Source of the DNA: Liolophura sinensis
Taxonomy: Eukaryota > Mollusca > Polyplacophora > Chitonida > Chitonidae
DNA: 64,000 bases
Assembly (NCBI RefSeq): GCF_032854445.1
Contig: NC_088296.1
Location: 18,217,485 to 18,281,484, forward strand
Direction of reading: 5' to 3'
Shown: piece by piece, positions 1 to 64,000 of the stretch
Layout of the letters: the number at the start of each line of letters is the position of its first letter
Position numbering within the stretch: position 1 is the first letter of the stretch
The notes under the pieces: generated by a model
What the model was told of the DNA's origin: nothing
The model's input: the letters and a program-made list of their open reading frames with translations, nothing else
Database searches by the model: none
Program-made: the position numbers and the translations under genes

Positions 1-696
1 ATAGACATTATAATGACACCAAATACCTGTTTCTTTATTTCTCCGTTTTTGAATCAATACTGATTTTTTAAGACTTTGCACTTTATCTTATTCATCCGCA
101 TTACCTGTAAAAATTTTTTATTTTTTTTTATTTGTTCATCTTGAACTTTAATCTGGCTGAAAAATTAACTGGAACATTAGATTCAAGCGTTTTTGCCTTG
201 TCAGTAAGATACCTGTACTTTGTCAACCCTGGCATTAGACAAGGAATTTGTATTTCACCTAAAGTTTAACATTTTTCAAGGGACATACCTGTCTTGATTC
301 TCATCGATTCAGTGACCCTATAAAACAACTTAAGTTTTTTTTTGTGAAATTTGATTAATTATCAGGAAAACTTTTGTGTTGACATCAATAATATCATTTT
401 AATGTCTGAATGTGCTGCTGAAAGCGAATTCTTACAGACCAGACTTTATTCGAAATACAGTACTACCAGTATTAATCTATTTATTTATTATTTCAGGTGA
501 TGTACAGTGTGTAATGTTGTTTTTGTGTACAGATTGTCTTCATGTTTAAAAGAATTGTACATACATGGTACTTTTTCTATTGTTCATTTATTGTTCAATA
601 GAGGGAAAGCAAATTGTACAATTTTGAATAAAAGTTTCATTCGTTCATTCATTCAAATATTATAACAACAATGTTTTGTTTTCTTTTGTTCCATAG
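1..696. other. APC: APC upstream intron (left window edge)
   Basis: AT-rich non-coding DNA. No match to the expected APC N-terminal exons was found on the + strand, so the gene start lies to the left. The only structure seen is a LINE-tail-like segment at about 542-655. Confidence 0.6.
542..655 (+). mobile_element. LINE 3'-tail-like fragment, copy 1
   Basis: Shares with 33640-33778 the order AATTGTACATACATG, a T-rich spacer, a GAGGGAAAGCAAATTGTAC-type box and AATAAA-GTTTCATTC, ending in short ATTC repeats. An ending in AATAAA plus a simple repeat is typical of non-LTR retrotransposon 3' ends. No reverse transcriptase is present here. Confidence 0.4.
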
Positions 697-882
697 TACA
701 ATCTTCAGGCAGACATGAACCGCAGACAGCTGGAGTACGAGATTCAGAAGTTACGAGAGTCGTTACAGGAGAATTTGGGATCTAGCGAATCCATAGCAAC
801 CAGACACGAGGCCAGACTCCATAAAATCCACATGATCGAGCGCGAAATGTTGAGGCTGCAACAACGACACAGCCAGCTCCAG
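697..882 (+). CDS. APC: APC coding exon: N-terminal coiled-coil segment
   Basis: The exon begins after a T-rich tract ending CCATAG and ends before GTAGTC; 62 codons, phase 0 at both ends. It encodes YNLQADMNRRQLEYEIQKL and continues as a charged helix, matching the human APC segment around residues 175-240. The ATG at 715 is an internal methionine, not the start: reading is open to the acceptor and the homologous protein continues upstream. The oligomerisation coiled coil expected before it is not in 1-696. Confidence 0.9.
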
Positions 883-3800
883 GTAGTCAGACCGACCATA
901 CGTACACATACCCTATTTCTTCTTATTTTTAGGACAGATATAAATTGTGCTGAAAGCAAAGAATTACATCTCTCAGTTTTTTTGGTGAAAGTAAAGATAT
1001 GGATGTTGGCCATTAGATGGAGTAACCATGTGAAACAAAGAAACTAAATATTCCTGCTACAATTACATGTATATTAGTTAAAAAGAGCAGACCAGGCGTC
1101 CCAAATATTAGAAGAAATATGTTACTGTAAATCTGCAACCGTTTAATCACTGAAGCTTTTTCTGGAAAGACATTTATGCATATAATTATTATGATAATGA
1201 TGCTAAAAATGATTTGTTTGTTTCATTAAAGATGCAAACTTCACTAAAACTGCGCAAATTATTTCTCTGCACCGTATAGTACTCTCAGAGTGTTTCAAAA
1301 TGTTGGTTGCTGTAATGGTTGAAAAGGTAGAAGATTTAGGGTGCATGTTAATCTGTGTATATGATACAGCTATAAGGGCATCATTGTTTCTGATTGGTCT
1401 AGTTGCCCTGTACATGGACATTTCTGGAAAGATGATATTGCCAACAGTTTTTACAGAAACGAATAACTTATTAATCATTGAAACAAATAACATTACCTCG
1501 TGCACATGAACATGTTGTACTGCCAAAATGCTGTTCCCTCAAATGAGGTTGAAATCTGTCATATGCGCATCAAACTTGTCTTTAGGCATGTTTTACATTT
1601 ATCATAAAATTTTCTTACATCCGTAGGAAAATGCCATATTTTTTAATGAGGTCCGAAAATAATTGAAACAAAATCATAGAAAATGATAGAATCAGAAGCA
1701 CAGCCTTGTCATAATTTATCGGTTATTGTTTAATTTTGCGCAGGATCAGGAAGGTCCCAGCTCGGGAGCGTGTGAAGAGATTGAGGTGGAGAGAGCGGTG
1801 GCATTTGTGGAGGCATGTACAAATACCCCTACAGCTGGAGAGGTAAGCTTCCGAATTCCATAAACATATCGAAGATGACACCTTAATCACCTTAAACAGA
1901 TACCAAAACCATCTAACGTTGTTAACAGTATTGGTAAGTATGCCTCTAATAACAACACAACAAACCTTGTTGACACTGTAACCACATTTTATCTTTTATC
2001 ACTGAAACACAGTAAAACACGCTGACAATTAATCTGCGACAATTTCCAAAAACTGTGATGGCACCTTTACGAATTCGAAAACTAGAACTCTTCTTATTAA
2101 GGTGATGCATGAACTACATATACAACTAACACCAAAAACACCTGTGAGCTGTGATGGCACCTTTATGAATTCGAAAACTAGAACTCTTCTTAATAAGGTG
2201 ATGCATTAACTACAATTACAACTAACACCAAAAACACCTGTGAGCTGTGATGGTACCTTTACAAATTCGAAAACTAGAACTCTTCTTATTAAGGTGTTGC
2301 ATGAACTACATGTACATCTAACACCAAAAACACCTGTGAGCTGTGATGGCACCTTTATGAATTCGAAAACTAGAACTCTTCTTATTAAGGTGATGCATGA
2401 ACTACATGTACAACTAACACCAAAAACACCTGTGAACTGTGATGGCACCTTTATGAATTCGAAAACTAGAACTCTTCTTATTAAGGTGATGCATGAACTT
2501 ACATGTATATCTAACACCAAAAACACCTGTGAACTGTGATGGCACCTTTACGAATTCGAAAACTAGAACTCTTCTTATTAAGGTGATGCATCAACTACAA
2601 TTACAACTAACACCAAAAACACTCGTGAACTGTGATGGCACCTTTACGAATTCGAAAACTAGAACTCTTCTTATTAAGGTGATGCATGAACTACATGTAC
2701 AACTAACACCAAAAACACCTGTGAACTGTGATGGCACCTTTACGAATTCGAAAACTAGAACTCTTCTTATTAAGGTGATGCATGAACTACATGTACAACT
2801 AACACCAAAAACACCTCTGCGAACTCTGATGGCACCTTTACGAATTCGAAAACTAGAACTCTTCTTATTAAGGTGATGCATTAACTACATGTACAATTAA
2901 CACCAAGGACATCAATCAATCACTATTAAAACATGCTGCCACATAAACTACTTGTAGTTGGTATATGTGTAGGGCAGAGCAACTTCATGTAGATCTGGCG
3001 TTAAAAAGAATGGATTGATTGATTTATTTCTTTATTTGATTGGGGTTTTACGCCGTACTCAAGAATATTTCACTTATTATACAACAGCCAGCATTATGGT
3101 TGGAGGAAACCGGGCAGAACCTGGGGAAACCCATGACCACCTGCAGGTTGCTGGCAGATCTTCCCGCATATGAGAATGGATTGAATGCTTAGCCATCTTC
3201 ATAGTCGTGTACATGTATGATGCATATGCATGTATAGTGTTTATTTGAACAGGCTGTTGATGTATAAGGCCCAGTGTGTTAGTTTAACATCAAACATGTA
3301 TACAATGACACATACATATATGTTGTATTGTCATCATTAAATACCGTTAAAACTGACCGACCGCCTCTGATAGCACAGTTGGTAGAGCATCCGCTTCAGG
3401 AGCGGTAAATACCGGGTCAATCCTGGGTCGAGTCACACCTGAGACTTTAAAAGAGGAAGTTGTAACTTGTTCCCTTGGCGTTTAGCGTGAAGAGCATAGT
3501 GCAACCACTGGTTGACCCATATCAGTATAATGGCTCAGGCGGGGTGGCTTACTTACCTTTGGTAAGTCATCTCAGTGAAGCAGCACTAGACAAAAGAGGG
3601 GTGAAATCCGTCCTGCAACAAGGAGGCACATTACATGCACTCTAAGGATTCCTACGTCGTCATATGACTGAAAAGTTGTTAAGTATGAAGTTAAACCCCA
3701 AACATTCACTCACTCACTCACTCACTCACAACTCACCGTCATGGTACTGTATTAAGTGAAACGTTTTTATGCATGGCATTTAAAAATAAATAAATAAATA

Positions 3801-6800
3801 AATAAATACATAAATGTACTACACAAGTAAATTTGTGTTTCAACGTGGCTCGGTTGGTTAGCGGGCCAGCGCAACGTAAGAAACCAGGATCCTCTGACCA
3901 GTGCGGCCGATGTGAGTTCAAGGCCAGCTCATGCTGGCTTTCTCTCCAACCTTATGTGGAAAGGTCTGCCAGCAACCTGCGGATGGTCTTGTGTTTCCTC
4001 TAGGCTCTGCCCAGTTTCCACCCACCATAATGCTGGTCGCCGTCGTATAAGTGAATATGTATTTACATGTATAGTATAAAGATTGATGTTTTAATTTACC
4101 CCGGACTAATGTGGTTGAATTTTTGTTAGTTAGTGTTTCATACATTTTCTTGTTTTTCACAATAGGCATTCGTTCCCAAACCTGGGCAGGAAAATTCAGC
4201 CTTCACAAGTGATCGTGTAGTGAGCACTGCAGGTGATGGCACCAGGGTTGTTTCCATAGCAACGCAGACATCGGATGTGGTCATCCCAGACTTTGATGCT
4301 CTTCCAGACATCCCTGTACCTCACAGCACAAATATGTCTGCACTTTTTCATGGGGCGTGGCCCATTCCTAAGGGTGAGGCTCAGGATTGAGTAGTCTGGT
4401 ATAAGAGAATTCTTAACAATTTTAGCAACAACTTTTTGAAAAAAAGATGCCAGAAAAATTACATATAATAAGAAAATGTGAAAAAATCTTCTTCACAGTG
4501 AAAATTGTAGTTACAAAAAACATCATCACGGTTTTTGGCAATGTTGCATCCAAGAAAAATTGGTTAATGGGTATAAAGAAGTAAACTGACCGAGAAGAAC
4601 ACAACTCCCTTTTTGCGGAATTAAATGTATCTATGGTAGCCCCTTTGCAGAATTCAGAAATTCTTGTGTGAAACTGCAGTCTGCCTTTGTGGGGAGTTCT
4701 AACGAGACCATTGATTGTACAGGTATTACATTTTTATAGTGTAGTAACACTCAGTCAGCTGGGCTTTAAATTACTTAAATTTTTGCTCTTTTACACTTAG
4801 TGCAGGAAGAAATGTTGGACTTTACCGATAGCTGTGATAATTTGGGTGCTTCATATTTTGAGCACGGCCTTTTACCATCATTGAAATGGGGTAACCTAAA
4901 GCCCAAGGGGGTGGGTCGCTGGTGCCGTGGTGGTTAGCACGCCAGCCGTATGTAGGAAAGTCTGTCAGCAGTTTGCCGATGGATGTGGATTTAACCCGGA
5001 CTCTGCCCAGTTTCCTCCCACCATAATGCTGGCAGCCATCATATAAGTGAAATATTCTTGAGAACGGCGTAAAACACCTATCAAATAAAATAAATAAATA
5101 CCTAAAGCTCTAGGGCCTTTCGCACAAAGCATTTGTAGCCTTTGTTGACTGTAAGTACATTGGCAATATATATTTTGTATCATGTCTCGTCATGGTAATT
5201 AAAATTAATTTGGCGTATGGTCTCTGGTCAGAAGTATAGTAATCATGAAATAAATCTAAACTGTTGTGTTTCAGGACCAGCAGTATTAAGCGACGGGAGC
5301 TTTGCAAACTTGGGACAGCAGGAGACGGCCAGTGTGATGAGCTTCAACTCCAGCAACTCGCACGGATCTGTCCAATCATCGCCTTCGCCTCCCAAGAAAC
5401 CATCCAATCAGCATCTAGGAACAAAGGTACTTCACTTTACTTTGCAGGTGTCTATATTTTGGATCTCAGAACTTCATGTCAGGAGTCATGATGTGGACTG
5501 CTGATTTTTCATAAAAATGATGTAGAATTGTTTTGAATGTGATTTATCTTGAAGCTTTCTTAAAATTTATTGTTGAAGTAGATAGTGTATTTGTCTTAAT
5601 TAAGTAATTACATGCTTGAGAGATGTATTGTATACCACAGTATTGGCCTAATAAGGGTGCGAGGCTGCTAAATTGAAATGAAGCTACTGTCATTCATTTG
5701 AGACCCAGGAAACACTGAGTTACCCCCCCACTTTAATAAAGTCATGACTTCTGTTTTCAGTATCCATGTTTTGTGGCCCCTCAGGTGGAGATGGTGTACT
5801 CTCTGTTGTCCATGCTGGGCACACATGACAAAGATGACATGAGCAGGACACTGCTGGCCATGTCCTCCTCACAGGATAGCTGTATAGCCATGAGGCAGTC
5901 AGGTGAATTCTACTTCCTGAGACCGACTCACTAATTCAGCTGTAGTAACACTCTCGAATATCCCCACTGCAGATCTAAACTACTTAGTCTTTTCTTTTCA
6001 AGACAAAAACTGCAGTGCCTCAGATCTTATGTTCTTTGAGATACTGTGTGTCATCCAAAGCTCGGCCTGTAAAAATGTACTTCCCAGAAAAACATTATGC
6101 AGGGTTTTCATTTAGAATTGGAGAAGGAGGTTACAGTTCAAAAGTAGGTGGCTGAATTGAAAGTAATTATGCCACCAATTACTATTGTCTTCAATAATAG
6201 GACTAATCAAAGTAGGCGGCCATGGGGACGGCAGTGGACAGCGGTCTGCAGCCTGCTACTGGGATGGCAGTAGATAGCTGTCTGCAGCCTGCTACGAGGA
6301 TGGCAGTGGATAGCTGTCTGCAGCCTGCTACTGGGACAGCAGTAGACAGCTGTCTGCAGTCTGCTACAAGGATGGCAGTAGATAGCTGTCTGCAGCCTGC
6401 TACTGGGACAGCAGTAGACAGCTGTCTGCAGTCTGCTACAAGGATGGCAGTAGACAGCTTTCTGCAGCCTGCTACTGGGATGGCAGTAGATAGCTATCTG
6501 CAGCCTGCTACGAGGATGGCAGTGGATAGCTGTCTGCAGCCTGCTACTGGGACAGCAGTAGACAGCTGTCTGCAGTCTGCTACAAGGATGGCAGTAGATA
6601 GCTGTCTGCAGCCTGCTACTGGGACAGCAGTAGACAGCTGTCTGCAGTCTGCTACAAGAATGGCAGTAGATAGCTTTCTGCAGCCTGCTACTGGGATGGC
6701 AGTAGATGGCTGTCTGCAGCCTGCTACGAGGATGGCAGTGGATAGCTGTCTGCAGCCTGCTACTGGGACAGCAGTAGACAGCTGTCTGCAGCCTGCTACG

Positions 6801-9800
6801 GGAATGGCAGTAGATAGCTGTCTGCAGCCTGCTCCGGGGATGGCAGTAGATAGCTGTCTGCAGCCTGCTACGAGGATGGCAGTAGACAGCTGTCTGCAGC
6901 CTGCTACTTTTTGAACACCCTGATAAAGGCCTTTGTTTTTCTAGTGAGGAATTCATCAAACTTCATAATTAACTTATAAGTGGCCCTATAATTAGTACGT
7001 GGATATATCAATCAGAATGAAACAAAATTTGTAACATGGGAAAAAAATCTAAATCTGAAGTGAATTACGGTATTTTAATTCCTGAGTATGACAAAACACG
7101 GTTTATAAAGCTGTCGTAACACTGCATCCAATCTATACCAGTACTTCATGCCTATGTGTATTTTACGCTTTTTCTGGAGCGATAGATCCAGGGTCAATCC
7201 TGGATCGAGTCATACTTAAGACCTTAAAAGAGGAAGTTGTAACTTCCTTGCTTGGCATTCAGCACTGAAAGGGATAGTACAACCACTGGTTGACCTGTAT
7301 CAGTATAATGGCTCGGGCAGGGCGGCTTACTTGCCTTCGGTAAGGCGTCTCAGTGAAGCAGCACTAGATAAAAAGAGCAGTGGAAATCTGTCCTGGAACA
7401 AGGAGGCACATTACATGCACTCTAAGGATTCCTTCGTCGTCATATGACTGAAAAGTTGTTAAGTACGACGTTAAACCCCAATCACTCACTCACTCTTCTG
7501 CCGTTACACACACGCTGTTGTTACACCAGTTTAACCTCTTGTTTCACCAGAATAACGTAATGCTTCCCACTTTAGACTACTGCTCGCACACCATTAACAC
7601 CTTCATAGTGCTATGTTGTTTTGAGGCCTACTAGATTTATTTCGTTTCTAAAATAAAAAATATTATGTTTAATTTTTGAGGTTTCTACATAATTGTTTAC
7701 ATACAAATTTCTTGTTCTGCAGGCTGTATGCCTTTACTGATCCAGCTTCTACACGGCAGCGATAAGGAATCTGGTCTTCTGGGAAACACAAGGGGAAGTA
7801 AACCTGCACGAGCCAGAGCTGCTGCGGCACTACACAACATCGTGCATTCACATCCAGACGACAAGCGAGGCAGGAGAGAGGCACGAGTGCTACGCCTACT
7901 AGAGCAGATCCGTGCGCATTGTGACCAGCTGAGGGACCTTTTTGACGCAGAGGCTTTGGAAGACAAAGCTAGTGAGTTCATTACCAGCAACCATTTCCAC
8001 AGAGCGACTGAGTTCATTACCTGCAACCAATTCCACAGAGCGACTGAGTTCATTACCTGCAACCATTTCCACAAAGCGACTGAGTTCATTACTTGCAACC
8101 ATTTCCACAGAGCGACTGAGTTCATTACCTGCAACCATTTCCACAGAGCGACTGAGTTCATTACCTGCAACCATTTCCACCAAGGGACTGAGTTCATTAC
8201 CTGCTACCATTTCCACAGAGCAACTGAGTTCATTACCTGTAACCATTTCCACAGAGCGACTGAGTTCATTACCTGTAACAATTTCCACGGAGCAACTGAG
8301 TTTATTACCTGCAACCATTTCCACAGAGCGACTGAGTTCATTACCTGCAACCATTTCCACAGAGCGACTGAGTTCATTACCGGCAGCCATTTCCACAGAG
8401 CGACTGAGTTCATTACCTGTAACCATTTCCACAAAGCGACTGAGTTCATAACCTGCAACTTTTTCCACAAAGCGACTGAGTTCATTACTTGCAACCATTT
8501 CCACAAAGCGACTGATGTCATTACCTGCTACCATTTCCACAGAGCAACTGAGTTCATTACCTGCTACCATTTCCACAGAGCGACTGAGTTCATTACCGGC
8601 AGCCATTTCCACAGAGCGACTGAGTTCATTACCTGCAACCGTTTTCACAGAGCGACTGAGTTCATTACCTGTAACCATTTCCACAGAGCGACTGAGTTCA
8701 TTACCTGTAACCATTTCCACAGAGCGACTGGGTTCATTACCTGTAACCATTTCCACAAAGTGACTGAGTTCATTACCATGATTTTTAATAATCTTCTGTT
8801 TCTGTGGAAGTGGATAAAGTTTTTGCTGAGCACATGAGTAGTACATATAAATGGTTTTCTCTTGGGTCTGTTCAGCTATAAATGTATGACACTGTTTGCA
8901 GCCCTATACAATCAAAATTGATTGTATTAAATAAGGTATGAAAAAATTAGATTTTTCCACTTTTTGAAATGCTATTGTAAAATACTACTGTAATTCTCCA
9001 AAGCTTTTCGCATATTCTGCGTACACTTGTAAAAGCCCTCAGATTGACCACCTCAACCAATGTAGCTTTGTCTCCAAAATTGAATCAAAAGTGTGCATAA
9101 ATTGCACTGAAAGCTGCTCCTTAATATGCATAAAGGTGGGGGAATTAGGGTATATGACGAATTTTCATTTAAGACTCCAGTTCAATGAATATCAATGCCA
9201 ACAAAGTAAACATGTATCAGTTCTCTGCAGACTTTGCATTCTTGATGAATGTAATGCCACCAACAGTTAATGATTTCACTTTTAAAGTGAATTTTCTTGG
9301 TATGACTCCTAGAGTCCTACACACAACTACTGTATGATAATATCAGCGCACAAGATAGTTTCATTACAAAGTCTTCTAGGATGAAGATCACAACAACAAA
9401 CCATATGTCAGCAGATGATTTGTGATCCTTCTCTATGAATCTGTCACATTTATCTCCCTTTAGATAAGTCTTCAGATATTGACCACCATCCTGGTCCTGC
9501 CATTGCCGCCCTGATGAAGCTGTCATTTGATGAAGAACACAGACATGCCATTTGTACATTGGGTAAGTTCTTGTCATAGTTTCTCTAAATCAACCTCCAG
9601 CTTTAAGGGGGGGGGGGGGGGGGGAGATTGTAGTGTATGTATGTAATTAGGGGAAAAACAGTGATCAGTATTTTTATTGTACTTTTGTTTAATTGATGTA
9701 AAACCCCATTCATCATTTGTTTAAATGTCCATACAGCTGTTAATTTGTGTAAATATATTTTAAACTTTCATTTTCATGGGGTGGGGGGGGGGGGAATTTA

Positions 9801-12800
9801 TTTGTGTCAGTTTACACCATGTAGTCTTAACAAAAGTAAAATAGAACCTTCGAGTAAGAATTTAACAACTTCCGAAAAGTGTTAATTGCAGGACCAAGTA
9901 AGTCACATTTGCAGCATTTTGGTAACATTTTTGATTCTGCATAATTTTATGGACCACAATTAAGAATCATAATAATAGAAGAGATAACGAGTTAAGAGTT
10001 AGCTCATTTATCATCCTCCACAGTGATGATGCCAGAGATTGCCATAGAGTGACAGGGAGAAAACAGTGACTAAGGTACCCTAGTTTTTCAAATCCTTGTC
10101 AGATTTGTTACATGCAATACAGGAACCATTGAAATACATTATATATTAAATGTGCCTCCTCTTTTTTTTTTTCTAGGTGGGCTTCAGGCTATAGCAGAGC
10201 TCCTAGAAGTGGACCAGATGATTCATGATAACACAACAGAGCAGTACAACATCACGATGCGACGCTACGCCTGCATGGCACTCACAAATCTTACCTTTGG
10301 TGACGGAACAAACAAGGCTTTGTTGTGCTCCATGAAAACGTGCATGGAGGCTCTGGTAGCTCAGCTTCATTCTCCTAATGAGGATTTGTGTCAGGTGGCA
10401 GCAAGCGTTCTGAGGAATTTGTCGTGGCGCGCCGATCTGGCTAGTAAAAAGACGCTTCGGGAGGTGGGCGCCGTGACAACGCTGACAACGGCAGCTATGG
10501 TCGTCAAGAAGGAGTCAACTTTGAAAAGCATTCTTAGTGCCCTGTGGAATCTGTCTGCACACTGCAGCGAAAACAAAGCTGACATTTGCGCTGTTGATGA
10601 CGCCCTGGTTTTTTTGGTCAACACGCTGACTTACAAAAGCCCCTCGAAGACATTAGCTATAATCGAGAACGGTGGCGGAATTTTGAGAAATGTTTCCAGC
10701 CATATCGCAATCCGCGAGGAATATCGCCGAGTGCTTCGCCAACACGGCTGTCTACAAATCCTCCTGAAACATTTGCGCTCTCCAAGTTTGACAATCGTGA
10801 GCAACGCGTGTGGAACTTTGTGGAACCTCAGTGCTCGTTGTCCTGAGGATCAGCAAGCATTATGGGATATGGGCGCTGTGAGCATGCTGAAAAACTTGCT
10901 TCATTCGAAGCACAAAATGATTTCCATGGGAAGTGCCGCTGCCTTGAAGAACCTTCTTGCAGCGCGACCTTCCATGGGTGCCATGGATCCAATGGACAAA
11001 CACAAAACCAACATGCCATCGCTCCATGCACGAAAACAGAGAGCCCTGGAGGCAGAAATTGATCAGAGTTTATCTGAGACATGTGAAAATGTGGATAGCC
11101 CACGTGACAGCCCAGTGGATTTGATTTCTAAAAAAGAAGAGCAAGACCCGAAGCGTTTTCTCTTCGGGATGGACAACGGTGGAATGTTTGCACCCCATGG
11201 AGAAGGAGAGCCCAGACGCTCTCTTTTAAGAGGGCAGTTCTTCCCTAGGAGTGGCAGTGGGGACAGTTCGCCATTAATAGAGAACCGTTTACGTTCTCCA
11301 CAAAGGGTTGCACGCTCTGGCAGTCAGGACAGTGTTGGAAGTGTTCATTCTGACATTTCACATGATCGATCTCGTGTCCAGAACATGCTGGCAAAAAGCT
11401 CCAAACTTCTTCATGAGCGTCAGGGTGGAAGTCTGGACAGACGAAAGGACGGGCACCACAGCTTGCAAGGCTACACATCCGGCAGCCGTTCACTGGACTC
11501 AGCCGCTGAAATTTATCGGGCGAGACACGGCAGTCCAGCAAACAGTCGCATCATGCAGGTTATGAAAGAAGTAGCCTTACATGCAGGGTTGGAAAGCGAG
11601 TACAACCGCAATCCAGGAAACCAAGGCGAAAAGGGTCAGTTGCGAGATCCGCAAAGCAGACGTTTTCACATGGGGTTTCAACCGCCGCCACATGCCATGA
11701 AGGGAATATATGGTGCAAACGAACCAGGCCATGGATATAAAAACGAGGGTGGTGGTAGTCGGTTGTCAAAGGGAGAGAACTCAGGTTCTGAGGACGAGCC
11801 TATAAATTACAGTATGAAATATGACCCTGATTCATCTGATATGGTAGAAATGCCGGATAAAAATGGACCTCCGAGAAACAATCAGAACTTCCATCCAGCT
11901 CTCAATAATAGACCAGTGCCAAAAGTGGGCAATTATGTTGGATCTACATTCACTGTCCAACAAGACATGCCAAACATGGTCAGAAACAATTTCCCAGCAC
12001 CCAAAAACGTTCAGGCTGAAAGGAACTATTTCAACGACAAAACACCACAGCCTGCAAACACGAAAAAACTGAATGCTTTGCATGAAACTGACTTTGCCAC
12101 TGACGACCAGCCCACAGACTACAGCAGATTGTACGCTGAGCATTCTGATGAAGCGTTCACCTCGGAGCAATCAGGGAGCTACCCACCCCACTTCAGGGAC
12201 TGTGCAGATTGTAAGCTGGAAGAGGCGCGCAGAACCAATGACATGCTAGAACAAATGATGGGAGATGATGACTGTGTGAGGACATTCTACACAGAAGGTA
12301 CGCCGCTGAATTACATGTCAACGGCAACATCCATGACAGACCTGAGTGCTCACCCCCAGAGAGCAGATGCTACGAAGGCCGTCATGAATCAAGTCCCCGA
12401 AGACGATGCCCATGGTTATGCCACTCATTTCGAAAAGGACACCAACAACGATGGCTTATCGGAAAGCGTCCGAGAAGTTTACAATGACACTGTCCAGGAG
12501 AGAACAGTGGTCGCTCCAGACTCAGAGGCCCATAGTCCTTCAGAAAAGCCCAAGACTTACTGCGAAGAAGGCACACCCATCTGCTTCTCAAGAGTTAGCT
12601 CCCTTAGCAGCCTCCACAGTGCTGATGCAAGAGATCGTCATGAAGGACCTGGGAAGCATGGATGTGAACTTCAAAGCATTGAGGAAGGGGAGACGGCCAC
12701 CTATGACTTAGGAGCTAAGAAGATGGACAAAGCTGGAAAAGTGGACGGCAAAGACAACCACAACCTGAGTGCTGTGGAATCGCCGGAGAAGGAACACAAA

Positions 12801-15800
12801 ACCGTGACTTGGGATGACAATCACCAGGTCCAGGAGACGCCGCTGATGTTCTCCAGGTGCAGCTCTCTGGGATCTCTGAGCAGTTTTGATGCCCACTCAG
12901 TTCATAGTTCAGTCATGAGTGACTACAGCCGTCGACCGAGTGGAAACGTTTCCCCAAGTGACCTACCTGACTCACCGAGCGAGACCATGCCGCCAACACC
13001 GAGATCAAAGTCCCCATCCCGTAACAATGGCACCAAAGAAACAGGGTCGGTGGAAATGTCCAGCGAGGAGAACAAAACTGACACGGTCAAAGCGGCCGAG
13101 GCTGAGGAGAGACGGGATGCCCAGAAGAGGACTGCTGAGCTGCAAATAACGACAGAGCGAACATCTCGTGAGGAGAACATCCAAATGGCCGAGGACCTTC
13201 ACAGCTTGCCACAGGACGTGCCCGTGACTTATGCCACAGAGGACACACCACTGAATTTCTCGGAAACAACTAGTCTCAGTGGTCTGAGCATTAGGATGGA
13301 GGAGCCAGAATTAGAGGCTGCTGCAGTGGCAGAAGAAGTGAAAACGCCGAAACCGTCAGACTGGAAGTCTCCACTAAAACTGCTAGAAGAAAGAGAAAAT
13401 GACAATAATTCATCACTTTCTGAGGTGTCCGAAGGAGAAGAAGACATCTTGGCTCAGTGCATCAGCTCTGCCATGCCAAACAACTCGAGCCGAAAAATGA
13501 AGAAGAGTGCTTCTGACCATGCTATTAAGAAAAAAGTCGGCTTCTTCAAGATTGAGAATTTGAACCAGAACAAGTCAAGGCTTCCGACCAAAATGATTAA
13601 CACAGGAAAACCACATCCTGTGTCTCCGGGAAAGCTGAAGAAGCTGAACCAGTTGGAGAGAAAGGCGGCTCAACCTCACCCAGCCATAGAGGGAGAGCCT
13701 GATTCCGTCAAGTCCTACGCCACTGAAGGGACGCCATTGAACTTTTCTCGTACCGGATCTCTTAGCGATCTAAGTGTTTGCACAGACACATCTGATCGGA
13801 AACCTCTGGATCCGTTAGAGACGTTAGCTCACGATGAATCCAAGTCCGATAACAGTTCCCTGATGGAAGATCATGATGACTTCTTGACGGAAGTGATCCA
13901 ATCTGCTATGCCTAAAGGGAAAAGCCCCAGAAAACCACCAACTGATAGAAAAACAGAGGGCGGAGAAAACAAGGGACCGGGGACTAAAGGCTTTGCACCT
14001 CAGCATCCGACATCGGTGCAAAATGTGCATCGGGATAGTGAAACCCAGTCTTTACTAGGGGGTGACACAGTCACAACATTCGCCGTCGAGGGCACACCTA
14101 TTAACTTCTCCACTGCTACTTCTCTGAGTGATTTGACAATGGATTCTGTGGAAGGCATTGGAAGGAAGCTCTCTGATCCAGAGGAAGGACCCACAAAGTC
14201 CAGCTCCGACATGGTGCCTGTCAGCATTGTCAGAAACATGGCATCCAGGCTTGAAGATTCTGTTTTCCTAACAGATGTTGCAGCATGCGATTCGCCAAGG
14301 GTATATGGAATGGAAGGGACACCAATGTCATTTTCTCGTAATGACTCCCTCAGCTCTCTTGGCTGCATTGACGATGAACATGACACAAAGCCGTCACAGT
14401 CCGACCGTGAATTGGTACCGGGGAGGAGTAAGCTTCCACGTAGGTCAAACACAAGAAGTCAGTCAAAATTACCTACACCATCCAAATCCATGATACCAAC
14501 TAGCGGTATCAAGTCTGACTTACCTAGTTCAATATGTCACAGAGAAGTCGTTGGTCAGTCCAGCGAGGAGTCAAGTCAAGCCGATACCTTACATGAAAAA
14601 GACCAAACCAAAAAGTTTGAAGTGGAAGGCACGCCATATTGTTTTTCTCGCAATTCTTCCCTCAGCTCTCTGCACACAGATGATAATTTGACACGAGATA
14701 ACTCTGGAGACGGTGATCAGCTCAAAGTTCCTGAAACGGAAGGTCAGCTGAGAGATCAGCAAGCAGCTTTCAAGATGGAAGGCACGCCTGTGTGCTTTTC
14801 AAGAAATAGCTCACTAAGTTCACTAAGCATTGAATCGTCTCCCAACATCCCAACACAGTTTGAGCAGGACTTGTTAGAAGAGTGCATCAGTTCTGCCATG
14901 CCTAAAGGAAAGTCTTCCAAACCGCCAAAAGTACCCTCACTACCTAGTGGCCTACCCAAACCTAGCTCAGCCTCCGGACCAAACCGAGAAAAGATGCCAC
15001 TTAAATCACCCTTGCATATCAGGGCAGAGTTTGATGCAGATTTCGACACACCTGTTAATAACAGAGATAGACCAAGGGGAGGTCACTCAGATGCGTTTTA
15101 CAACAGCCCTGTGACACCTTGTCAGAACCAGCAATCAAATCATGATAGACTTACAAGCTGGCGTAAGCAGCCTCACAAGTCGTGCGATGAAATCTTCACC
15201 AGTAGTCCCTACCACGAGAACAAGTTTAGCTGGAGGCGATCCCATTCTCAAGACAGCGAAAATTTTCTGAAGCAGAGGAAAGATGTTTCGAATTTCGAGA
15301 AAGCACAGATTGCTCCAGATCTTGAGAATGACGATGGCCGACATGACAGCAGATTTCGACGGCCCTTTCTTCCGACCATGGAGGCATTTCAGGCGGGTGT
15401 TCTGCCGATGCAGGATAACCGCATGCTTGAGGAAAAACAGAAAGAAGAAAAAGTGAGTTCCAGAGCAATGTCCTCTGTTGCGTCCCTTCAGAGAGAGTCA
15501 AGTAGCAGTGTGGAGAAAGTTGACAGTGAAAAGTCGGACAAAGAGGACAGCGATGACTATCAGCATCTCGACAATGTTAGTGTGAAGGACAAGGCTAGGA
15601 TAGAAGACATCGCAAAAGGAAGATATCCATCTGGAAGTGTTGACACAGACGATGACCTTTTGGCATCTATGGAAGATGCTCTGGGCGAAGCTGAATCTGG
15701 ATCTAATGAGACAACATTTGACAATGGTGGAAGCGGGGACACATCATGCTTGAATGAGACAGTTATCCACCGTCCAAATTTAGAGTCAAACCGAGAAAAA

Positions 15801-18578
15801 CATGTTTCTGAAACAGAAGAAATTGTTGCTGATGACGTTCTCTCCCTAGAAGACGAGAAAGAGTTAGAGGCGAATGCAAACATTGTGGTGTCAGAGCTGT
15901 TTATAGAGCGTGAAATGTCCAGCAGCGCTTTGGATGAGGACATGTTTATCGAGAATGAGACAATCTCATTGGTATCCAATGGTTACAATTCTGACACGGC
16001 ATCAGAGGTTTCGATTTCATGGTCAACAAGTTCAAAAACAAACTCTGAGCAAACAAGTGACTACACCCAGTCTAATAACTCTCAGAGTGAGAACAGACTT
16101 GCCGTAGCAAAGGGACCTCGAATCAGAAAGCCATCAGAGAAGGAGCCTGTGGATTCAACGCCAAAAGACGACACCCCAAGGGTCGTAAGAGGCCGACGAA
16201 AACCCTTGTATCCTGGAAGTAAAGCCTCTTCGGTATCATCCACTAGATCTTCCTCCGTCAAGTCTGATTCAAGCTCAAAAATCGGAAAACCCAGCACTAA
16301 CTCTACATTCAAAACACCATGGAATAAGACACCTCCAGGCGCCTCGGCCAAAAAGCTGTCTCCTAAAAGCCAGAGTCAGGCGACTGCTAGTGTTAAGGGA
16401 AGCCCGAGTAAAGTGTACAAAGGTAACCAGACCTCCATGGCTAAGACCAACACGACCAATAATGCCAGAAATACCCCGGCTAAAATTTCTGGTCCCCAAT
16501 CCCGTCTTCCTACTGCAAACAGCTCCCAGAAGGACTCTCCAGGCAGCAAAGGAAAGGGCAAGCCTAGTCCTAATGAAAGACCTAAGCCACCCATTAAACA
16601 GGGTACATTTGTCAAAGAATCCTCTGCCGTTTCTCAGGGGAAAACCAAATCAGATGACAGTTGCAATAAGTCTGGTTCATCACCTGATCCCTCGTCAGCT
16701 GTCAAGCTGCGAGAGAAGAAATCAAGCAACAGTTCATCAACAAATAGAAATTCTGGTGGGAGCTCCTCTGAAAGTCAGAGAAATTCCGGAGGAAGCTCAG
16801 CGGAAGCCTGGGGTAAAGCTCTGGGAGAGTACAACTTCCTGGTGGACAAATCTCAAGAGCAAGGATATCACGCCCCTTACGAGCAAATTCAGATGCAGAA
16901 GAATGCCAAGGACTGCCCAGAAGTTCTCCGAAGGAATAGTAGTAATCTGACAAAAACTACAACCACGACAATCACCGTGAAGATTTCTGGTGGAAGTCCT
17001 TCGGGCATAAGCAGGATTGCGACCAGTAACATGCGCAAGACAACCAGCATGAGTCCAAGTCGATGCGGGAGTTCTTCCGCTCTCAACAGGACCGGGAGTG
17101 CTGGAAGCCTGAAGAAAACTGGCAGCAGGAGCGACCTGAAAAAATCAGACAGCAACGCCAGTTTGAAGAAAGGAAATGTGAACTCAAGGCCTCCAACGCC
17201 AAGCGGAAGGTGGACTCCAACTTCTTTAAATTTCAATGGTAAAAATGGCCAGAACTCTCCTGGCAGTACGCCAACCAAAAGGAACGAGTCGCCGAGCGGA
17301 GGTAATGTCCGAAAATCTGCTCCTGGCTCAATCGGTAAAAAACAAGTCACCAGCAAAATTGCCAGCCTGTGGAAGAAAGAAGATGGCGGAAGTAGCTCTG
17401 GGAATTCCTCTGACAAGTCACCACCAACTGACAGCAAAATGCCACCGAAAGGTTCACGAGTTCCCACCAAGAAACCTGCGCTTCCGGTGAAACCTAAAAT
17501 CAGTCCTACAAAGGCTAGTCCCAAAGATTCCCCACCCAGTGAACCAGCTGTACCGAGAGAAGGCCTAAGCAGGAGCTCAACTTATGACAAAATCAGCACT
17601 GCCTTCGATGGGGCGCAGCCTACAGACGCGAGTACCACAGGCGGCACTCAAAAAGGCTGTTCTTGGAGGAAGGTACCCGTGGTGGACAGTCCTGCTAATG
17701 ACTCTACCAACAGTGACTCTTCACCACCTTCCAGAGACTCCAGTACCAGCAGGCTGAATAGCAATTGCAAGGAAAGTCTTCCATTTAACTCTGGTACATG
17801 GACAAAGACAAAGCCAGACACAAGCCCAGACACCAGTGTTCTGCCCGACGCCGATGAGACGTTCGGTGGAACAGTCTGGCGAAGGTACGACAGTGACCAG
17901 GAAGAAAACGATGACAGCGAGGTTTGGGTGAAGCAGAACGGTTCAAAATTGGACACAGACACAGCTGCTAGCAAAGACCAAGAGAAAGCTGACACTTCTT
18001 GTGTGTCAAACTCAAGCTCTGTGTCTGATGTTAGTCTCAGTGCTACTGCTAACGTGCACATGACATCCAATACAAGTTTGATATCGAACACAAGCATGAT
18101 GAATACATCCACAGCCAGCACCACTTCAGCTGCTCGACGTCTGGTCAGAAACTTTGCCTCGTCTTCTTTGAAAAGGGCGACCCTGAGCAACCCAGGGCCT
18201 GCAGGTTTAAAGTCCCCAGAACACTCTACCCCAGTGGAAAATGGCATAGATGCTAAGAAGGCAGGCTGCACCAAAACTGACCTTGCAAAGAAGAACATTG
18301 AAGGAAGGACTGGAACAACAGCTTCAGCTATTGTGGCCCCGTTCAACTACAACCCCACGCCCAATGCCCCTGCCACCAACCCCCCACTTGGTGACAATGA
18401 GAAGACATCATTGAGCCCAGGAAAACGCTCTTTGATTGGCTCGCCAACAAAACACCTGACCAAGACAGAGATGCTTCTTGCAAGAAGAAGGTCATATTTG
18501 AACAGTGTGAAAAACGAAGAGAATTCAGCTGGTGAAGGAGAGGAGAAGAAACGAACATGTCTTGTGACCACTGTGTGA
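697..18578 (+). CDS. APC: APC homologue, 5'-partial, eight coding exons
   Basis: Join 697-882, 1744-1842, 4166-4373, 5275-5426, 5785-5902, 7723-7971, 9464-9562, 10177-18578. All junctions are AG/GT and phases match (9,513 nt, 3,170 residues plus stop). APC is the scaffold of the beta-catenin destruction complex and a microtubule/cortex-associated protein. Order seen: coiled-coil region after the missing N-terminus (LQADMNRRQLEYE), the conserved HLGTK-VEMVYSLLSMLGTHDKDD block, armadillo repeats to about residue 637, two 15-residue beta-catenin repeats (about 909 and 1012), nine 20-residue repeats (about 1071-1925), three SAMP axin-binding motifs (about 1458, 1604, 1935), a Ser/Lys-rich basic region, a VAPFNYNP block near 3090 and a terminal TTV PDZ ligand. 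With the missing N-terminus it would exceed the human protein (2,843 aa). Identity is certain; orthology to the ancestral single APC rather than a lineage paralogue is inferred. Confidence 0.96.
1122..1342 (-). mobile_element. MITE-like element, family D
   Basis: About 220 bp bounded by imperfect inverted repeats: CTGTAAATCTGCAACCGTTT at the left and GGTTGAAAAGGTAGAAGATT at the right. Internal boxes (GATGCAAACTTC, TTTCTCTGCAC, CTCAGAGTGTTTCAAAATG) recur at 31530-31640 and, reversed, at 39492-39708 and 53588-53805. There is no transposase frame. Confidence 0.5.
1744..1842 (+). CDS. APC: APC coding exon: variable linker
   Basis: Acceptor TTTTGCGCAG, donor GAG|GTAAGC, 33 codons, phase 0/0. It encodes DQEGPSSGACEEIEVERAVA followed by an acidic tail. 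The segment is poorly conserved among APC proteins, so support comes from splice signals and phase continuity rather than from similarity. Confidence 0.75.
2044..2885. repeat. 96 bp minisatellite, about 9 units, in an APC intron
   Basis: The unit starts GTGATGGCACCTTTACGAAT; starts at 2055, 2151, 2247, 2343, 2439, 2536, 2632, 2728 and about 2824 give period 96 (one unit 97). Every unit carries an EcoRI-type GAATTC. As 96 is divisible by three, both strands keep long open frames that are not genes. Confidence 0.95.
3016..3180 (-). mobile_element. SINE-A, 5'-truncated
   Basis: SINE-A is a tRNA-derived element of about 260 bp. In sense it has a GGCTCAG..GGTTAGCGCGCTAGC head, a B box GTTCAAGTCC, a CACCATAATGCTGGCCGCC core, GTGAAATATTCTTGAGTACG and an AAATA tail. 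This antisense copy retains tail to mid-body. Confidence 0.85.
3364..3730 (+). mobile_element. SINE-B, full length
   Basis: SINE-B starts with a tRNA-like head (GATAGCACAGTTGGTAGAGC; B-box-like GGGTCAATCC), has a body containing GAGGAAGTTGTAACTT, GGCTTACTTACC and AAGGAGGCACATTACATGC, and ends in GTTAAACCCCA plus a CACT/ACTC repeat. About 365 bp. It is the most complete + strand copy in the window. Confidence 0.85.
3842..4057 (+). mobile_element. SINE-A, tail missing
   Basis: Contains the tRNA-like head (GTGGCTCGGTTGGTTAGCG), B box GTGAGTTCAAGG and core ACCATAATGCTGGTCGCC, and ends at GTATAAGTGAATATG without the AAATA tail. It ends about 110 bp before an APC exon. Confidence 0.85.
4166..4373 (+). 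CDS. APC: APC coding exon: variable linker
   Basis: Acceptor TTTTTCACAATAG, donor AAGG|GTGAGG, 208 nt, phase 0 in and phase 1 out. It encodes a low-complexity linker starting AFVPKPGQENSAF and ending GAWPIPKG. The exon sits directly downstream of a SINE fragment. No family match is claimed for this stretch; the exon is supported by phase agreement with both neighbours. Confidence 0.72.
4920..5100 (+). mobile_element. SINE-A, internally deleted
   Basis: Head GGTGGTTAGCACGCCAGCC is joined directly to the GTAGGAAAGTCTGTCAGCAG body, then core, GTGAAATATTCTTGAG and an AAATAAATA tail. About 70 bp around the B box are missing. Confidence 0.8.
5275..5426 (+). CDS. APC: APC coding exon: Ser-rich linker ending HLGTK
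   Basis: Acceptor TTGTGTTTCAG, donor AAAG|GTACTT, 152 nt, phase 1 in and phase 0 out. The product runs from GPAVLSDGSFANLG through TASVMSFNSSNSH to a terminal HLGTK, which is exactly the boundary seen before VEMVYSLLSMLG in vertebrate APC. Confidence 0.9.
5785..5902 (+). CDS. APC: APC coding exon: conserved block before the armadillo domain
   Basis: Encodes VEMVYSLLSMLGTHDKDD followed by MSRTLLAMSSSQDSC and MRQSG, almost identical to the vertebrate block at the start of the armadillo region. Acceptor CCCCTCAG, donor CAG|GTGAAT, phase 0 in and phase 1 out. Confidence 0.97.
6216..6912. repeat. 36 bp minisatellite, about 19 units, in an APC intron
   Basis: The unit is close to GGCAGTAGATAGCTGTCTGC plus AGCCTGCTACGAGGAT, with alternating ATGG/ACAG variants that make a partial 72 bp higher-order pattern. 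The length is a multiple of three, so both strands show 230-250 codon frames of 12-residue repeats; these are judged artefacts. It is flanked by APC exons ending 5902 and starting 7723. Confidence 0.95.
7170..7494 (+). mobile_element. SINE-B, head truncated
   Basis: Starts at GGAGCGATAGATCCAGGGTC (end of the tRNA-like head), carries the complete SINE-B body and ends GTTAAACCCCAATCACTCAC. It lies in the APC intron upstream of the exon at 7723. Confidence 0.85.
7723..7971 (+). CDS. APC: APC coding exon: first armadillo-region helices
   Basis: Encodes GCMPLLIQLLHGSDKESG, then ARAAAALHNIVHSHPDDKRG and RVLRLLEQIRAHCDQL, matching the beginning of the APC armadillo domain. Acceptor TTGTTCTGCAG; donor A|GTGAGT, phase 1 in and 1 out. 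The donor is also the first unit of a 36 bp minisatellite whose frame stays open with the exon to 8837; that continuation is treated as intron because the conserved MKLSFDEEHRHA exon follows at 9464 in the right phase. Confidence 0.95.
7972..8780. repeat. 36 bp minisatellite, about 22 units, starting at an APC splice donor
   Basis: The unit is GAGTTCATTACCTGCAACC plus ATTTCCACAGAGCGACT. The first unit overlaps the donor of the APC exon ending at 7971: the exon reads A|GTGAGTTCATT whereas later units read ACTGAGTTCATT. The array stays in frame with the exon up to a stop at 8837. Confidence 0.95.
8986..9152 (+). mobile_element. MITE-like element, family E
   Basis: Left end TACTGTAATTCTCCAAAGC, right end GGGGGAATTAGGGTA, with internal GTGTGCATAAATTGCACTG and CCAATGTAGCTTTGTCTCC. 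The same boxes occur at 20837-21050, 27838-28044, 45655-45800 (reverse) and at the right window edge. Confidence 0.6.
9464..9562 (+). CDS. APC: APC coding exon: armadillo helix MKLSFDEEHRHA
   Basis: Acceptor TCTCCCTTTAG, donor TTGG|GTAAGT, 99 nt, phase 1/1. Encodes NKSSDIDHHPGPAIAALMKL then SFDEEHRHAICTLG, a near-exact match to the human segment that precedes GGLQAIAELL. Confidence 0.95.
9607..9794. repeat. Two poly-G runs
   Basis: G runs at about 9607-9624 and 9780-9794 in the APC intron after the exon ending 9562. The first is long enough to be length-variable or misassembled. Confidence 0.8.
10177..18578 (+). CDS. APC: APC terminal coding exon: armadillo repeats to C-terminus
   Basis: One 8.4 kb exon, as in vertebrate APC. 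The acceptor is the AG at 10175-10176, so coding begins GGLQAIAELL; nine in-frame codons upstream from 10152 are intronic. Seen in order: armadillo repeats (to about 10975; CGTLWNLSARCPEDQ, SMGSAAALKNLLA), the helix SLHARKQRALEAEIDQ (11018-11080), 15-residue repeats at 11790 and 12099, 20-residue repeats at about 12276, 12551, 12821, 13220, 13707, 14069, 14295, 14609 and 14763, SAMP motifs at about 13437, 13874 and 14866, a Ser/Thr/Lys-rich basic region about 16100-17600, VAPFNYNP at 18333 and the C-terminus CLVTTV. The 20-residue repeats carry TPxxFSRxxSLSSL serines that CK1/GSK3 phosphorylate in known APC. No frameshift or internal stop is present. Confidence 0.97.
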
Positions 18579-18860
18579 GATATTTCTTGTGACAATTCAT
18601 TAAGAACATTTTTGAAAATTACAGAACTGTGACAGGCATTGAGTAGAAACGAACCTAACTGTGTGAGACGGTGTAGAGATGAAACACACCTGTTCACTGA
18701 CAACTGTGCTAAACATTTTTTGTGACAATTTGTGAACTGTGTGCGACAATGTAAAAAAGAAACAATCATGTCTTGTTACATATATGTGAGACATTTCTCG
18801 AGACAATAGCATCACGAACTGTGTGGTATGGTGCAAGAGGGAACAATGAGACAGTTACTC
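18547..18860. repeat. Degenerate tandem copies of the APC stop-codon region
   Basis: The end of the APC coding exon (GAAACGAACATGTCTTG .. GTGTGAGATATTTCTTGTG) recurs imperfectly about 90 bp and 210 bp downstream (AGAAACAATCATGTCTTG .. TGTGAGACATTTCTCGAG at 18757-18806). Only the first copy is coding; the others are 3'UTR. Confidence 0.55.
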
Positions 18861-19314
18861 AAAACTCAAACAAAAAATCCATGCCAAATTTGCTTGAGTG
18901 GTTACTGGTGTTTTGACTGGCTTTCACGTGATGCATTCATCATCAACACCAAGTAAGCTTTCGACCTGAAAAATGATATGCGTTTGGAGATAACAAAAAA
19001 GCAGCATTTTCCTACCAGCAGCAGTTGCATCAGTCCGATGGTGTGAAAAACCTGGCAGATTTGAAATCCTCACAGCTTCCTGTGTCAGATAATTCCATGG
19101 AAGGTTCAGGAGACCGACAGGAAATGTCCTTCTTGTAAAAGGCGTCCTTAAAACAAGAAGAAAAAACAGCACCTTACCAGCATCAAAGTGGATGTAATGG
19201 TGAGGGAAATAAAGTGGATAATTGGTGCAGTTTGAAAGTATGTGGTGATTTGACATTTGTGGTACACAGTTAAATTAGGCCTTGTGCTCTGATTCATGTA
19301 CATGTAAACTCATC

Positions 19315-19895
19315 CGCTGAGTAGCCGGTCTGAGATGAGAACATCATCCACTTCTGTGTGCTGAGCAGCCGGTCTGAGATGAGAACATCATCCACTTCTG
19401 TGTGCTGAGCAGCCGGTCTTGGATGAGAACATCATCCACTTCTGTGTGCTGAGTAGCCGGTCTTGGATGAGAACATCATCCACTTCTGTGTGCTGAGCAG
19501 CCGGCCCTTGGATGAGAACATCATCCACTTCTGTGTGCTGAGCAGCCGGTCTTGGATGAGAACATCATCCACTTCTGTGTGCTGAGCAGCCGGCCCTTGG
19601 ATGAGAACATCATCCACTTCTGTGTGCTGAGCAGCCGGTCTTGGATGAGAACATCATCCACTTCTGTGTGCTGAGCAGCCGGTCTTGGATGAGAACATCA
19701 TCCACTTCTGTGTGCTGAGCAGCCGGCCCTTGGATGAGAACATCATCCACTTCTGTGTGCTGAGTAGCCGGTCTTGGATGAGAACATCATCCACTTCTGT
19801 GTGCTGAGTAGCCGGTCTTGGATGAGAACATCATCCACTTCTGTGTGCTGAGCAGCTGGTCTTGGATGAGAACATCATCCACTTCTGTGTGCATA
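19315..19895. repeat. 44 bp minisatellite, about 13 units, downstream of APC
   Basis: The unit is close to CTGAGCAGCCGGTCTTGGAT plus GAGAACATCATCCACTTCTGTGTG. Period is 44, or 45 in units with GGCCCTTGG. Probably within the APC 3'UTR. Confidence 0.95.
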
Positions 19896-19924
19896 CATGA
19901 TTTATTTATGCGTTCATCACACAG

Positions 19925-20330
19925 TGTGCTCTTTGTTCAGACTGGGACTTGTATTCTTGCTGTTTAGGATTCATGTTCATGTATTTAATGAACACCATCC
20001 ATTCACTTCTGAGCCCTGTGTTCGTGCTATTGAGGATTCATGAGGTGTTCATCAGCGAGCACATCATTTCCTTCTGGGACCTGTGTTCATGCTATTGAGG
20101 ATTCATGATGATTGCAGAAGTGTTCATCAACAAGCACATCATTTCCGTCTGGGACCCGTGTTCGCGTTATTGAGATTCATGATGATTGCAGAAGTGTTCA
20201 TCAATGAACACATTATTTCTTTCTGGGACCGGGTTTGTGAAAGTGAGGTTCATGATCATTCAAGTGTCCATCAAAGAGCACAGTTCTATCACCTGTCTGA
20301 CCAGTGCTCGTGATATTGAGGAACAACTCA
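19925..20330. repeat. Degenerate 70-85 bp tandem repeat
   Basis: Repeated boxes TTCTGGGACC, GTGTTCATGCTATTGAGG, ATTCATGATGATTGCAG and GTGTTCATCAA occur four to five times with increasing divergence to the right. The array directly follows the 44 bp array. Confidence 0.7.
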
Positions 20331-20615
20331 TTTATAGGACTTATATTTATCTGTAGGACCTATGTTCATCTTACTGTTGATCCACAGTTACTGAAGTCTT
20401 CATCAGTGAGACCAGCTTTCACCTCGCGGACCAATGCTCCTGATGTTGTGGATCTTGGATTATCAGAGTGTTCATCATCAATCATAGTTCACTCTTGAAC
20501 CAGCATTCTTGATTCTGAGGATCAACAAATAGCCAGTGTTCATAAATCAGCAGGTAGTCATGGGATACTCGCCAAGCTGTGCTCAGCTCCTTCTTTCTGT
20601 AATGCTGACTGCTGA

Positions 20616-20672
20616 CGCATAAGTGAAATATTCTTCAGTATATGGCATAAAACACCAACAAAATAAATAATT
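20616..20672 (+). mobile_element. SINE-A tail fragment
   Basis: ATAAGTGAAATATTCTTCAG, then GCATAAAACACCAAC and AAATAAATAA: only the 3' end of SINE-A. Confidence 0.65.
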
Positions 20673-20836
20673 GAGGAAGCAGGTTGTTCAAATTTGAAAC
20701 CTACATATATTTTAAGTTCATACTGCTGTCTGTTTCTTATACTGTACACTAGATCGTTGATTTGTCTGGGAGCTGTTGTGGAGGCATTTTGAAGTGTTAA
20801 AAAAAAAAATGAAACAAGTTTAGTGCTGACACTACT

Positions 20837-21050
20837 ACTACTGTAATTCTTCAACCTTTTCACATGTTTGCAAGGTATTTTTCCAAGCATGTTCTGAAGA
20901 TATTATTTTGTGTAAACTGATGAAATTATACTTTGTGTGAAGCCCTGAAATTGGTCAATCTGGCCAATGTAGTTTTGCATCCAAAATCGGATTAAAAATG
21001 TGCATAAATTGCACTGAAAGTTGTGAAACGGTTGAAGAATTAAGGTAGTA
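20837..21050 (+). mobile_element. MITE-like element, family E, complete
   Basis: Left end ACTACTGTAATTCTTCAACC and right end GGTTGAAGAATTAAGGTAGT are inverted repeats; about 214 bp. Internal TGTGCATAAATTGCACTG and CCAATGTAGTTTTGCATCC match the other E copies. This copy shows that D and E share the same inverted-repeat end (TTCTTCAACC). Confidence 0.7.
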
Positions 21051-21109
21051 ATAATACTTTCATAAAAATACCTGTACATTTAAACAATTTTTCAAAACAA
21101 CATGGAAAG

Positions 21110-21335
21110 GAAATGGCCCAAAATGTCACCAAGGATTAGAGTGCATCTTTAGCCTGAGTCTGAGAATTTCGTATTGATCTCAAAAAAGGTGTAATGAGGT
21201 TTGGTTGAAAGGTAGAATTGTGTACTACTGAAAAAAAAGTACATGTAAGTCCAGTCCCAAATATAGCATTTTACAACATTTATTTACCTCTAAGATGTAC
21301 TTTTCAGGCAAAATTTTTGGTCATTTTAATACTGT
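21110..21335 (+). mobile_element. MITE-like element, family F, degenerate
   Basis: Resembles the F copies at 34133, 47215 and 61940: GAGTCTGAGAATTTC, a GGTTTGGTTGAAAGG-type box, ACATTTATTTACCTC and TTTTTGGTCATTTTAA. Ends are eroded. Confidence 0.4.
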
Positions 21336-21385
21336 CTTGGTATATTGGAATGTCTAGTTGAGAGTGGGCTTGTAACCAGCTACCA

Positions 21386-21525
21386 GGTACATGTAGCATA
21401 AAGAAAAGAACTGTCCAAACTGGCAAGGTACATGTAACATAAAGAAAAGAACTGTCCAAACTGGCAAGGTACATGTAACGTAAAGAAAAGAACTGTCCAA
21501 ACTGGCAAGGTACATGTAACTGTTG
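21386..21525. repeat. 41 bp tandem repeat, 3.4 units
   Basis: The unit starts GGTACATGTAACATAAAG and ends CCAAACTGGCAA; starts at 21386, 21427, 21468 and 21509. Confidence 0.95.
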
Positions 21526-23128
21526 ATGCAAATGGACATTACGGTATGTTCTGGAATTATTAAAGGCTTCTGTCATGGTGATCATAACACAAATAGTTTG
21601 TGTTACAAGGGGAAGAAGTGATTCAGTGGTATGAGTGGGACAAATTTTACACGTGTACCTGCATCACCTCACTGATGATGTATATCACAGATTTGAGGAG
21701 TTTAATATATGATGAGTTTTTGTCAAAGGAATGAGTTTAGAAAACAAAGCAAAAAGAGTTAATGAGTATGTTTTGTCTGAAAGTGTTTCAGTTTCCCTGA
21801 TTGATTTTTTTTTTTTTGGCACTTGTAGACATTCTAATCATAGAATGTTAGGTGTTGTGTCAGTAGCAAGGTGTACATGTACAGAATTTCACGGCCATGC
21901 CACTTTAGAAGGGAGACAACTCCACACTCTACTTGAATGAACAAAGCTGACTCGGTCAGATTTGTGTGTAAATATTTAAATGTATTTGCAAGCTTGTCAT
22001 AAAAAAACAGATTTTATTTCAAAATTACCAGATCAGAACTATTCAGTACCCTGCACCTATAAATCCCAAAATGAAGGAAGTAAATACAGCACCTTAAATA
22101 ACTTGTCTTGAATCAGATTGTTTTGTGTCCGTAGAAGAGAACTATAACATGGGCATTCAAACCTATCAATCATGAGAGAACAGAAATATGTCAGATATTG
22201 ATATGAAAGATTAAATCACATAATAATAATGAGGTACTGAAAGTAAATTTGATCATATTCTTAAATTTTATGGATACATTTCCAGTCCTTGGGGGGGGGA
22301 GGGGGGATATTGATTGTGTCTTAAGGTGTTAAAAAGATCACTTCAAGAAAAACCTCAGCCTCAGATGTCATGTTAATGCTGTCATGTCTGGATATTCGGC
22401 TATCATCTAAATCATGGAGATACCTGTAAATTGACCAAACACATCTGAGTTTCTAGGCCTACATGTAGTTTCTTCCAAATTTCGTGCGGAAATTGAATGT
22501 AGATGTAGCTATATAATGCACCATTTTTTTTTCTCCATCATACATGTAAATCTATGCAAAAGGAAAGAAAACATCATGATTTTGCATTGTACATGAACAT
22601 TGGCTTTGAAATTGCTTACAGGTAGGCCTGTGTTAAACGAGCTCATTAACTCACTTCATTCTTGCATACAAAGCCAGACAAATGGGGTAGATTTTCTGAC
22701 TTATTCTACGTGTAAACATGGAAGTTTATTTGTAATGTACTTGTACAGTTTTGTGCGCATCTCAAAGAGTGGCTGAAATGGCTACTGTTGTCATAATCTA
22801 TTCAGCATTCGAACATCATGTGCAATACGATTGGATGAAATTCTTACATATATCTTTAATCATGTTAATCATATGTAAAAATCACTTGGATTGGCTGACC
22901 TGGCTGGTGGAGTGATAAACCATGTATACATGTTTGTGGCATCCAGATTCTTACCTGATTCATATATATCTAGGCTACATGCATGTGTGTCATTACAGAA
23001 AAATATTAACATTTTTCCCTTCAATATACAAACGGATTTTAAATGCCAAGCAACTGTATTAAGGATCATGAGTAGCCATGTTGTCATTTTGTGCTGAACC
23101 CAAGATTTCTACAAGCTGGGATAAACAT

Positions 23129-23132
<4 letters not shown>

Positions 23133-23219
<87 letters not shown>
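23133..23219. repeat. (TA)n microsatellite
   Basis: About 87 bp of TA repeat with two ACATA interruptions. Confidence 0.97.
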
Positions 23220-23786
23220 GCATTGTTAGTTTCATGTATCTTCTAAGCACACAAGCATCTGCTGGCAGAGAAAGAATTCTTTTTTGAGAAATTCATTTGT
23301 AATTTTGATCTTTTTTCCATAAAGAAAGTTGCGTAAAGTTTTTTTTTTTTTTTTTTTTTTTCTTACATTCACATCTCTCTTGTATTTTACATTATGCATG
23401 TAGCATCACAGAGAAACCTGCCTTTTTTTCCATTTCTTCTAAGATATGTTTACAGAAGTCCAAGATGTTGTAGAAATGTGCAATCGTAGTTTACATCGAA
23501 AAGAATTTGTTTTATTGCCATTTCATCTGCATGCATGTTCTATTTTTTCTACTGCATGTTAATGAAAGAACTTCATTACAAAACTGTCTATTTCCGTCAT
23601 TGTTTAGTCTTGTAATACCATCTTTTATGCATACACAACAAATTTCTCATTCTGTATTCCTTTTGTAAGAAATGACAGCATTTTATTTATTCCTACAAAA
23701 TAGTACAAAAGGTCAAAGTGCCATATTACTTCTTTTTTGACTTCCTTGTTTACATACCTGAATATGTATGCAAAGTTAATACTCAA

Positions 23787-23888
23787 TTGGTTAGCGCGCT
23801 AGCACGGCGTAATGGCCGCTGTCCTATAAGTGAAATATCCTTGAGTACAGCGTAAAACACCAATCAAATAAATAAATAAATAAACAAA
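23787..23888 (+). mobile_element. SINE-A, large internal deletion
   Basis: Head TTGGTTAGCGCGCTAGC is fused near the GTCCTATAAGTGAAATATCC 3' region, followed by an AAATA tail. The body is missing. Confidence 0.75.
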
Positions 23889-24082
23889 TATACTTTTAGT
23901 TTTGGCACTTGTATTTCATGCCCAATAGTGTCAATTTTTCACTAATGTACGCATGTTTTTAATGTTAAGCAGTAAATTAGTTATTAAATTATTTGGCTTG
24001 TAGGTTATTGTTGTACAACTACAACACATATCTGGCGAAATTCACACACGAGCCTCCTTTTAGCTATTACATTTGTACCACT

Positions 24083-24087
<5 letters not shown>

Positions 24088-24119
<32 letters not shown>
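24088..24119. repeat. Poly-T run
   Basis: About 31 T in a row; another run of about 22 T lies at 23339-23361. Confidence 0.9.
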
Positions 24120-24121
<2 letters not shown>

Positions 24122-24618
24122 TGTATTATTCTTAATCTGTATATTTTGATTTGTTTTTTCTTTTGACAAAGTCACTCGAGTTTGAAACTCAAGGTTTGGT
24201 CAAGCTAACTCAAATCTTGAAGAAGAAACAAAAAGTTTATGTACATAGATGTATTTGTAGTACATTGTGTGATGTTCCTCCATATTTTGTTACTTTGTTG
24301 TCTGTGTGGAGATCAACATTGTACGCAAAATCAGATCATGGTGCAGTATAGAGTTCGTTTGTGTGTGTGAGTACTGCAACATGTTGCTAAATTATTCCTG
24401 CACGCTGTAAGCTGATGAAAACAATTTAAATACAAAAGTGTCACTGAATTAAAGAACATTCAAAAAGGTGAAAGTTCAGTCAGCTCACGTATTTAATGAA
24501 ACGGTTGTGTGAAATTTGGATGGTGATATTGACGCTTTGTGTAGTTGTTATTGTAGTGCAGAGTGGCTTGTTCTTTGTGGAGTTACCTCCCATATCTCAG
24601 TTGCCTCTGAGGTTTCTA

Positions 24619-24624
24619 AATAAA
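24619..24624 (+). promoter_or_regulatory. Possible polyadenylation signal
   Basis: AATAAA followed by ATCATCATCATC. It could serve a very long APC 3'UTR or simply belong to a retroposon end; no transcript evidence is available. Confidence 0.2.
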
Positions 24625-24776
24625 GTATTTATCATCATCATCATTCAATACTGAGTTGTCCTTCATTTAATACTGCATGAAATTTTATAGATATGAAACT
24701 ATAATCCCTCATGGCAGTTCCTTGCGTCTATGAATTGTGATCCTTTTTCGATTCCTTTTTATCAAATGATGTCATG

Positions 24777-24851
24777 ACTTGAACTAGGATTGACCCTGGA
24801 TCTACCGCACCTGAAGCAAACAATCAACCAACTGAGCTATCGGGGCCAGTC
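24777..24851 (-). mobile_element. SINE-B head fragment
   Basis: Antisense of the tRNA-like head: GGATTGACCCTGGATCTACC then CCAACTGAGCTATCGGGGCC. Only about 75 bp remain. Confidence 0.7.
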
Positions 24852-25087
24852 AAATGATGTCATGATTCATGAATATAATTAAACCCAGCAAAATGTACAA
24901 ACATGGACTGTTTGAATAAACCCTCAAACTGCCAAGAAGCTCAAAATGCTAGGTAAATTTCGTTTAATGGCGAAGGATCGCGAATTATTGGCATGATGGG
25001 AAAAGGAATTCCTTGTATGCTCTTAGGCAATATTTAAGATGTAGGCCTGCCTTACATGTATGCCCAACCACACCTACAAAGTTTACT

Positions 25088-25196
25088 GTAACCTGCAGAT
25101 GGTCATGGATTTCCTTCCACCTGCTATGCTGGTAGCCATCATGTCGGCGAAACATTCCTGATTAAGGCGTAAAACACCAATCAAATAAAGAAATAA
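25088..25196 (+). mobile_element. SINE-A, 3' half
   Basis: AACCTGCAGATGGTCATGG, CTATGCTGGTAGCCATC, GGCGTAAAACACCAATC and the AAATA-type tail. Confidence 0.75.
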
Positions 25197-26221
25197 ATTC
25201 TAAGTTTACTGTCTTGTGTGATTCAGAAATTAGTGTTAATGTTGTCTCCCATAATCTTTTCATGCCCTGCCATTTTATTTATTGGCAAGTTATTTGATTG
25301 GGCTTTACCGCCGTACTTAAAAGCGTTTCCCACATGATGAATATTCATGTATGATTATCAAGATTCTCTGAATACACCAAAGAACAACATGGAAGGCCAA
25401 TTTTTTTTTTTGTCTTTGTAGTTTTGATCATAAATTCCTAGCATATGAGCACTACATTTGGTCAAGTGGCGAAACTGTGTTGTATATACAAGGGGCTTAA
25501 CTCGTGTGAACGTACTGAGAATATTAACATAACCTCCTGTTGAGACATATGCTCCCTGTAGTGGATTATGTACAGTACCTTGTAACCCAGGCCACAAACG
25601 TGGGTAATGTGTGACCTGCATGTGGTATGTCCAGGGCTAATTAATTATAACAACTGTTATCTCCTGCTAAACATAGGCGTCCTGAAAATCAGTTGGGTGT
25701 TACTCTGTATGCAAGGATTTTGCGTTTATAAGCCTAAGTACGGCAGCTATAAGGGCTCAGATGGTTGCCAGGATGGTTCACTGTCAGGATCTTAACCAGT
25801 GAGGCGGCACTTTGAATTTGCTGTTTTATGTGTAGCTTGAGGCCGGGAGGTTTGTCTGGTAGTAGGCAAAGGTCGTGGTTTCCCCTAGACACTCTGGTTT
25901 CTTCCAGACACTCTGGTTTCCTCAACCCATAAACTGGCTGCTGCCATATAATTGTGTGCTACGGTTTTGTCAATGAAAACCTCTGTGTCTTTACAACAGC
26001 AAGATTAAAAGACAAGGATCACATTGCTTTCTTAGATTGCAGAAAAAAAAAATTTTAATCCAGTTTTGGAACTGAAGTTGCCCTGCAAACCGGGAAAATT
26101 CGTGAGCAATTAATGACTCTGGTTTATGGGTGGTGAAAACAGCAAACCTTCCCCATCACGTAACAAACCTCCTTACTTAAAGCTACATCCAAAGCAGTGA
26201 CGGCTCAATTCCAGCACAAGC

Positions 26222-26975
26222 GCTAGCCAAGGAACGGGTAGTGGCAGCTGGCCGTGCTAGCCAAGGATCGGGTAGTGGCAGCTGGCCGTGCTAGCCAAGG
26301 AACGGGTAGTGGCAGCTGGCCGTGCTAGCCAAGGAACGGGTAGTGGCAGCTGGCCCTGCTAGCCAAGGAACTGGAAGTGGCAGCTGGCCGTGCTAGCTAA
26401 GGAACAGGTAGTGGCAAGGAACTGGCAGTGGAAGCTGGCCGTGCCAGCAAAGGGACTGGCAGTGCCAGCTGGTCATGCCAGCCAAGGAACTGACAGTGGC
26501 AGCTGGCCATGCTAGCCAAGGCACTGGCAGTGGCCGCTGGCGATGCTAGCCAAGGAATAGGCAGTTGCAGCTGGCTGTGCTAGCCAAGGAACAGGCAGTG
26601 GCAGCTGGCCATCCTAGCCAAGAAACGGGCAGTGGCGGCTGGCCATACTAGCCAAGGAACGGGTAGTGGCAGCTGGCCGTGCTAGCCACGAAAAGGGCAC
26701 TGGTGGCTGGCCACGCTAGCCAAGGAACCGGCAGGGGCAGCTGGCCGTGCTAGCCAAGGATCAGGCAGCGGCGGCTGGCCATGTTAGCCAAGGAACCGGC
26801 AAGGGCAGCTGGCCGTGCTAGCCAAGGATCAGGCAGCGGCGGCTGGCCGTGCTAGCTAAGGAACTGGCAGTGGCGGCTGGCCGTGCTAGCCAAGGAACCG
26901 CCAGTGGCGGCTGGCCGTGCTAGCCAAGGAACGGGCAGCGGCAGCTGGCCAAGGAAGTGGCAGTAGTGGCTAATT
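26222..26975. repeat. 34 bp GC-rich minisatellite, about 22 units
   Basis: The unit is CTAGCCAAGGAACGGGTAG plus TGGCAGCTGGCCGTG; the first period is 26223 to 26257. It is clearly GC-richer than its surroundings. Units diverge towards the right, and some are truncated (26400-26420, 26940-26975). Confidence 0.95.
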
Positions 26976-27386
26976 GTTATCTCATAGTTTATCAGCAGTT
27001 AGGTTTGTACTAATTGTTCAGACGAAAGTTCACATGATTTTGCATTTTTGCATTAGAACAAGACTGGTGTTAAAGATTTAAGCCGGGCTTAAAGAGCTAA
27101 TATAGCATCAACACTTGCCCAACATAATAGCAAGGTAAAAGGATCAATACAGTCAGCTTTGCTTTCTTAAACTGTAAAGAAAAAATACAATGTATTAAAG
27201 CTGCTGTAGTTAGTTTGGGAGGATAATACAGAAGCAAAACTTTTTCGAGTCCAATTTTGCCTGTTGTGACGTCTTGCAAGAACACTTGATGTCACCCATC
27301 ACTGATGTGACAGCCACAAACGCCTTTTGACACTAAAGTAGCACTTCAGTAGATTTCATACACATTTGAACAACTGGCTCCAGAGC

Positions 27387-27546
27387 TTTATTTATTTACT
27401 TGATTAGTGTTTTACACTGTACTCAAAAATATTTCCCCCAAGGGAAAACCCACGACTATTCTCAGGTTGATGGTAGATCTTCCCACTTATGGCTGGAGAG
27501 GAAGCCAGCCTGAGCTGGACTTGAACTCACAGTACCGCATTGGTCC
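27387..27546 (-). mobile_element. SINE-A, partial
   Basis: Tail TTTATTTACTTGATTAGTG to B box GACTTGAACTCACAG, with the core deleted around 27440. Confidence 0.75.
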
Positions 27547-27699
27547 AGAGCTTTAAACATCTGAGGGGGCCCCCAGAGTTCATTGCCACGAAGGCCCCAA
27601 GAACAGAGGAGGCACAGTGTTGTGAAAACACCATGTCCAAGGCTGGCAATGAATGAACACCTTGCTTGACAGACATTTCAAAGACAAAGGTTTTACCCT

Positions 27700-27837
27700 C
27701 ACTGATCCGCAGGTTGTTGGCAGACCTTCCCACTTACGACCAGAGAGGAAGCCAGCATGAGCGGGACTTGAACTCACAGCAACCACATTGGTGAGAGGCT
27801 CCTGGGTCATTACGCTGCGCCAGCCACGGAGGCCCCT
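27700..27837 (-). mobile_element. SINE-A, 5' half
   Basis: Runs from CCGCAGGTTGTTGGCAGACC to the head GCCAGCCACGGAGGCCCC; it includes the B box GACTTGAACTCACAGC. It lies next to a family E MITE-like element. Confidence 0.8.
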
Positions 27838-28044
27838 CGCATGTTTACACGATGTTTATTCTGTATATTCTGAGGGTACTACTACATGTATGTGAAGACT
27901 GACAAACTCATACTTTTCGTGAAGCAATGAAATTGGCCAGCCACATCAATGTAGTTTTTATCTCCAAAATGAAACGCAAAATGTGCATAAATCGTACTGA
28001 AAAGTTGCTCTTTCAAATGCGAAAAGTTTGAGGAATTAGGGTAT
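27838..28044 (+). mobile_element. MITE-like element, family E
   Basis: Right end GTTTGAGGAATTAGGGTATG; internal GTGCATAAATCGTACTG and CAATGTAGTTTTTATCTCC. The left end is eroded where it meets a SINE. Confidence 0.5.
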
Positions 28045-28557
28045 GTTCTTGAATTTTCCTCTTCACCATGGTTATTTTACTCTCCAAACTTCATCAGGGT
28101 GATGCTTACATCATGATTCATTAACAAGTAATAATCTCATTTTATTTCACAGTGATCCGATCTTGAATTTTTATTTTCCAACAGGGATGTGGAAATGTGG
28201 AGATCCAAAACTGCTGAAAGACACCTCCAATTATGAATTTGTTTTTCTTCTTTTAATTCTCCTAAATGTAGATACTTCCAAAAGCCTCGAAAGCCTCATA
28301 GTTGTTAGAGTCACAAACACTCCTTGTCCAAAATATACATTTTCTTCCCTCCCACAAGCTTTCCAGAGTTAACTTCGCTTCTTCCGTCATCAGTATTGAC
28401 CAGAGTAACTTCCCTTGCTTTCATAATCCTATACCAGGAAGAGAAACACATGTCTTTGTACTGTACTTGCTCCTGAGAGCTATAATGACTTCAGTTTCCA
28501 TCATGCCAGATATATACAGTAGTCCTGTTCCTTCACATCTCTCGGTAAATACCCCAG

Positions 28558-28715
28558 TTATTTCCCTTTCCTTCCTTTCTTTTTTTGATTTTTCCCACCG
28601 CCGCCGCTGCTGCTCTGCTGTTGTTGTTGTGAGGCAGACTGTGATGAGCTTTGACTCTGCTGGCGTGTTTTGAGTTTAGAAATCATCTGTCCTAGGTATA
28701 GGTACACCGACTTTC
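28558..28715 (-). CDS. SRP19: SRP19 exon 5 (C-terminus)
   Basis: Acceptor GTCTATCAG; phase 1 gives RKSVYLYLGQMISKLKTR, then a Ser/Gln run and KNQKKKGRKGK with TAA at 28560-28558. Confidence 0.96.
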
Positions 28716-31700
28716 CTGATAGACAAACAGAGAAACAACCACACAAGTTTATTTATTTATTTGATTGTATATTTATGCTCTACTCAAGAATATTTCAGTT
28801 ATACAATGGCAACCAGCAATTGGCTGGAGGAAACTGGGCAGCTAGCACTGCAGGAAACCCACAACCATCTGCAGGTTATGACCAGAGTAAGTCGGCATGA
28901 GCTGGGCCTAAACTCCCAGCCACTGCATTGGTGAGAGGCTCCTGGGTCATTCTGCTGCACTAGCACACTAATCACTGGCACAATAATCACTAGCACACTA
29001 ATCACACTAATCACTAGCACACTAATCACTAGCACACTAATCACTGGCACACTGCACACTAGCACACTAATCACACTAATCACTAACTATGCTGAATACA
29101 ATTCTCCCTCATTATAACACTGTTATTGGGGTCACATTAGACCAGAGATCTGTTTCATTCTTCCAAGCTTAGCTTTCAGATACACAGATCTCAAGGTTCA
29201 TATTCCCCAGGCAGAATTTTTTTCCTCCGCCATTTTTCCCCCCGACATTTTTAAGACCTTTATATCGGACTCTTTCCACTTCAACTTCAGACTCAGTTTT
29301 TGTTTTTCACTCTGAGGATGGGATCGCAGGACGACCTCATCAATCTTGGCTTACTCACACACACTCTACGTTACTTTTTTCTACGTTTGCTCAGCCAGTC
29401 TTTATACTTCAGACTTTTGAGCCAGTTGTCACTGACGACACACACCATTATTCAACTTTATGTCAAAGCAGATCAGGCGTAGTCCAGTTAGTCTATACAG
29501 ACGACACATAACAACCGCCAAAAAAGTATATTGGAACATCTTTCGAAACTTCCGCAGGTAAATGCATACAATGTGACGACTACGGTGCATCAGTAGTTAG
29601 TAGGCTTATATGTCACACCGCCGCTGGAAAGATGTGGATACACATTTCAACAATTATCCATGACCATCTGTAAATTCTCAATACATGTGTACATAATGAT
29701 AAACGTTTGAAAGACACAACAAAGCCAGTACCCAAGATCAGAGATTTTGGTAACGACACTCACAAGCTGTGTCCGATGCATTGACTGGTACCTTGCCCAG
29801 ACATGCAGGCCACAGCGGCCTAACACAAAGATACATGTTACATTGGCAGCAAGCCAAACTTTGCTAACCACCATTTCAATTTGAGTCAAGCACACTTGCC
29901 ATCGTCAATAATAATAATAATTTGATTGAAACCAATGAGATGCACACCATCTATAGGATGAGTGACACATTATTTGGGAACCTTAACTTTAATTTGTGTG
30001 TTAATCATGAACAGAAAGGAACTATAATCAACTATTGTGAAAAAAGGAGATGACCTTAATTTTAGGAAGAGCAGCAGAGTCCACCACAGCAACAGAGTCC
30101 CATGATTTGAAAATGGCGGTTGGCAAAGATCTGATGCTGTCCAAGTAGGGGGGGCGTTGGTTACATTTGAGTTATTTGCCATGTAATGGTTATTTTTTTA
30201 TTCCTGCATAATAAGGTGATGTGAATTCAGAATTACTTCATCCACCACAGAGCATCTCTTGTTGCGACGTGCAACGTTGGAACTTTGTAAACACCGGATG
30301 CGACAGGACCGCAGTCCAGATTAGTGAACGTAACAATTCCGAGTGGTCAGTGTGGAAGCTAAGCTGAGAACATGACCAATCTGCCTATCATGTTACGAGT
30401 GAAGCATGTTATGTGAAACGTGTCGTCAGCCTGTGACATATTTAACATTGGTGGGCGGGGGTCTGTGGCCAAAGTGGGTAGTATGCCAGCACGGCGCAAT
30501 GATCCAGGAGCCCCCCCCCCCCCCCCCCCCATCAATGCAGTTGCTGTGAGCTCCAGCCCACATCATGCTGACTCCCTCTCTGGCCGTATGCGGAAAGGTC
30601 TGCCAGCAAACTGCAGATGGTCCTGGGTTTCCCCAGGCTCTTCCTCCCACCATAATACTCGTTGCTATCATAATAGTGAAATATCCTTGAGTACAGTGTA
30701 AAACACCAATAAAATAAATACATAAATTTTTTGCGAGCCCATTTTCGGCTTTGTATTATTTTCTATACGATAATAAGGTAACAAACTGTACAGATTAAAT
30801 TCTGTCAGTCCAACAGATTTCTGGACAGGCCTCTGACTCAAGTCTATGCTTACTGGTGGGGAACTGTTCGAGTAATGGACTGCCGTCTTCTTTCTTCAGC
30901 TGTACTCGGATACGACCTCTAGACTTCTGGTCTCTGTGGTCCAATTCACGAGGATACACTTTATTCTGTGTGAACCAAAAATAATAATTAACCGATTAGC
31001 TGATGAACATATCCCTGGCCAAACCAATTCATTCCCATAATACATGTACATTTGACAATGTTCCATATGTTGTCTTGTCGGGCCCTGGTAAATATTCTTC
31101 ATGTAGGTTACACTGCTTCAAACCAATATTTTGTACCAGAAATCTTAAAATAACACATCACATGTATTAATAAATGTAAAAGCTTGACACATGAAGGTAC
31201 TGTTAATCGTTAACCTTTTCAACCTCTTAAGCACTTTGGGGCGTCCGTACCAAGGGGTTTAGCAAGCCTCTCACAAATGCAGTTGTTGTGAGTTCAAGTC
31301 CAGCTCATGCTGGCTTCCTCTCCGGCCATATGTGAGATCTTGCAGCAGCCTGCTGATGATCATGGGTATACCTCGGGCTCTACCCGGTTTCCACCCACCA
31401 TAATGCTGGTCGCCGTCATATGAGTGAAATATTCTTGAGTACGGCGTAAAATACCAATGTAATAAATAAACAAATCTAAAGCAATTTTTCCACTGGAATT
31501 TATACATACAGTTATTACGAAAATTTATGCCACAAATGATTTGTTTGCGTCACCAAGGATGCAAATTTCGTAAAACTGTGCAGTTTATTTCTTTGCACAC
31601 CATAGCTCCCTCAGAATGTTTAAAATACTTGTCCCCATACTGTGCACAACAGCTTTAAAACTGACAGTTTTTTTCTACTTCATTTGAATGGATTAAGCCA

Positions 31701-34700
31701 AGGAGCATCACAGATTGTTCATAACAGGAGATCTGTTAATTGTTCTGTACCTCTCGAATATGGCTGAAAAAAGACACCAAGAAGAGTGAGTGAGTGAGTG
31801 CTTGGGGTTTAACGTCGTACTCAACAATTTTTCAGTCATATGACGACGAAGGAATCATTAGGGTGCATGCACGTGTAATGTGCCTCCTTGTTGCAGGACG
31901 GATTTCCACCGCTCTTTTATTTAGTGCTGCATCACTGAGACGACTTACCAAAGGCAAGTAAGCCGCCCCGCCCGAGCCATTATACTAATACGGGTCAACC
32001 AGTCGTTGCACTGTCCCCTTCATGCTGAACGCCAAGCGAGGAAGTTACAACTTCCTCTTTTAAAGTCTTAGGTGTGACTCGACCAAGGATTGATCCTGGA
32101 TCTACCGGTCCCGAAGCGGACGCTCTACCAACTGTGCTATCCGGGCCGGTGACACCAAGAAGATAATTGATAACTGTTTCAATAAAATTGATCTTACCTC
32201 TACACCTAGGACAATACCAGCTGAGGCACACACATCCCTGATCTCATTGTACGTTGGATTGTCCACTCCCTGGTAACAGAAACAGCTCATTCATAACATT
32301 TCTCAGAATTCTTTACAAATTTAATACAGCAAACCTCACCCAGCCTGATATAACATTTATATTTATTTATTTGATTGGTGTTTTTACGCCGTACTCAAGA
32401 ATATTTCACTTATACGACGGCGGCCAGCATTATGGTGGGTGGAAACCGGGCACAGCCCGGGGGAAACCCACGACCATCTGCAGGTTGCTGACAGACCTTC
32501 CCACTTATGGCCGGAGAGGAAGCCAGCATAAGCTGGACTTGAACTCACAGCGACCGCATTGGTGAGAGGCTCCTGGGTCATTACGCTGCGCTAGAGCGCT
32601 AACCGACTGAGCCACGGAGGCCCCCGATATAACATTTATACATAATACAAATAGCACCTGACTACTAAATTTTAACGTATTTATTTGACAGGTCTTTCAT
32701 TTCATACTCAAGAAACTTTCACTGTGGGGGTGAACAGTGGGGTCCTCTGTGGCCGATGGGGTTAGCACTCGCCAGCACGGCGCAATGATCCAGGAGCCTC
32801 CCACCAATGCAGTCGCTATCAGTTCTCCAGCCATTTGTGGGAAGGGCTGCTGGCAAACTGCAGACTGTCGTGGGTTTCAACTGAGCTCTGCCCAGTTTCC
32901 TGCCACCGTAATGCTGGTTGCCATAGTATAAGTGAAATATCCTAGAGTACTGCATAAAACACAAATCAAATAAATACATTAACCTATGCCAAAATAGTCA
33001 GTTTTATGGGTGGAGGAAACGGGGTCACCGTAGTTAAATCAACCAACACTTGGCAAGCAACTGATGCACCTTTCCACATTTTTCTCTCTGCAGATTGAGT
33101 TAAATGTTCATGTATTGCTTCAGAATGGCCATACAAACCCTGCTTATGTCTCTCTAATAGGTAATACAAAAAAACTACATAAATACAAAAAAAAAAGATC
33201 AATGAACTGATCTTGAGGTAATTCCATATTAACTCAGCTATAGGCTCCTAGGTCACTGCATATATTTCAGAATTGTATGAAATAGGGTAACTTTGTGGCT
33301 CAGTTTTATTTATTTATTTATTTGTTCATTTATTTATTTGATTGGTGTTTTACGCCGTACTCAAAAATATTTCACTTATATGGTGGCCAGCATTATGGTG
33401 GGTGGAAACCGGGCGCAGCCCACGGGAAACCCACGACCATCAGCAGGTTGATGGCAGACCGTCAGTTTTACAGTAGTAGGCTGTCCTGCTTGGACCAGTT
33501 TAGAATGTTTAATCAAAACAACACCATCACTTTCTGCTTTTGAGTCACATTATATGAAAAATTATTTCAACCAGTAAATTGATATAAGCTGATAAAACAG
33601 ATATGTAGATGTAATGATGTATTAATGACTGTTTTCATTGTTTTAAAAAATGGAATTGTACATACATGTTCTGTTTGTACTTGTTTGATGTTCATGTATT
33701 GTTATAGAGGGCCTCTGGGAAGAGCAAATTGTTCAATTTGACAGAGCTTCCCTCTTTAAATAAAGGTTTCATTCATACAAAAAAACTAAATAAATAGAAG
33801 TAAGAGATCAATGAATTGATGTTCAGGTCATTCCATATGAAATCAACCACAGGTTATTAAGTCACTATCTCAAACATGTCAGAACTGTATGAAATGGGGA
33901 AACTTAATTGAGTTCAAAAGGAATAACCCATTCAAACTGGGCTTACCGCTTCTTTAGGAATCCGCCTGCCTTCTGCTATAGTTTTCTTACTGTTAATATA
34001 TGCTGGGTAAATACAAATCCACCTAAAAAACAAACAGCAAAAGAAACAAAAATGAAAAGTTTAAACTTCATCCAATAACACAAATGTACACATTTTAATC
34101 TTGAAGTACAAAATAATTTCAATAAAACTGACAAATGCCCGAAAATGACCGTCCACTAACTTGTCCATTTTCCTGGATTCTGAGAGTTTCACAGATTTTA
34201 GAAAGGTGTTTTAAGGTTTACTTGGAACATGGGTTGATATTCTACTGGAAAATTGTTTCAGCATCAAACATAACATTTTGTGACATTTATTTGCCTCTAA
34301 AATACACTTTTGTGGTCGAAATTTTAGTTCATTTAGGCACCATATAAATTCACGCAGCAGGTTACTTTTATCAGAGAATTTTTACTTTCAATTTAATGTT
34401 TCTTAACATTTACCCGTATCTGCATCAAATGTAGTTTGATGCAACTGACATGAAAATGAAAATAACCAGCTGGGTACGACATGAAGATCTAACATCGTGC
34501 TCAAAAAAAAAAAAAATCATGCAGTGAATGGCACAACCTGTCCTCAGATGTACATCTTCAATTAAGCCCAATTTCATTCTTAATGTGAATAAAACATGAA
34601 AGAACTAACTTCCATTAATTTGCATTTTCAATATTTACTTTAATTTATTTATCTAATTGGTGTTTTACGCCGTACTCAAGAATTTTTCACTTATACGATG

Positions 34701-35658
34701 GCGGCCAGCATCATGGTGGGGGGAAACCCACGACCATCCGCAGGTTGCTGGAAGACCTTCTCACTTACGGCCGGTGAGCCATTTTCAATAAGCCAAATCA
34801 GCATGAGTCTCACCTGTTCATGCAGGTTTGGAGGAAACAAGGTCAGGGCTCTTAGAAATTAATGCGAATAACACATGATTTTACGGCAACTGCTTACACC
34901 ATCACTGAGTCACCAGACTCGACCATGCAATTTGAAAGAAATGTCATAGCTGCTCTAATTCAATCATCAGCACTCTCTTTGGGCACACAAAACCTAAGGA
35001 GGTTTAAAACCAAAGATAATGCAATCAAGGCAAATAAGATATTATGCAAAACACATAAATTAAAGCTTTCAGGTCAGAAACTTTCTTTCCGAAAAAGAAA
35101 TCTTGATATTCTGCAGGTCAGTCCAGAAGTTGGAGTTCACATGACTGACCTATCATGGGTGAAAACAAAATATGCATTCCATGTTAATGCATACGGAAAA
35201 CGACCCATATTTTACACCACCATTTTCCTGTGCGAATGTGCCATAAAAGTATATCACTACATATAATTAAAATTATATTTTTTTTGTATGTAATTGTACC
35301 CACAACGTTTTTTAACTAGAGAGATCTTGAGGGCTCTAGCTTCCAGGCCGTCTTACAGAAAGTGCTGGCGTATATATACATTTAGCTCCGTGTTGTCTTT
35401 TCTGTTCAGTCGTTCTAACTCAAACGGAACGTAAACTGTACATATAGAATGTTGTTGTTGTTGTAGCTTCTTGTAGGTACTCGACATATGGATGTAAATC
35501 GTATGAACCCAAATGCTTGGAGCACAGTGAGGCTTGTGCCCAACTTTATAATCGTCAGAGAGCTGCCTGTCTAGTAGTGATGATTACCTTTCCCTGTCCG
35601 TGTGTGTAAAGGACGGGTTCCATGAACGAGCAGTTGCGTTGACATTCGTGGCAGCCAT
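28558..35658 (-). CDS. SRP19: SRP19, signal recognition particle 19 kDa protein (five exons)
   Basis: Join on the minus strand: 35658-35588, 34022-33947, 32269-32198, 30965-30854, 28715-28558; phases agree, 489 nt, 162 aa. SRP19 binds helices 6 and 8 of SRP RNA and is needed for SRP54 loading onto the particle that targets ribosomes to the ER. Diagnostic blocks: ERWICIYPAYINSKKTIAEG with RRIPKEA, GVDNPTYNEIRDVCASAGI, NKVYPRELDHRDQKSRGRIR, VQLKKEDGS, and a C-terminal KLKTR followed by Gln/Ser-rich and GKNQKKKGRKGK tails, as in the lysine-rich tail of human SRP19 (144 aa). The extra length is in the Ser/Gln linker. AATAAA on the minus strand at 28170 and 28141 could end the transcript. It is convergent with APC and divergent from the gene at 35959. 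Confidence 0.97.
28748..28972 (-). mobile_element. SINE-A inside SRP19 intron 4
   Basis: Tail TTTATTTGATTG, core CAACCAGCAATTGGCTGG (diverged), B-box region, and head GGGTCATTCTGCTGCACTAG. The head passes directly into a short tandem repeat. Confidence 0.8.
28955..29090. repeat. Short tandem repeat derived from the SINE-A head
   Basis: Repeated CACTAGCACACTAATCA units, about 17 bp, with shorter variants. The unit resembles the antisense SINE head GCGCTAGCGCGCTAACCG, at whose edge it starts. Confidence 0.8.
30455..30727 (+). mobile_element. SINE-A with a poly-C run
   Basis: Nearly full length from GTGGCCAAAGTGGGTAGTAT to the AAATA tail. A run of about 20 C at 30511-30530 replaces part of the region before the B box. 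Confidence 0.85.
30854..30965 (-). CDS. SRP19: SRP19 exon 4
   Basis: Acceptor TTCACACAG, donor ACCA|GTAAGC; NKVYPRELDHRDQK, GRIRVQLKKEDGS and LLEQFPT match the conserved SRP19 core. Confidence 0.97.
31196..31640 (-). mobile_element. MITE-like family D element split by a SINE
   Basis: TACTGTTAATCGTTAACC with TTTTCAACCTC at the left and ATGCAAATTTCGTAAAACTG with CTCCCTCAGAATG at the right match the element at 1122-1342. The middle is interrupted by SINE-A at 31255-31476. Confidence 0.5.
31255..31476 (+). mobile_element. SINE-A, head truncated
   Basis: CCTCTCACAAATGCAGTTG, B box GTGAGTTCAAGTCC, core CACCATAATGCTGGTCGCC, tail AATAAATAAAC. It is inserted in a MITE-like element. Confidence 0.85.
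31785..32150 (-). mobile_element. SINE-B, full length
   Basis: Antisense copy running from GAGTGAGTGAGTGAGTGC and GGGGTTTAACGTCG to the tRNA-like head CCAACTGTGCTATCCGGGCC. It ends about 48 bp from SRP19 exon 3. Confidence 0.88.
32198..32269 (-). CDS. SRP19: SRP19 exon 3
   Basis: Acceptor TTACCAG, donor GAG|GTAAGA; 24 codons starting GVDNPTYNEIRDVC and ending GVE. Confidence 0.97.
32356..32625 (-). mobile_element. SINE-A, full length
   Basis: The best complete copy: AAATA tail, core, B box GACTTGAACTCACAGC and head GCGCTAACCGACTGAGCCAC plus GGAGGCCCC. It can serve as the reference for the family. Confidence 0.9.
32741..32977 (+). mobile_element. SINE-A, diverged
   Basis: Head GTGGCCGATGGGGTTAGC, degenerate B box, core CACCGTAATGCTGGTTGCC, tail CAAATCAAATAAATA. 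Confidence 0.8.
33307..33462 (-). mobile_element. SINE-A, 3' half
   Basis: Long TTTA tail, GATTGGTGTTTTACGCCG, core GGCCAGCATTATGGTGGG, ending at GGTTGATGGCAGACC. Confidence 0.85.
33640..33778 (+). mobile_element. LINE 3'-tail-like fragment, copy 2
   Basis: GGAATTGTACATACATGTTC, GTTATAGAGGGCC, GAGCAAATTGTTCAATTTG and AAATAAAGGTTTCATTCAT match the order at 542-655. Confidence 0.4.
33947..34022 (-). CDS. SRP19: SRP19 exon 2
   Basis: Acceptor TTTTTTAG, donor GCG|GTAAGC; encodes WICIYPAYINSKKTIAEGRR and IPKEA, the signature RNA-binding block of SRP19. Confidence 0.97.
34133..34346 (+). mobile_element. MITE-like element, family F
   Basis: CTGGATTCTGAGAGTTTCAC, GGAACATGGGTTGATATTC, GTGACATTTATTTGCCTC and AAATTTTAGTTCATTTAGG recur at 47215 and 61940. 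Confidence 0.55.
34641..34780 (-). mobile_element. SINE-A, 3' half
   Basis: TTTATCTAATTGGTGTTTTA, core GGCCAGCATCATGGTGGG, to CTTACGGCCGGTGAGCC. Confidence 0.8.
35588..35658 (-). CDS. SRP19: SRP19 exon 1
   Basis: Start codon at 35658 in GGTACAAAATGGCTGCC; encodes MAATNVNATARSWNPSFTHT then DRE plus two bases; donor AG|GTAATC. Phase 2 joins exactly to G-TGG of exon 2, giving ERWICIYPAY. Confidence 0.93.
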
Positions 35659-35958
35659 TTTGTACCTTAATACTCTTGAGTAAAAAACTAACCCATAATT
35701 TGCAACTGGAAGCCATACAAATATCTCTAAAATTCGCTGATATACCTCAACAAATTATCTTCTGGAAAGTTTTTTTTCAAGCTTTGCGACATTAAAATGG
35801 AGATAAGAGTAAAGTAAATTCCATCCTGTTTAGAGAGTGTAAATATGACGTCATTGGGGAATCCCTCTCGTCTACACGTGGCAACGGATTTCCATAAACA
35901 TTAGCACGTGGAGGAAACTCTTGACACCTCCACCTCTGCTTTGTCCAGAAAAATCGAC
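35659..35958. promoter_or_regulatory. Bidirectional promoter between SRP19 and the divergent gene
   Basis: The start codons of SRP19 (-) and the gene at 35959 (+) are 300 bp apart. The interval holds a palindromic CRE TGACGTCA at 35846-35853 overlapping ATTGG (inverted CCAAT) at 35853-35857, and CACGTG E-boxes at 35875-35880 and 35905-35910, 30 bp apart. No TATA box is placed. Motifs are seen; their use is inferred. Confidence 0.6.
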
Positions 35959-36123
35959 ATGGACACGGTATATATCGAGAATTCCGACGAAGAATCGAGT
36001 TCTGGCTGTGAATCGGGGGGAGAAGAATACCGTTTCACCCATGACCACTCTGAAGAATCGTCAAATTTGAACGCATACCAGCATGCGGTAAAGCGATTAC
36101 CACGGCAAAAGGGGCATCATAAG
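35959..36123 (+). CDS. Unrecognised gene, exon 1
   Basis: 55 codons, donor AAG|GTATAA, phase 0. Acidic Ser/Glu-rich start, Tyr/His-containing middle, basic end. Confidence 0.7.
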
Positions 36124-39095
36124 GTATAAATCTATACACAGATGTAGTATGGCCCAACACAGCCGTTATATTTTAACATTATAATAATAATAATTTTTAA
36201 TATTTTGGAAGTCAGTGGTTCAGTGCTTTACAGTAGGCTTCTGTGTTTGTATGTCGATATGATATCTTGCAAAGAAAGAAAACAGACCACAATTAAAGAC
36301 TTTTAAAATCTGAAGATTGAGTAGGTCTCTATCTTAAAAAGCCTTACAGGGGCCACAGTTGGTTAGCGTGCTAGCGCAGCCTAATGAACCAGGAGTCTCT
36401 CACCAATGCGGTCGTTGTGAGTTCAAGTCCAGCTCATGCTGGCTTCCTCTCCGGCCGTATGTGGGAAGGTCTTCAGCAACCTGCGGATGGTCGTGGGTTT
36501 CCCCCAGGCTCTGCCCAGTTTCCACCCACCATGATGCTGGCCGCCTTCGTATAAGTGAAATATTCTTGAGTAAGACTTAAAACACCAATCAAATAAATAA
36601 ATAAATAAAAAGCCTTACTTTTGTTTTTTTGTTTTTTGGGGCGTTTTTGTTTTTTGTTATATTTACCCCTGAATTAAATGAAGTCAAATGTTTTAATTTT
36701 AAATCACATAAGTTTTCTGGAACATCAATTGTACATCACATACAAAATGCCTCCCCCCCCCCCCCCCCACCCATAGCTGCTCTGATCCTGTAGAGGCCTA
36801 CCATAGATAAGAATTTAATGCCAAATTTGTTTTTTCATGTAGAGTATCACATCACATAACTTGAATGGTCAATGACAGTGTCCTTCAAGACTGTGTTTAA
36901 TCTGATAATTTTGTTATTTCAGTTAAAAGTACGCCACCTAGTAGCTCCTGATGCTTCTCCAGGGAAAACTGCTTATCTAGGCAAGCACTGGGATGTCCAG
37001 TATGCAGCCCTTGAGAGGTCAACACGATCTGAAACACTTGCAGCTATTAAAGAGTATGCCATATGACAGGAGAGAAAAAAGGGTGTCCTTAATTAAACCT
37101 CTATAATCACATTTATAGAAGCAGCTCAGTAACACCAGGTTTGACACAATATGTGCTTACTGACACTGAACATGACACCTCACCCATGAGTGACACCAGA
37201 CGTGATACTCCATCCACTCACACAACATAACCTTATTGACACTATTGTCTAATTATACTCGTAAGTTACATTAGGTTTGACACCTAATCCATTCACATAG
37301 CATGAGTGTACTGACACAAGACATCACACCTTATCCATTAGTGGCACAAGGTTTTAATCAGTGACACTAGGTATGACACTTAACCCATTCACAGAACATG
37401 AGCCTACTGACACTAGATCTGACATGTCACCCACAAATGACACCAAACCTGACACCTCACCTATTAGTGACACTGGGTATGATACTTAACTCGCACAGTA
37501 TGAGCCTACTGGCACCAGACCTAACACCTTGCCCATTAATGGCACCAGACCTAACACCTTGCCCATTAATGGCACCAGACCTAACACCTCACCCATTAAT
37601 GGCACTAGACCTGTCACCTCACCCATTAATGACACCTGACTTGACACCTCACCTATTAGTGACATTAAGTAGGACACTTAACCCATTCACACAGTAATCC
37701 ATTTAAATCAGGTGGCAATCCACACACACAGTATTAGTCTGACACCCGACATGACACCTAACCTAATAGTGAGATCAGAGACCTCGCCCATTCACACATT
37801 ATGATTTATACTGACACCTCACCCATTAGTGACACCAGGTATAACATTTACTCCACCCATGCACACAACATGAGCCTACTGACACCAGGCAGGACATTCA
37901 CATTATCCTAACACAAAGTTCACACACCGCACACAGTATGAGTCTGACACCAGACATGACACCCAGCCTATTGACATCTCATCCTTTATTGACACGAGAC
38001 ATGGCATCACCCATTAGTGACACCAGGCATGTCATAAAGTATTGGCCTAGCTGCTGACACAAGGCAAAACCTCAAGCATTATACATATGTGCATGTGATA
38101 TACTGGACAGAGTCATATATGTGAAATATTCTTCAGTATGGTTCTAGAAAGTGCCAAGCCAATCCTAGGTGTGACCAAGCACAGGATTGAACTCTCAATC
38201 TCCAGCTTATTGACCAGTGATGTTCTCCTAATCTGTTTTCAGGGCAATAGAGAAAGAAGTGAGGTCGCAAGTGGAAAAGGAGAGTCAGACGCTGATTCTT
38301 GCCACCAGGTGTCTCTCAAGTGTGCATGAAGAACTGCGAGAGTCAGCTCTTAAGCTGCCGGTGAGCTTTTGATCCCCTAGAAATGCAGCTGGCCTGAAAG
38401 TTGTATCGTAATAACTGGCAGACATTTTTTCATTCCTTTGTTTTGATGTTTTGTTTATATATTGAAAGAAAAACGTAATTTTTAACTGCATAACTGTCAT
38501 TGTTGCTAAAATAAAACCCAATACTGAACTTATTTTTTCAGTTAAATAAGAAAAAAAAAACAGAGATAGCAAAATTTAATTAATATATCAGATGTTATAA
38601 AACCTGTTTTACTATCAACAATGTATAACCCATAGGTATTCTTCCACTTCGAGGGAAACAAATTTCCTTGTGCATTGGTCTATACAGTTACTTTCTCCAA
38701 AATTCTTTAGATAGAAATTGAATGACATTACTGCATACCAGTGAAGAGATTACAAAATCTGTGGTCTGTGTATAATAGTTAATTTAATTAGAATTATTTT
38801 TTTCTGGTTAATAAGAGTACGTTCTTTAATTTTAATTTAAAAAAAGAGCCCATAGTAACTTCCCGCCTGCAGTATCGTTTGCTATGGCTCGTTCCCTGGC
38901 CATGCTTGCTGTGTGATCCTAATTAAGTGATCCTCTGTAATGCAAGAGAACAACAGTCACTCCAGCTTGGACCTGACACACCTTTGTACAGACACCCTAT
39001 TGTTTCGATAATATTCATGTTTTTTCCAGAATTCATATTTTCATATTTTACAGAATATGGAGCCTGGCCGCAGTAGCTGTTGCCTCACACGATAG
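35959..39095 (+). CDS. Unrecognised acidic/helical small protein (four exons)
   Basis: Join 35959-36123, 36923-37053, 38243-38360, 39054-39095; phases agree, 456 nt, 151 aa. Start chosen at ATG 35959 (CGACATGG context). The N-terminus is acidic and Ser-rich (ENSDEESSSGCESGGEE), followed by a basic patch KRLPRQKGHHK, a middle block HLVAPDASPGKTAYLGKHWD and a charged, probably coiled-coil helix (AIEKEVRSQVEKESQ, SSVHEELRESALKLP), ending SSCCLTR. I do not recognise the family, so no function is assigned. Its first exon shares a promoter region with SRP19, suggesting broad expression. The last exon is the weakest: without it the frame would end LPVSF after 38360. Confidence 0.65.
36350..36609 (+). 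mobile_element. SINE-A, full length
   Basis: Head GGGGCCACAGTTGGTTAGCG, B box GTGAGTTCAAGTCC, core CACCATGATGCTGGCCGCC and a repeated AAATA tail. It lies in intron 1 of the unrecognised gene. Confidence 0.88.
36923..37053 (+). CDS. Unrecognised gene, exon 2
   Basis: Acceptor TTGTTATTTCAG, donor GA|GTATGC; encodes LKVRHLVAPDASPGKTAYLG and WDVQYAALERSTRSETL. Phase 0 in, 2 out. Confidence 0.75.
37140..38045. repeat. Degenerate GACACC-rich tandem repeat in an intron
   Basis: Variable 30-50 bp units built on TGACACC, CTCACCCATTAGTGACACC and CACACAGTATGAGCCTACTG. A regular 30 bp part (GGCACCAGACCTAACACC..) lies at 37510-37600. It fills most of intron 2 of the unrecognised gene. Confidence 0.8.
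38243..38360 (+). CDS. Unrecognised gene, exon 3
   Basis: Acceptor CTGTTTTCAG, donor CCG|GTGAGC; helix-forming AIEKEVRSQVEKESQTLILA then SSVHEELRESALKLP. Phase 2 in, 0 out. Confidence 0.75.
39054..39095 (+). CDS. Unrecognised gene, putative last exon
   Basis: Acceptor TTTTACAG; NMEPGRSSCCLTR then TAG. Very short; supported only by acceptor and phase. AATAAA follows near 39933. Confidence 0.45.
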   Translation, partial: NMEPGRSSCCLTR

Positions 39096-39491
39096 GAAGT
39101 GGACATGATCCGTAACCATAGCAACAATACTTTTGCCACATACATCAGTGACATGTTCTTTGAAGTTTGAACTGACAAATGCTTTTGCATATTAATGGAT
39201 ATGGACATAAAGCAAGCTAAAGGATAAATTACCCATAAAGGCACGTGTATAACAATGTACATATTTGTACATGAATATATTAAACAAAATTTTAAACTCT
39301 TTTTTTTTCTGTTTTTGATAAGCTTCAATTTATTTCACAAAAGACGGTAACAATATATATTTGTCTGTAGTATGTAATTAAAATATACAGAATGCAAAAT
39401 TCCTTAATTAAAATTAAGCCACTTGTGTTTGTTACTACTATCATATACATCATGCATGTATATATTTGAGTACATCAACAAGTACTTATAT

Positions 39492-39708
39492 TATACTCTA
39501 ATTCTTCAACCTTTTTCAACCACCTTTGCCACCCATACATTTTGAAACGTTCCGAGAGAGTTATGGGGTCGTACAGAACTAATTTGCACATTTTTATGAA
39601 CCTTACATCTTTAATGACACCAACAAGGTAATTATTTTAGCATCATTTAGCATAATAATTGTACGCTTAAATTTCACTTTAGTGGTTGAAAAGGTTCAAG
39701 ATTTACAG
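39492..39708 (+). mobile_element. MITE-like element, family D, complete
   Basis: Inverted ends CTAATTCTTCAACCTTTTTC and GGTTGAAAAGGTTCAAGATT enclose about 215 bp. Internal TTTTGAAACGTTCCGAGAG and TAGCATCATTTAGC match the copy at 53588. Confidence 0.6.
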
Positions 39709-40284
39709 GACTACTACACAAATGTAGTTATATGGACTTCAAACTATGACAGAAAATATATGCCTATAAAACTGCGTAACTGGGACTGTTAATATGTATG
39801 CATATAATATTATGATATGGAAATGATAAAAGCACATTGCCATAAAATTTAAAAACTTCTTATATGTATATGTATGTACCCTGTATTTCATACCATACTA
39901 CACAAATTTTCTGAAAAAAAATACAAGACTGGAATAAAAATAAAATTGGAAATCCACCTGTTTATTTTATCCGGTGTACTATATAAACATTTTTTTATGA
40001 TTTCCCCTTTTTTTTTTTTTTGCTTCTATATTTTCTGATCAGGTAAACATGACTTTAAAAAGAAATATTGCAGGGACTTCAATTAACATTTCCCATAAAT
40101 TTGATGATTTATCATTTTATTTTTATTTCTACTCCCTCCTCCAACATATAAAAAAACAAACAAGTCACTCTACCCAAGAAACAAAATATAAATCTGTGTG
40201 GCCTCAAACTCCTGTTAACTTTTTGTTAAGGTTGAACAGTACTGTATATATAAAGCTGCCTCTATTCTGACTGCTATATATATC

Positions 40285-40435
40285 CCCTGACCAATGACTC
40301 AGAGGTTGTGGGTTCAAATCCATCCTCTATCAGAAGATTTGTCAGGCACATGTAATGATAAGGTGCACTGGTTTGCCCAGTTCTGTCGGGTTCTCTCATA
40401 TATGTGAAATATTCTTCAAGGATACATGAAAAGCT
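40285..40435 (+). mobile_element. Possible tRNA-derived SINE of another family
   Basis: A B-box-like GTGGGTTCAAATCCATCC is followed by a body ending GTGAAATATTCTTCAAGG, which resembles the SINE-A 3' end. The head is not convincing. Confidence 0.35.
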
Positions 40436-40733
40436 TCATTTTTTTTTCTAATACAAAAAATCTTTTCGGCACACAAAAATGGTTTTAAACTGGTTTAAAC
40501 TGGCTTTTTCTGGTCAGTCCAGAAATTGAGAAGCACCTGTTGACTGGTGGCATCAACAATGATAGTGTGCTGTCAAAGCAACACTGCTGAGAAGAGAGCC
40601 TGAATTAAGAGGGCTAAGCTGTTCCCACAATCCCACCATGACATTTCCCAGTACTGACAGACAATATGCACAAAACAGAGAAATTTAAACTATATGCCTC
40701 AAAAATGAAAATTTGTTTCTACATACATATATG

Positions 40734-40740
<7 letters not shown>

Positions 40741-40790
<50 letters not shown>
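40741..40790. repeat. (TA)n microsatellite
   Basis: About 50 bp of alternating AT. Confidence 0.95.
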
Positions 40791-40793
<3 letters not shown>

Positions 40794-41837
40794 GCATTTC
40801 TAAAATTCCTTAATTCCCTTAAAACAATATACTCTTTGTTTTATGCTAACTTTTCATGTATCCTTTACAATGCGTACAGTTCTTCCCTCCCATGAAAAAA
40901 AATGTTTTCCAAGAACCTAAATCTTATGTTTTCCAGCACTTTCAAGAACAATTTGGCATTAACTGTTCATTTAGGTATAAACAAACCCTCAAGTGAAGAT
41001 TAACAGATACACATTTGGTCATACTTAATATACAGTCCCATTCTGAATACAATTAATGCAATATGACATTGAAAACTCAAGAATTTTCAAGGTCTTGAAA
41101 ACCTTCCAACTAAATTCAAGTAAACGTATGCATATTTAAGGATTTCTAGCACCAGTAGAAACCCTGTATATCGATCAATTAAATACATAACAATAATACT
41201 TATCTCTATAACCTCCTAGACTCATATGTCAGAGTATGCAGTCATTGAGTTACAAAATTACGACAATAGTCACGTCCCATGCTTTACAGCAGTATTTGAG
41301 CAGAGACGGAACTACCGACTGGTTACCTTTTTGCTTTTTCCTTTTGGCAATATCCGACACCCAGAACCATCCAAGAAGATAACTCAGAGGATGTGTCAAT
41401 AATCCTCTGTCTTTTTAGTGTTTTTTATATTCTACATACCACTCAATAATCAAAATGTGCAGATTAATCACAACATGCTGTAAGGTCACATCGTCAACTG
41501 TAACAAAAAATATTTTAATATCTGCAATATTTTACACCCAAACATGCCAAACCCACCCAAGAATATCAATCATAGGAAGATTTATCTATTCTTGTCTTAT
41601 CAGTGTTTTTATATTCCATATAAAACTCCATATTAAAATGGCCAGATTGATCCTACTGTGCGGTAAAGGGACGTCATTCAGTTGTCATATTTACATCGCA
41701 TCTGGAAGCCTGCATGATTGCTATCAATCACATATGACATGTGAATACACCACATATAGTACATGAACTGCAATGGAATTATCTTGCAGCTGTTTGCAAA
41801 GAAATACCTATTATAATTTGTACATACATATTTTTAT

Positions 41838-42024
41838 ATTTATTTATCTGATTGGTGTTTTACGCCGTACTCAAGAATATTTCACTTATGTGACGACAGC
41901 GGCCAGCATTATGGTGGGAGGAAACCGCTCAGGGGAAACCCACGACCATCCACAGATTGCTGGCAGACCTTCCCACGTACGGCTGGAGAGGAAGCCAGCA
42001 TGACCTGGACTTGAACTCACAGCG
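41838..42024 (-). mobile_element. SINE-A, head missing
   Basis: TTTATCTGATTGGTGTTTTA, core GGCCAGCATTATGGTGGG, B box GACTTGAACTCACAGC. Confidence 0.85.
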
Positions 42025-42328
42025 TACATACATATTCAAATGAATTTTGTCTCGTTTGCGCTAAATGTCAGGTACTGTAAGTTATCGTTAAACATATATG
42101 ATATTTTAAACACACATGAAATGTCTTGTCTTGCGTGAATTTCTAAACATGCAACGTGAAATATCCGAATCAAACCGTATGGGCAGGCCCCTTAGGGATT
42201 TCAGATTATCTTGCAACCCATTAAATGCAAGGCTTTTTACATGCAGAGCCCTGCATATTTTATAGATTAAGCAATTTATCCACATTCAAGGACAAATTTT
42301 GTCTTGCAAGTATAAAAGTGACATATAT

Positions 42329-42924
42329 ATTGGGTGGGCATAAAAAAACGGGCCGTACTTTGATGCTGCATTGCGCCATTATCCTTTGTTCAAACCCTTT
42401 CAAACTTTAGACATTCAAATGGCAGGATTTTGTTAATATATTGACCAGTTTTCAAGGTCAAAGCTTTAGCAGTCTGTACACAGGGTTAAAATGAAAACAT
42501 AGCGTCAACGTTCATAACGCAAGTTCCGGTGACCCACATTGCATCGCCTGTCAGGTTGTTATGAGTAGAGTGCACGCTGCACCTGTGTGACACGCGTCTG
42601 GCTCTGGTATCAGAGAAGCCCTTCTGCCAGATAGGCACAAGATTTGCTGATTCAAGATGGTTTTCTTTGCGGCAGACAAGGAATTGATCATCTCTTCAAG
42701 TAAAACAAAGTAGAACATCATTTTGAAATGTCCGGAACATGCGTTTTTTTACTCTAAATTGATTTTGGTCCCACGAACAGAAATCTCAAATGATGAAACT
42801 GAAATTTGGTCTGTATACTTAGGACATAATAGCTTTTGAGTGTGTAAATTTTTAGAAGCTGACGTAAGAGGGTTTCGGAGATAAGAGTGTCAAAGTACGG
42901 CCCAATTTTTTATGCCCACCCGAT
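42329..42924. mobile_element. Non-autonomous DNA transposon with about 33 bp terminal inverted repeats
   Basis: Left terminus 42331-42363 begins TGGGTGGGCATAAAAAAACG and right terminus 42890-42922 ends TTTTTTATGCCCACCC; they are inverted copies with few mismatches and sit in TA-rich flanks (possible TA target duplication). Length is about 595 bp, with no long reading frame. Size, TA context and TIR style suggest a mariner/IS630-type MITE. Confidence 0.8.
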
Positions 42925-43314
42925 GTATATATAAATATTACATGACAACATATATATATATATATCCATATCCATATACAATAACACATTCGTATATGTT
43001 GCATTCACATATACAATAACTTTCGATATATGTATATGACAAAGCAAGAATTACTCTCCTACACGATATTTAAAATATCATACAGTATTTTAAATTCAAA
43101 CACACGTTCAAACAAATGTCAATTCATTTCACTTCTGCTTATTGAGTCCCATTATACAGGTACAAATATCGTACATGTATACGCATGTATTACAATCTTG
43201 TAGTCCTCCCAATTTTTAGGGCTGATATTTAGTATTGACGAAAGCAAAAAATTAGAATTCTCTCTCATTTTGAGGGGTGGGGAGGGGGTTGACGGTATGG
43301 GGAAATAAAGATAT

Positions 43315-43590
43315 GCATATGTTGTTCACTAGCTGGACTAAACTTGTGAGGAAAGCGAAACTCTGTTTTCTGGTTAAAATACATGCACATATGTTGTTCA
43401 CTAGCTGGACTAAACTTGTGAGGAAAGCAAAACTCTGTTTTCTGGTTAAAATACATGCACATATGTTGTTCACTAGCTGGACTAAACTTGTGAGGAAAGC
43501 GAAACTCTGTTTTCTGGTTAAAATACATGCACATATGTTGTTCACTAGCTGGACTAAACTTGTGAGGAAAGCGAAACTCTGTTTTTAAAA
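43315..43590. repeat. 72 bp tandem repeat, four units
   Basis: The unit begins ATGTTGTTCACTAGCTGGAC and ends AAAATACATGCACAT. Units are nearly identical, implying recent expansion. The length is a multiple of three, giving false frames. Confidence 0.95.
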
Positions 43591-43774
43591 ATATATGCAC
43601 AACAGGTAACCATGGAAACTGGTTAATGCACATGTTATAAACAAAATACACATCACATACATATATTTCAAAATCTCACGAAATCAACACATCTTGCATG
43701 TAAAATTCACAACTTACATTCATAACCATGGTAAAACAGGACACATCAATTATTATGGAAGCTTAAACAAATCA

Positions 43775-45195
43775 TTAGGGTACGTACAGATGAACACCTG
43801 GTGTGGTACAGGTACAGATAAACACCTGGTGTGGTACAGGTACAGATAAATACCTGGTGTGGTACAGGTACAGATAAACAAATCATTAAGGTATGGACAG
43901 ATGAACACCTGGTGTGGTACAGGTACAGATAAACACCTGGTGTGGTACAGGTACAGATAAACACCTGGCGTGGTACAGGTACAGATAAACAAATCATTAA
44001 GGTATGGACAGATGAACACCTGGTGTGGTACAGGTACAGATGAACACCTGGTGTGGTACAGGTACAGATAAACACCTGGTGTGGTACAGGTACAGATGAA
44101 CACCTGGTGTGGTACAGGTACAGATAAACACCTGGCGTGGTTCAGATAAACAAATCATTAAGGTACATACAGATGAACATCTGGTGTGGTACAGGTACAG
44201 ATAAACACCTGGTGTTGTACAGGTACAGATAAACAAATCATTAAGGTACATACAGATGAACACCTGGTGTCATACAGGTACAGATAAACACCTGGTGCTG
44301 TACAGGTACAGATAAACAAATCATTAAGGTACGTACAGATGAACATCTGGTGTGGTACAGGTACAGATAAACACCTGGCGTGGTTCAGATAAACAAATCA
44401 TTAAGGTACGTACAGATGAACACCTGGTGTGGTACAGGTACAGATAAACACCTGGCGTGGTTCAGATAAACAAATCATTAAGGTACATACAGATGAACAT
44501 CTGGTGTGGTACAGGTACAGATAAACACCTGGTGTGGTACAGGTACAGATAAACAAATCATTAAGGTACATACAGATGAACACCTGGTGTCATACAGGTA
44601 CAGATAAACACCTGGTGCTGTACAGGTACAGATAAACAAATCATTAAGGTACGTACAGATGAACATCTGGTGTGGTACAGGTACAGATGAACATCTGGTG
44701 TGATACAGGTAGAGATGAACATCTGGTGTGATACAGGTAGAGATAAACAAATCATTAAGGTACAATATCACAACTGCATGGAAAGAAATATACAGAGTAT
44801 GTGTGTAAAGGTACTGGTACAGATAAACACCTGGTGTAGTACAGGTACAGATAAACAGCTGGTGTGGTACAGGTACAGATAAACACCTGCTGTGGTACAG
44901 GTATGGATAAACACCTGCTGTGGTCCAGGTACGGATAAACACCTGGTGCGGAACAGGTACAGATAAACACCTGATGTGGTACAGGTACAGATAAACACCT
45001 GCTGTGGTACAGGTACAGATAAACACCTGCTGTGGTACAGGTACAAATAAAGACCTGGTGTGGTACAGGTACAGATAAACACCTGGTGTGGTACAGATAA
45101 ACACCTGGAGTGGTACAGGTGCAGATAAACACCTGGTGTGGTACAGCTCCTGATAAACACCTGGTGTGGCACAGCTCCTGATAAACATCTGGTGT
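43775..45195. repeat. 28 bp minisatellite with higher-order structure, about 50 units
   Basis: The basic unit is GTACAGATAAACACCTGGTG plus TGGTACAG. A spacer ATAAACAAATCATTAAGG with TACATACAGATGAAC recurs every few units between 43760 and 44765, giving a higher-order repeat; beyond 44810 the array is simple and more diverged. Confidence 0.95.
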
Positions 45196-45517
45196 GACCT
45201 CAGTTATACTGATGAAATATGTATCATAATGCGTACATAGCCATCCACTGCAATTATAGCATACTATAATAATGACTCCATTGCTCAACATTCAAATACA
45301 ATATGAGAAAGGTTGATGAACTAGCTGATAAATGTTTAAGCTGCTTAAGCCGTTTTTAAGCGGGTACGACAGTGGTCAGTTTCATCAGTGGTGAAACTCA
45401 AAATGTCTGCATGGAGTAAAACCCCTGGCCTTTGTCAAGTAACTGATTAACTTTCCCTTCGTATTTGATGCACACACAATTGCCATTCACCTATCTTGAT
45501 GTACATCACACATATGT

Positions 45518-45632
45518 ATTTATTTATTCATTTATTAGAGTGGTGTGTTTTACGTGGTGCTCAAGAATATTTCAGCGGCCAGCATTATGGTGTGAGGAAA
45601 CCAGGCAGAGCCCAAGGGAAACCCACAAACCA
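45518..45632 (-). mobile_element. SINE-A, 3' half
   Basis: TTATTTATTCATTTATTAG, GTGCTCAAGAATATTTCAG, core GGCCAGCATTATGGTGTG. Confidence 0.75.
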
Positions 45633-45654
45633 AATATACATGTATGTAAAGCAC

Positions 45655-45800
45655 TATCATAAATTCGCGACCCTTTCGCATCAGAAGAGGAAACTTTCAG
45701 TGCATATGAGGCATCTTTGAAATTTGATCTTGGGGACAAAACCACATTAGTTAGATTGGTCAATTTCAGAGAATAATTTTGTCAGCCTGCAGAGAATAAC
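45655..45800 (-). mobile_element. MITE-like element, family E, partial
   Basis: Antisense boxes: AAATTCGCGACCCTTTCGC, AACTTTCAGTGCATATGAG, GGGGACAAAACCACATTAG and TTGGTCAATTTCAGAG. Confidence 0.5.
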
Positions 45801-46473
45801 ACTGTTAGAATATACATGTATCTGAATCAAGAACACAATTCATGTGTCTGACATTTTAGCACTGACTTTTTCTTTTGAAATAGTAGAAACCGTTTTGGCA
45901 AAATTACGTCTTCAAAGAATATAATTTTTAGGATTAAAAGCTAGTATGCATATACAAAATATTCATAATCTTAGTACTGTATAAAATGAGATATAATAAT
46001 AACAAAACATTAATGGTTTATCTTAATATTAACAATTATAATAATACATGTAATAAAAAAATGTTACACACAATAGTAACAATAATTATAATAATACATG
46101 TAATAATAAAAAATTACATGCAATAATAATATAAACATTACTGTAGTATTTATACTAATAACAATAATACCAATAAATGTACACCTTAAAAATACTAAAT
46201 TTCACAGGTAGTCACTGAAAATGCAATACATTTGTGTGTACACTGACAGTGAACATAATAACGTATAGATCGCAAAAAGCCTGTTAGGCAACTTTTGTAG
46301 CTATCAATTTACCGATGCCTTGCCGTGTTCTGAAGGCACAAATGATTGACACCTATAGCTCTTTCCATCAGGAAGGTTCACACACATTCAGCTCCTCACT
46401 ATTCTCTGCTGTTTTCTTACTCAGGCACACCTGTTAGAGAAATTGTAATCCAAAATATTTGCCTAACATTAAG

Positions 46474-47145
46474 TTACCTTCTTTAAAGTTTTTCATCACT
46501 AGCTCACCTGTTGAACAATCATAACCATGATATAAGCAGTAAACCTTCAGTCCTGTCTGTTCCATTATATGCACGGCTCAAAATAAAGGCATTTTAGGAG
46601 TCAAATGCTTTTATATTTCTGGTAACGGTTCTACATAATAAAAAATTTCAGACAGGTCACATGATACTGTAGGACTTTTTTTACCTTTAGCATTAAAAGA
46701 GTTCAAACTCAAAATGCTCATATTAAATTACCTTCTTTAAAGTTTTTCATCACTAGCTCACCTGTTGAACAATCATAACCATGATATAAGCAGTAAACCT
46801 TCAGTCCTGCCTGTTCCATTATATGCACGGCTCAAAATAAAGGCATTTTAGGAGTCAAATGCTTTTATATTTGTGGTAACGGTTCTACATAATAAAAAAT
46901 TTCAGACAGGTCACATGATACTGTAGGACTTTTTTTACCTTTAGCATTAAAAGAGTTCAAACTCAAAATGCTCATATTAAGTTACCTTCTTTAAAGTTTT
47001 TCATCACTAGCTCACCTGTTGAACAATCATAACCATGATATAAAGCAGTAAACCTTCAGTCCTGTCTGTTCCATTATACGCACGACTCAAAATAAAGGCA
47101 TTTTAGGAGTCAAATGCTTTTATATTTCTGGTTACGGTTCTATAT
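46474..47145. repeat. 254 bp tandem repeat, 2.6 units
   Basis: Units begin at ACCTTCTTTAAAGTTTTTC (46476, 46730, 46984), are nearly identical and share a stretch with the 215 bp array at 48545. Confidence 0.95.
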
Positions 47146-47214
47146 AAATAGAACATGTGATGTTGTCGTACTACTACCATGTCCCAAGGAGCCTAATCGA
47201 GTATGCAATACCAG

Positions 47215-47416
47215 TACCCTAAATGACCTTAAATTTCATCTATGACTAACTAGCCCATATCTCCTGATTCTGAGAGTTCTGTTGATTTTATAAAGGTGTT
47301 TTGAGGTTTGATCGGAACATGAGATGATATTCTACCTGAAAAATGTAAGTTTCAACACCAAAAATACATACTTTGTCACATTTATTTGCCTCGAAAAATT
47401 TTAGGTCATTTAGCAT
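47215..47416 (+). mobile_element. MITE-like element, family F, complete
   Basis: Inverted ends CCCTAAATGACCTTAAATTT and AAATTTTAGGTCATTTAG; about 200 bp; internal CTGATTCTGAGAGTTCTG and ACATTTATTTGCCTCG. Confidence 0.65.
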
Positions 47417-48053
47417 CGACAAGCCATTTTAGGGACACTTCAAGGTATGTGCGTCTCTCTACAGTGTTTGCTTCTTTCTAACTCTGATACTTGTTTTTAG
47501 TTTGTACAGAGCACAGAGTTGAATGCATATTATTATGGGCGCTGGCATTCATCTTAGATCACGGAATTTCGTCCTGTTCATACCTATAACATCCTCTCAT
47601 ATAAGGCTAGTCGCTTATCAAGTTTGAAAGCGATACCATAAGCTGTTTTCAAGATATCGTATTCACAGCTTGGACACATGAATGAAATTATAATATATGA
47701 CCCACAACAGCCATCTTGACAAAACAGAAATCCATTCATCATCTTATAAACAATGGCAAGGCACTGCCTCAGTTTGAAAGAGATCCTTTGATTCATTTGC
47801 AAGATATTGTGTTCAGTAATAATGATGACAAACAAGGGTAAGGACGTACGGACAGACAGACAAACAGCAACGCTTTTAAAGTCTACCTTCCACTTTCATA
47901 TTGAGAAACAAAAAATACAGTGTATAAGTAAAAGAAATATGTAATGTTTTGGATATTATTCATTGTAGTCTTAACTCCCACGCACATTTCAGTATTTGAT
48001 TTTTTTGCAACAAGATGAGGAAAAAGAAAACTTCTTCTTCGTTGGTTTCACTT

Positions 48054-48187
48054 TCAGTTTTCACCATGACCAGAGTCGACCTCATAGATGACATTGAGAC
48101 CAATGTCCGTCAGTGGTTTCTCTACTTTGGCCAACACACGTTTATCCATTTCTGGTGTGAAGAAATTTTTCCAGTCACCAACTTTTC
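48054..48187 (-). CDS. Sulfotransferase exon 6 (C-terminus)
   Basis: GKVGDWKNFFTPEMDKRV and the tail IGLNVIYEVDSGHGEN, stop TGA at 48056-48054; acceptor TGTCTTCTAG. KVGDWKN is the conserved PAPS-binding C-terminal motif. Confidence 0.95.
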
Positions 48188-51100
48188 CTAGAAGACAAGA
48201 AGCCAATTGTTTTAATATACTTTTTTATCGATATGGTTTTAGAGGTATTCCACCTCAACCTCATACTGAGAATAACAATTAAGTAAGATCGTACAGAAGT
48301 ATGGAGTGAAATCTGCTTCAAAATTCCTGCAACTTGTTATTTCTTCCTGTGACGTAAGTATTGGTTTTTGAAGCAATGAGTTTCACATCTCATAATTTCA
48401 CATCCACCAATATGCTTTGAACAACACATGATCGACGGATTATTTTACCCCAAACATCAAACAATTCAACTACGGTTAAACTAAAAGTGAAAATTTTACC
48501 CCAAAATTTCAGACTGTAGAACTTGAAGTACTTTTTTCCTAAATGTTGCAAGGACATGTCGAGAAAGAAAAGTTCCTGTCACTGAATTGTGTCGTCCAAG
48601 ATAGAAAATTTGAACAAAAATAGTTCCACATTATTGACTGGTCGAATGGCACAATAGGGCTTTTTCTACCTTTAACGACAAAATAGGTCAAACTGGAAAA
48701 CCTTTATAGATCAATTATTTTACCTCCGTCACAGTCAAGAGGAGTAAATATGTTGCAACGTTGCAAGGACATGTCGAGAAAGAAAAGTTGCTGTCACTGA
48801 ACTGTGTCGTCCAAGATAGAAAATTTGAACAAAAACAGTTCCACATTATTGATTGGTCGAATGGCACAATAGGGCTTTTTCTACCTTTAGCAACAAAATA
48901 GGTCGAACTGGAAAACCTTTGTAGATCAATTATTTTACCTCCGTCACAGTCATGAGGAGTAAATATGTTGCAACGTTGCAAGGACATGTCGAGAAAGAAA
49001 AGTTGCTGTCACTGAACTGTGTTGTCCAAGATAGTAAATTTGAACAAAAACAGTTCCACATTATTGATTGGTGGAATGGCACAATAGGGCTTTTTCTACC
49101 TTTAGCAACAAAATAGGTCGAACTGGAAAACCTTTGTAGATCAATTATTTTACCTCCGTCACAGTCATGAGGAGTAAATAGGCCTATGTTGCAACGTTGC
49201 AAGGACATGTCGAGAAAGAAAAGTTGCTGTCACTGAACTGTGTCGTCCAAGATAGAAAATTTGAACAAAAATAGTTCCACATTATTGACTGGTCAAATGG
49301 CACAATAGGGCTTTTTCTACCTTTAGCAACAAAATAGGTCAAACTGGAAAACCTTTATAGATCAATTATTTTACCTCCATCACAGTTATGAATAAATATG
49401 TAGAGCGAACCTTTCCTGATGAATCCCGTCCCGATGTTGTTGGTGAAGCCGCGATCATCCCACCATCTGTAGTTCACCTTGTCGTTCTTCTTCATGCTGT
49501 CAAACGAGCAGTGATCAACGATCGTTGCTACCTGCTCGCGGCTTAATGGTTTGTTCAGGAATTTTGCAATCTTCTCCACTTCATGTGATAAATTCTGAAC
49601 CAAAATGCAGACGGCAAAAATACAATGTAAGTGGGTTTTTTTCTGAAATTAATGACATGTAAAAAGAACAATATCTTAAGGAAGGGAATGCATAGAATTC
49701 ATATTCAATGCTCAATATGAAAAAAATTTATTATGCATGAATCACTTAATCTGATGGGGCCACAATACGAATCCGCAAGCACAAAATTTTAGCAAAATTG
49801 GACAATGTTTGAAGCCGTTAACTATTTCACGGAAACCATGCAATGACCCATCACAGGGATGAGACAGACACTGGGATGAAAAACAGGAAATTACATGAAC
49901 TTATCACACTCGTAATTTTGACATTTTCAGCATTTCTGAATTGAATTCTGAACATTTTTTCTGTATTTTTTGTATAAATAATGCGTGCTGCCTCCAAAAA
50001 AGTGGACAACTATCATGCCTGCAATCTGCATCAATGAAATCTCATGCCTGCAATCAGCATCAATGAAATCTCATGCCTGCAATCAGCATCAATGAAAACC
50101 TTATTAGAATGCAAAACTTACCCTCAAAACCAGCTGCTTTTCAAACTTCATTTAAAGTTAAATAAACATGGACTTACACTCAAAAATTTATCAATCTCAG
50201 AAAATATTTGCCAGAAACCAATAACTGGTCAGAATCAACGAAATTGCTGAATAGAGAAAACTAATGCACGGATCAGATCCAGCTGGTATTTGAACTTGCT
50301 CTGATTGAGCTCTCACACAGTCGTGATGGTATTAAATTGGCCCTGATTGTGAGGCAGTTATGTACTGTACACTAATCAATGAGAATCACAGAATTACTTC
50401 ACTTGCTCATGTATATATGCAAACTCATGCAGTTTGTACACAACTGCGCTATGCTATTGATCTGAGGTTCTACAAAACTAACCTGCACAGTAAGCATCAA
50501 AATCAGACAAAGTTTGTCGGCAATTTAATACTTACTGACCTCAAATCAAAGCGAGATAAACTGACAGGCACATGGTTTGTCTAGATTATAAGGTTCAGCT
50601 ATCGCCAGAGACAGGTATCTTTCACTTTCGCCGTGTTTGCTGAAGTGTGACAAAAAAAGGAATGCCCCTACCGTCGCTAAATCCTCATAAGTGACGAACA
50701 AAATGTTTTCATCATTTCGTCTCTTCCAGAATTCCCTGACGTGATCAACCCATGGTGAGAACAACACTGAAACAATACACACACAAATGTCAACACCACA
50801 CAAATAGGGTGCGTGGTTAAATACTGCACCTAAATAATAGGCCTACATCACGTACATGAAATTGAGAAGTTCTGATTGGAAGGCAGCTTGAGGGAGGCTT
50901 GAGTGCTATGAGGAAGCATGCATTCTGATTGGCTGTCAGTGTTATGGCTGGAAAAAAAAAAACGTTTAGTATTTGCACAAGAAAATTAACCTACCGACCT
51001 TTAGCAAATGTTTGGCAAAGTCTCCCACATGTGTCACACACTACATGAAGTGATGAGACAAATCTTACTTTTGTCCTGCAGGAACAGCTCACTGAATTCC

Positions 51101-54100
51101 ATGCAACTGCCTTGGTACCCAGCTCGAAAGTTCCTCCACAGGTGATAGCCGGAGACAATCACATCCTTAGGATTCCTCATCACATAGATTATCTAAAACA
51201 GGCAGTAGACAGTCATACGCAAGTGGGGAAATTAATATTACACAAATGGGGAAATCGTACACAAATGAAGAAAATCATACACAAATGAAGGCAATCTTAA
51301 ACAAATAGGGAAATCATACACAAATGAAGGAATACACAAATGAAGGAAATCATTCACAAATGGGGAAATCATACACAAATGGGGAAATTATACATAAATA
51401 GGGTGGAGAAACCACCCACACATGGGGAAATCATACATAAATGAAGTAAATCATACACAAATGGGGAAATCATACACAAATGGGGAAATTATACATAAAT
51501 AGGGTTGAGAAGCCACACACACAAATGGGGAAATCATACACAAATGGGGTGGGGAACCACACACAAATGGGGAAATCATACACAAATGGTAAAATCATAT
51601 GCAAATTGAGAAATCATAAACAACTGGGGAAACTGTACACAAATAGGGTGAAGAAACCACACACAAACAGGGTGAAGAAACCACACACAAATGGGGTGGG
51701 GGAATCACACACAAATGGGGAAATCATGCACAAACGGGAAATCATACACCAATAGGGTGGGGAACCACACATAAATGGGGAAATCATACACAAATGGTAA
51801 AATCAGATGCAAATTGGGAAATCATAAACAACTGGGGAAACCATACACAAATAAGGTGAAGAAACCATACACAAATTGAGAAAATCTTACACACATGGCT
51901 GAGTCAATATGTCATAGATGAAACACAATCATTGGTTGATCATACATAACTGAAGAAAGCATACACAAATGGAAAATTATAGAGAAATAGAAAAATCATA
52001 CACAAATGAAAATTGTACACAACCCATACTTAAATTTTTTCACTTCTACAACCGTGGTCAGTATCATAAGTGTCAAACGAATTAACCACCATGTGGCCCT
52101 GAACAAACCATCAATCTGTGGCCAGCATTATTTCACCTGTAGAGTGAACAAAAGTGTATAGACAGATACATGTCAATTTATTGAAAGGCCTTGCAGTGAT
52201 GTCTCATGGATTTAGTGTAGCGGATAGGTACCTGACACACGGTGACATGTTAGATTTTACATGTCAGATAAAAAGGCAATATCTGCATTTAAATATGTGT
52301 TACTTATATAGATAGCTCCCTCCATAATCAAGGCATGATTGCCTGTTACAGCCACCCAGCACTTCATAAACCATTTAATCATGGAACAGAAAGACTTCAA
52401 AAACTATCTAATCATGGAACAGAAAAACTTCATAACTATTTAATCATGAAACAGAAAAACTTCAGAAACCATCTCCAGTGTATAATCACAAAACAGAGAC
52501 TCCATAAGCTATCTAATTATGGAACAGAAAGACTTCACAAACTATCTAATCCTGGAACAGAAAAACTTCATAAACCATCTACAGTGTATAATCACAGAAT
52601 AGAAAGACTTCAGAAACCATATAATCATAGAGCAGAAAGACTTCTTGAACAATCTAATCATGGAACGGAAAGACTTCGTAAACTATCTACTCATGGAACA
52701 GAAAAACTTCAGAAATCATCTACAGTGTATGATTACAAAACAGAAAAAACTTCATAAACTATCTAATCATGGAAGAGAATAACTTCATAACCATCTAATC
52801 ATGGAACAGAAAAACTTCAGAAACCATCTACAGTGTATAATCACAAAACAGAAAAACTTCATAACAGAAGACTTCATAAACCATATAATCAAAGAGCAGA
52901 AAGACTTCATAAACACGATAAACCATCTAATCATGGAACAGAAAAACTTCAGAAACCATATAATCATGGAGCAGAAAGACTTCATAAACATGGTAAACCA
53001 TCTAATCATGGAAGAGAAAAACGTCAGAAACCATATCATTATGGAACAGAAAGACTTCATAAACATGATAAACCATCTAATCATGGAAGAGAAAAACTTC
53101 AGAAACCATCTAATCATGGAACACAAAGGCTTCATAAACCACCTAATCATGAAACAGAAAGACTTCAGAAACCATCTTATCATGGAACAGGAAGACTTCA
53201 TAAACATTTAATCACACAACAGAAAAACTTTAGAAACCATCTAATCATGGAACAGAAAGACTCATAAACTATCTAATCATGGAACAGAAAGACTTCACAA
53301 ACTATCTAATAATCTAATCATGGAACAGAAAAACTTCATAAACCATACATGTATAATGATAGAGCAGAGAGACTTCTTGAACCATCTCAAACTATCTAAT
53401 CATGGAACAGAAACTATCTAATCATGGAACAGAAAAACTTCACAACCATCTACTCATGGAACAGAAAAACTTCATAAACCTTCTAATCATGGAACAGAAA
53501 GACTTCATAAACTATCTAATCATGGGACAGAAAAACTTCATAAACCATCCAATCATGGAACAGAAAAGACTACATGTACATGTACCTACCCTAAACTTTT
53601 CAACCTTTTCAACCTCCTCTGTAAACAATATTTTGAAACATTCTTGGAGAACAAACAATAAGGGGTAGAGAAATAACTGACACAGTTTTTTGAGGCTTCC
53701 ATCTTTAGTGACACAAAAAAATCATTTTAGCATCATTTTCATTAGAATTGTATGCATAAATTTCAGTTCAAAAAGTGCTTTAGAGGTCAAAAAGGTTGAA
53801 GATCGATCTACATATGTACATGTACATCTAGTCCCTGTCCACCCTTGGTACTTATTTGCATACCTTTGGCTTCTGCTCGTGAACACTAGGGGGCAGCAAG
53901 CGGTAGGGCAGGTGGGTTTTGATGAAGCGCGGCGACTCCATGGCGTTCAGAGCATCAACTTTACTTTCTGGATCTTCCAAATAGGGGAAGCGGTCTTCCA
54001 TGTTTCTGGAATTGGCCTTGCTCACATCTGCTTCGTTACTAATCAGGTAAACAACTTCCTGTGTCCATGTGGTACCTGTGTGTATGACTGACAGAGTGAT

Positions 54101-57100
54101 CATTGATCTCTCGACTTTGGTTAATTTACTGGTTGAGTGAGTGCGTGCGGTTTAACGTTTTTAAACGTACTTAAAAAATTTTCAGTCATATGACGACGAA
54201 AGACTCCTTAGAGTGCATGTAATGTGCCTCCTTGGTGTTGCAGGACAGATTTCCACTGCTCTTTTATCTAGTGCTGCTTCACTGAGATGCCTTACCAAAG
54301 GCAAGTAAGCCACCCTGTCCAAGCCATATACTGATACTGGTCAACAAGTCATTGCACTATCCCCTTCATGCTGAGCGCCCCCACGAGGAAGTTACAACTT
54401 GCCCTTTTAAGGTCTTAGATGTGACTCAACCCAGGAATAACCCTGGACCTACCGCTCCCGAAGCGGATTCTCTACCAACTGTGCTATCGGGGCCCTTGAA
54501 TTTACTGGGTTGAATATTATAATAAGATATGATACATGTAAATTGGCTTCAGTTATCAGTCAGCACAATCGTTATGTAAATTGGCTTCAGTTATCAGTCA
54601 GAACAATTGTGATGTAAAATGGCTTCAGTTATCAGTCAGGACAAGTGTGATGTAAAATGGCTTCAGTTATCAGTCAGCACAGTTGTGATGTAAAGTGGCT
54701 TCAGTTATCAGTCAGCACAATCGTGATGTAAAGTGGCTTCCGTTATCCGTCAGCACAACTGTGATGTAAAGTGGCTTCAGTTATCAGTCAGCACAATTGT
54801 GATGTAAAGTGGCTTTAGTTATCAGTCAGCACAATTGTGATGTAAAGTGGCTTCAGTTATCAGTCAGCACAATCGTGATGTAAAGTGGCTTCAGTTATCA
54901 GTCAGCACAATTGTGATGTAAAGTGGCTTCAGTTATCAGTCAGCACAAGTGTGATGTAAAGTGGCTTCAGTTATCAGTCAGGACAATTGTGATGTGAAGT
55001 GGCTTCAGTTATCACTCAGCACAATTGTGATGTAAAGTGGCTTCAATTATCAGTCAGCACAATTGTGATGTAAAATGGCTTCAGTTATCAGTCAGGACAA
55101 TTGTGATGTAAAGTGGCTTCAGTTATCAGTCAGCACAATTGTGATGTAAAGTGGCTTCAGTTATTTCTTAGCACAATCGTGCAGCTTTTATTTATTTATA
55201 CATTTACTTGATTGTTGTTTAATGCCATACTGAAGGATTTTTCACTTTTACCATGGCCGTCAGCTTTACAGATGATGAATACTGGGCATAAACAACCTTT
55301 GGCAAGTTACTGATGAACTTTCCCACTTATGAAGTACAGATATGTATAGATATGCACACCATCTTGATGGAAGAACAATACATGGACTTCACCAATGGAT
55401 GTTAGACTACACAAATGCATGTAGTTACACATCCGCTTATTATCACCGTGGTGACCCCACGAGCGGTGAGAGCTCGGTAATCTACAAATTCCCTTCTAAA
55501 TAAACCAGCTGAACAAGTTAGCGTATGCGATGGAGTACTAGCTGCTTGTTGGTTTTGCAGATTGGTTTTGACCTGTCTGATCTAGTAAAACATAAATCAT
55601 TATTAATTCTACCTGAAGTCTCTGAAGCTTATGTAAATCTTAATTGTGTCCTCTCAATACTGTCCCATACCAAAACTTACCTCATCTGGAGAAACTGATG
55701 ACAAAAACATCATCCATTCCCGCCTTACAGTCCTCTGATCTCTCAATACTGTCAAATACCAAAACTTACCTCATCTGGGGAAACTGATGACAAAAACATC
55801 ATCCATTCCCGCCTCAAAGTCCTCTGATCTCTCGATACTGTCCAATACCAAAACTTACCTCATCTGGAGAAACTGATGACAAAAACATCATCCATTCCCG
55901 CCTCAAAGTCCTCTGATCTCTCAATACTGTCCAATACCAAAACTTACCTGATCTGGAGAAACTGATGACAAAAACATCATCCATTCCCGCCTCAAAGTCC
56001 TCTGATCTCTCAATACTGTCCAATACCAAAACTTACCTCATCTGGGGAAACTGATGACACAAACATCATCCATTCCCGCCTCAAAGTCCTCTGATCTCTC
56101 AATACTGTCCAATACCAAAACTTACCTCATCTGGAGAAACTGATGACAAAAACATCATCCATTCCCGCCTCAAAGTCCTCTGATCTCTCAATACTGTCAA
56201 ATACCAAAACTTACCTCATCTGGGGAAACTGATGACAAAAACATCATCCATTCCTGCCTCAAATTCCTCTGATCTCTCAATACTGTCCAATACCAAAACT
56301 TACCTCATCTGGAGAAACTGATGACAAAAACATCATCCATTCCCGCCTCAAAGTCCTCTGATCTCTCAATACTGTCCAATACCAAAACTTACCTGATCTG
56401 GGGAAACTGATGACAAAAACATCATCCATTCCCGCCTCAAAGTCCTCTGATCTCTCAATACTGTCCAATACCAAAACTTACCTGATCTGGGGAAACTGAT
56501 GACAAAAACATCATCCATTCCCGCCTCAAAGTCCTCTGATCTCTCAATACTGTCCAATACCAAAACTTACCTGATCTGGGGAAACTGATGACAAAAACAT
56601 CATCCATTCCCGCCTCAAAGTCCTCTGATCTCTCAATACTGTCCAATACCAAAACTTACCTCATCTGGAGAAACTGATGACAAAAACATCATCCATTCCC
56701 GCCTCAAAGTCCTCTGATCTCTCAATACTGTCCAATACCAAAACTTACCTGATCTGGAGAAACTGATGACAAAAACATCATCCATTCCCGCCTCAAAGTC
56801 CTCTGATCTCTCAATACTGTCCAATACCAAAACTTACCTCATCTGGGGAAACTGATGACACAAACATCATCCATTCCCGCCTCAAAGTCCTCTGATCTCT
56901 CAATACTGTCCAATACCAAAACTTACCTGATCTGGAGAAACTGATGACTCAAACATCATCCATTCCCGCCTCAAAGTCCTCTGATCTCTCAATACTGTCC
57001 AATACCAAAACTTACCTCATCTGGAGAAACTGATGACAAAAACATCATCCATTCCCGCCTCAAAGTCCTCTGATCTCTCGATACTGTCCAATACCAAAAC

Positions 57101-58897
57101 TTACCTGATCTGGAGAAACTGATGACAAAAACATCATCCATTCCCGCCTCAAAGTCCTCTGATCTCTCAATACTGTCCAATACCAAAACTTACCTCATCT
57201 GGGGAAACTGATGACACAAACATCATCCATTCCCGCCTCAAAGTCCTCTGATCTCTCGATACTGTCCGATACCAAAACTTACCTCATCTGGAGAAACTGA
57301 TGACAAAAACATCATCCATTCCCGCCTCAAAGTCCTCTGATCTCTCGATACTGTCCAATACCAAAACTTACCTCATCTGGAGAAACTGATGACAAAAACA
57401 TCATCCATTCCCGCCTCAAAGTCCTGTGATCTCTCAATACTGTCCAATACCAAAACTTACCTCATCTGGGGAAACTGATGACAAAAACATCATCCATTCC
57501 CGCCTCAAAGTCCTCTGATCTCTCAATACTGTCCAATACCAAAACTTACCTCATCTGGGGAAACTGATGACAAAAACATCATCCATTCCCTCCTTACAGT
57601 CCTCTGATCTCTCAATACTGTCAAATACCAAAACTTACCTCATCTGGGGAAACTGATGACAAAAACATCATCCATTCCCGCCTCAAAGTCCTCTGATCTC
57701 TCAATACTGTCCAATACCAAAACTTACCTCATCTGGGGAAACTGATGACAAAAACATCATCCATTCCCGCCTCAAAGTCCTCTGATCTCTCGATACTGTC
57801 CAATACCAAAACTTACCTCATCTGGAGAAACTGATGACACAAACATCATCCATTCCAGCCTCAAAGTCCTCTGATCTCTCAATACTGTCCAATACCAAAA
57901 CTTACCTCATCTGGGGAAACTGATGACAAAAACATCATCCATTCCTGCCTCAAAGTCCTCTGATCTCTCAATACTGTCCAATACCAAAACTTACCTGATC
58001 TGGGGAAACTGATGACAAAAACATCATCCATTCCCGCCTCAAAGTCCTGTGATCTCTCGATACTGTCAAATACCAAAACTTACCTGATCTGGGGAAACTG
58101 ATGACAAAAACATCATCCATTCCCGCCTCAAAGTCCTCTGATCTCTCAATACTGTCAAATACCAAAACTTACCTCATCTGGAGAAACTGATGACTCAAAC
58201 ATCATCCATTCCCGCCTCAAAGTCCTCTGATCTCTCAATACTGTCCAATACCAAAACTTACCTCATCTGGGGAAACTGATGACAAAAACATCATCCATTC
58301 CCGCCTCAAAGTCCTGTGATCTCTCGATACTGTCAAATACCAAAACTTACCTGATCTGGGGAAACTGATGACAAAAACATCATCCATTCCCGCCTCAAAG
58401 TCCTCTGATCTCTCAATACTGTCAAATACCAAAACTTACCTCATCTGGGGAAACTGATGACAAAAACATCATCCATTCCCGCCTCAAAGTCCTCTGATCT
58501 CTCAATACTGTCCAATACCAAAACTTACCTCATCTGGAGAAACTGATGACAAAAACATCATCCATTCCCGCCTCAAAGTCCTGTGATCTCTCGATACTGT
58601 CAAATACCAAAACTTACCTGATCTGGGGAAACTGATGACAAAAACATCATCCCTTCGAGCCTCAAAGTCCTGTGCTCTCTCGATGCTGTGCAGTAGTGCT
58701 GTGGTGATTGTGATCCCCTTGTAACTGCCGCAAGGCCCATAGAACTGAAGAGGCAAGTTTGGGATGTAAAACGGCTTCACGCCTCTTTTCTTCAAATCAT
58801 AAAACTTGTACGCCACAAAAGCCGTAATGCTGCCTAATATGATTAAGAAACCTTTTGCAAGATATCGAGGCCATTTGCGTTTCTTTTTCGTTGCCAT
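48054..58897 (-). CDS. Cytosolic-type sulfotransferase with N-terminal membrane-anchor-like segment (six exons)
   Basis: Minus-strand join 58897-58618, 54075-53864, 51192-51069, 50766-50672, 49594-49411, 48187-48054; 1,029 nt, 342 aa, phases consistent. It transfers sulfate from PAPS to an acceptor alcohol or amine; substrate unknown. Seen: start ATG in GCCATGG context; basic MATKKKRKWPRYLAKG then hydrophobic GFLIILGSITAFVAYKFY (about residues 16-33); 5'-PSB loop FPRSGTTWTQE (Arg where SULTs usually have Lys); KTHLP with the catalytic His; 3'-PSB YVMRNPKDVIVSGYH; SPWVDHV and NILFVTYEDL; C-terminal FIRKGKVGDWKNFFTPEMDK, where the dimerisation motif KxxxTVxxxE is altered. Soluble SULTs are about 295 aa; the extra length is the N-terminus. 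Introns 1, 2 and 5 are largely tandem repeats. Confidence 0.94.
48545..49400. repeat. 215 bp tandem repeat, about four units, in sulfotransferase intron 5
   Basis: Starts GGACATGTCGAGAAAGAAAA at 48552, 48767, 48982 and 49203 (last period 221 from a 6 bp insertion). The last partial unit ends about 10 nt from the splice donor of exon 5. Confidence 0.95.
49411..49594 (-). CDS. Sulfotransferase exon 5
   Basis: NLSHEVEKIAKFLNKPLS, IVDHCSFDSMKKNDK and TGFIRK plus one base; acceptor TTTTGGTTCAG, donor AAAG|GTTCGC (weak). The 215 bp array begins within about 10 nt on the intron side. Confidence 0.94.
50011..50097. repeat. 29 bp tandem repeat, three units
   Basis: CTCATGCCTGCAATCAGC plus ATCAATGAAAT, nearly perfect; intron 4 of the sulfotransferase. 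Confidence 0.9.
50672..50766 (-). CDS. Sulfotransferase exon 4
   Basis: MLFSPWVDHVREFWKRRN then ENILFVTYEDLAT; acceptor TTGTTTCAG, donor ACG|GTAGGG. Confidence 0.94.
51069..51192 (-). CDS. Sulfotransferase exon 3
   Basis: IIYVMRNPKDVIVSGYHLWR is the 3'-phosphate binding block, followed by AGYQGSCMEFSELFLQDK. Acceptor CTGTTTTAG, donor A|GTAAGA. Confidence 0.95.
51215..52015. repeat. 19 bp-based tandem repeat in sulfotransferase intron 2
   Basis: Unit ACACAAATGGGGAAATCAT with variants carrying AAATGAAG or GGGTGAAGAAACC. The array begins about 25 nt from the acceptor of exon 3. Confidence 0.9.
52365..53580. repeat. 33 bp minisatellite, about 36 units, in sulfotransferase intron 2
   Basis: Unit ATCTAATCATGGAACAGAAA plus AACTTCAGAAACC; some units carry a TACAGTGTATAATCACA variant. 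The length is a multiple of three, giving 130-144 codon false frames on both strands. Confidence 0.95.
53588..53805 (+). mobile_element. MITE-like element, family D
   Basis: Inverted ends CCCTAAACTTTTCAACC with TTTTCAACCTC and GGTCAAAAAGGTTGAAGATC; it ends 59 bp before the exon-2 boundary of the sulfotransferase. Confidence 0.55.
53864..54075 (-). CDS. Sulfotransferase exon 2
   Basis: Completes G-TTWTQEVVYLISNEADV, contains MESPRFIKTHLPYRLLPP (catalytic His) and ends EQKPK. Acceptor ACACACAG, donor AAG|GTATGC. Confidence 0.95.
54133..54495 (-). mobile_element. SINE-B, full length
   Basis: Runs from GAGTGAGTGCGTGCGGTTTA to the head CCAACTGTGCTATCGGGGCC; it lies within 60 nt upstream of the acceptor of sulfotransferase exon 2. 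Confidence 0.85.
54540..55180. repeat. 38 bp minisatellite, about 17 units
   Basis: Unit GATGTAAAGTGGCTTCAG plus TTATCAGTCAGCACAATTGT, low divergence; sulfotransferase intron 1. Confidence 0.95.
55188..55332 (-). mobile_element. Diverged SINE-A-like fragment
   Basis: TTTATTTATTTATACATTTA, GTTTAATGCCATACTGAAGG and TTTTTCACTTTTACCATGG, then an unusual body; it ends CTTTCCCACTTATG. Confidence 0.5.
55655..58690 (-). repeat. 89 bp exon-junction minisatellite, about 33 units plus the parental exon end
   Basis: On the minus strand each unit is about 68 bp of the end of sulfotransferase exon 1 (encoding DDVFVISF(P/S)RSG in the TCAG variants) plus 21 bp of intron (GTAAGTTTTGGTATT and GACAG). The parental copy is at 58600-58690, with diverged exonic bases. 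Variants: TCAG or TGAG before GTAAG, CCCC or CTCC. Identity between units is very high. Confidence 0.97.
58618..58897 (-). CDS. Sulfotransferase coding exon 1
   Basis: 93 codons plus one base. Anchor-like segment, PFYIPNLPLQFYGP, then RRDDVFVISFPRS and the first base of Gly; donor TCAG|GTAAGT at 58617-58616. The frame is open 396 nt upstream of 58897 to another ATG at 59293, but the Kozak context and length favour 58897. The last 68 bp are the source of the 89 bp array. Confidence 0.9.
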
Positions 58898-59572
58898 GGC
58901 AGATGACGCCTGACGCAGCCCGAAACTTGAACCCAGTTGTTTCCTTTCGTTCATCTGACTCCAGTGCCATGATCGGAAGGATGCTGCTGTGGTCTGGTTC
59001 ATGTTTGTAACCATGGTAACCAAAGTTCGAATTTGTTGCACTTTGTTTTGATGAGCATGCAACTGGGCACATCTGTATCCTGGATGAATAACTGCCAGTT
59101 GTCTGTTTTGTCGACCAGTTACCAACACTTCGTTGCCATGGTTACAGCCAAAGTTAACAGGCCGTAACGATTTGCACAAAACAACCCACTCATGTGAGAA
59201 TCCACGATGAAACCTTGTGCAAAGTTTACCTGTCCTTTCCAGCCATCTAAAGCCCACAGGAAAAATGTGGTTCAGTGAGGTCTTGCAAGCCATTGTGCGA
59301 GAAACTCACAAACTCAGAAATCTCACAAACTCAGAAATCTCACAAACTCACTGTCCTGATGAATCTACATGTAAAAATTCTGTGGGATGCAAAAAAAAAA
59401 AATAAATAAACAAATAAATAAATAAATAACTAAATAAATAAATAAAGATATCAATAAACCAGGCATTGGTAAATGATATAAAATAGAAGACATACTGAAT
59501 ATGTATGCCGTCCAAAGAACAAAATGGGAGCAGGAACGACAGTGTGATAGATCAATCTCACTCTCCACACAC

Positions 59573-59857
59573 TTTATTTATTTATTGATTTATTTGATTG
59601 ATGTCTTATACCGTACTCAAGAATATTTCACTTATTCAGCGTCGGCCAGCATTATGGTGGGAGGAAACTGGGCAGAGCCTGGGGGAAACCCACGACCAAT
59701 CGCAGGTTGCTGGTAGATCTTTCCACGTATGGCTAGAGAGGAAGACAGCATGAGCTGGGCTTGAACTCACAGCGACCGCATTCTGGGTCGCATTACAGCG
59801 AGACTCCTGGGTCACTGAGCCGTGCTTGTGTGCTGACTCCCTCGGCCATGGTGGTCC
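59573..59857 (-). mobile_element. SINE-A, full length with altered head
   Basis: Tail TTTATTTATTGATTTATTTG, core GGCCAGCATTATGGTGGG, B box GGCTTGAACTCACAGC, head ending CCATGGTGGTCCCC. Confidence 0.85.
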
Positions 59858-60250
59858 CCCACATACTGTACTCTACCTCTTAATATTACCGCAGTAAAAT
59901 ATTAATAAATTTTTACTTAACAACAATGCATGTAATAACAGAACAAATGGATGACTGGAAAAAATACTACAGGGTCATAAATCAGAAAATCAGAAATATT
60001 TAAAGCTGTTATATTCCTCTAAAATTGCGTTTTTACAGGCCAAACTTTAGGTAAAATACAGCATTTCTTCCATTATGCAAATGTGCCTTTGTCTTTTACA
60101 CAATGTAACAATTGCTGAATTTGCAACATTCTCAAACATTGATGTTAGATTAAAGTAAAATAAGACATCAAGTTTAACATACTTGTACACAGACAAAGAC
60201 AGATGGAAAAGATGCTAGATGTTCTATCCCCTCCATCATGTAACTCTTAC

Positions 60251-60338
60251 CAAAGTCAATCAACTCTTCTGACATCGAAGGAAAGAAGGCTTGTATCAAC
60301 AGTACAGTCATCTTAATCAGCTTATGTACTGTCTCCAT
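60251..60338 (-). CDS. Possible orphan first coding exon
   Basis: ATG at 60338 in GTTGCCATGG context opens METVHKLIKMTVLLIQAFF and PSMSEELIDF, then a strong donor G|GTAAGA at 60250; 88 nt, phase 1. No partner exon with matching phase was found and the peptide is not recognised. It could be an alternative upstream exon of the sulfotransferase, the start of another gene, or chance. Confidence 0.25.
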
Positions 60339-60780
60339 GGCAACCTATGGCATGACTCTATCATAAGGTTCTTAAAGGAAAAGAAAAAGCAAAACGAGAA
60401 AAGTAAATATGAACATATAATTATTACCTGAGTGAAATAAAAAGAATACATGTAAATATGAACATATAATCTAAAGTTGAGTTAGACAGTGCTTAACATC
60501 AAACATACCTAATACCAGATTAGTGGACAAACAAACACGTATGAATTCCTTAACACCTTGTTTAAAATAACTAAACTAAAATATATACATACATATGGAA
60601 TCATTGCTTACATGAATATATATAAGGGAAATTCAGTCATACAGTAACTACATGACTTGTATTGTGGTACCGTAGATGAGCAGCAATCCTCCAACAATTG
60701 ATGTAAACAACTGTCACAGTCCTATACAGTCAACAAACGTCGCAGTTCTCGAATGCTTTGTCAGTATGACCTTTAATTTG

Positions 60781-60806
60781 CTATATATAGATATATATAT
60801 ATATAT
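60781..60806. repeat. Short (TA)n microsatellite
   Basis: TATATATAGATATATATATA and flanks. Confidence 0.8.
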
Positions 60807-61195
60807 CATGTACATATATGTGTATTTGGAGTTATCAACTTGGCTTATGGACTAGAATCACAGATAACAATACAGTATCTGTTTAAAACAATATTATCAA
60901 ATTAAAAAAATAAAGAAAAGAGGGACAGTAGGTGTACATATGTTCAGGTAAGTGGGGGCCACGCAGTTCGGGGGTCAGGTGGTTCAGGAGCCACTTCCAT
61001 GAAACATCGCAAGTCAGATTTCTTGTAACTTTTTTTTGAGCAGACATTATATGTAGCTCATACTTATGAGGAAAGGTATGAAAAATTGTTTTATGAAGTC
61101 TTATGAAAGTGGATCCTGAAAGAAAGAAAGGAAGGAAAGAAGGAAGGAAGGAAAGCTTAATGAGCAGTTTAGAGTTAATGTGTTGAACATTGTAC

Positions 61196-61507
61196 TTAAC
61201 AGTTTATTTAGTCATGTGATGACGAGGCGCCATTAGGTGTGCGTTCACATATTGTGACTTCTTGTGGCAGGGCGAGTCCTTGCCACTGAAGTATCATGCT
61301 GAAGACACCAGACATGACACCCCATCCAGTCACATTATACTGACACCGGGCCAACCAGTCATGTTTCTTTTGCTCTAATCTCTCAGTGCTGAACATCAAA
61401 CGAGGCTCCGTTTCCTTTTTAACGACTCTGGTATGACCCAACCTGGCTTTTATCCCACTATCTCCTGATTTCGAGGCAGACGCTCTAACCATTAGGCCAT
61501 CCAAAAG
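61196..61507 (-). mobile_element. SINE of a third type (SINE-C), related to SINE-B
   Basis: Antisense of a tRNA-like head (GGATGGCCTAATGGTTAGAG, CGTCTGCCTCGAAATCAGG) with a body of GAGGCTCCGTTTCC, CACCGGGCCAACCAGTCATG and CTTGTGGCAGGGCGAGTCC. The body order parallels SINE-B but the head is different. Confidence 0.6.
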
Positions 61508-61717
61508 GGTTACACTTAGAGTCAATATAAAACTTAACTGCACACACGAGCATCCATGGATTGGCATATGCAGGACCAATCAGGTCTCATGTTCAAATTC
61601 AAATCTCACTGACTTTGGTTTCAAGTCTGTAGAGTTTATAATTTAATCAGCTATATGGACCTGATCTCTGGTTTTTCCTCAGCTCACATGACTCAAAATC
61701 CTGCATGCCACAAAACA

Positions 61718-61880
61718 TTTTATTTTATTTGATTGGTGTTTTACACCATACTCAAGAATATTTCACTTATATGACGGCGGCCATTATGGTGGGAGGAAAT
61801 TTGGCCCGGGGGAAACTCATGACCATCCGCAGGTTGCTGTCAGACCTTCCCACGTATGGCAGAAGAGGAAGCCAGCATGG
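61718..61880 (-). mobile_element. SINE-A, 3' half
   Basis: TTTTATTTGATTGGTGTTTT, GGCGGCCATTATGGTGGG, to GGAAGCCAGCATGG. Confidence 0.85.
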
Positions 61881-61939
61881 CCACCAAACATGTTGGCATG
61901 TGAAAAATTCTTCACTATGGTGATAACACAACAAATAAA

Positions 61940-62152
61940 TACCCTAAAAGATCATAAATTTCGTCCGTCGTTAACTTGCCAATTTTTCCTGATTCTGAGA
62001 GTCCAATTGGTTTTAGAAAAGTATTTTCAGGTTTGCTTGGAACATGGGATGATATTCTACTGGAATATTTTGAGTTTTAGCACCAAAAATAATATTTTGT
62101 GACATAAAAATGCACTTTAGTGGACAAAATTTTAGGTAATTTAGGGTAAATT
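61940..62152 (+). mobile_element. MITE-like element, family F, complete
   Basis: Inverted ends TACCCTAAAAGATCATAAAT and TTTTAGGTAATTTAGGGTA; internal CTGATTCTGAGAGTCCAATT and GAACATGGGATGATATTC. Confidence 0.65.
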
Positions 62153-62901
62153 ACATATGACCACACAAGATACCAATCAACCAAAGCCAATATGTTCCGG
62201 GTTCAAATCCAGCTCTTGCCAACATTCGCCTTTGGCATTTCTGGATTTATGAGGAGACCTTTTCAGGTAACAACAATAATTTATGCCTGCAACTGGTGTT
62301 GCTTTACTCTGCCCTGTCCAGTTCCCTCCACTCATCAGCCTAACTGTACTGCATAACTGACAAATATCTTCATAAATAAATACAGCGCTGTCAAATGTTA
62401 CACCTAGGTCAGTCTGTAGTAGTATAAAGGTTTAAAAAAAGCATCAGTCAACACCACTGGAACATAACTGAGTGCTAACACAGAGCACAAGGGCATGTTT
62501 TCTACATGTAACTGTAGGCATGACTATGAATGTCCATCAGTATATATACTCAGCATTTAGCATGTTTAATAACACACTCCGCAGTTTTCTCCTTAACAGC
62601 TGTTTGACACTGTTCATGTAGGTCACTGGACTACATGGCAGCTCATGCTGGGCTGCCTCAGCTGAGGGTTACGCCATGGCTTCTTAACATGCGTAAAACC
62701 ATTCATGGGCATGAATATCCAAAAACTGACATCCCTGAAGGCTGAGAAACAAGTACACGTACACTTATATACTTTAAAAAGTTCAACCAAAAGTTTAATT
62801 TAAAGTAAATTAAATAATGAGTAGATGAAACATTACATTATCTGTATGTAAAGTCTAGTCAACAAAATTATTATATATATTATATATAATTATGTTATAT
62901 T

Positions 62902-62942
62902 ATATTTATTAGATTGATGTTTTTCGCGGTACTCAAGAATAC
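62902..62942 (-). mobile_element. SINE-A tail fragment
   Basis: TTTATTAGATTGATGTTTTT then CGCGGTACTCAAGAAT. Confidence 0.5.
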
Positions 62943-63189
62943 CAAAATGTTACAGGGATGTAGAGTCATGTCACATTGTAGTTTGAATTAAAACACTGTG
63001 GCTATATTAAACATCCTTGTAAGCACATATGCATGTGGCAGTCTGCTGAAAGCTGTCTACTGCTGTCCCTGTGGTCATCTGCTTTGCTAACTCTGACCAC
63101 TGCAAACCAATAATAATTCTAACTTTCAATTCAGCTGCGTACTTTTGAGGTCATGACCCCATTCTCTAATTCCAAACAGATATACCTTT

Positions 63190-63192
<3 letters not shown>

Positions 63193-63255
<63 letters not shown>
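63193..63255. repeat. (TA)n microsatellite
   Basis: About 62 bp of TA repeat preceded by GTGTG. Confidence 0.97.
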
Positions 63256-63259
<4 letters not shown>

Positions 63260-63917
63260 ACATGCATGTAGACACTACCATTTTCTTAAACTGATACCTT
63301 ATTTGCTTTGTTTTGTTTTTTTTTTTTGTTTCATTTTTAAACATTAGCTTTTAAAAACTGCATTATTTGAACTCAAGATTTCAGAGCATCTTACATGAAT
63401 CCCCTCTCCTTACTCACCTTAGTTAAGCTCAGATGTTCATAGGATCCACTACGGGTATATGCACAGTTTAAACCACATCAAAGTTAAGCTAACGCTGCAC
63501 AATGCCAGCGTACAATGTACTAGTCAAAGTGACAGTATGTATACCTGACTATACACTGGAGCCTCAACAGAATTAACCTAGTTTTCAGCTTTGCAGCTCA
63601 GCCTACTGTATAAAATTTGCATTGTGGACAAATGTGAGAAATCTAGGTGACATGCTGTACAGTGCCCCTGTGTAAAAAAAACCTCCCCTCTCTCTCTACA
63701 CCCGCCGGGCTCACAGGGAACGTTGAACTTTTCTCTTCGTCACAGGGGTCATTGAACCTTTGCAATTATAAAAGCTTGATACACCTGATTTCTGTTCCTC
63801 CTTGGGGACAACTACCTATAAAAGTGCATTCATTCAACTGTTAACAAGCTCCAATAAATCAGTCAAGTAAATACGATGAAAATCATTCTGTGCGTGTCAG
63901 TGTCTTAAGTTTAAATA

Positions 63918-64000
63918 CCTTTTCATATAGGAAAGAGCAGCTTTCGGTACAATGTCTGCACATTTATAATTTGATTTTGGAGACAAAACTACATTTGTTG
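63918..64000 (-). mobile_element. MITE-like element, family E, cut by the window edge
   Basis: GAGCAGCTTTCGGTACAATG, TGCACATTTATAATTTG and GGAGACAAAACTACATTTG are the antisense E boxes. Confidence 0.45.

Follow-up and report, generated by a model that had tools for sequence, protein, structure and literature searches.

Exon-intron boundaries duplicated in tandem as minisatellite-like repeats, at both 5' and 3' edges, were described in amphioxus as 'mirages'. They were found in Adh3, troponin C and the globins BflGb6 and BflGb9, with similar repeats in PGBD5 (PMC3087553, PMC3902484). Length and somatic instability were reported for these repeats (PMC3087553), and RT-PCR suggested that regular splicing was undisturbed by them (PMC3087553; see also PMC3902484). 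In human paralogues, internal tandem repeats at exon-intron boundaries were reported to give rise to alternative splicing via novel introns (PMC2812944). Tandem duplication of AGGT is a published route to intron gain (Rogers 1989; Hellsten et al. 2011; potato RdRp, PMC4974935). A further minisatellite, in human IFI6 (6-16), provides multiple splice donors (Turri, Cuin and Porter 1995). Its unit is reportedly 12 nt long, with several donors in use.

The DNA analysed here, referred to as the window, is a 64,000-nucleotide stretch of the chiton Liolophura sinensis. It contains an array of 34 near-identical 5' splice sites at the edge of one coding exon. As in the amphioxus mirages, a boundary was duplicated and many inner copies keep their splice signals; the phylum and the genes are different. 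The 34 donors compare with 6 and 3 units in two BflGb6 haplotypes, and the 89-bp unit with 10-72 bp in Adh3 and 150-160 bp in the globins. The array shares with IFI6 the presence of many donors in one intron, but in the chiton use of an inner donor would destroy the protein. It shares with AGGT intron gain a tandem duplication carrying AG/GT or crossing an intron edge, but has given rise to no new intron. It resembles the human paralogue repeats in its position at an exon-intron boundary, though it was for the human repeats that alternative splicing was reported. In the literature searched, which covered few subscription papers, accounts of boundary tandem repeats concerned lancelets and human paralogues, and none from a mollusc was found.

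Anatomy of the array

The donor GTAAGTTTTGG was counted 34 times on the minus strand between 58700 and 55600, with a spacing of exactly 89 bp in 33/33 intervals. TRF reported an array at 55651-58689 with a period of 89, 34.1 copies and 96% matches. A chance origin was rejected by the exact periodicity. Each unit comprises 68 bp of exon tail and 21 bp of intron. An earlier note, made from the letters of the sequence, had described this composition and a roughly 33-fold amplification of an exon-intron junction; both descriptions were correct, with 33 extra copies lying beside the parental edge (Table 1). The nine exon-like bases TATTGAGAG after the last copy represent either a partial 35th unit or a longer, imperfect homology of the founder.

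Distinct sequences are found in 24 of the 34 units. Pairwise identity among the 33 copies averages 96.7%, and the copies are 85-93% identical to the parental unit (6-13 differences per 89 bases). Across the copies, 13/89 columns vary. The parental base is retained at column 4 in 8 copies and at column 14 in 4 copies, most of these copies being in the half of the array closer to the exon. A weak three-unit period of 267 bp was detected in units 2-12 (lag-3 identity 0.973, permutation p 0.043) and was absent from units 13-34.

The hexamer GTAAGT is intact in all 34 donors. At base -3 the copies divide into 10/33 with C (CAG/GTAAGT) and 23/33 with G (GAG/GTAAGT), the latter creating a TGA in the exon frame; the statement that every unit carries an identical donor thus needs a small correction at this base. 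The intronic part of the unit was also said to end like an acceptor. It is closed by TTTGACAG in the parental unit and 7/33 copies, as proposed, whereas the remaining 26/33 have G at that position, mostly as TTGGACAG. An ACAG match at the ends of the copies, previously suggested as microhomology for the first duplication, was present.

Tandem arrays can be mis-sized during assembly, and the true genome might hold one or a few units. The published assembly was made with hifiasm from 14x HiFi reads averaging 8,347 bp (PMC11068029), compared with 3.0 kb for the array. Given this read length and the many distinct units, together with the lack of N in the window and the independent arrays at other exon edges described below, an artefact of this kind is very unlikely.

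Host gene

The host gene was rebuilt from the DNA as six exons with GT-AG introns throughout, giving 1029 nt and 342 aa without an internal stop. A Pfam search with pieces containing exons 1, 2, 4 and 5 matched Sulfotransfer_1 with exon 2 (1.5e-16), exon 4 (2.8e-8) and exon 5 (1.6e-12), and gave no Sulfotransfer_1 match with the exon 1 piece. In PDB, residues 60-330 of the host protein matched Sulfotransferase 1C2 (2.9e-61). The Sulfotransfer_1 domain is accompanied by the PAPS loop, the RNPKD motif and the C-terminal RKG-GDW. By its predicted protein, the host is a cytosolic-type sulfotransferase gene.

The conserved PAPS loop FPRS/GTTW spans the junction of exons 1 and 2, which fixes the exon boundary firmly at 58618. 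A wrongly placed boundary was ruled out by the complete in-frame gene; the position assumed for the parental boundary in the earlier note thus agreed with the gene model and with the Pfam and PDB matches. Beyond the modelled part of exon 1 the frame remains open upstream as far as 59305 and includes an ATG at 59293 (minus strand; extension 59293-58898). Judged from this reading frame, the host protein may have a longer N-terminus ahead of its membrane helix. A long open N-terminal extension is also seen in the neighbouring paralogue.

Table 1. Positions of the array, the host exons and the other repeats considered. Positions are those of the window unless a contig (C) or stretch (L) is named.
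Feature	Position	Strand	Remarks
Coding exon 1	58618..58897, at least	minus	ends TCA G, phase 1
Unit 1, parental edge	58597..58685	minus	donor CAG/GTAAGTTT at 58617
33 further 89-bp copies	55660..58596	minus	donors 58528 ... 55680
TATTGAGAG	55651..55659	minus	9 exon-like bases after last copy
Second minisatellite of intron 1, unrelated	54536..55164	minus	38-bp unit, 16.6 copies
Exon 2	53864..54075	minus	completes PAPS loop; acceptor acacacag/GTACC
Further minisatellite sequence, intron 2	51239-53575		
Exon 3	51069..51192	minus	RNPKD motif
Exon 4	50672..50766	minus	Pfam match and in-frame gene
Exon 5	49411..49594	minus	Pfam match and in-frame gene
Array in intron 5	48545-49391		215-bp unit, 3.9 copies; begins ~20 bp inside intron
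Exon 6	48054..48187	minus	carries stop codon
Two 36-bp-unit arrays	6225-6908 and 7973-8777		unit a multiple of three, possibly coding
Presumed SINE-like sequence	59620-59800	minus	many occurrences of its translated core among the listed ORFs
Neighbouring paralogue, intron 1 donor edge	L039:2935-3045		3.0 copies of 37 bp
Neighbouring paralogue, exon 3 acceptor edge	L040:9248-9385		2.9 copies of 48 bp
Pol III RPC1-like exon	C1:14889112 region, L079		44-bp donor-edge array, 5 donors in stretch read
Possible exon edge	C1:65311271		Pkinase 0.13
Possible exon edge	C1:3201490		Branch 0.048
Possible exon edge	C1:1291132		by eye alone
Possible exon edge	C1:65801532		no match in Pfam or PDB
Arrays without visible exon	C1: 2202220, 3181228, 3806757, 4296076, 17654984		
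Array without readable edge	C1: 1413360		

Reading frame and donor strength

All 34 donors were joined in silico to exon 2 at 54075. Donor 1 yielded the full 342 aa and was the sole donor to do so, as the earlier note had anticipated. Donors 2-34 all led to a stop at codon 131-133, including those whose added length is divisible by three. Predicted U1 pairing took one of two values across the 34 donors, -12.1 or -10.7 kcal/mol. By rough hand estimate from the 13/89 variable columns, the chance that GTAAGT would be kept in 33/33 copies is ~0.4, and its retention is therefore evidence neither of selection nor of decay. No evidence of constraint on the donor columns was obtained.

Each AG/GT-to-AG/GT unit is also an 89-nt GT...AG stretch, and the array could in principle be removed stepwise without trace: if donor 1 were spliced to an AG directly ahead of one of the inner GTAAGT hexamers, the exon end and a donor would both be restored. 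In 10/33 copies CAG/GTAAGT follows a pyrimidine-rich stretch ending TTTCCCCAGAT or TTTCTCCAGAT, as such recursive removal would need, and tandem AGGT duplication has been published as a source of introns (PMC4974935). Against it, an AG 5 nt upstream and another 14 nt upstream would compete, and several other junction arrays (RPC1, EGF) have by eye no pyrimidine tract at this place. The 23/33 copies with GAG also count against it, GAG being a poor acceptor. Removal by this route is considered very improbable.

Origin and age

The genome searched comprised 609,464,459 bases in 632 contigs, and match counts are lower bounds. With the 89-bp unit as a DNA query, matches were obtained at this locus alone, in at least 33 overlapping places. 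Derivation of the copies from another gene was rejected on the basis of this lower-bound search.

A paralogue lies on the same contig and the opposite strand, its exon 1 beginning ~17 kb past the end of the window. It carries short arrays at two exon edges (Table 1). The 37-bp donor array apparently arose as an independent event at the homologous junction; in the exon 3 acceptor array the last copy is the real exon. Intron 1 of this paralogue interrupts the same FPRS/G place as in the host. A third paralogue, on contig C1, also has a donor at FPRS/G, with its exon 2 match beginning at residue 91, and showed no repeat at the homologous donor in the stretch read. Both examined paralogues thus share the position of intron 1 with the host and a new intron is absent, contrary to what intron gain would leave.

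Column 14 is G in both paralogues and in most copies, and C in the host exon. This pattern suggests that the host exon changed at column 14 after the paralogues split and, the exon base being derived, that the array is not brand new. By the same comparison columns 11 and 66 are derived in the copies; for columns 1, 4, 28, 29 and 33 polarity was left mixed or undecided.

Repeated exon edges elsewhere in the genome

Three AGGTAAGT words separated by gaps of 60-90 gave 1,020 matches genome-wide on both strands. All distinct arrays among the 100 matches listed were taken as the sample, namely 17 arrays in the first 66 Mb of contig C1. Candidate exon peptides from 10/11 of these (all but C1:1291132) were searched in Pfam and two also in PDB. 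At seven arrays the upstream edge coincides with the end of a coding exon supported by a database match: Prominin (6.1e-9), PTR2 (1.4e-15), DNAPKcs_CC5 (1.3e-15), GH31 (7e-13), EGF_CA (1.1e-8), Annexin (5.2e-5, below the curated cut-off) and Pol III RPC1 (5.9e-8). Four more are possible exon edges by eye, five have no visible exon and one has no readable edge. Units in the other sampled junction arrays measure 33-96 bp, one with a 128-bp higher-order period.

In the RPC1 array the first donor is GTAAAT and the inner donors are GTAAGT. Predicted U1 pairing is -8.3 kcal/mol for the exon-body donor vs -12.9 and -13.2 for inner donors, and read-through meets a stop 23 nt on, ahead of donor 2. The corresponding values (kcal/mol) are -5.7 vs -9.5, -9.5, -5.6 and -10.6 in the annexin array and -8.3 vs -12.1 in the GH31 array. 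The exon-body donor is weaker than most of the inner ones listed for these three genes, and strength alone therefore cannot choose the site.

These edges bear on the proposal in the earlier note of a special mechanism for choosing the first donor, or of an array that regulates the gene. As a regulatory decoy, inner donors would capture U1 or the acceptor in some transcripts, and the frameshifted, NMD-sensitive RNA would tune output, perhaps with copy number. The retained GTAAGT and good U1 pairing of all 34 donors and the early stop shared by every inner donor would suit such a device, and proximity across the intron would favour the inner donors (PMC9225289). Repeated donor edges of this kind in genes with no relation to the host, such as Pol III RPC1 and DNA-PKcs, speak against a regulator specific to one gene, and amphioxus mirages were reported without aberrant mRNA (PMC3087553, PMC3902484). 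A regulatory role is accordingly regarded as unlikely, and comparable edges in other genes, with amphioxus arrays reported not to disturb splicing, leave little need for a special mechanism.

Word counts and repeat background

Words were counted on both strands of the whole genome, as triples with gaps of 60-90 and then as singles. Donor word AGGTAAGT gave 26,576 singles beside its 1,020 triples (its reverse, 542 triples and 29,085 singles), and donor word AGGTGAGT gave 1,955 triples and 24,391 singles (reverse, 640 and 18,803). The dinucleotide-matched control AAGTAGGT gave 144 and 14,219 (reverse, 1,014 and 35,897) and the acceptor word TTTTCAGG 297 and 40,785 (reverse, 115 and 19,003). With gaps of 20-50, AGGTAAGT gave 626 triples vs 468 for its reverse. 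Normalised to single-word counts, the donor words exceeded their reverses 2.1- and 2.4-fold, or 1.5-fold at gaps of 20-50, and the acceptor word 1.2-fold. Serious reservations weigh against a donor effect: triple counts are matches rather than arrays, and one long array weighs much; a single array held 42/100 of the AGGTGAGT places among the matches listed. Control rates (n=5) ranged from 0.6 to 3.4%, the reverse of AAGTAGGT giving 2.8%; AGGTAAGT at 3.8% is barely above the highest and AGGTGAGT at 8.0% is clear of it. An excess of donor words in arrays over their reversals is not an evident expectation of a purely blind process.

Random 40-mers had a local copy in 121/600 cases in the window, and a junction-crossing array there is therefore no great surprise. 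At five stretches outside the window the counts, each out of 150, were 32 (L039), 20 (L040), 0 (L042), 9 (L043) and 35 (L044), in total 96/750. Junctions of the host gene and the neighbouring paralogue had local copies in 2/20 cases by the same test, or 3/20 counting the 37-bp unit, which is too short for it. By this small test of 20 junctions, junction-crossing arrays show no excess over arrays generally. Within contig C1 (96 Mb), 10/17 AGGTAAGT arrays and all 100 AGGTGAGT matches listed fall in the first 7 Mb, a hint that array density rises towards the end of the contig.

Discussion

The array is probably a benign mirage, a minisatellite across the boundary of exon 1 and intron 1 in which the donor on the exon body is normally chosen. 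A founding tandem duplication across the boundary could have arisen through the ACAG microhomology, the array later expanding and becoming more uniform within intron 1 through unequal exchange or slippage. Since the authentic exon remains outermost, the whole array is intron. The unit spans an authentic boundary with the exon outermost and the copies within the intron, in the neighbouring paralogue as well, and both donor and acceptor edges are affected across several genes (the paralogue and the 7/17 sampled arrays with database support). Taken together, the other repeated exon edges in the genome and the lancelet precedent make harmless repeat growth the most likely explanation.

Donor 58617 would normally pair with the acceptor ahead of 54075. 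It might be selected by exon definition before the downstream copies become available, or by an exon-centred proximity rule; the other 33 donors would then be tolerated bystanders, with leaky use probably cleared by NMD. Under exon definition the upstream donor is preferred, and of two proximity rules the last donor should win across the intron and the first across the exon (PMC9225289). The intron-centred rule, attributed in that article to Reed and Maniatis, counts against the mirage reading since it would favour the last donor of the array rather than the first. In human events the stronger donor was dominant in 86% (PMC9225289), a figure that is a poor fit for the RPC1, annexin and GH31 arrays. 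From the host gene and from Pol III RPC1, the needs of the protein would point to the first donor. Pol III RPC1 is an essential gene.

Apparently new are the mollusc case, the recurrence across the genome and the frequency of donor words in arrays, 1.5-2.4 times that of their reversals. A broader proposal is put forward tentatively and is on balance doubtful: that tandem amplification in this chiton lineage starts preferentially from 5' splice sites, and less so from acceptors, that a strict rule lets the donor on the exon body win even against many stronger copies, and that perhaps hundreds of genes have real donor-edge arrays, this last figure being an extrapolation from word counts and the 17-array sample.

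Donor choice among nearby equal sites is an old question, and the two proximity rules predict opposite ends of the array. One intron here holds 34 near-identical donors, and this genome has further introns with arrays whose correct donor seems weaker than the copies. If the broader proposal is true, the species would offer a natural experiment on donor choice at a scale unreported in the literature searched. RNA-seq from five tissues (BioProject PRJNA973839) and HiFi reads (SRX20411988) are publicly available for the species, so that the donor rule can be read off directly. Boundary minisatellites are extended by this locus from lancelets to a mollusc, and gene finders should expect such arrays.
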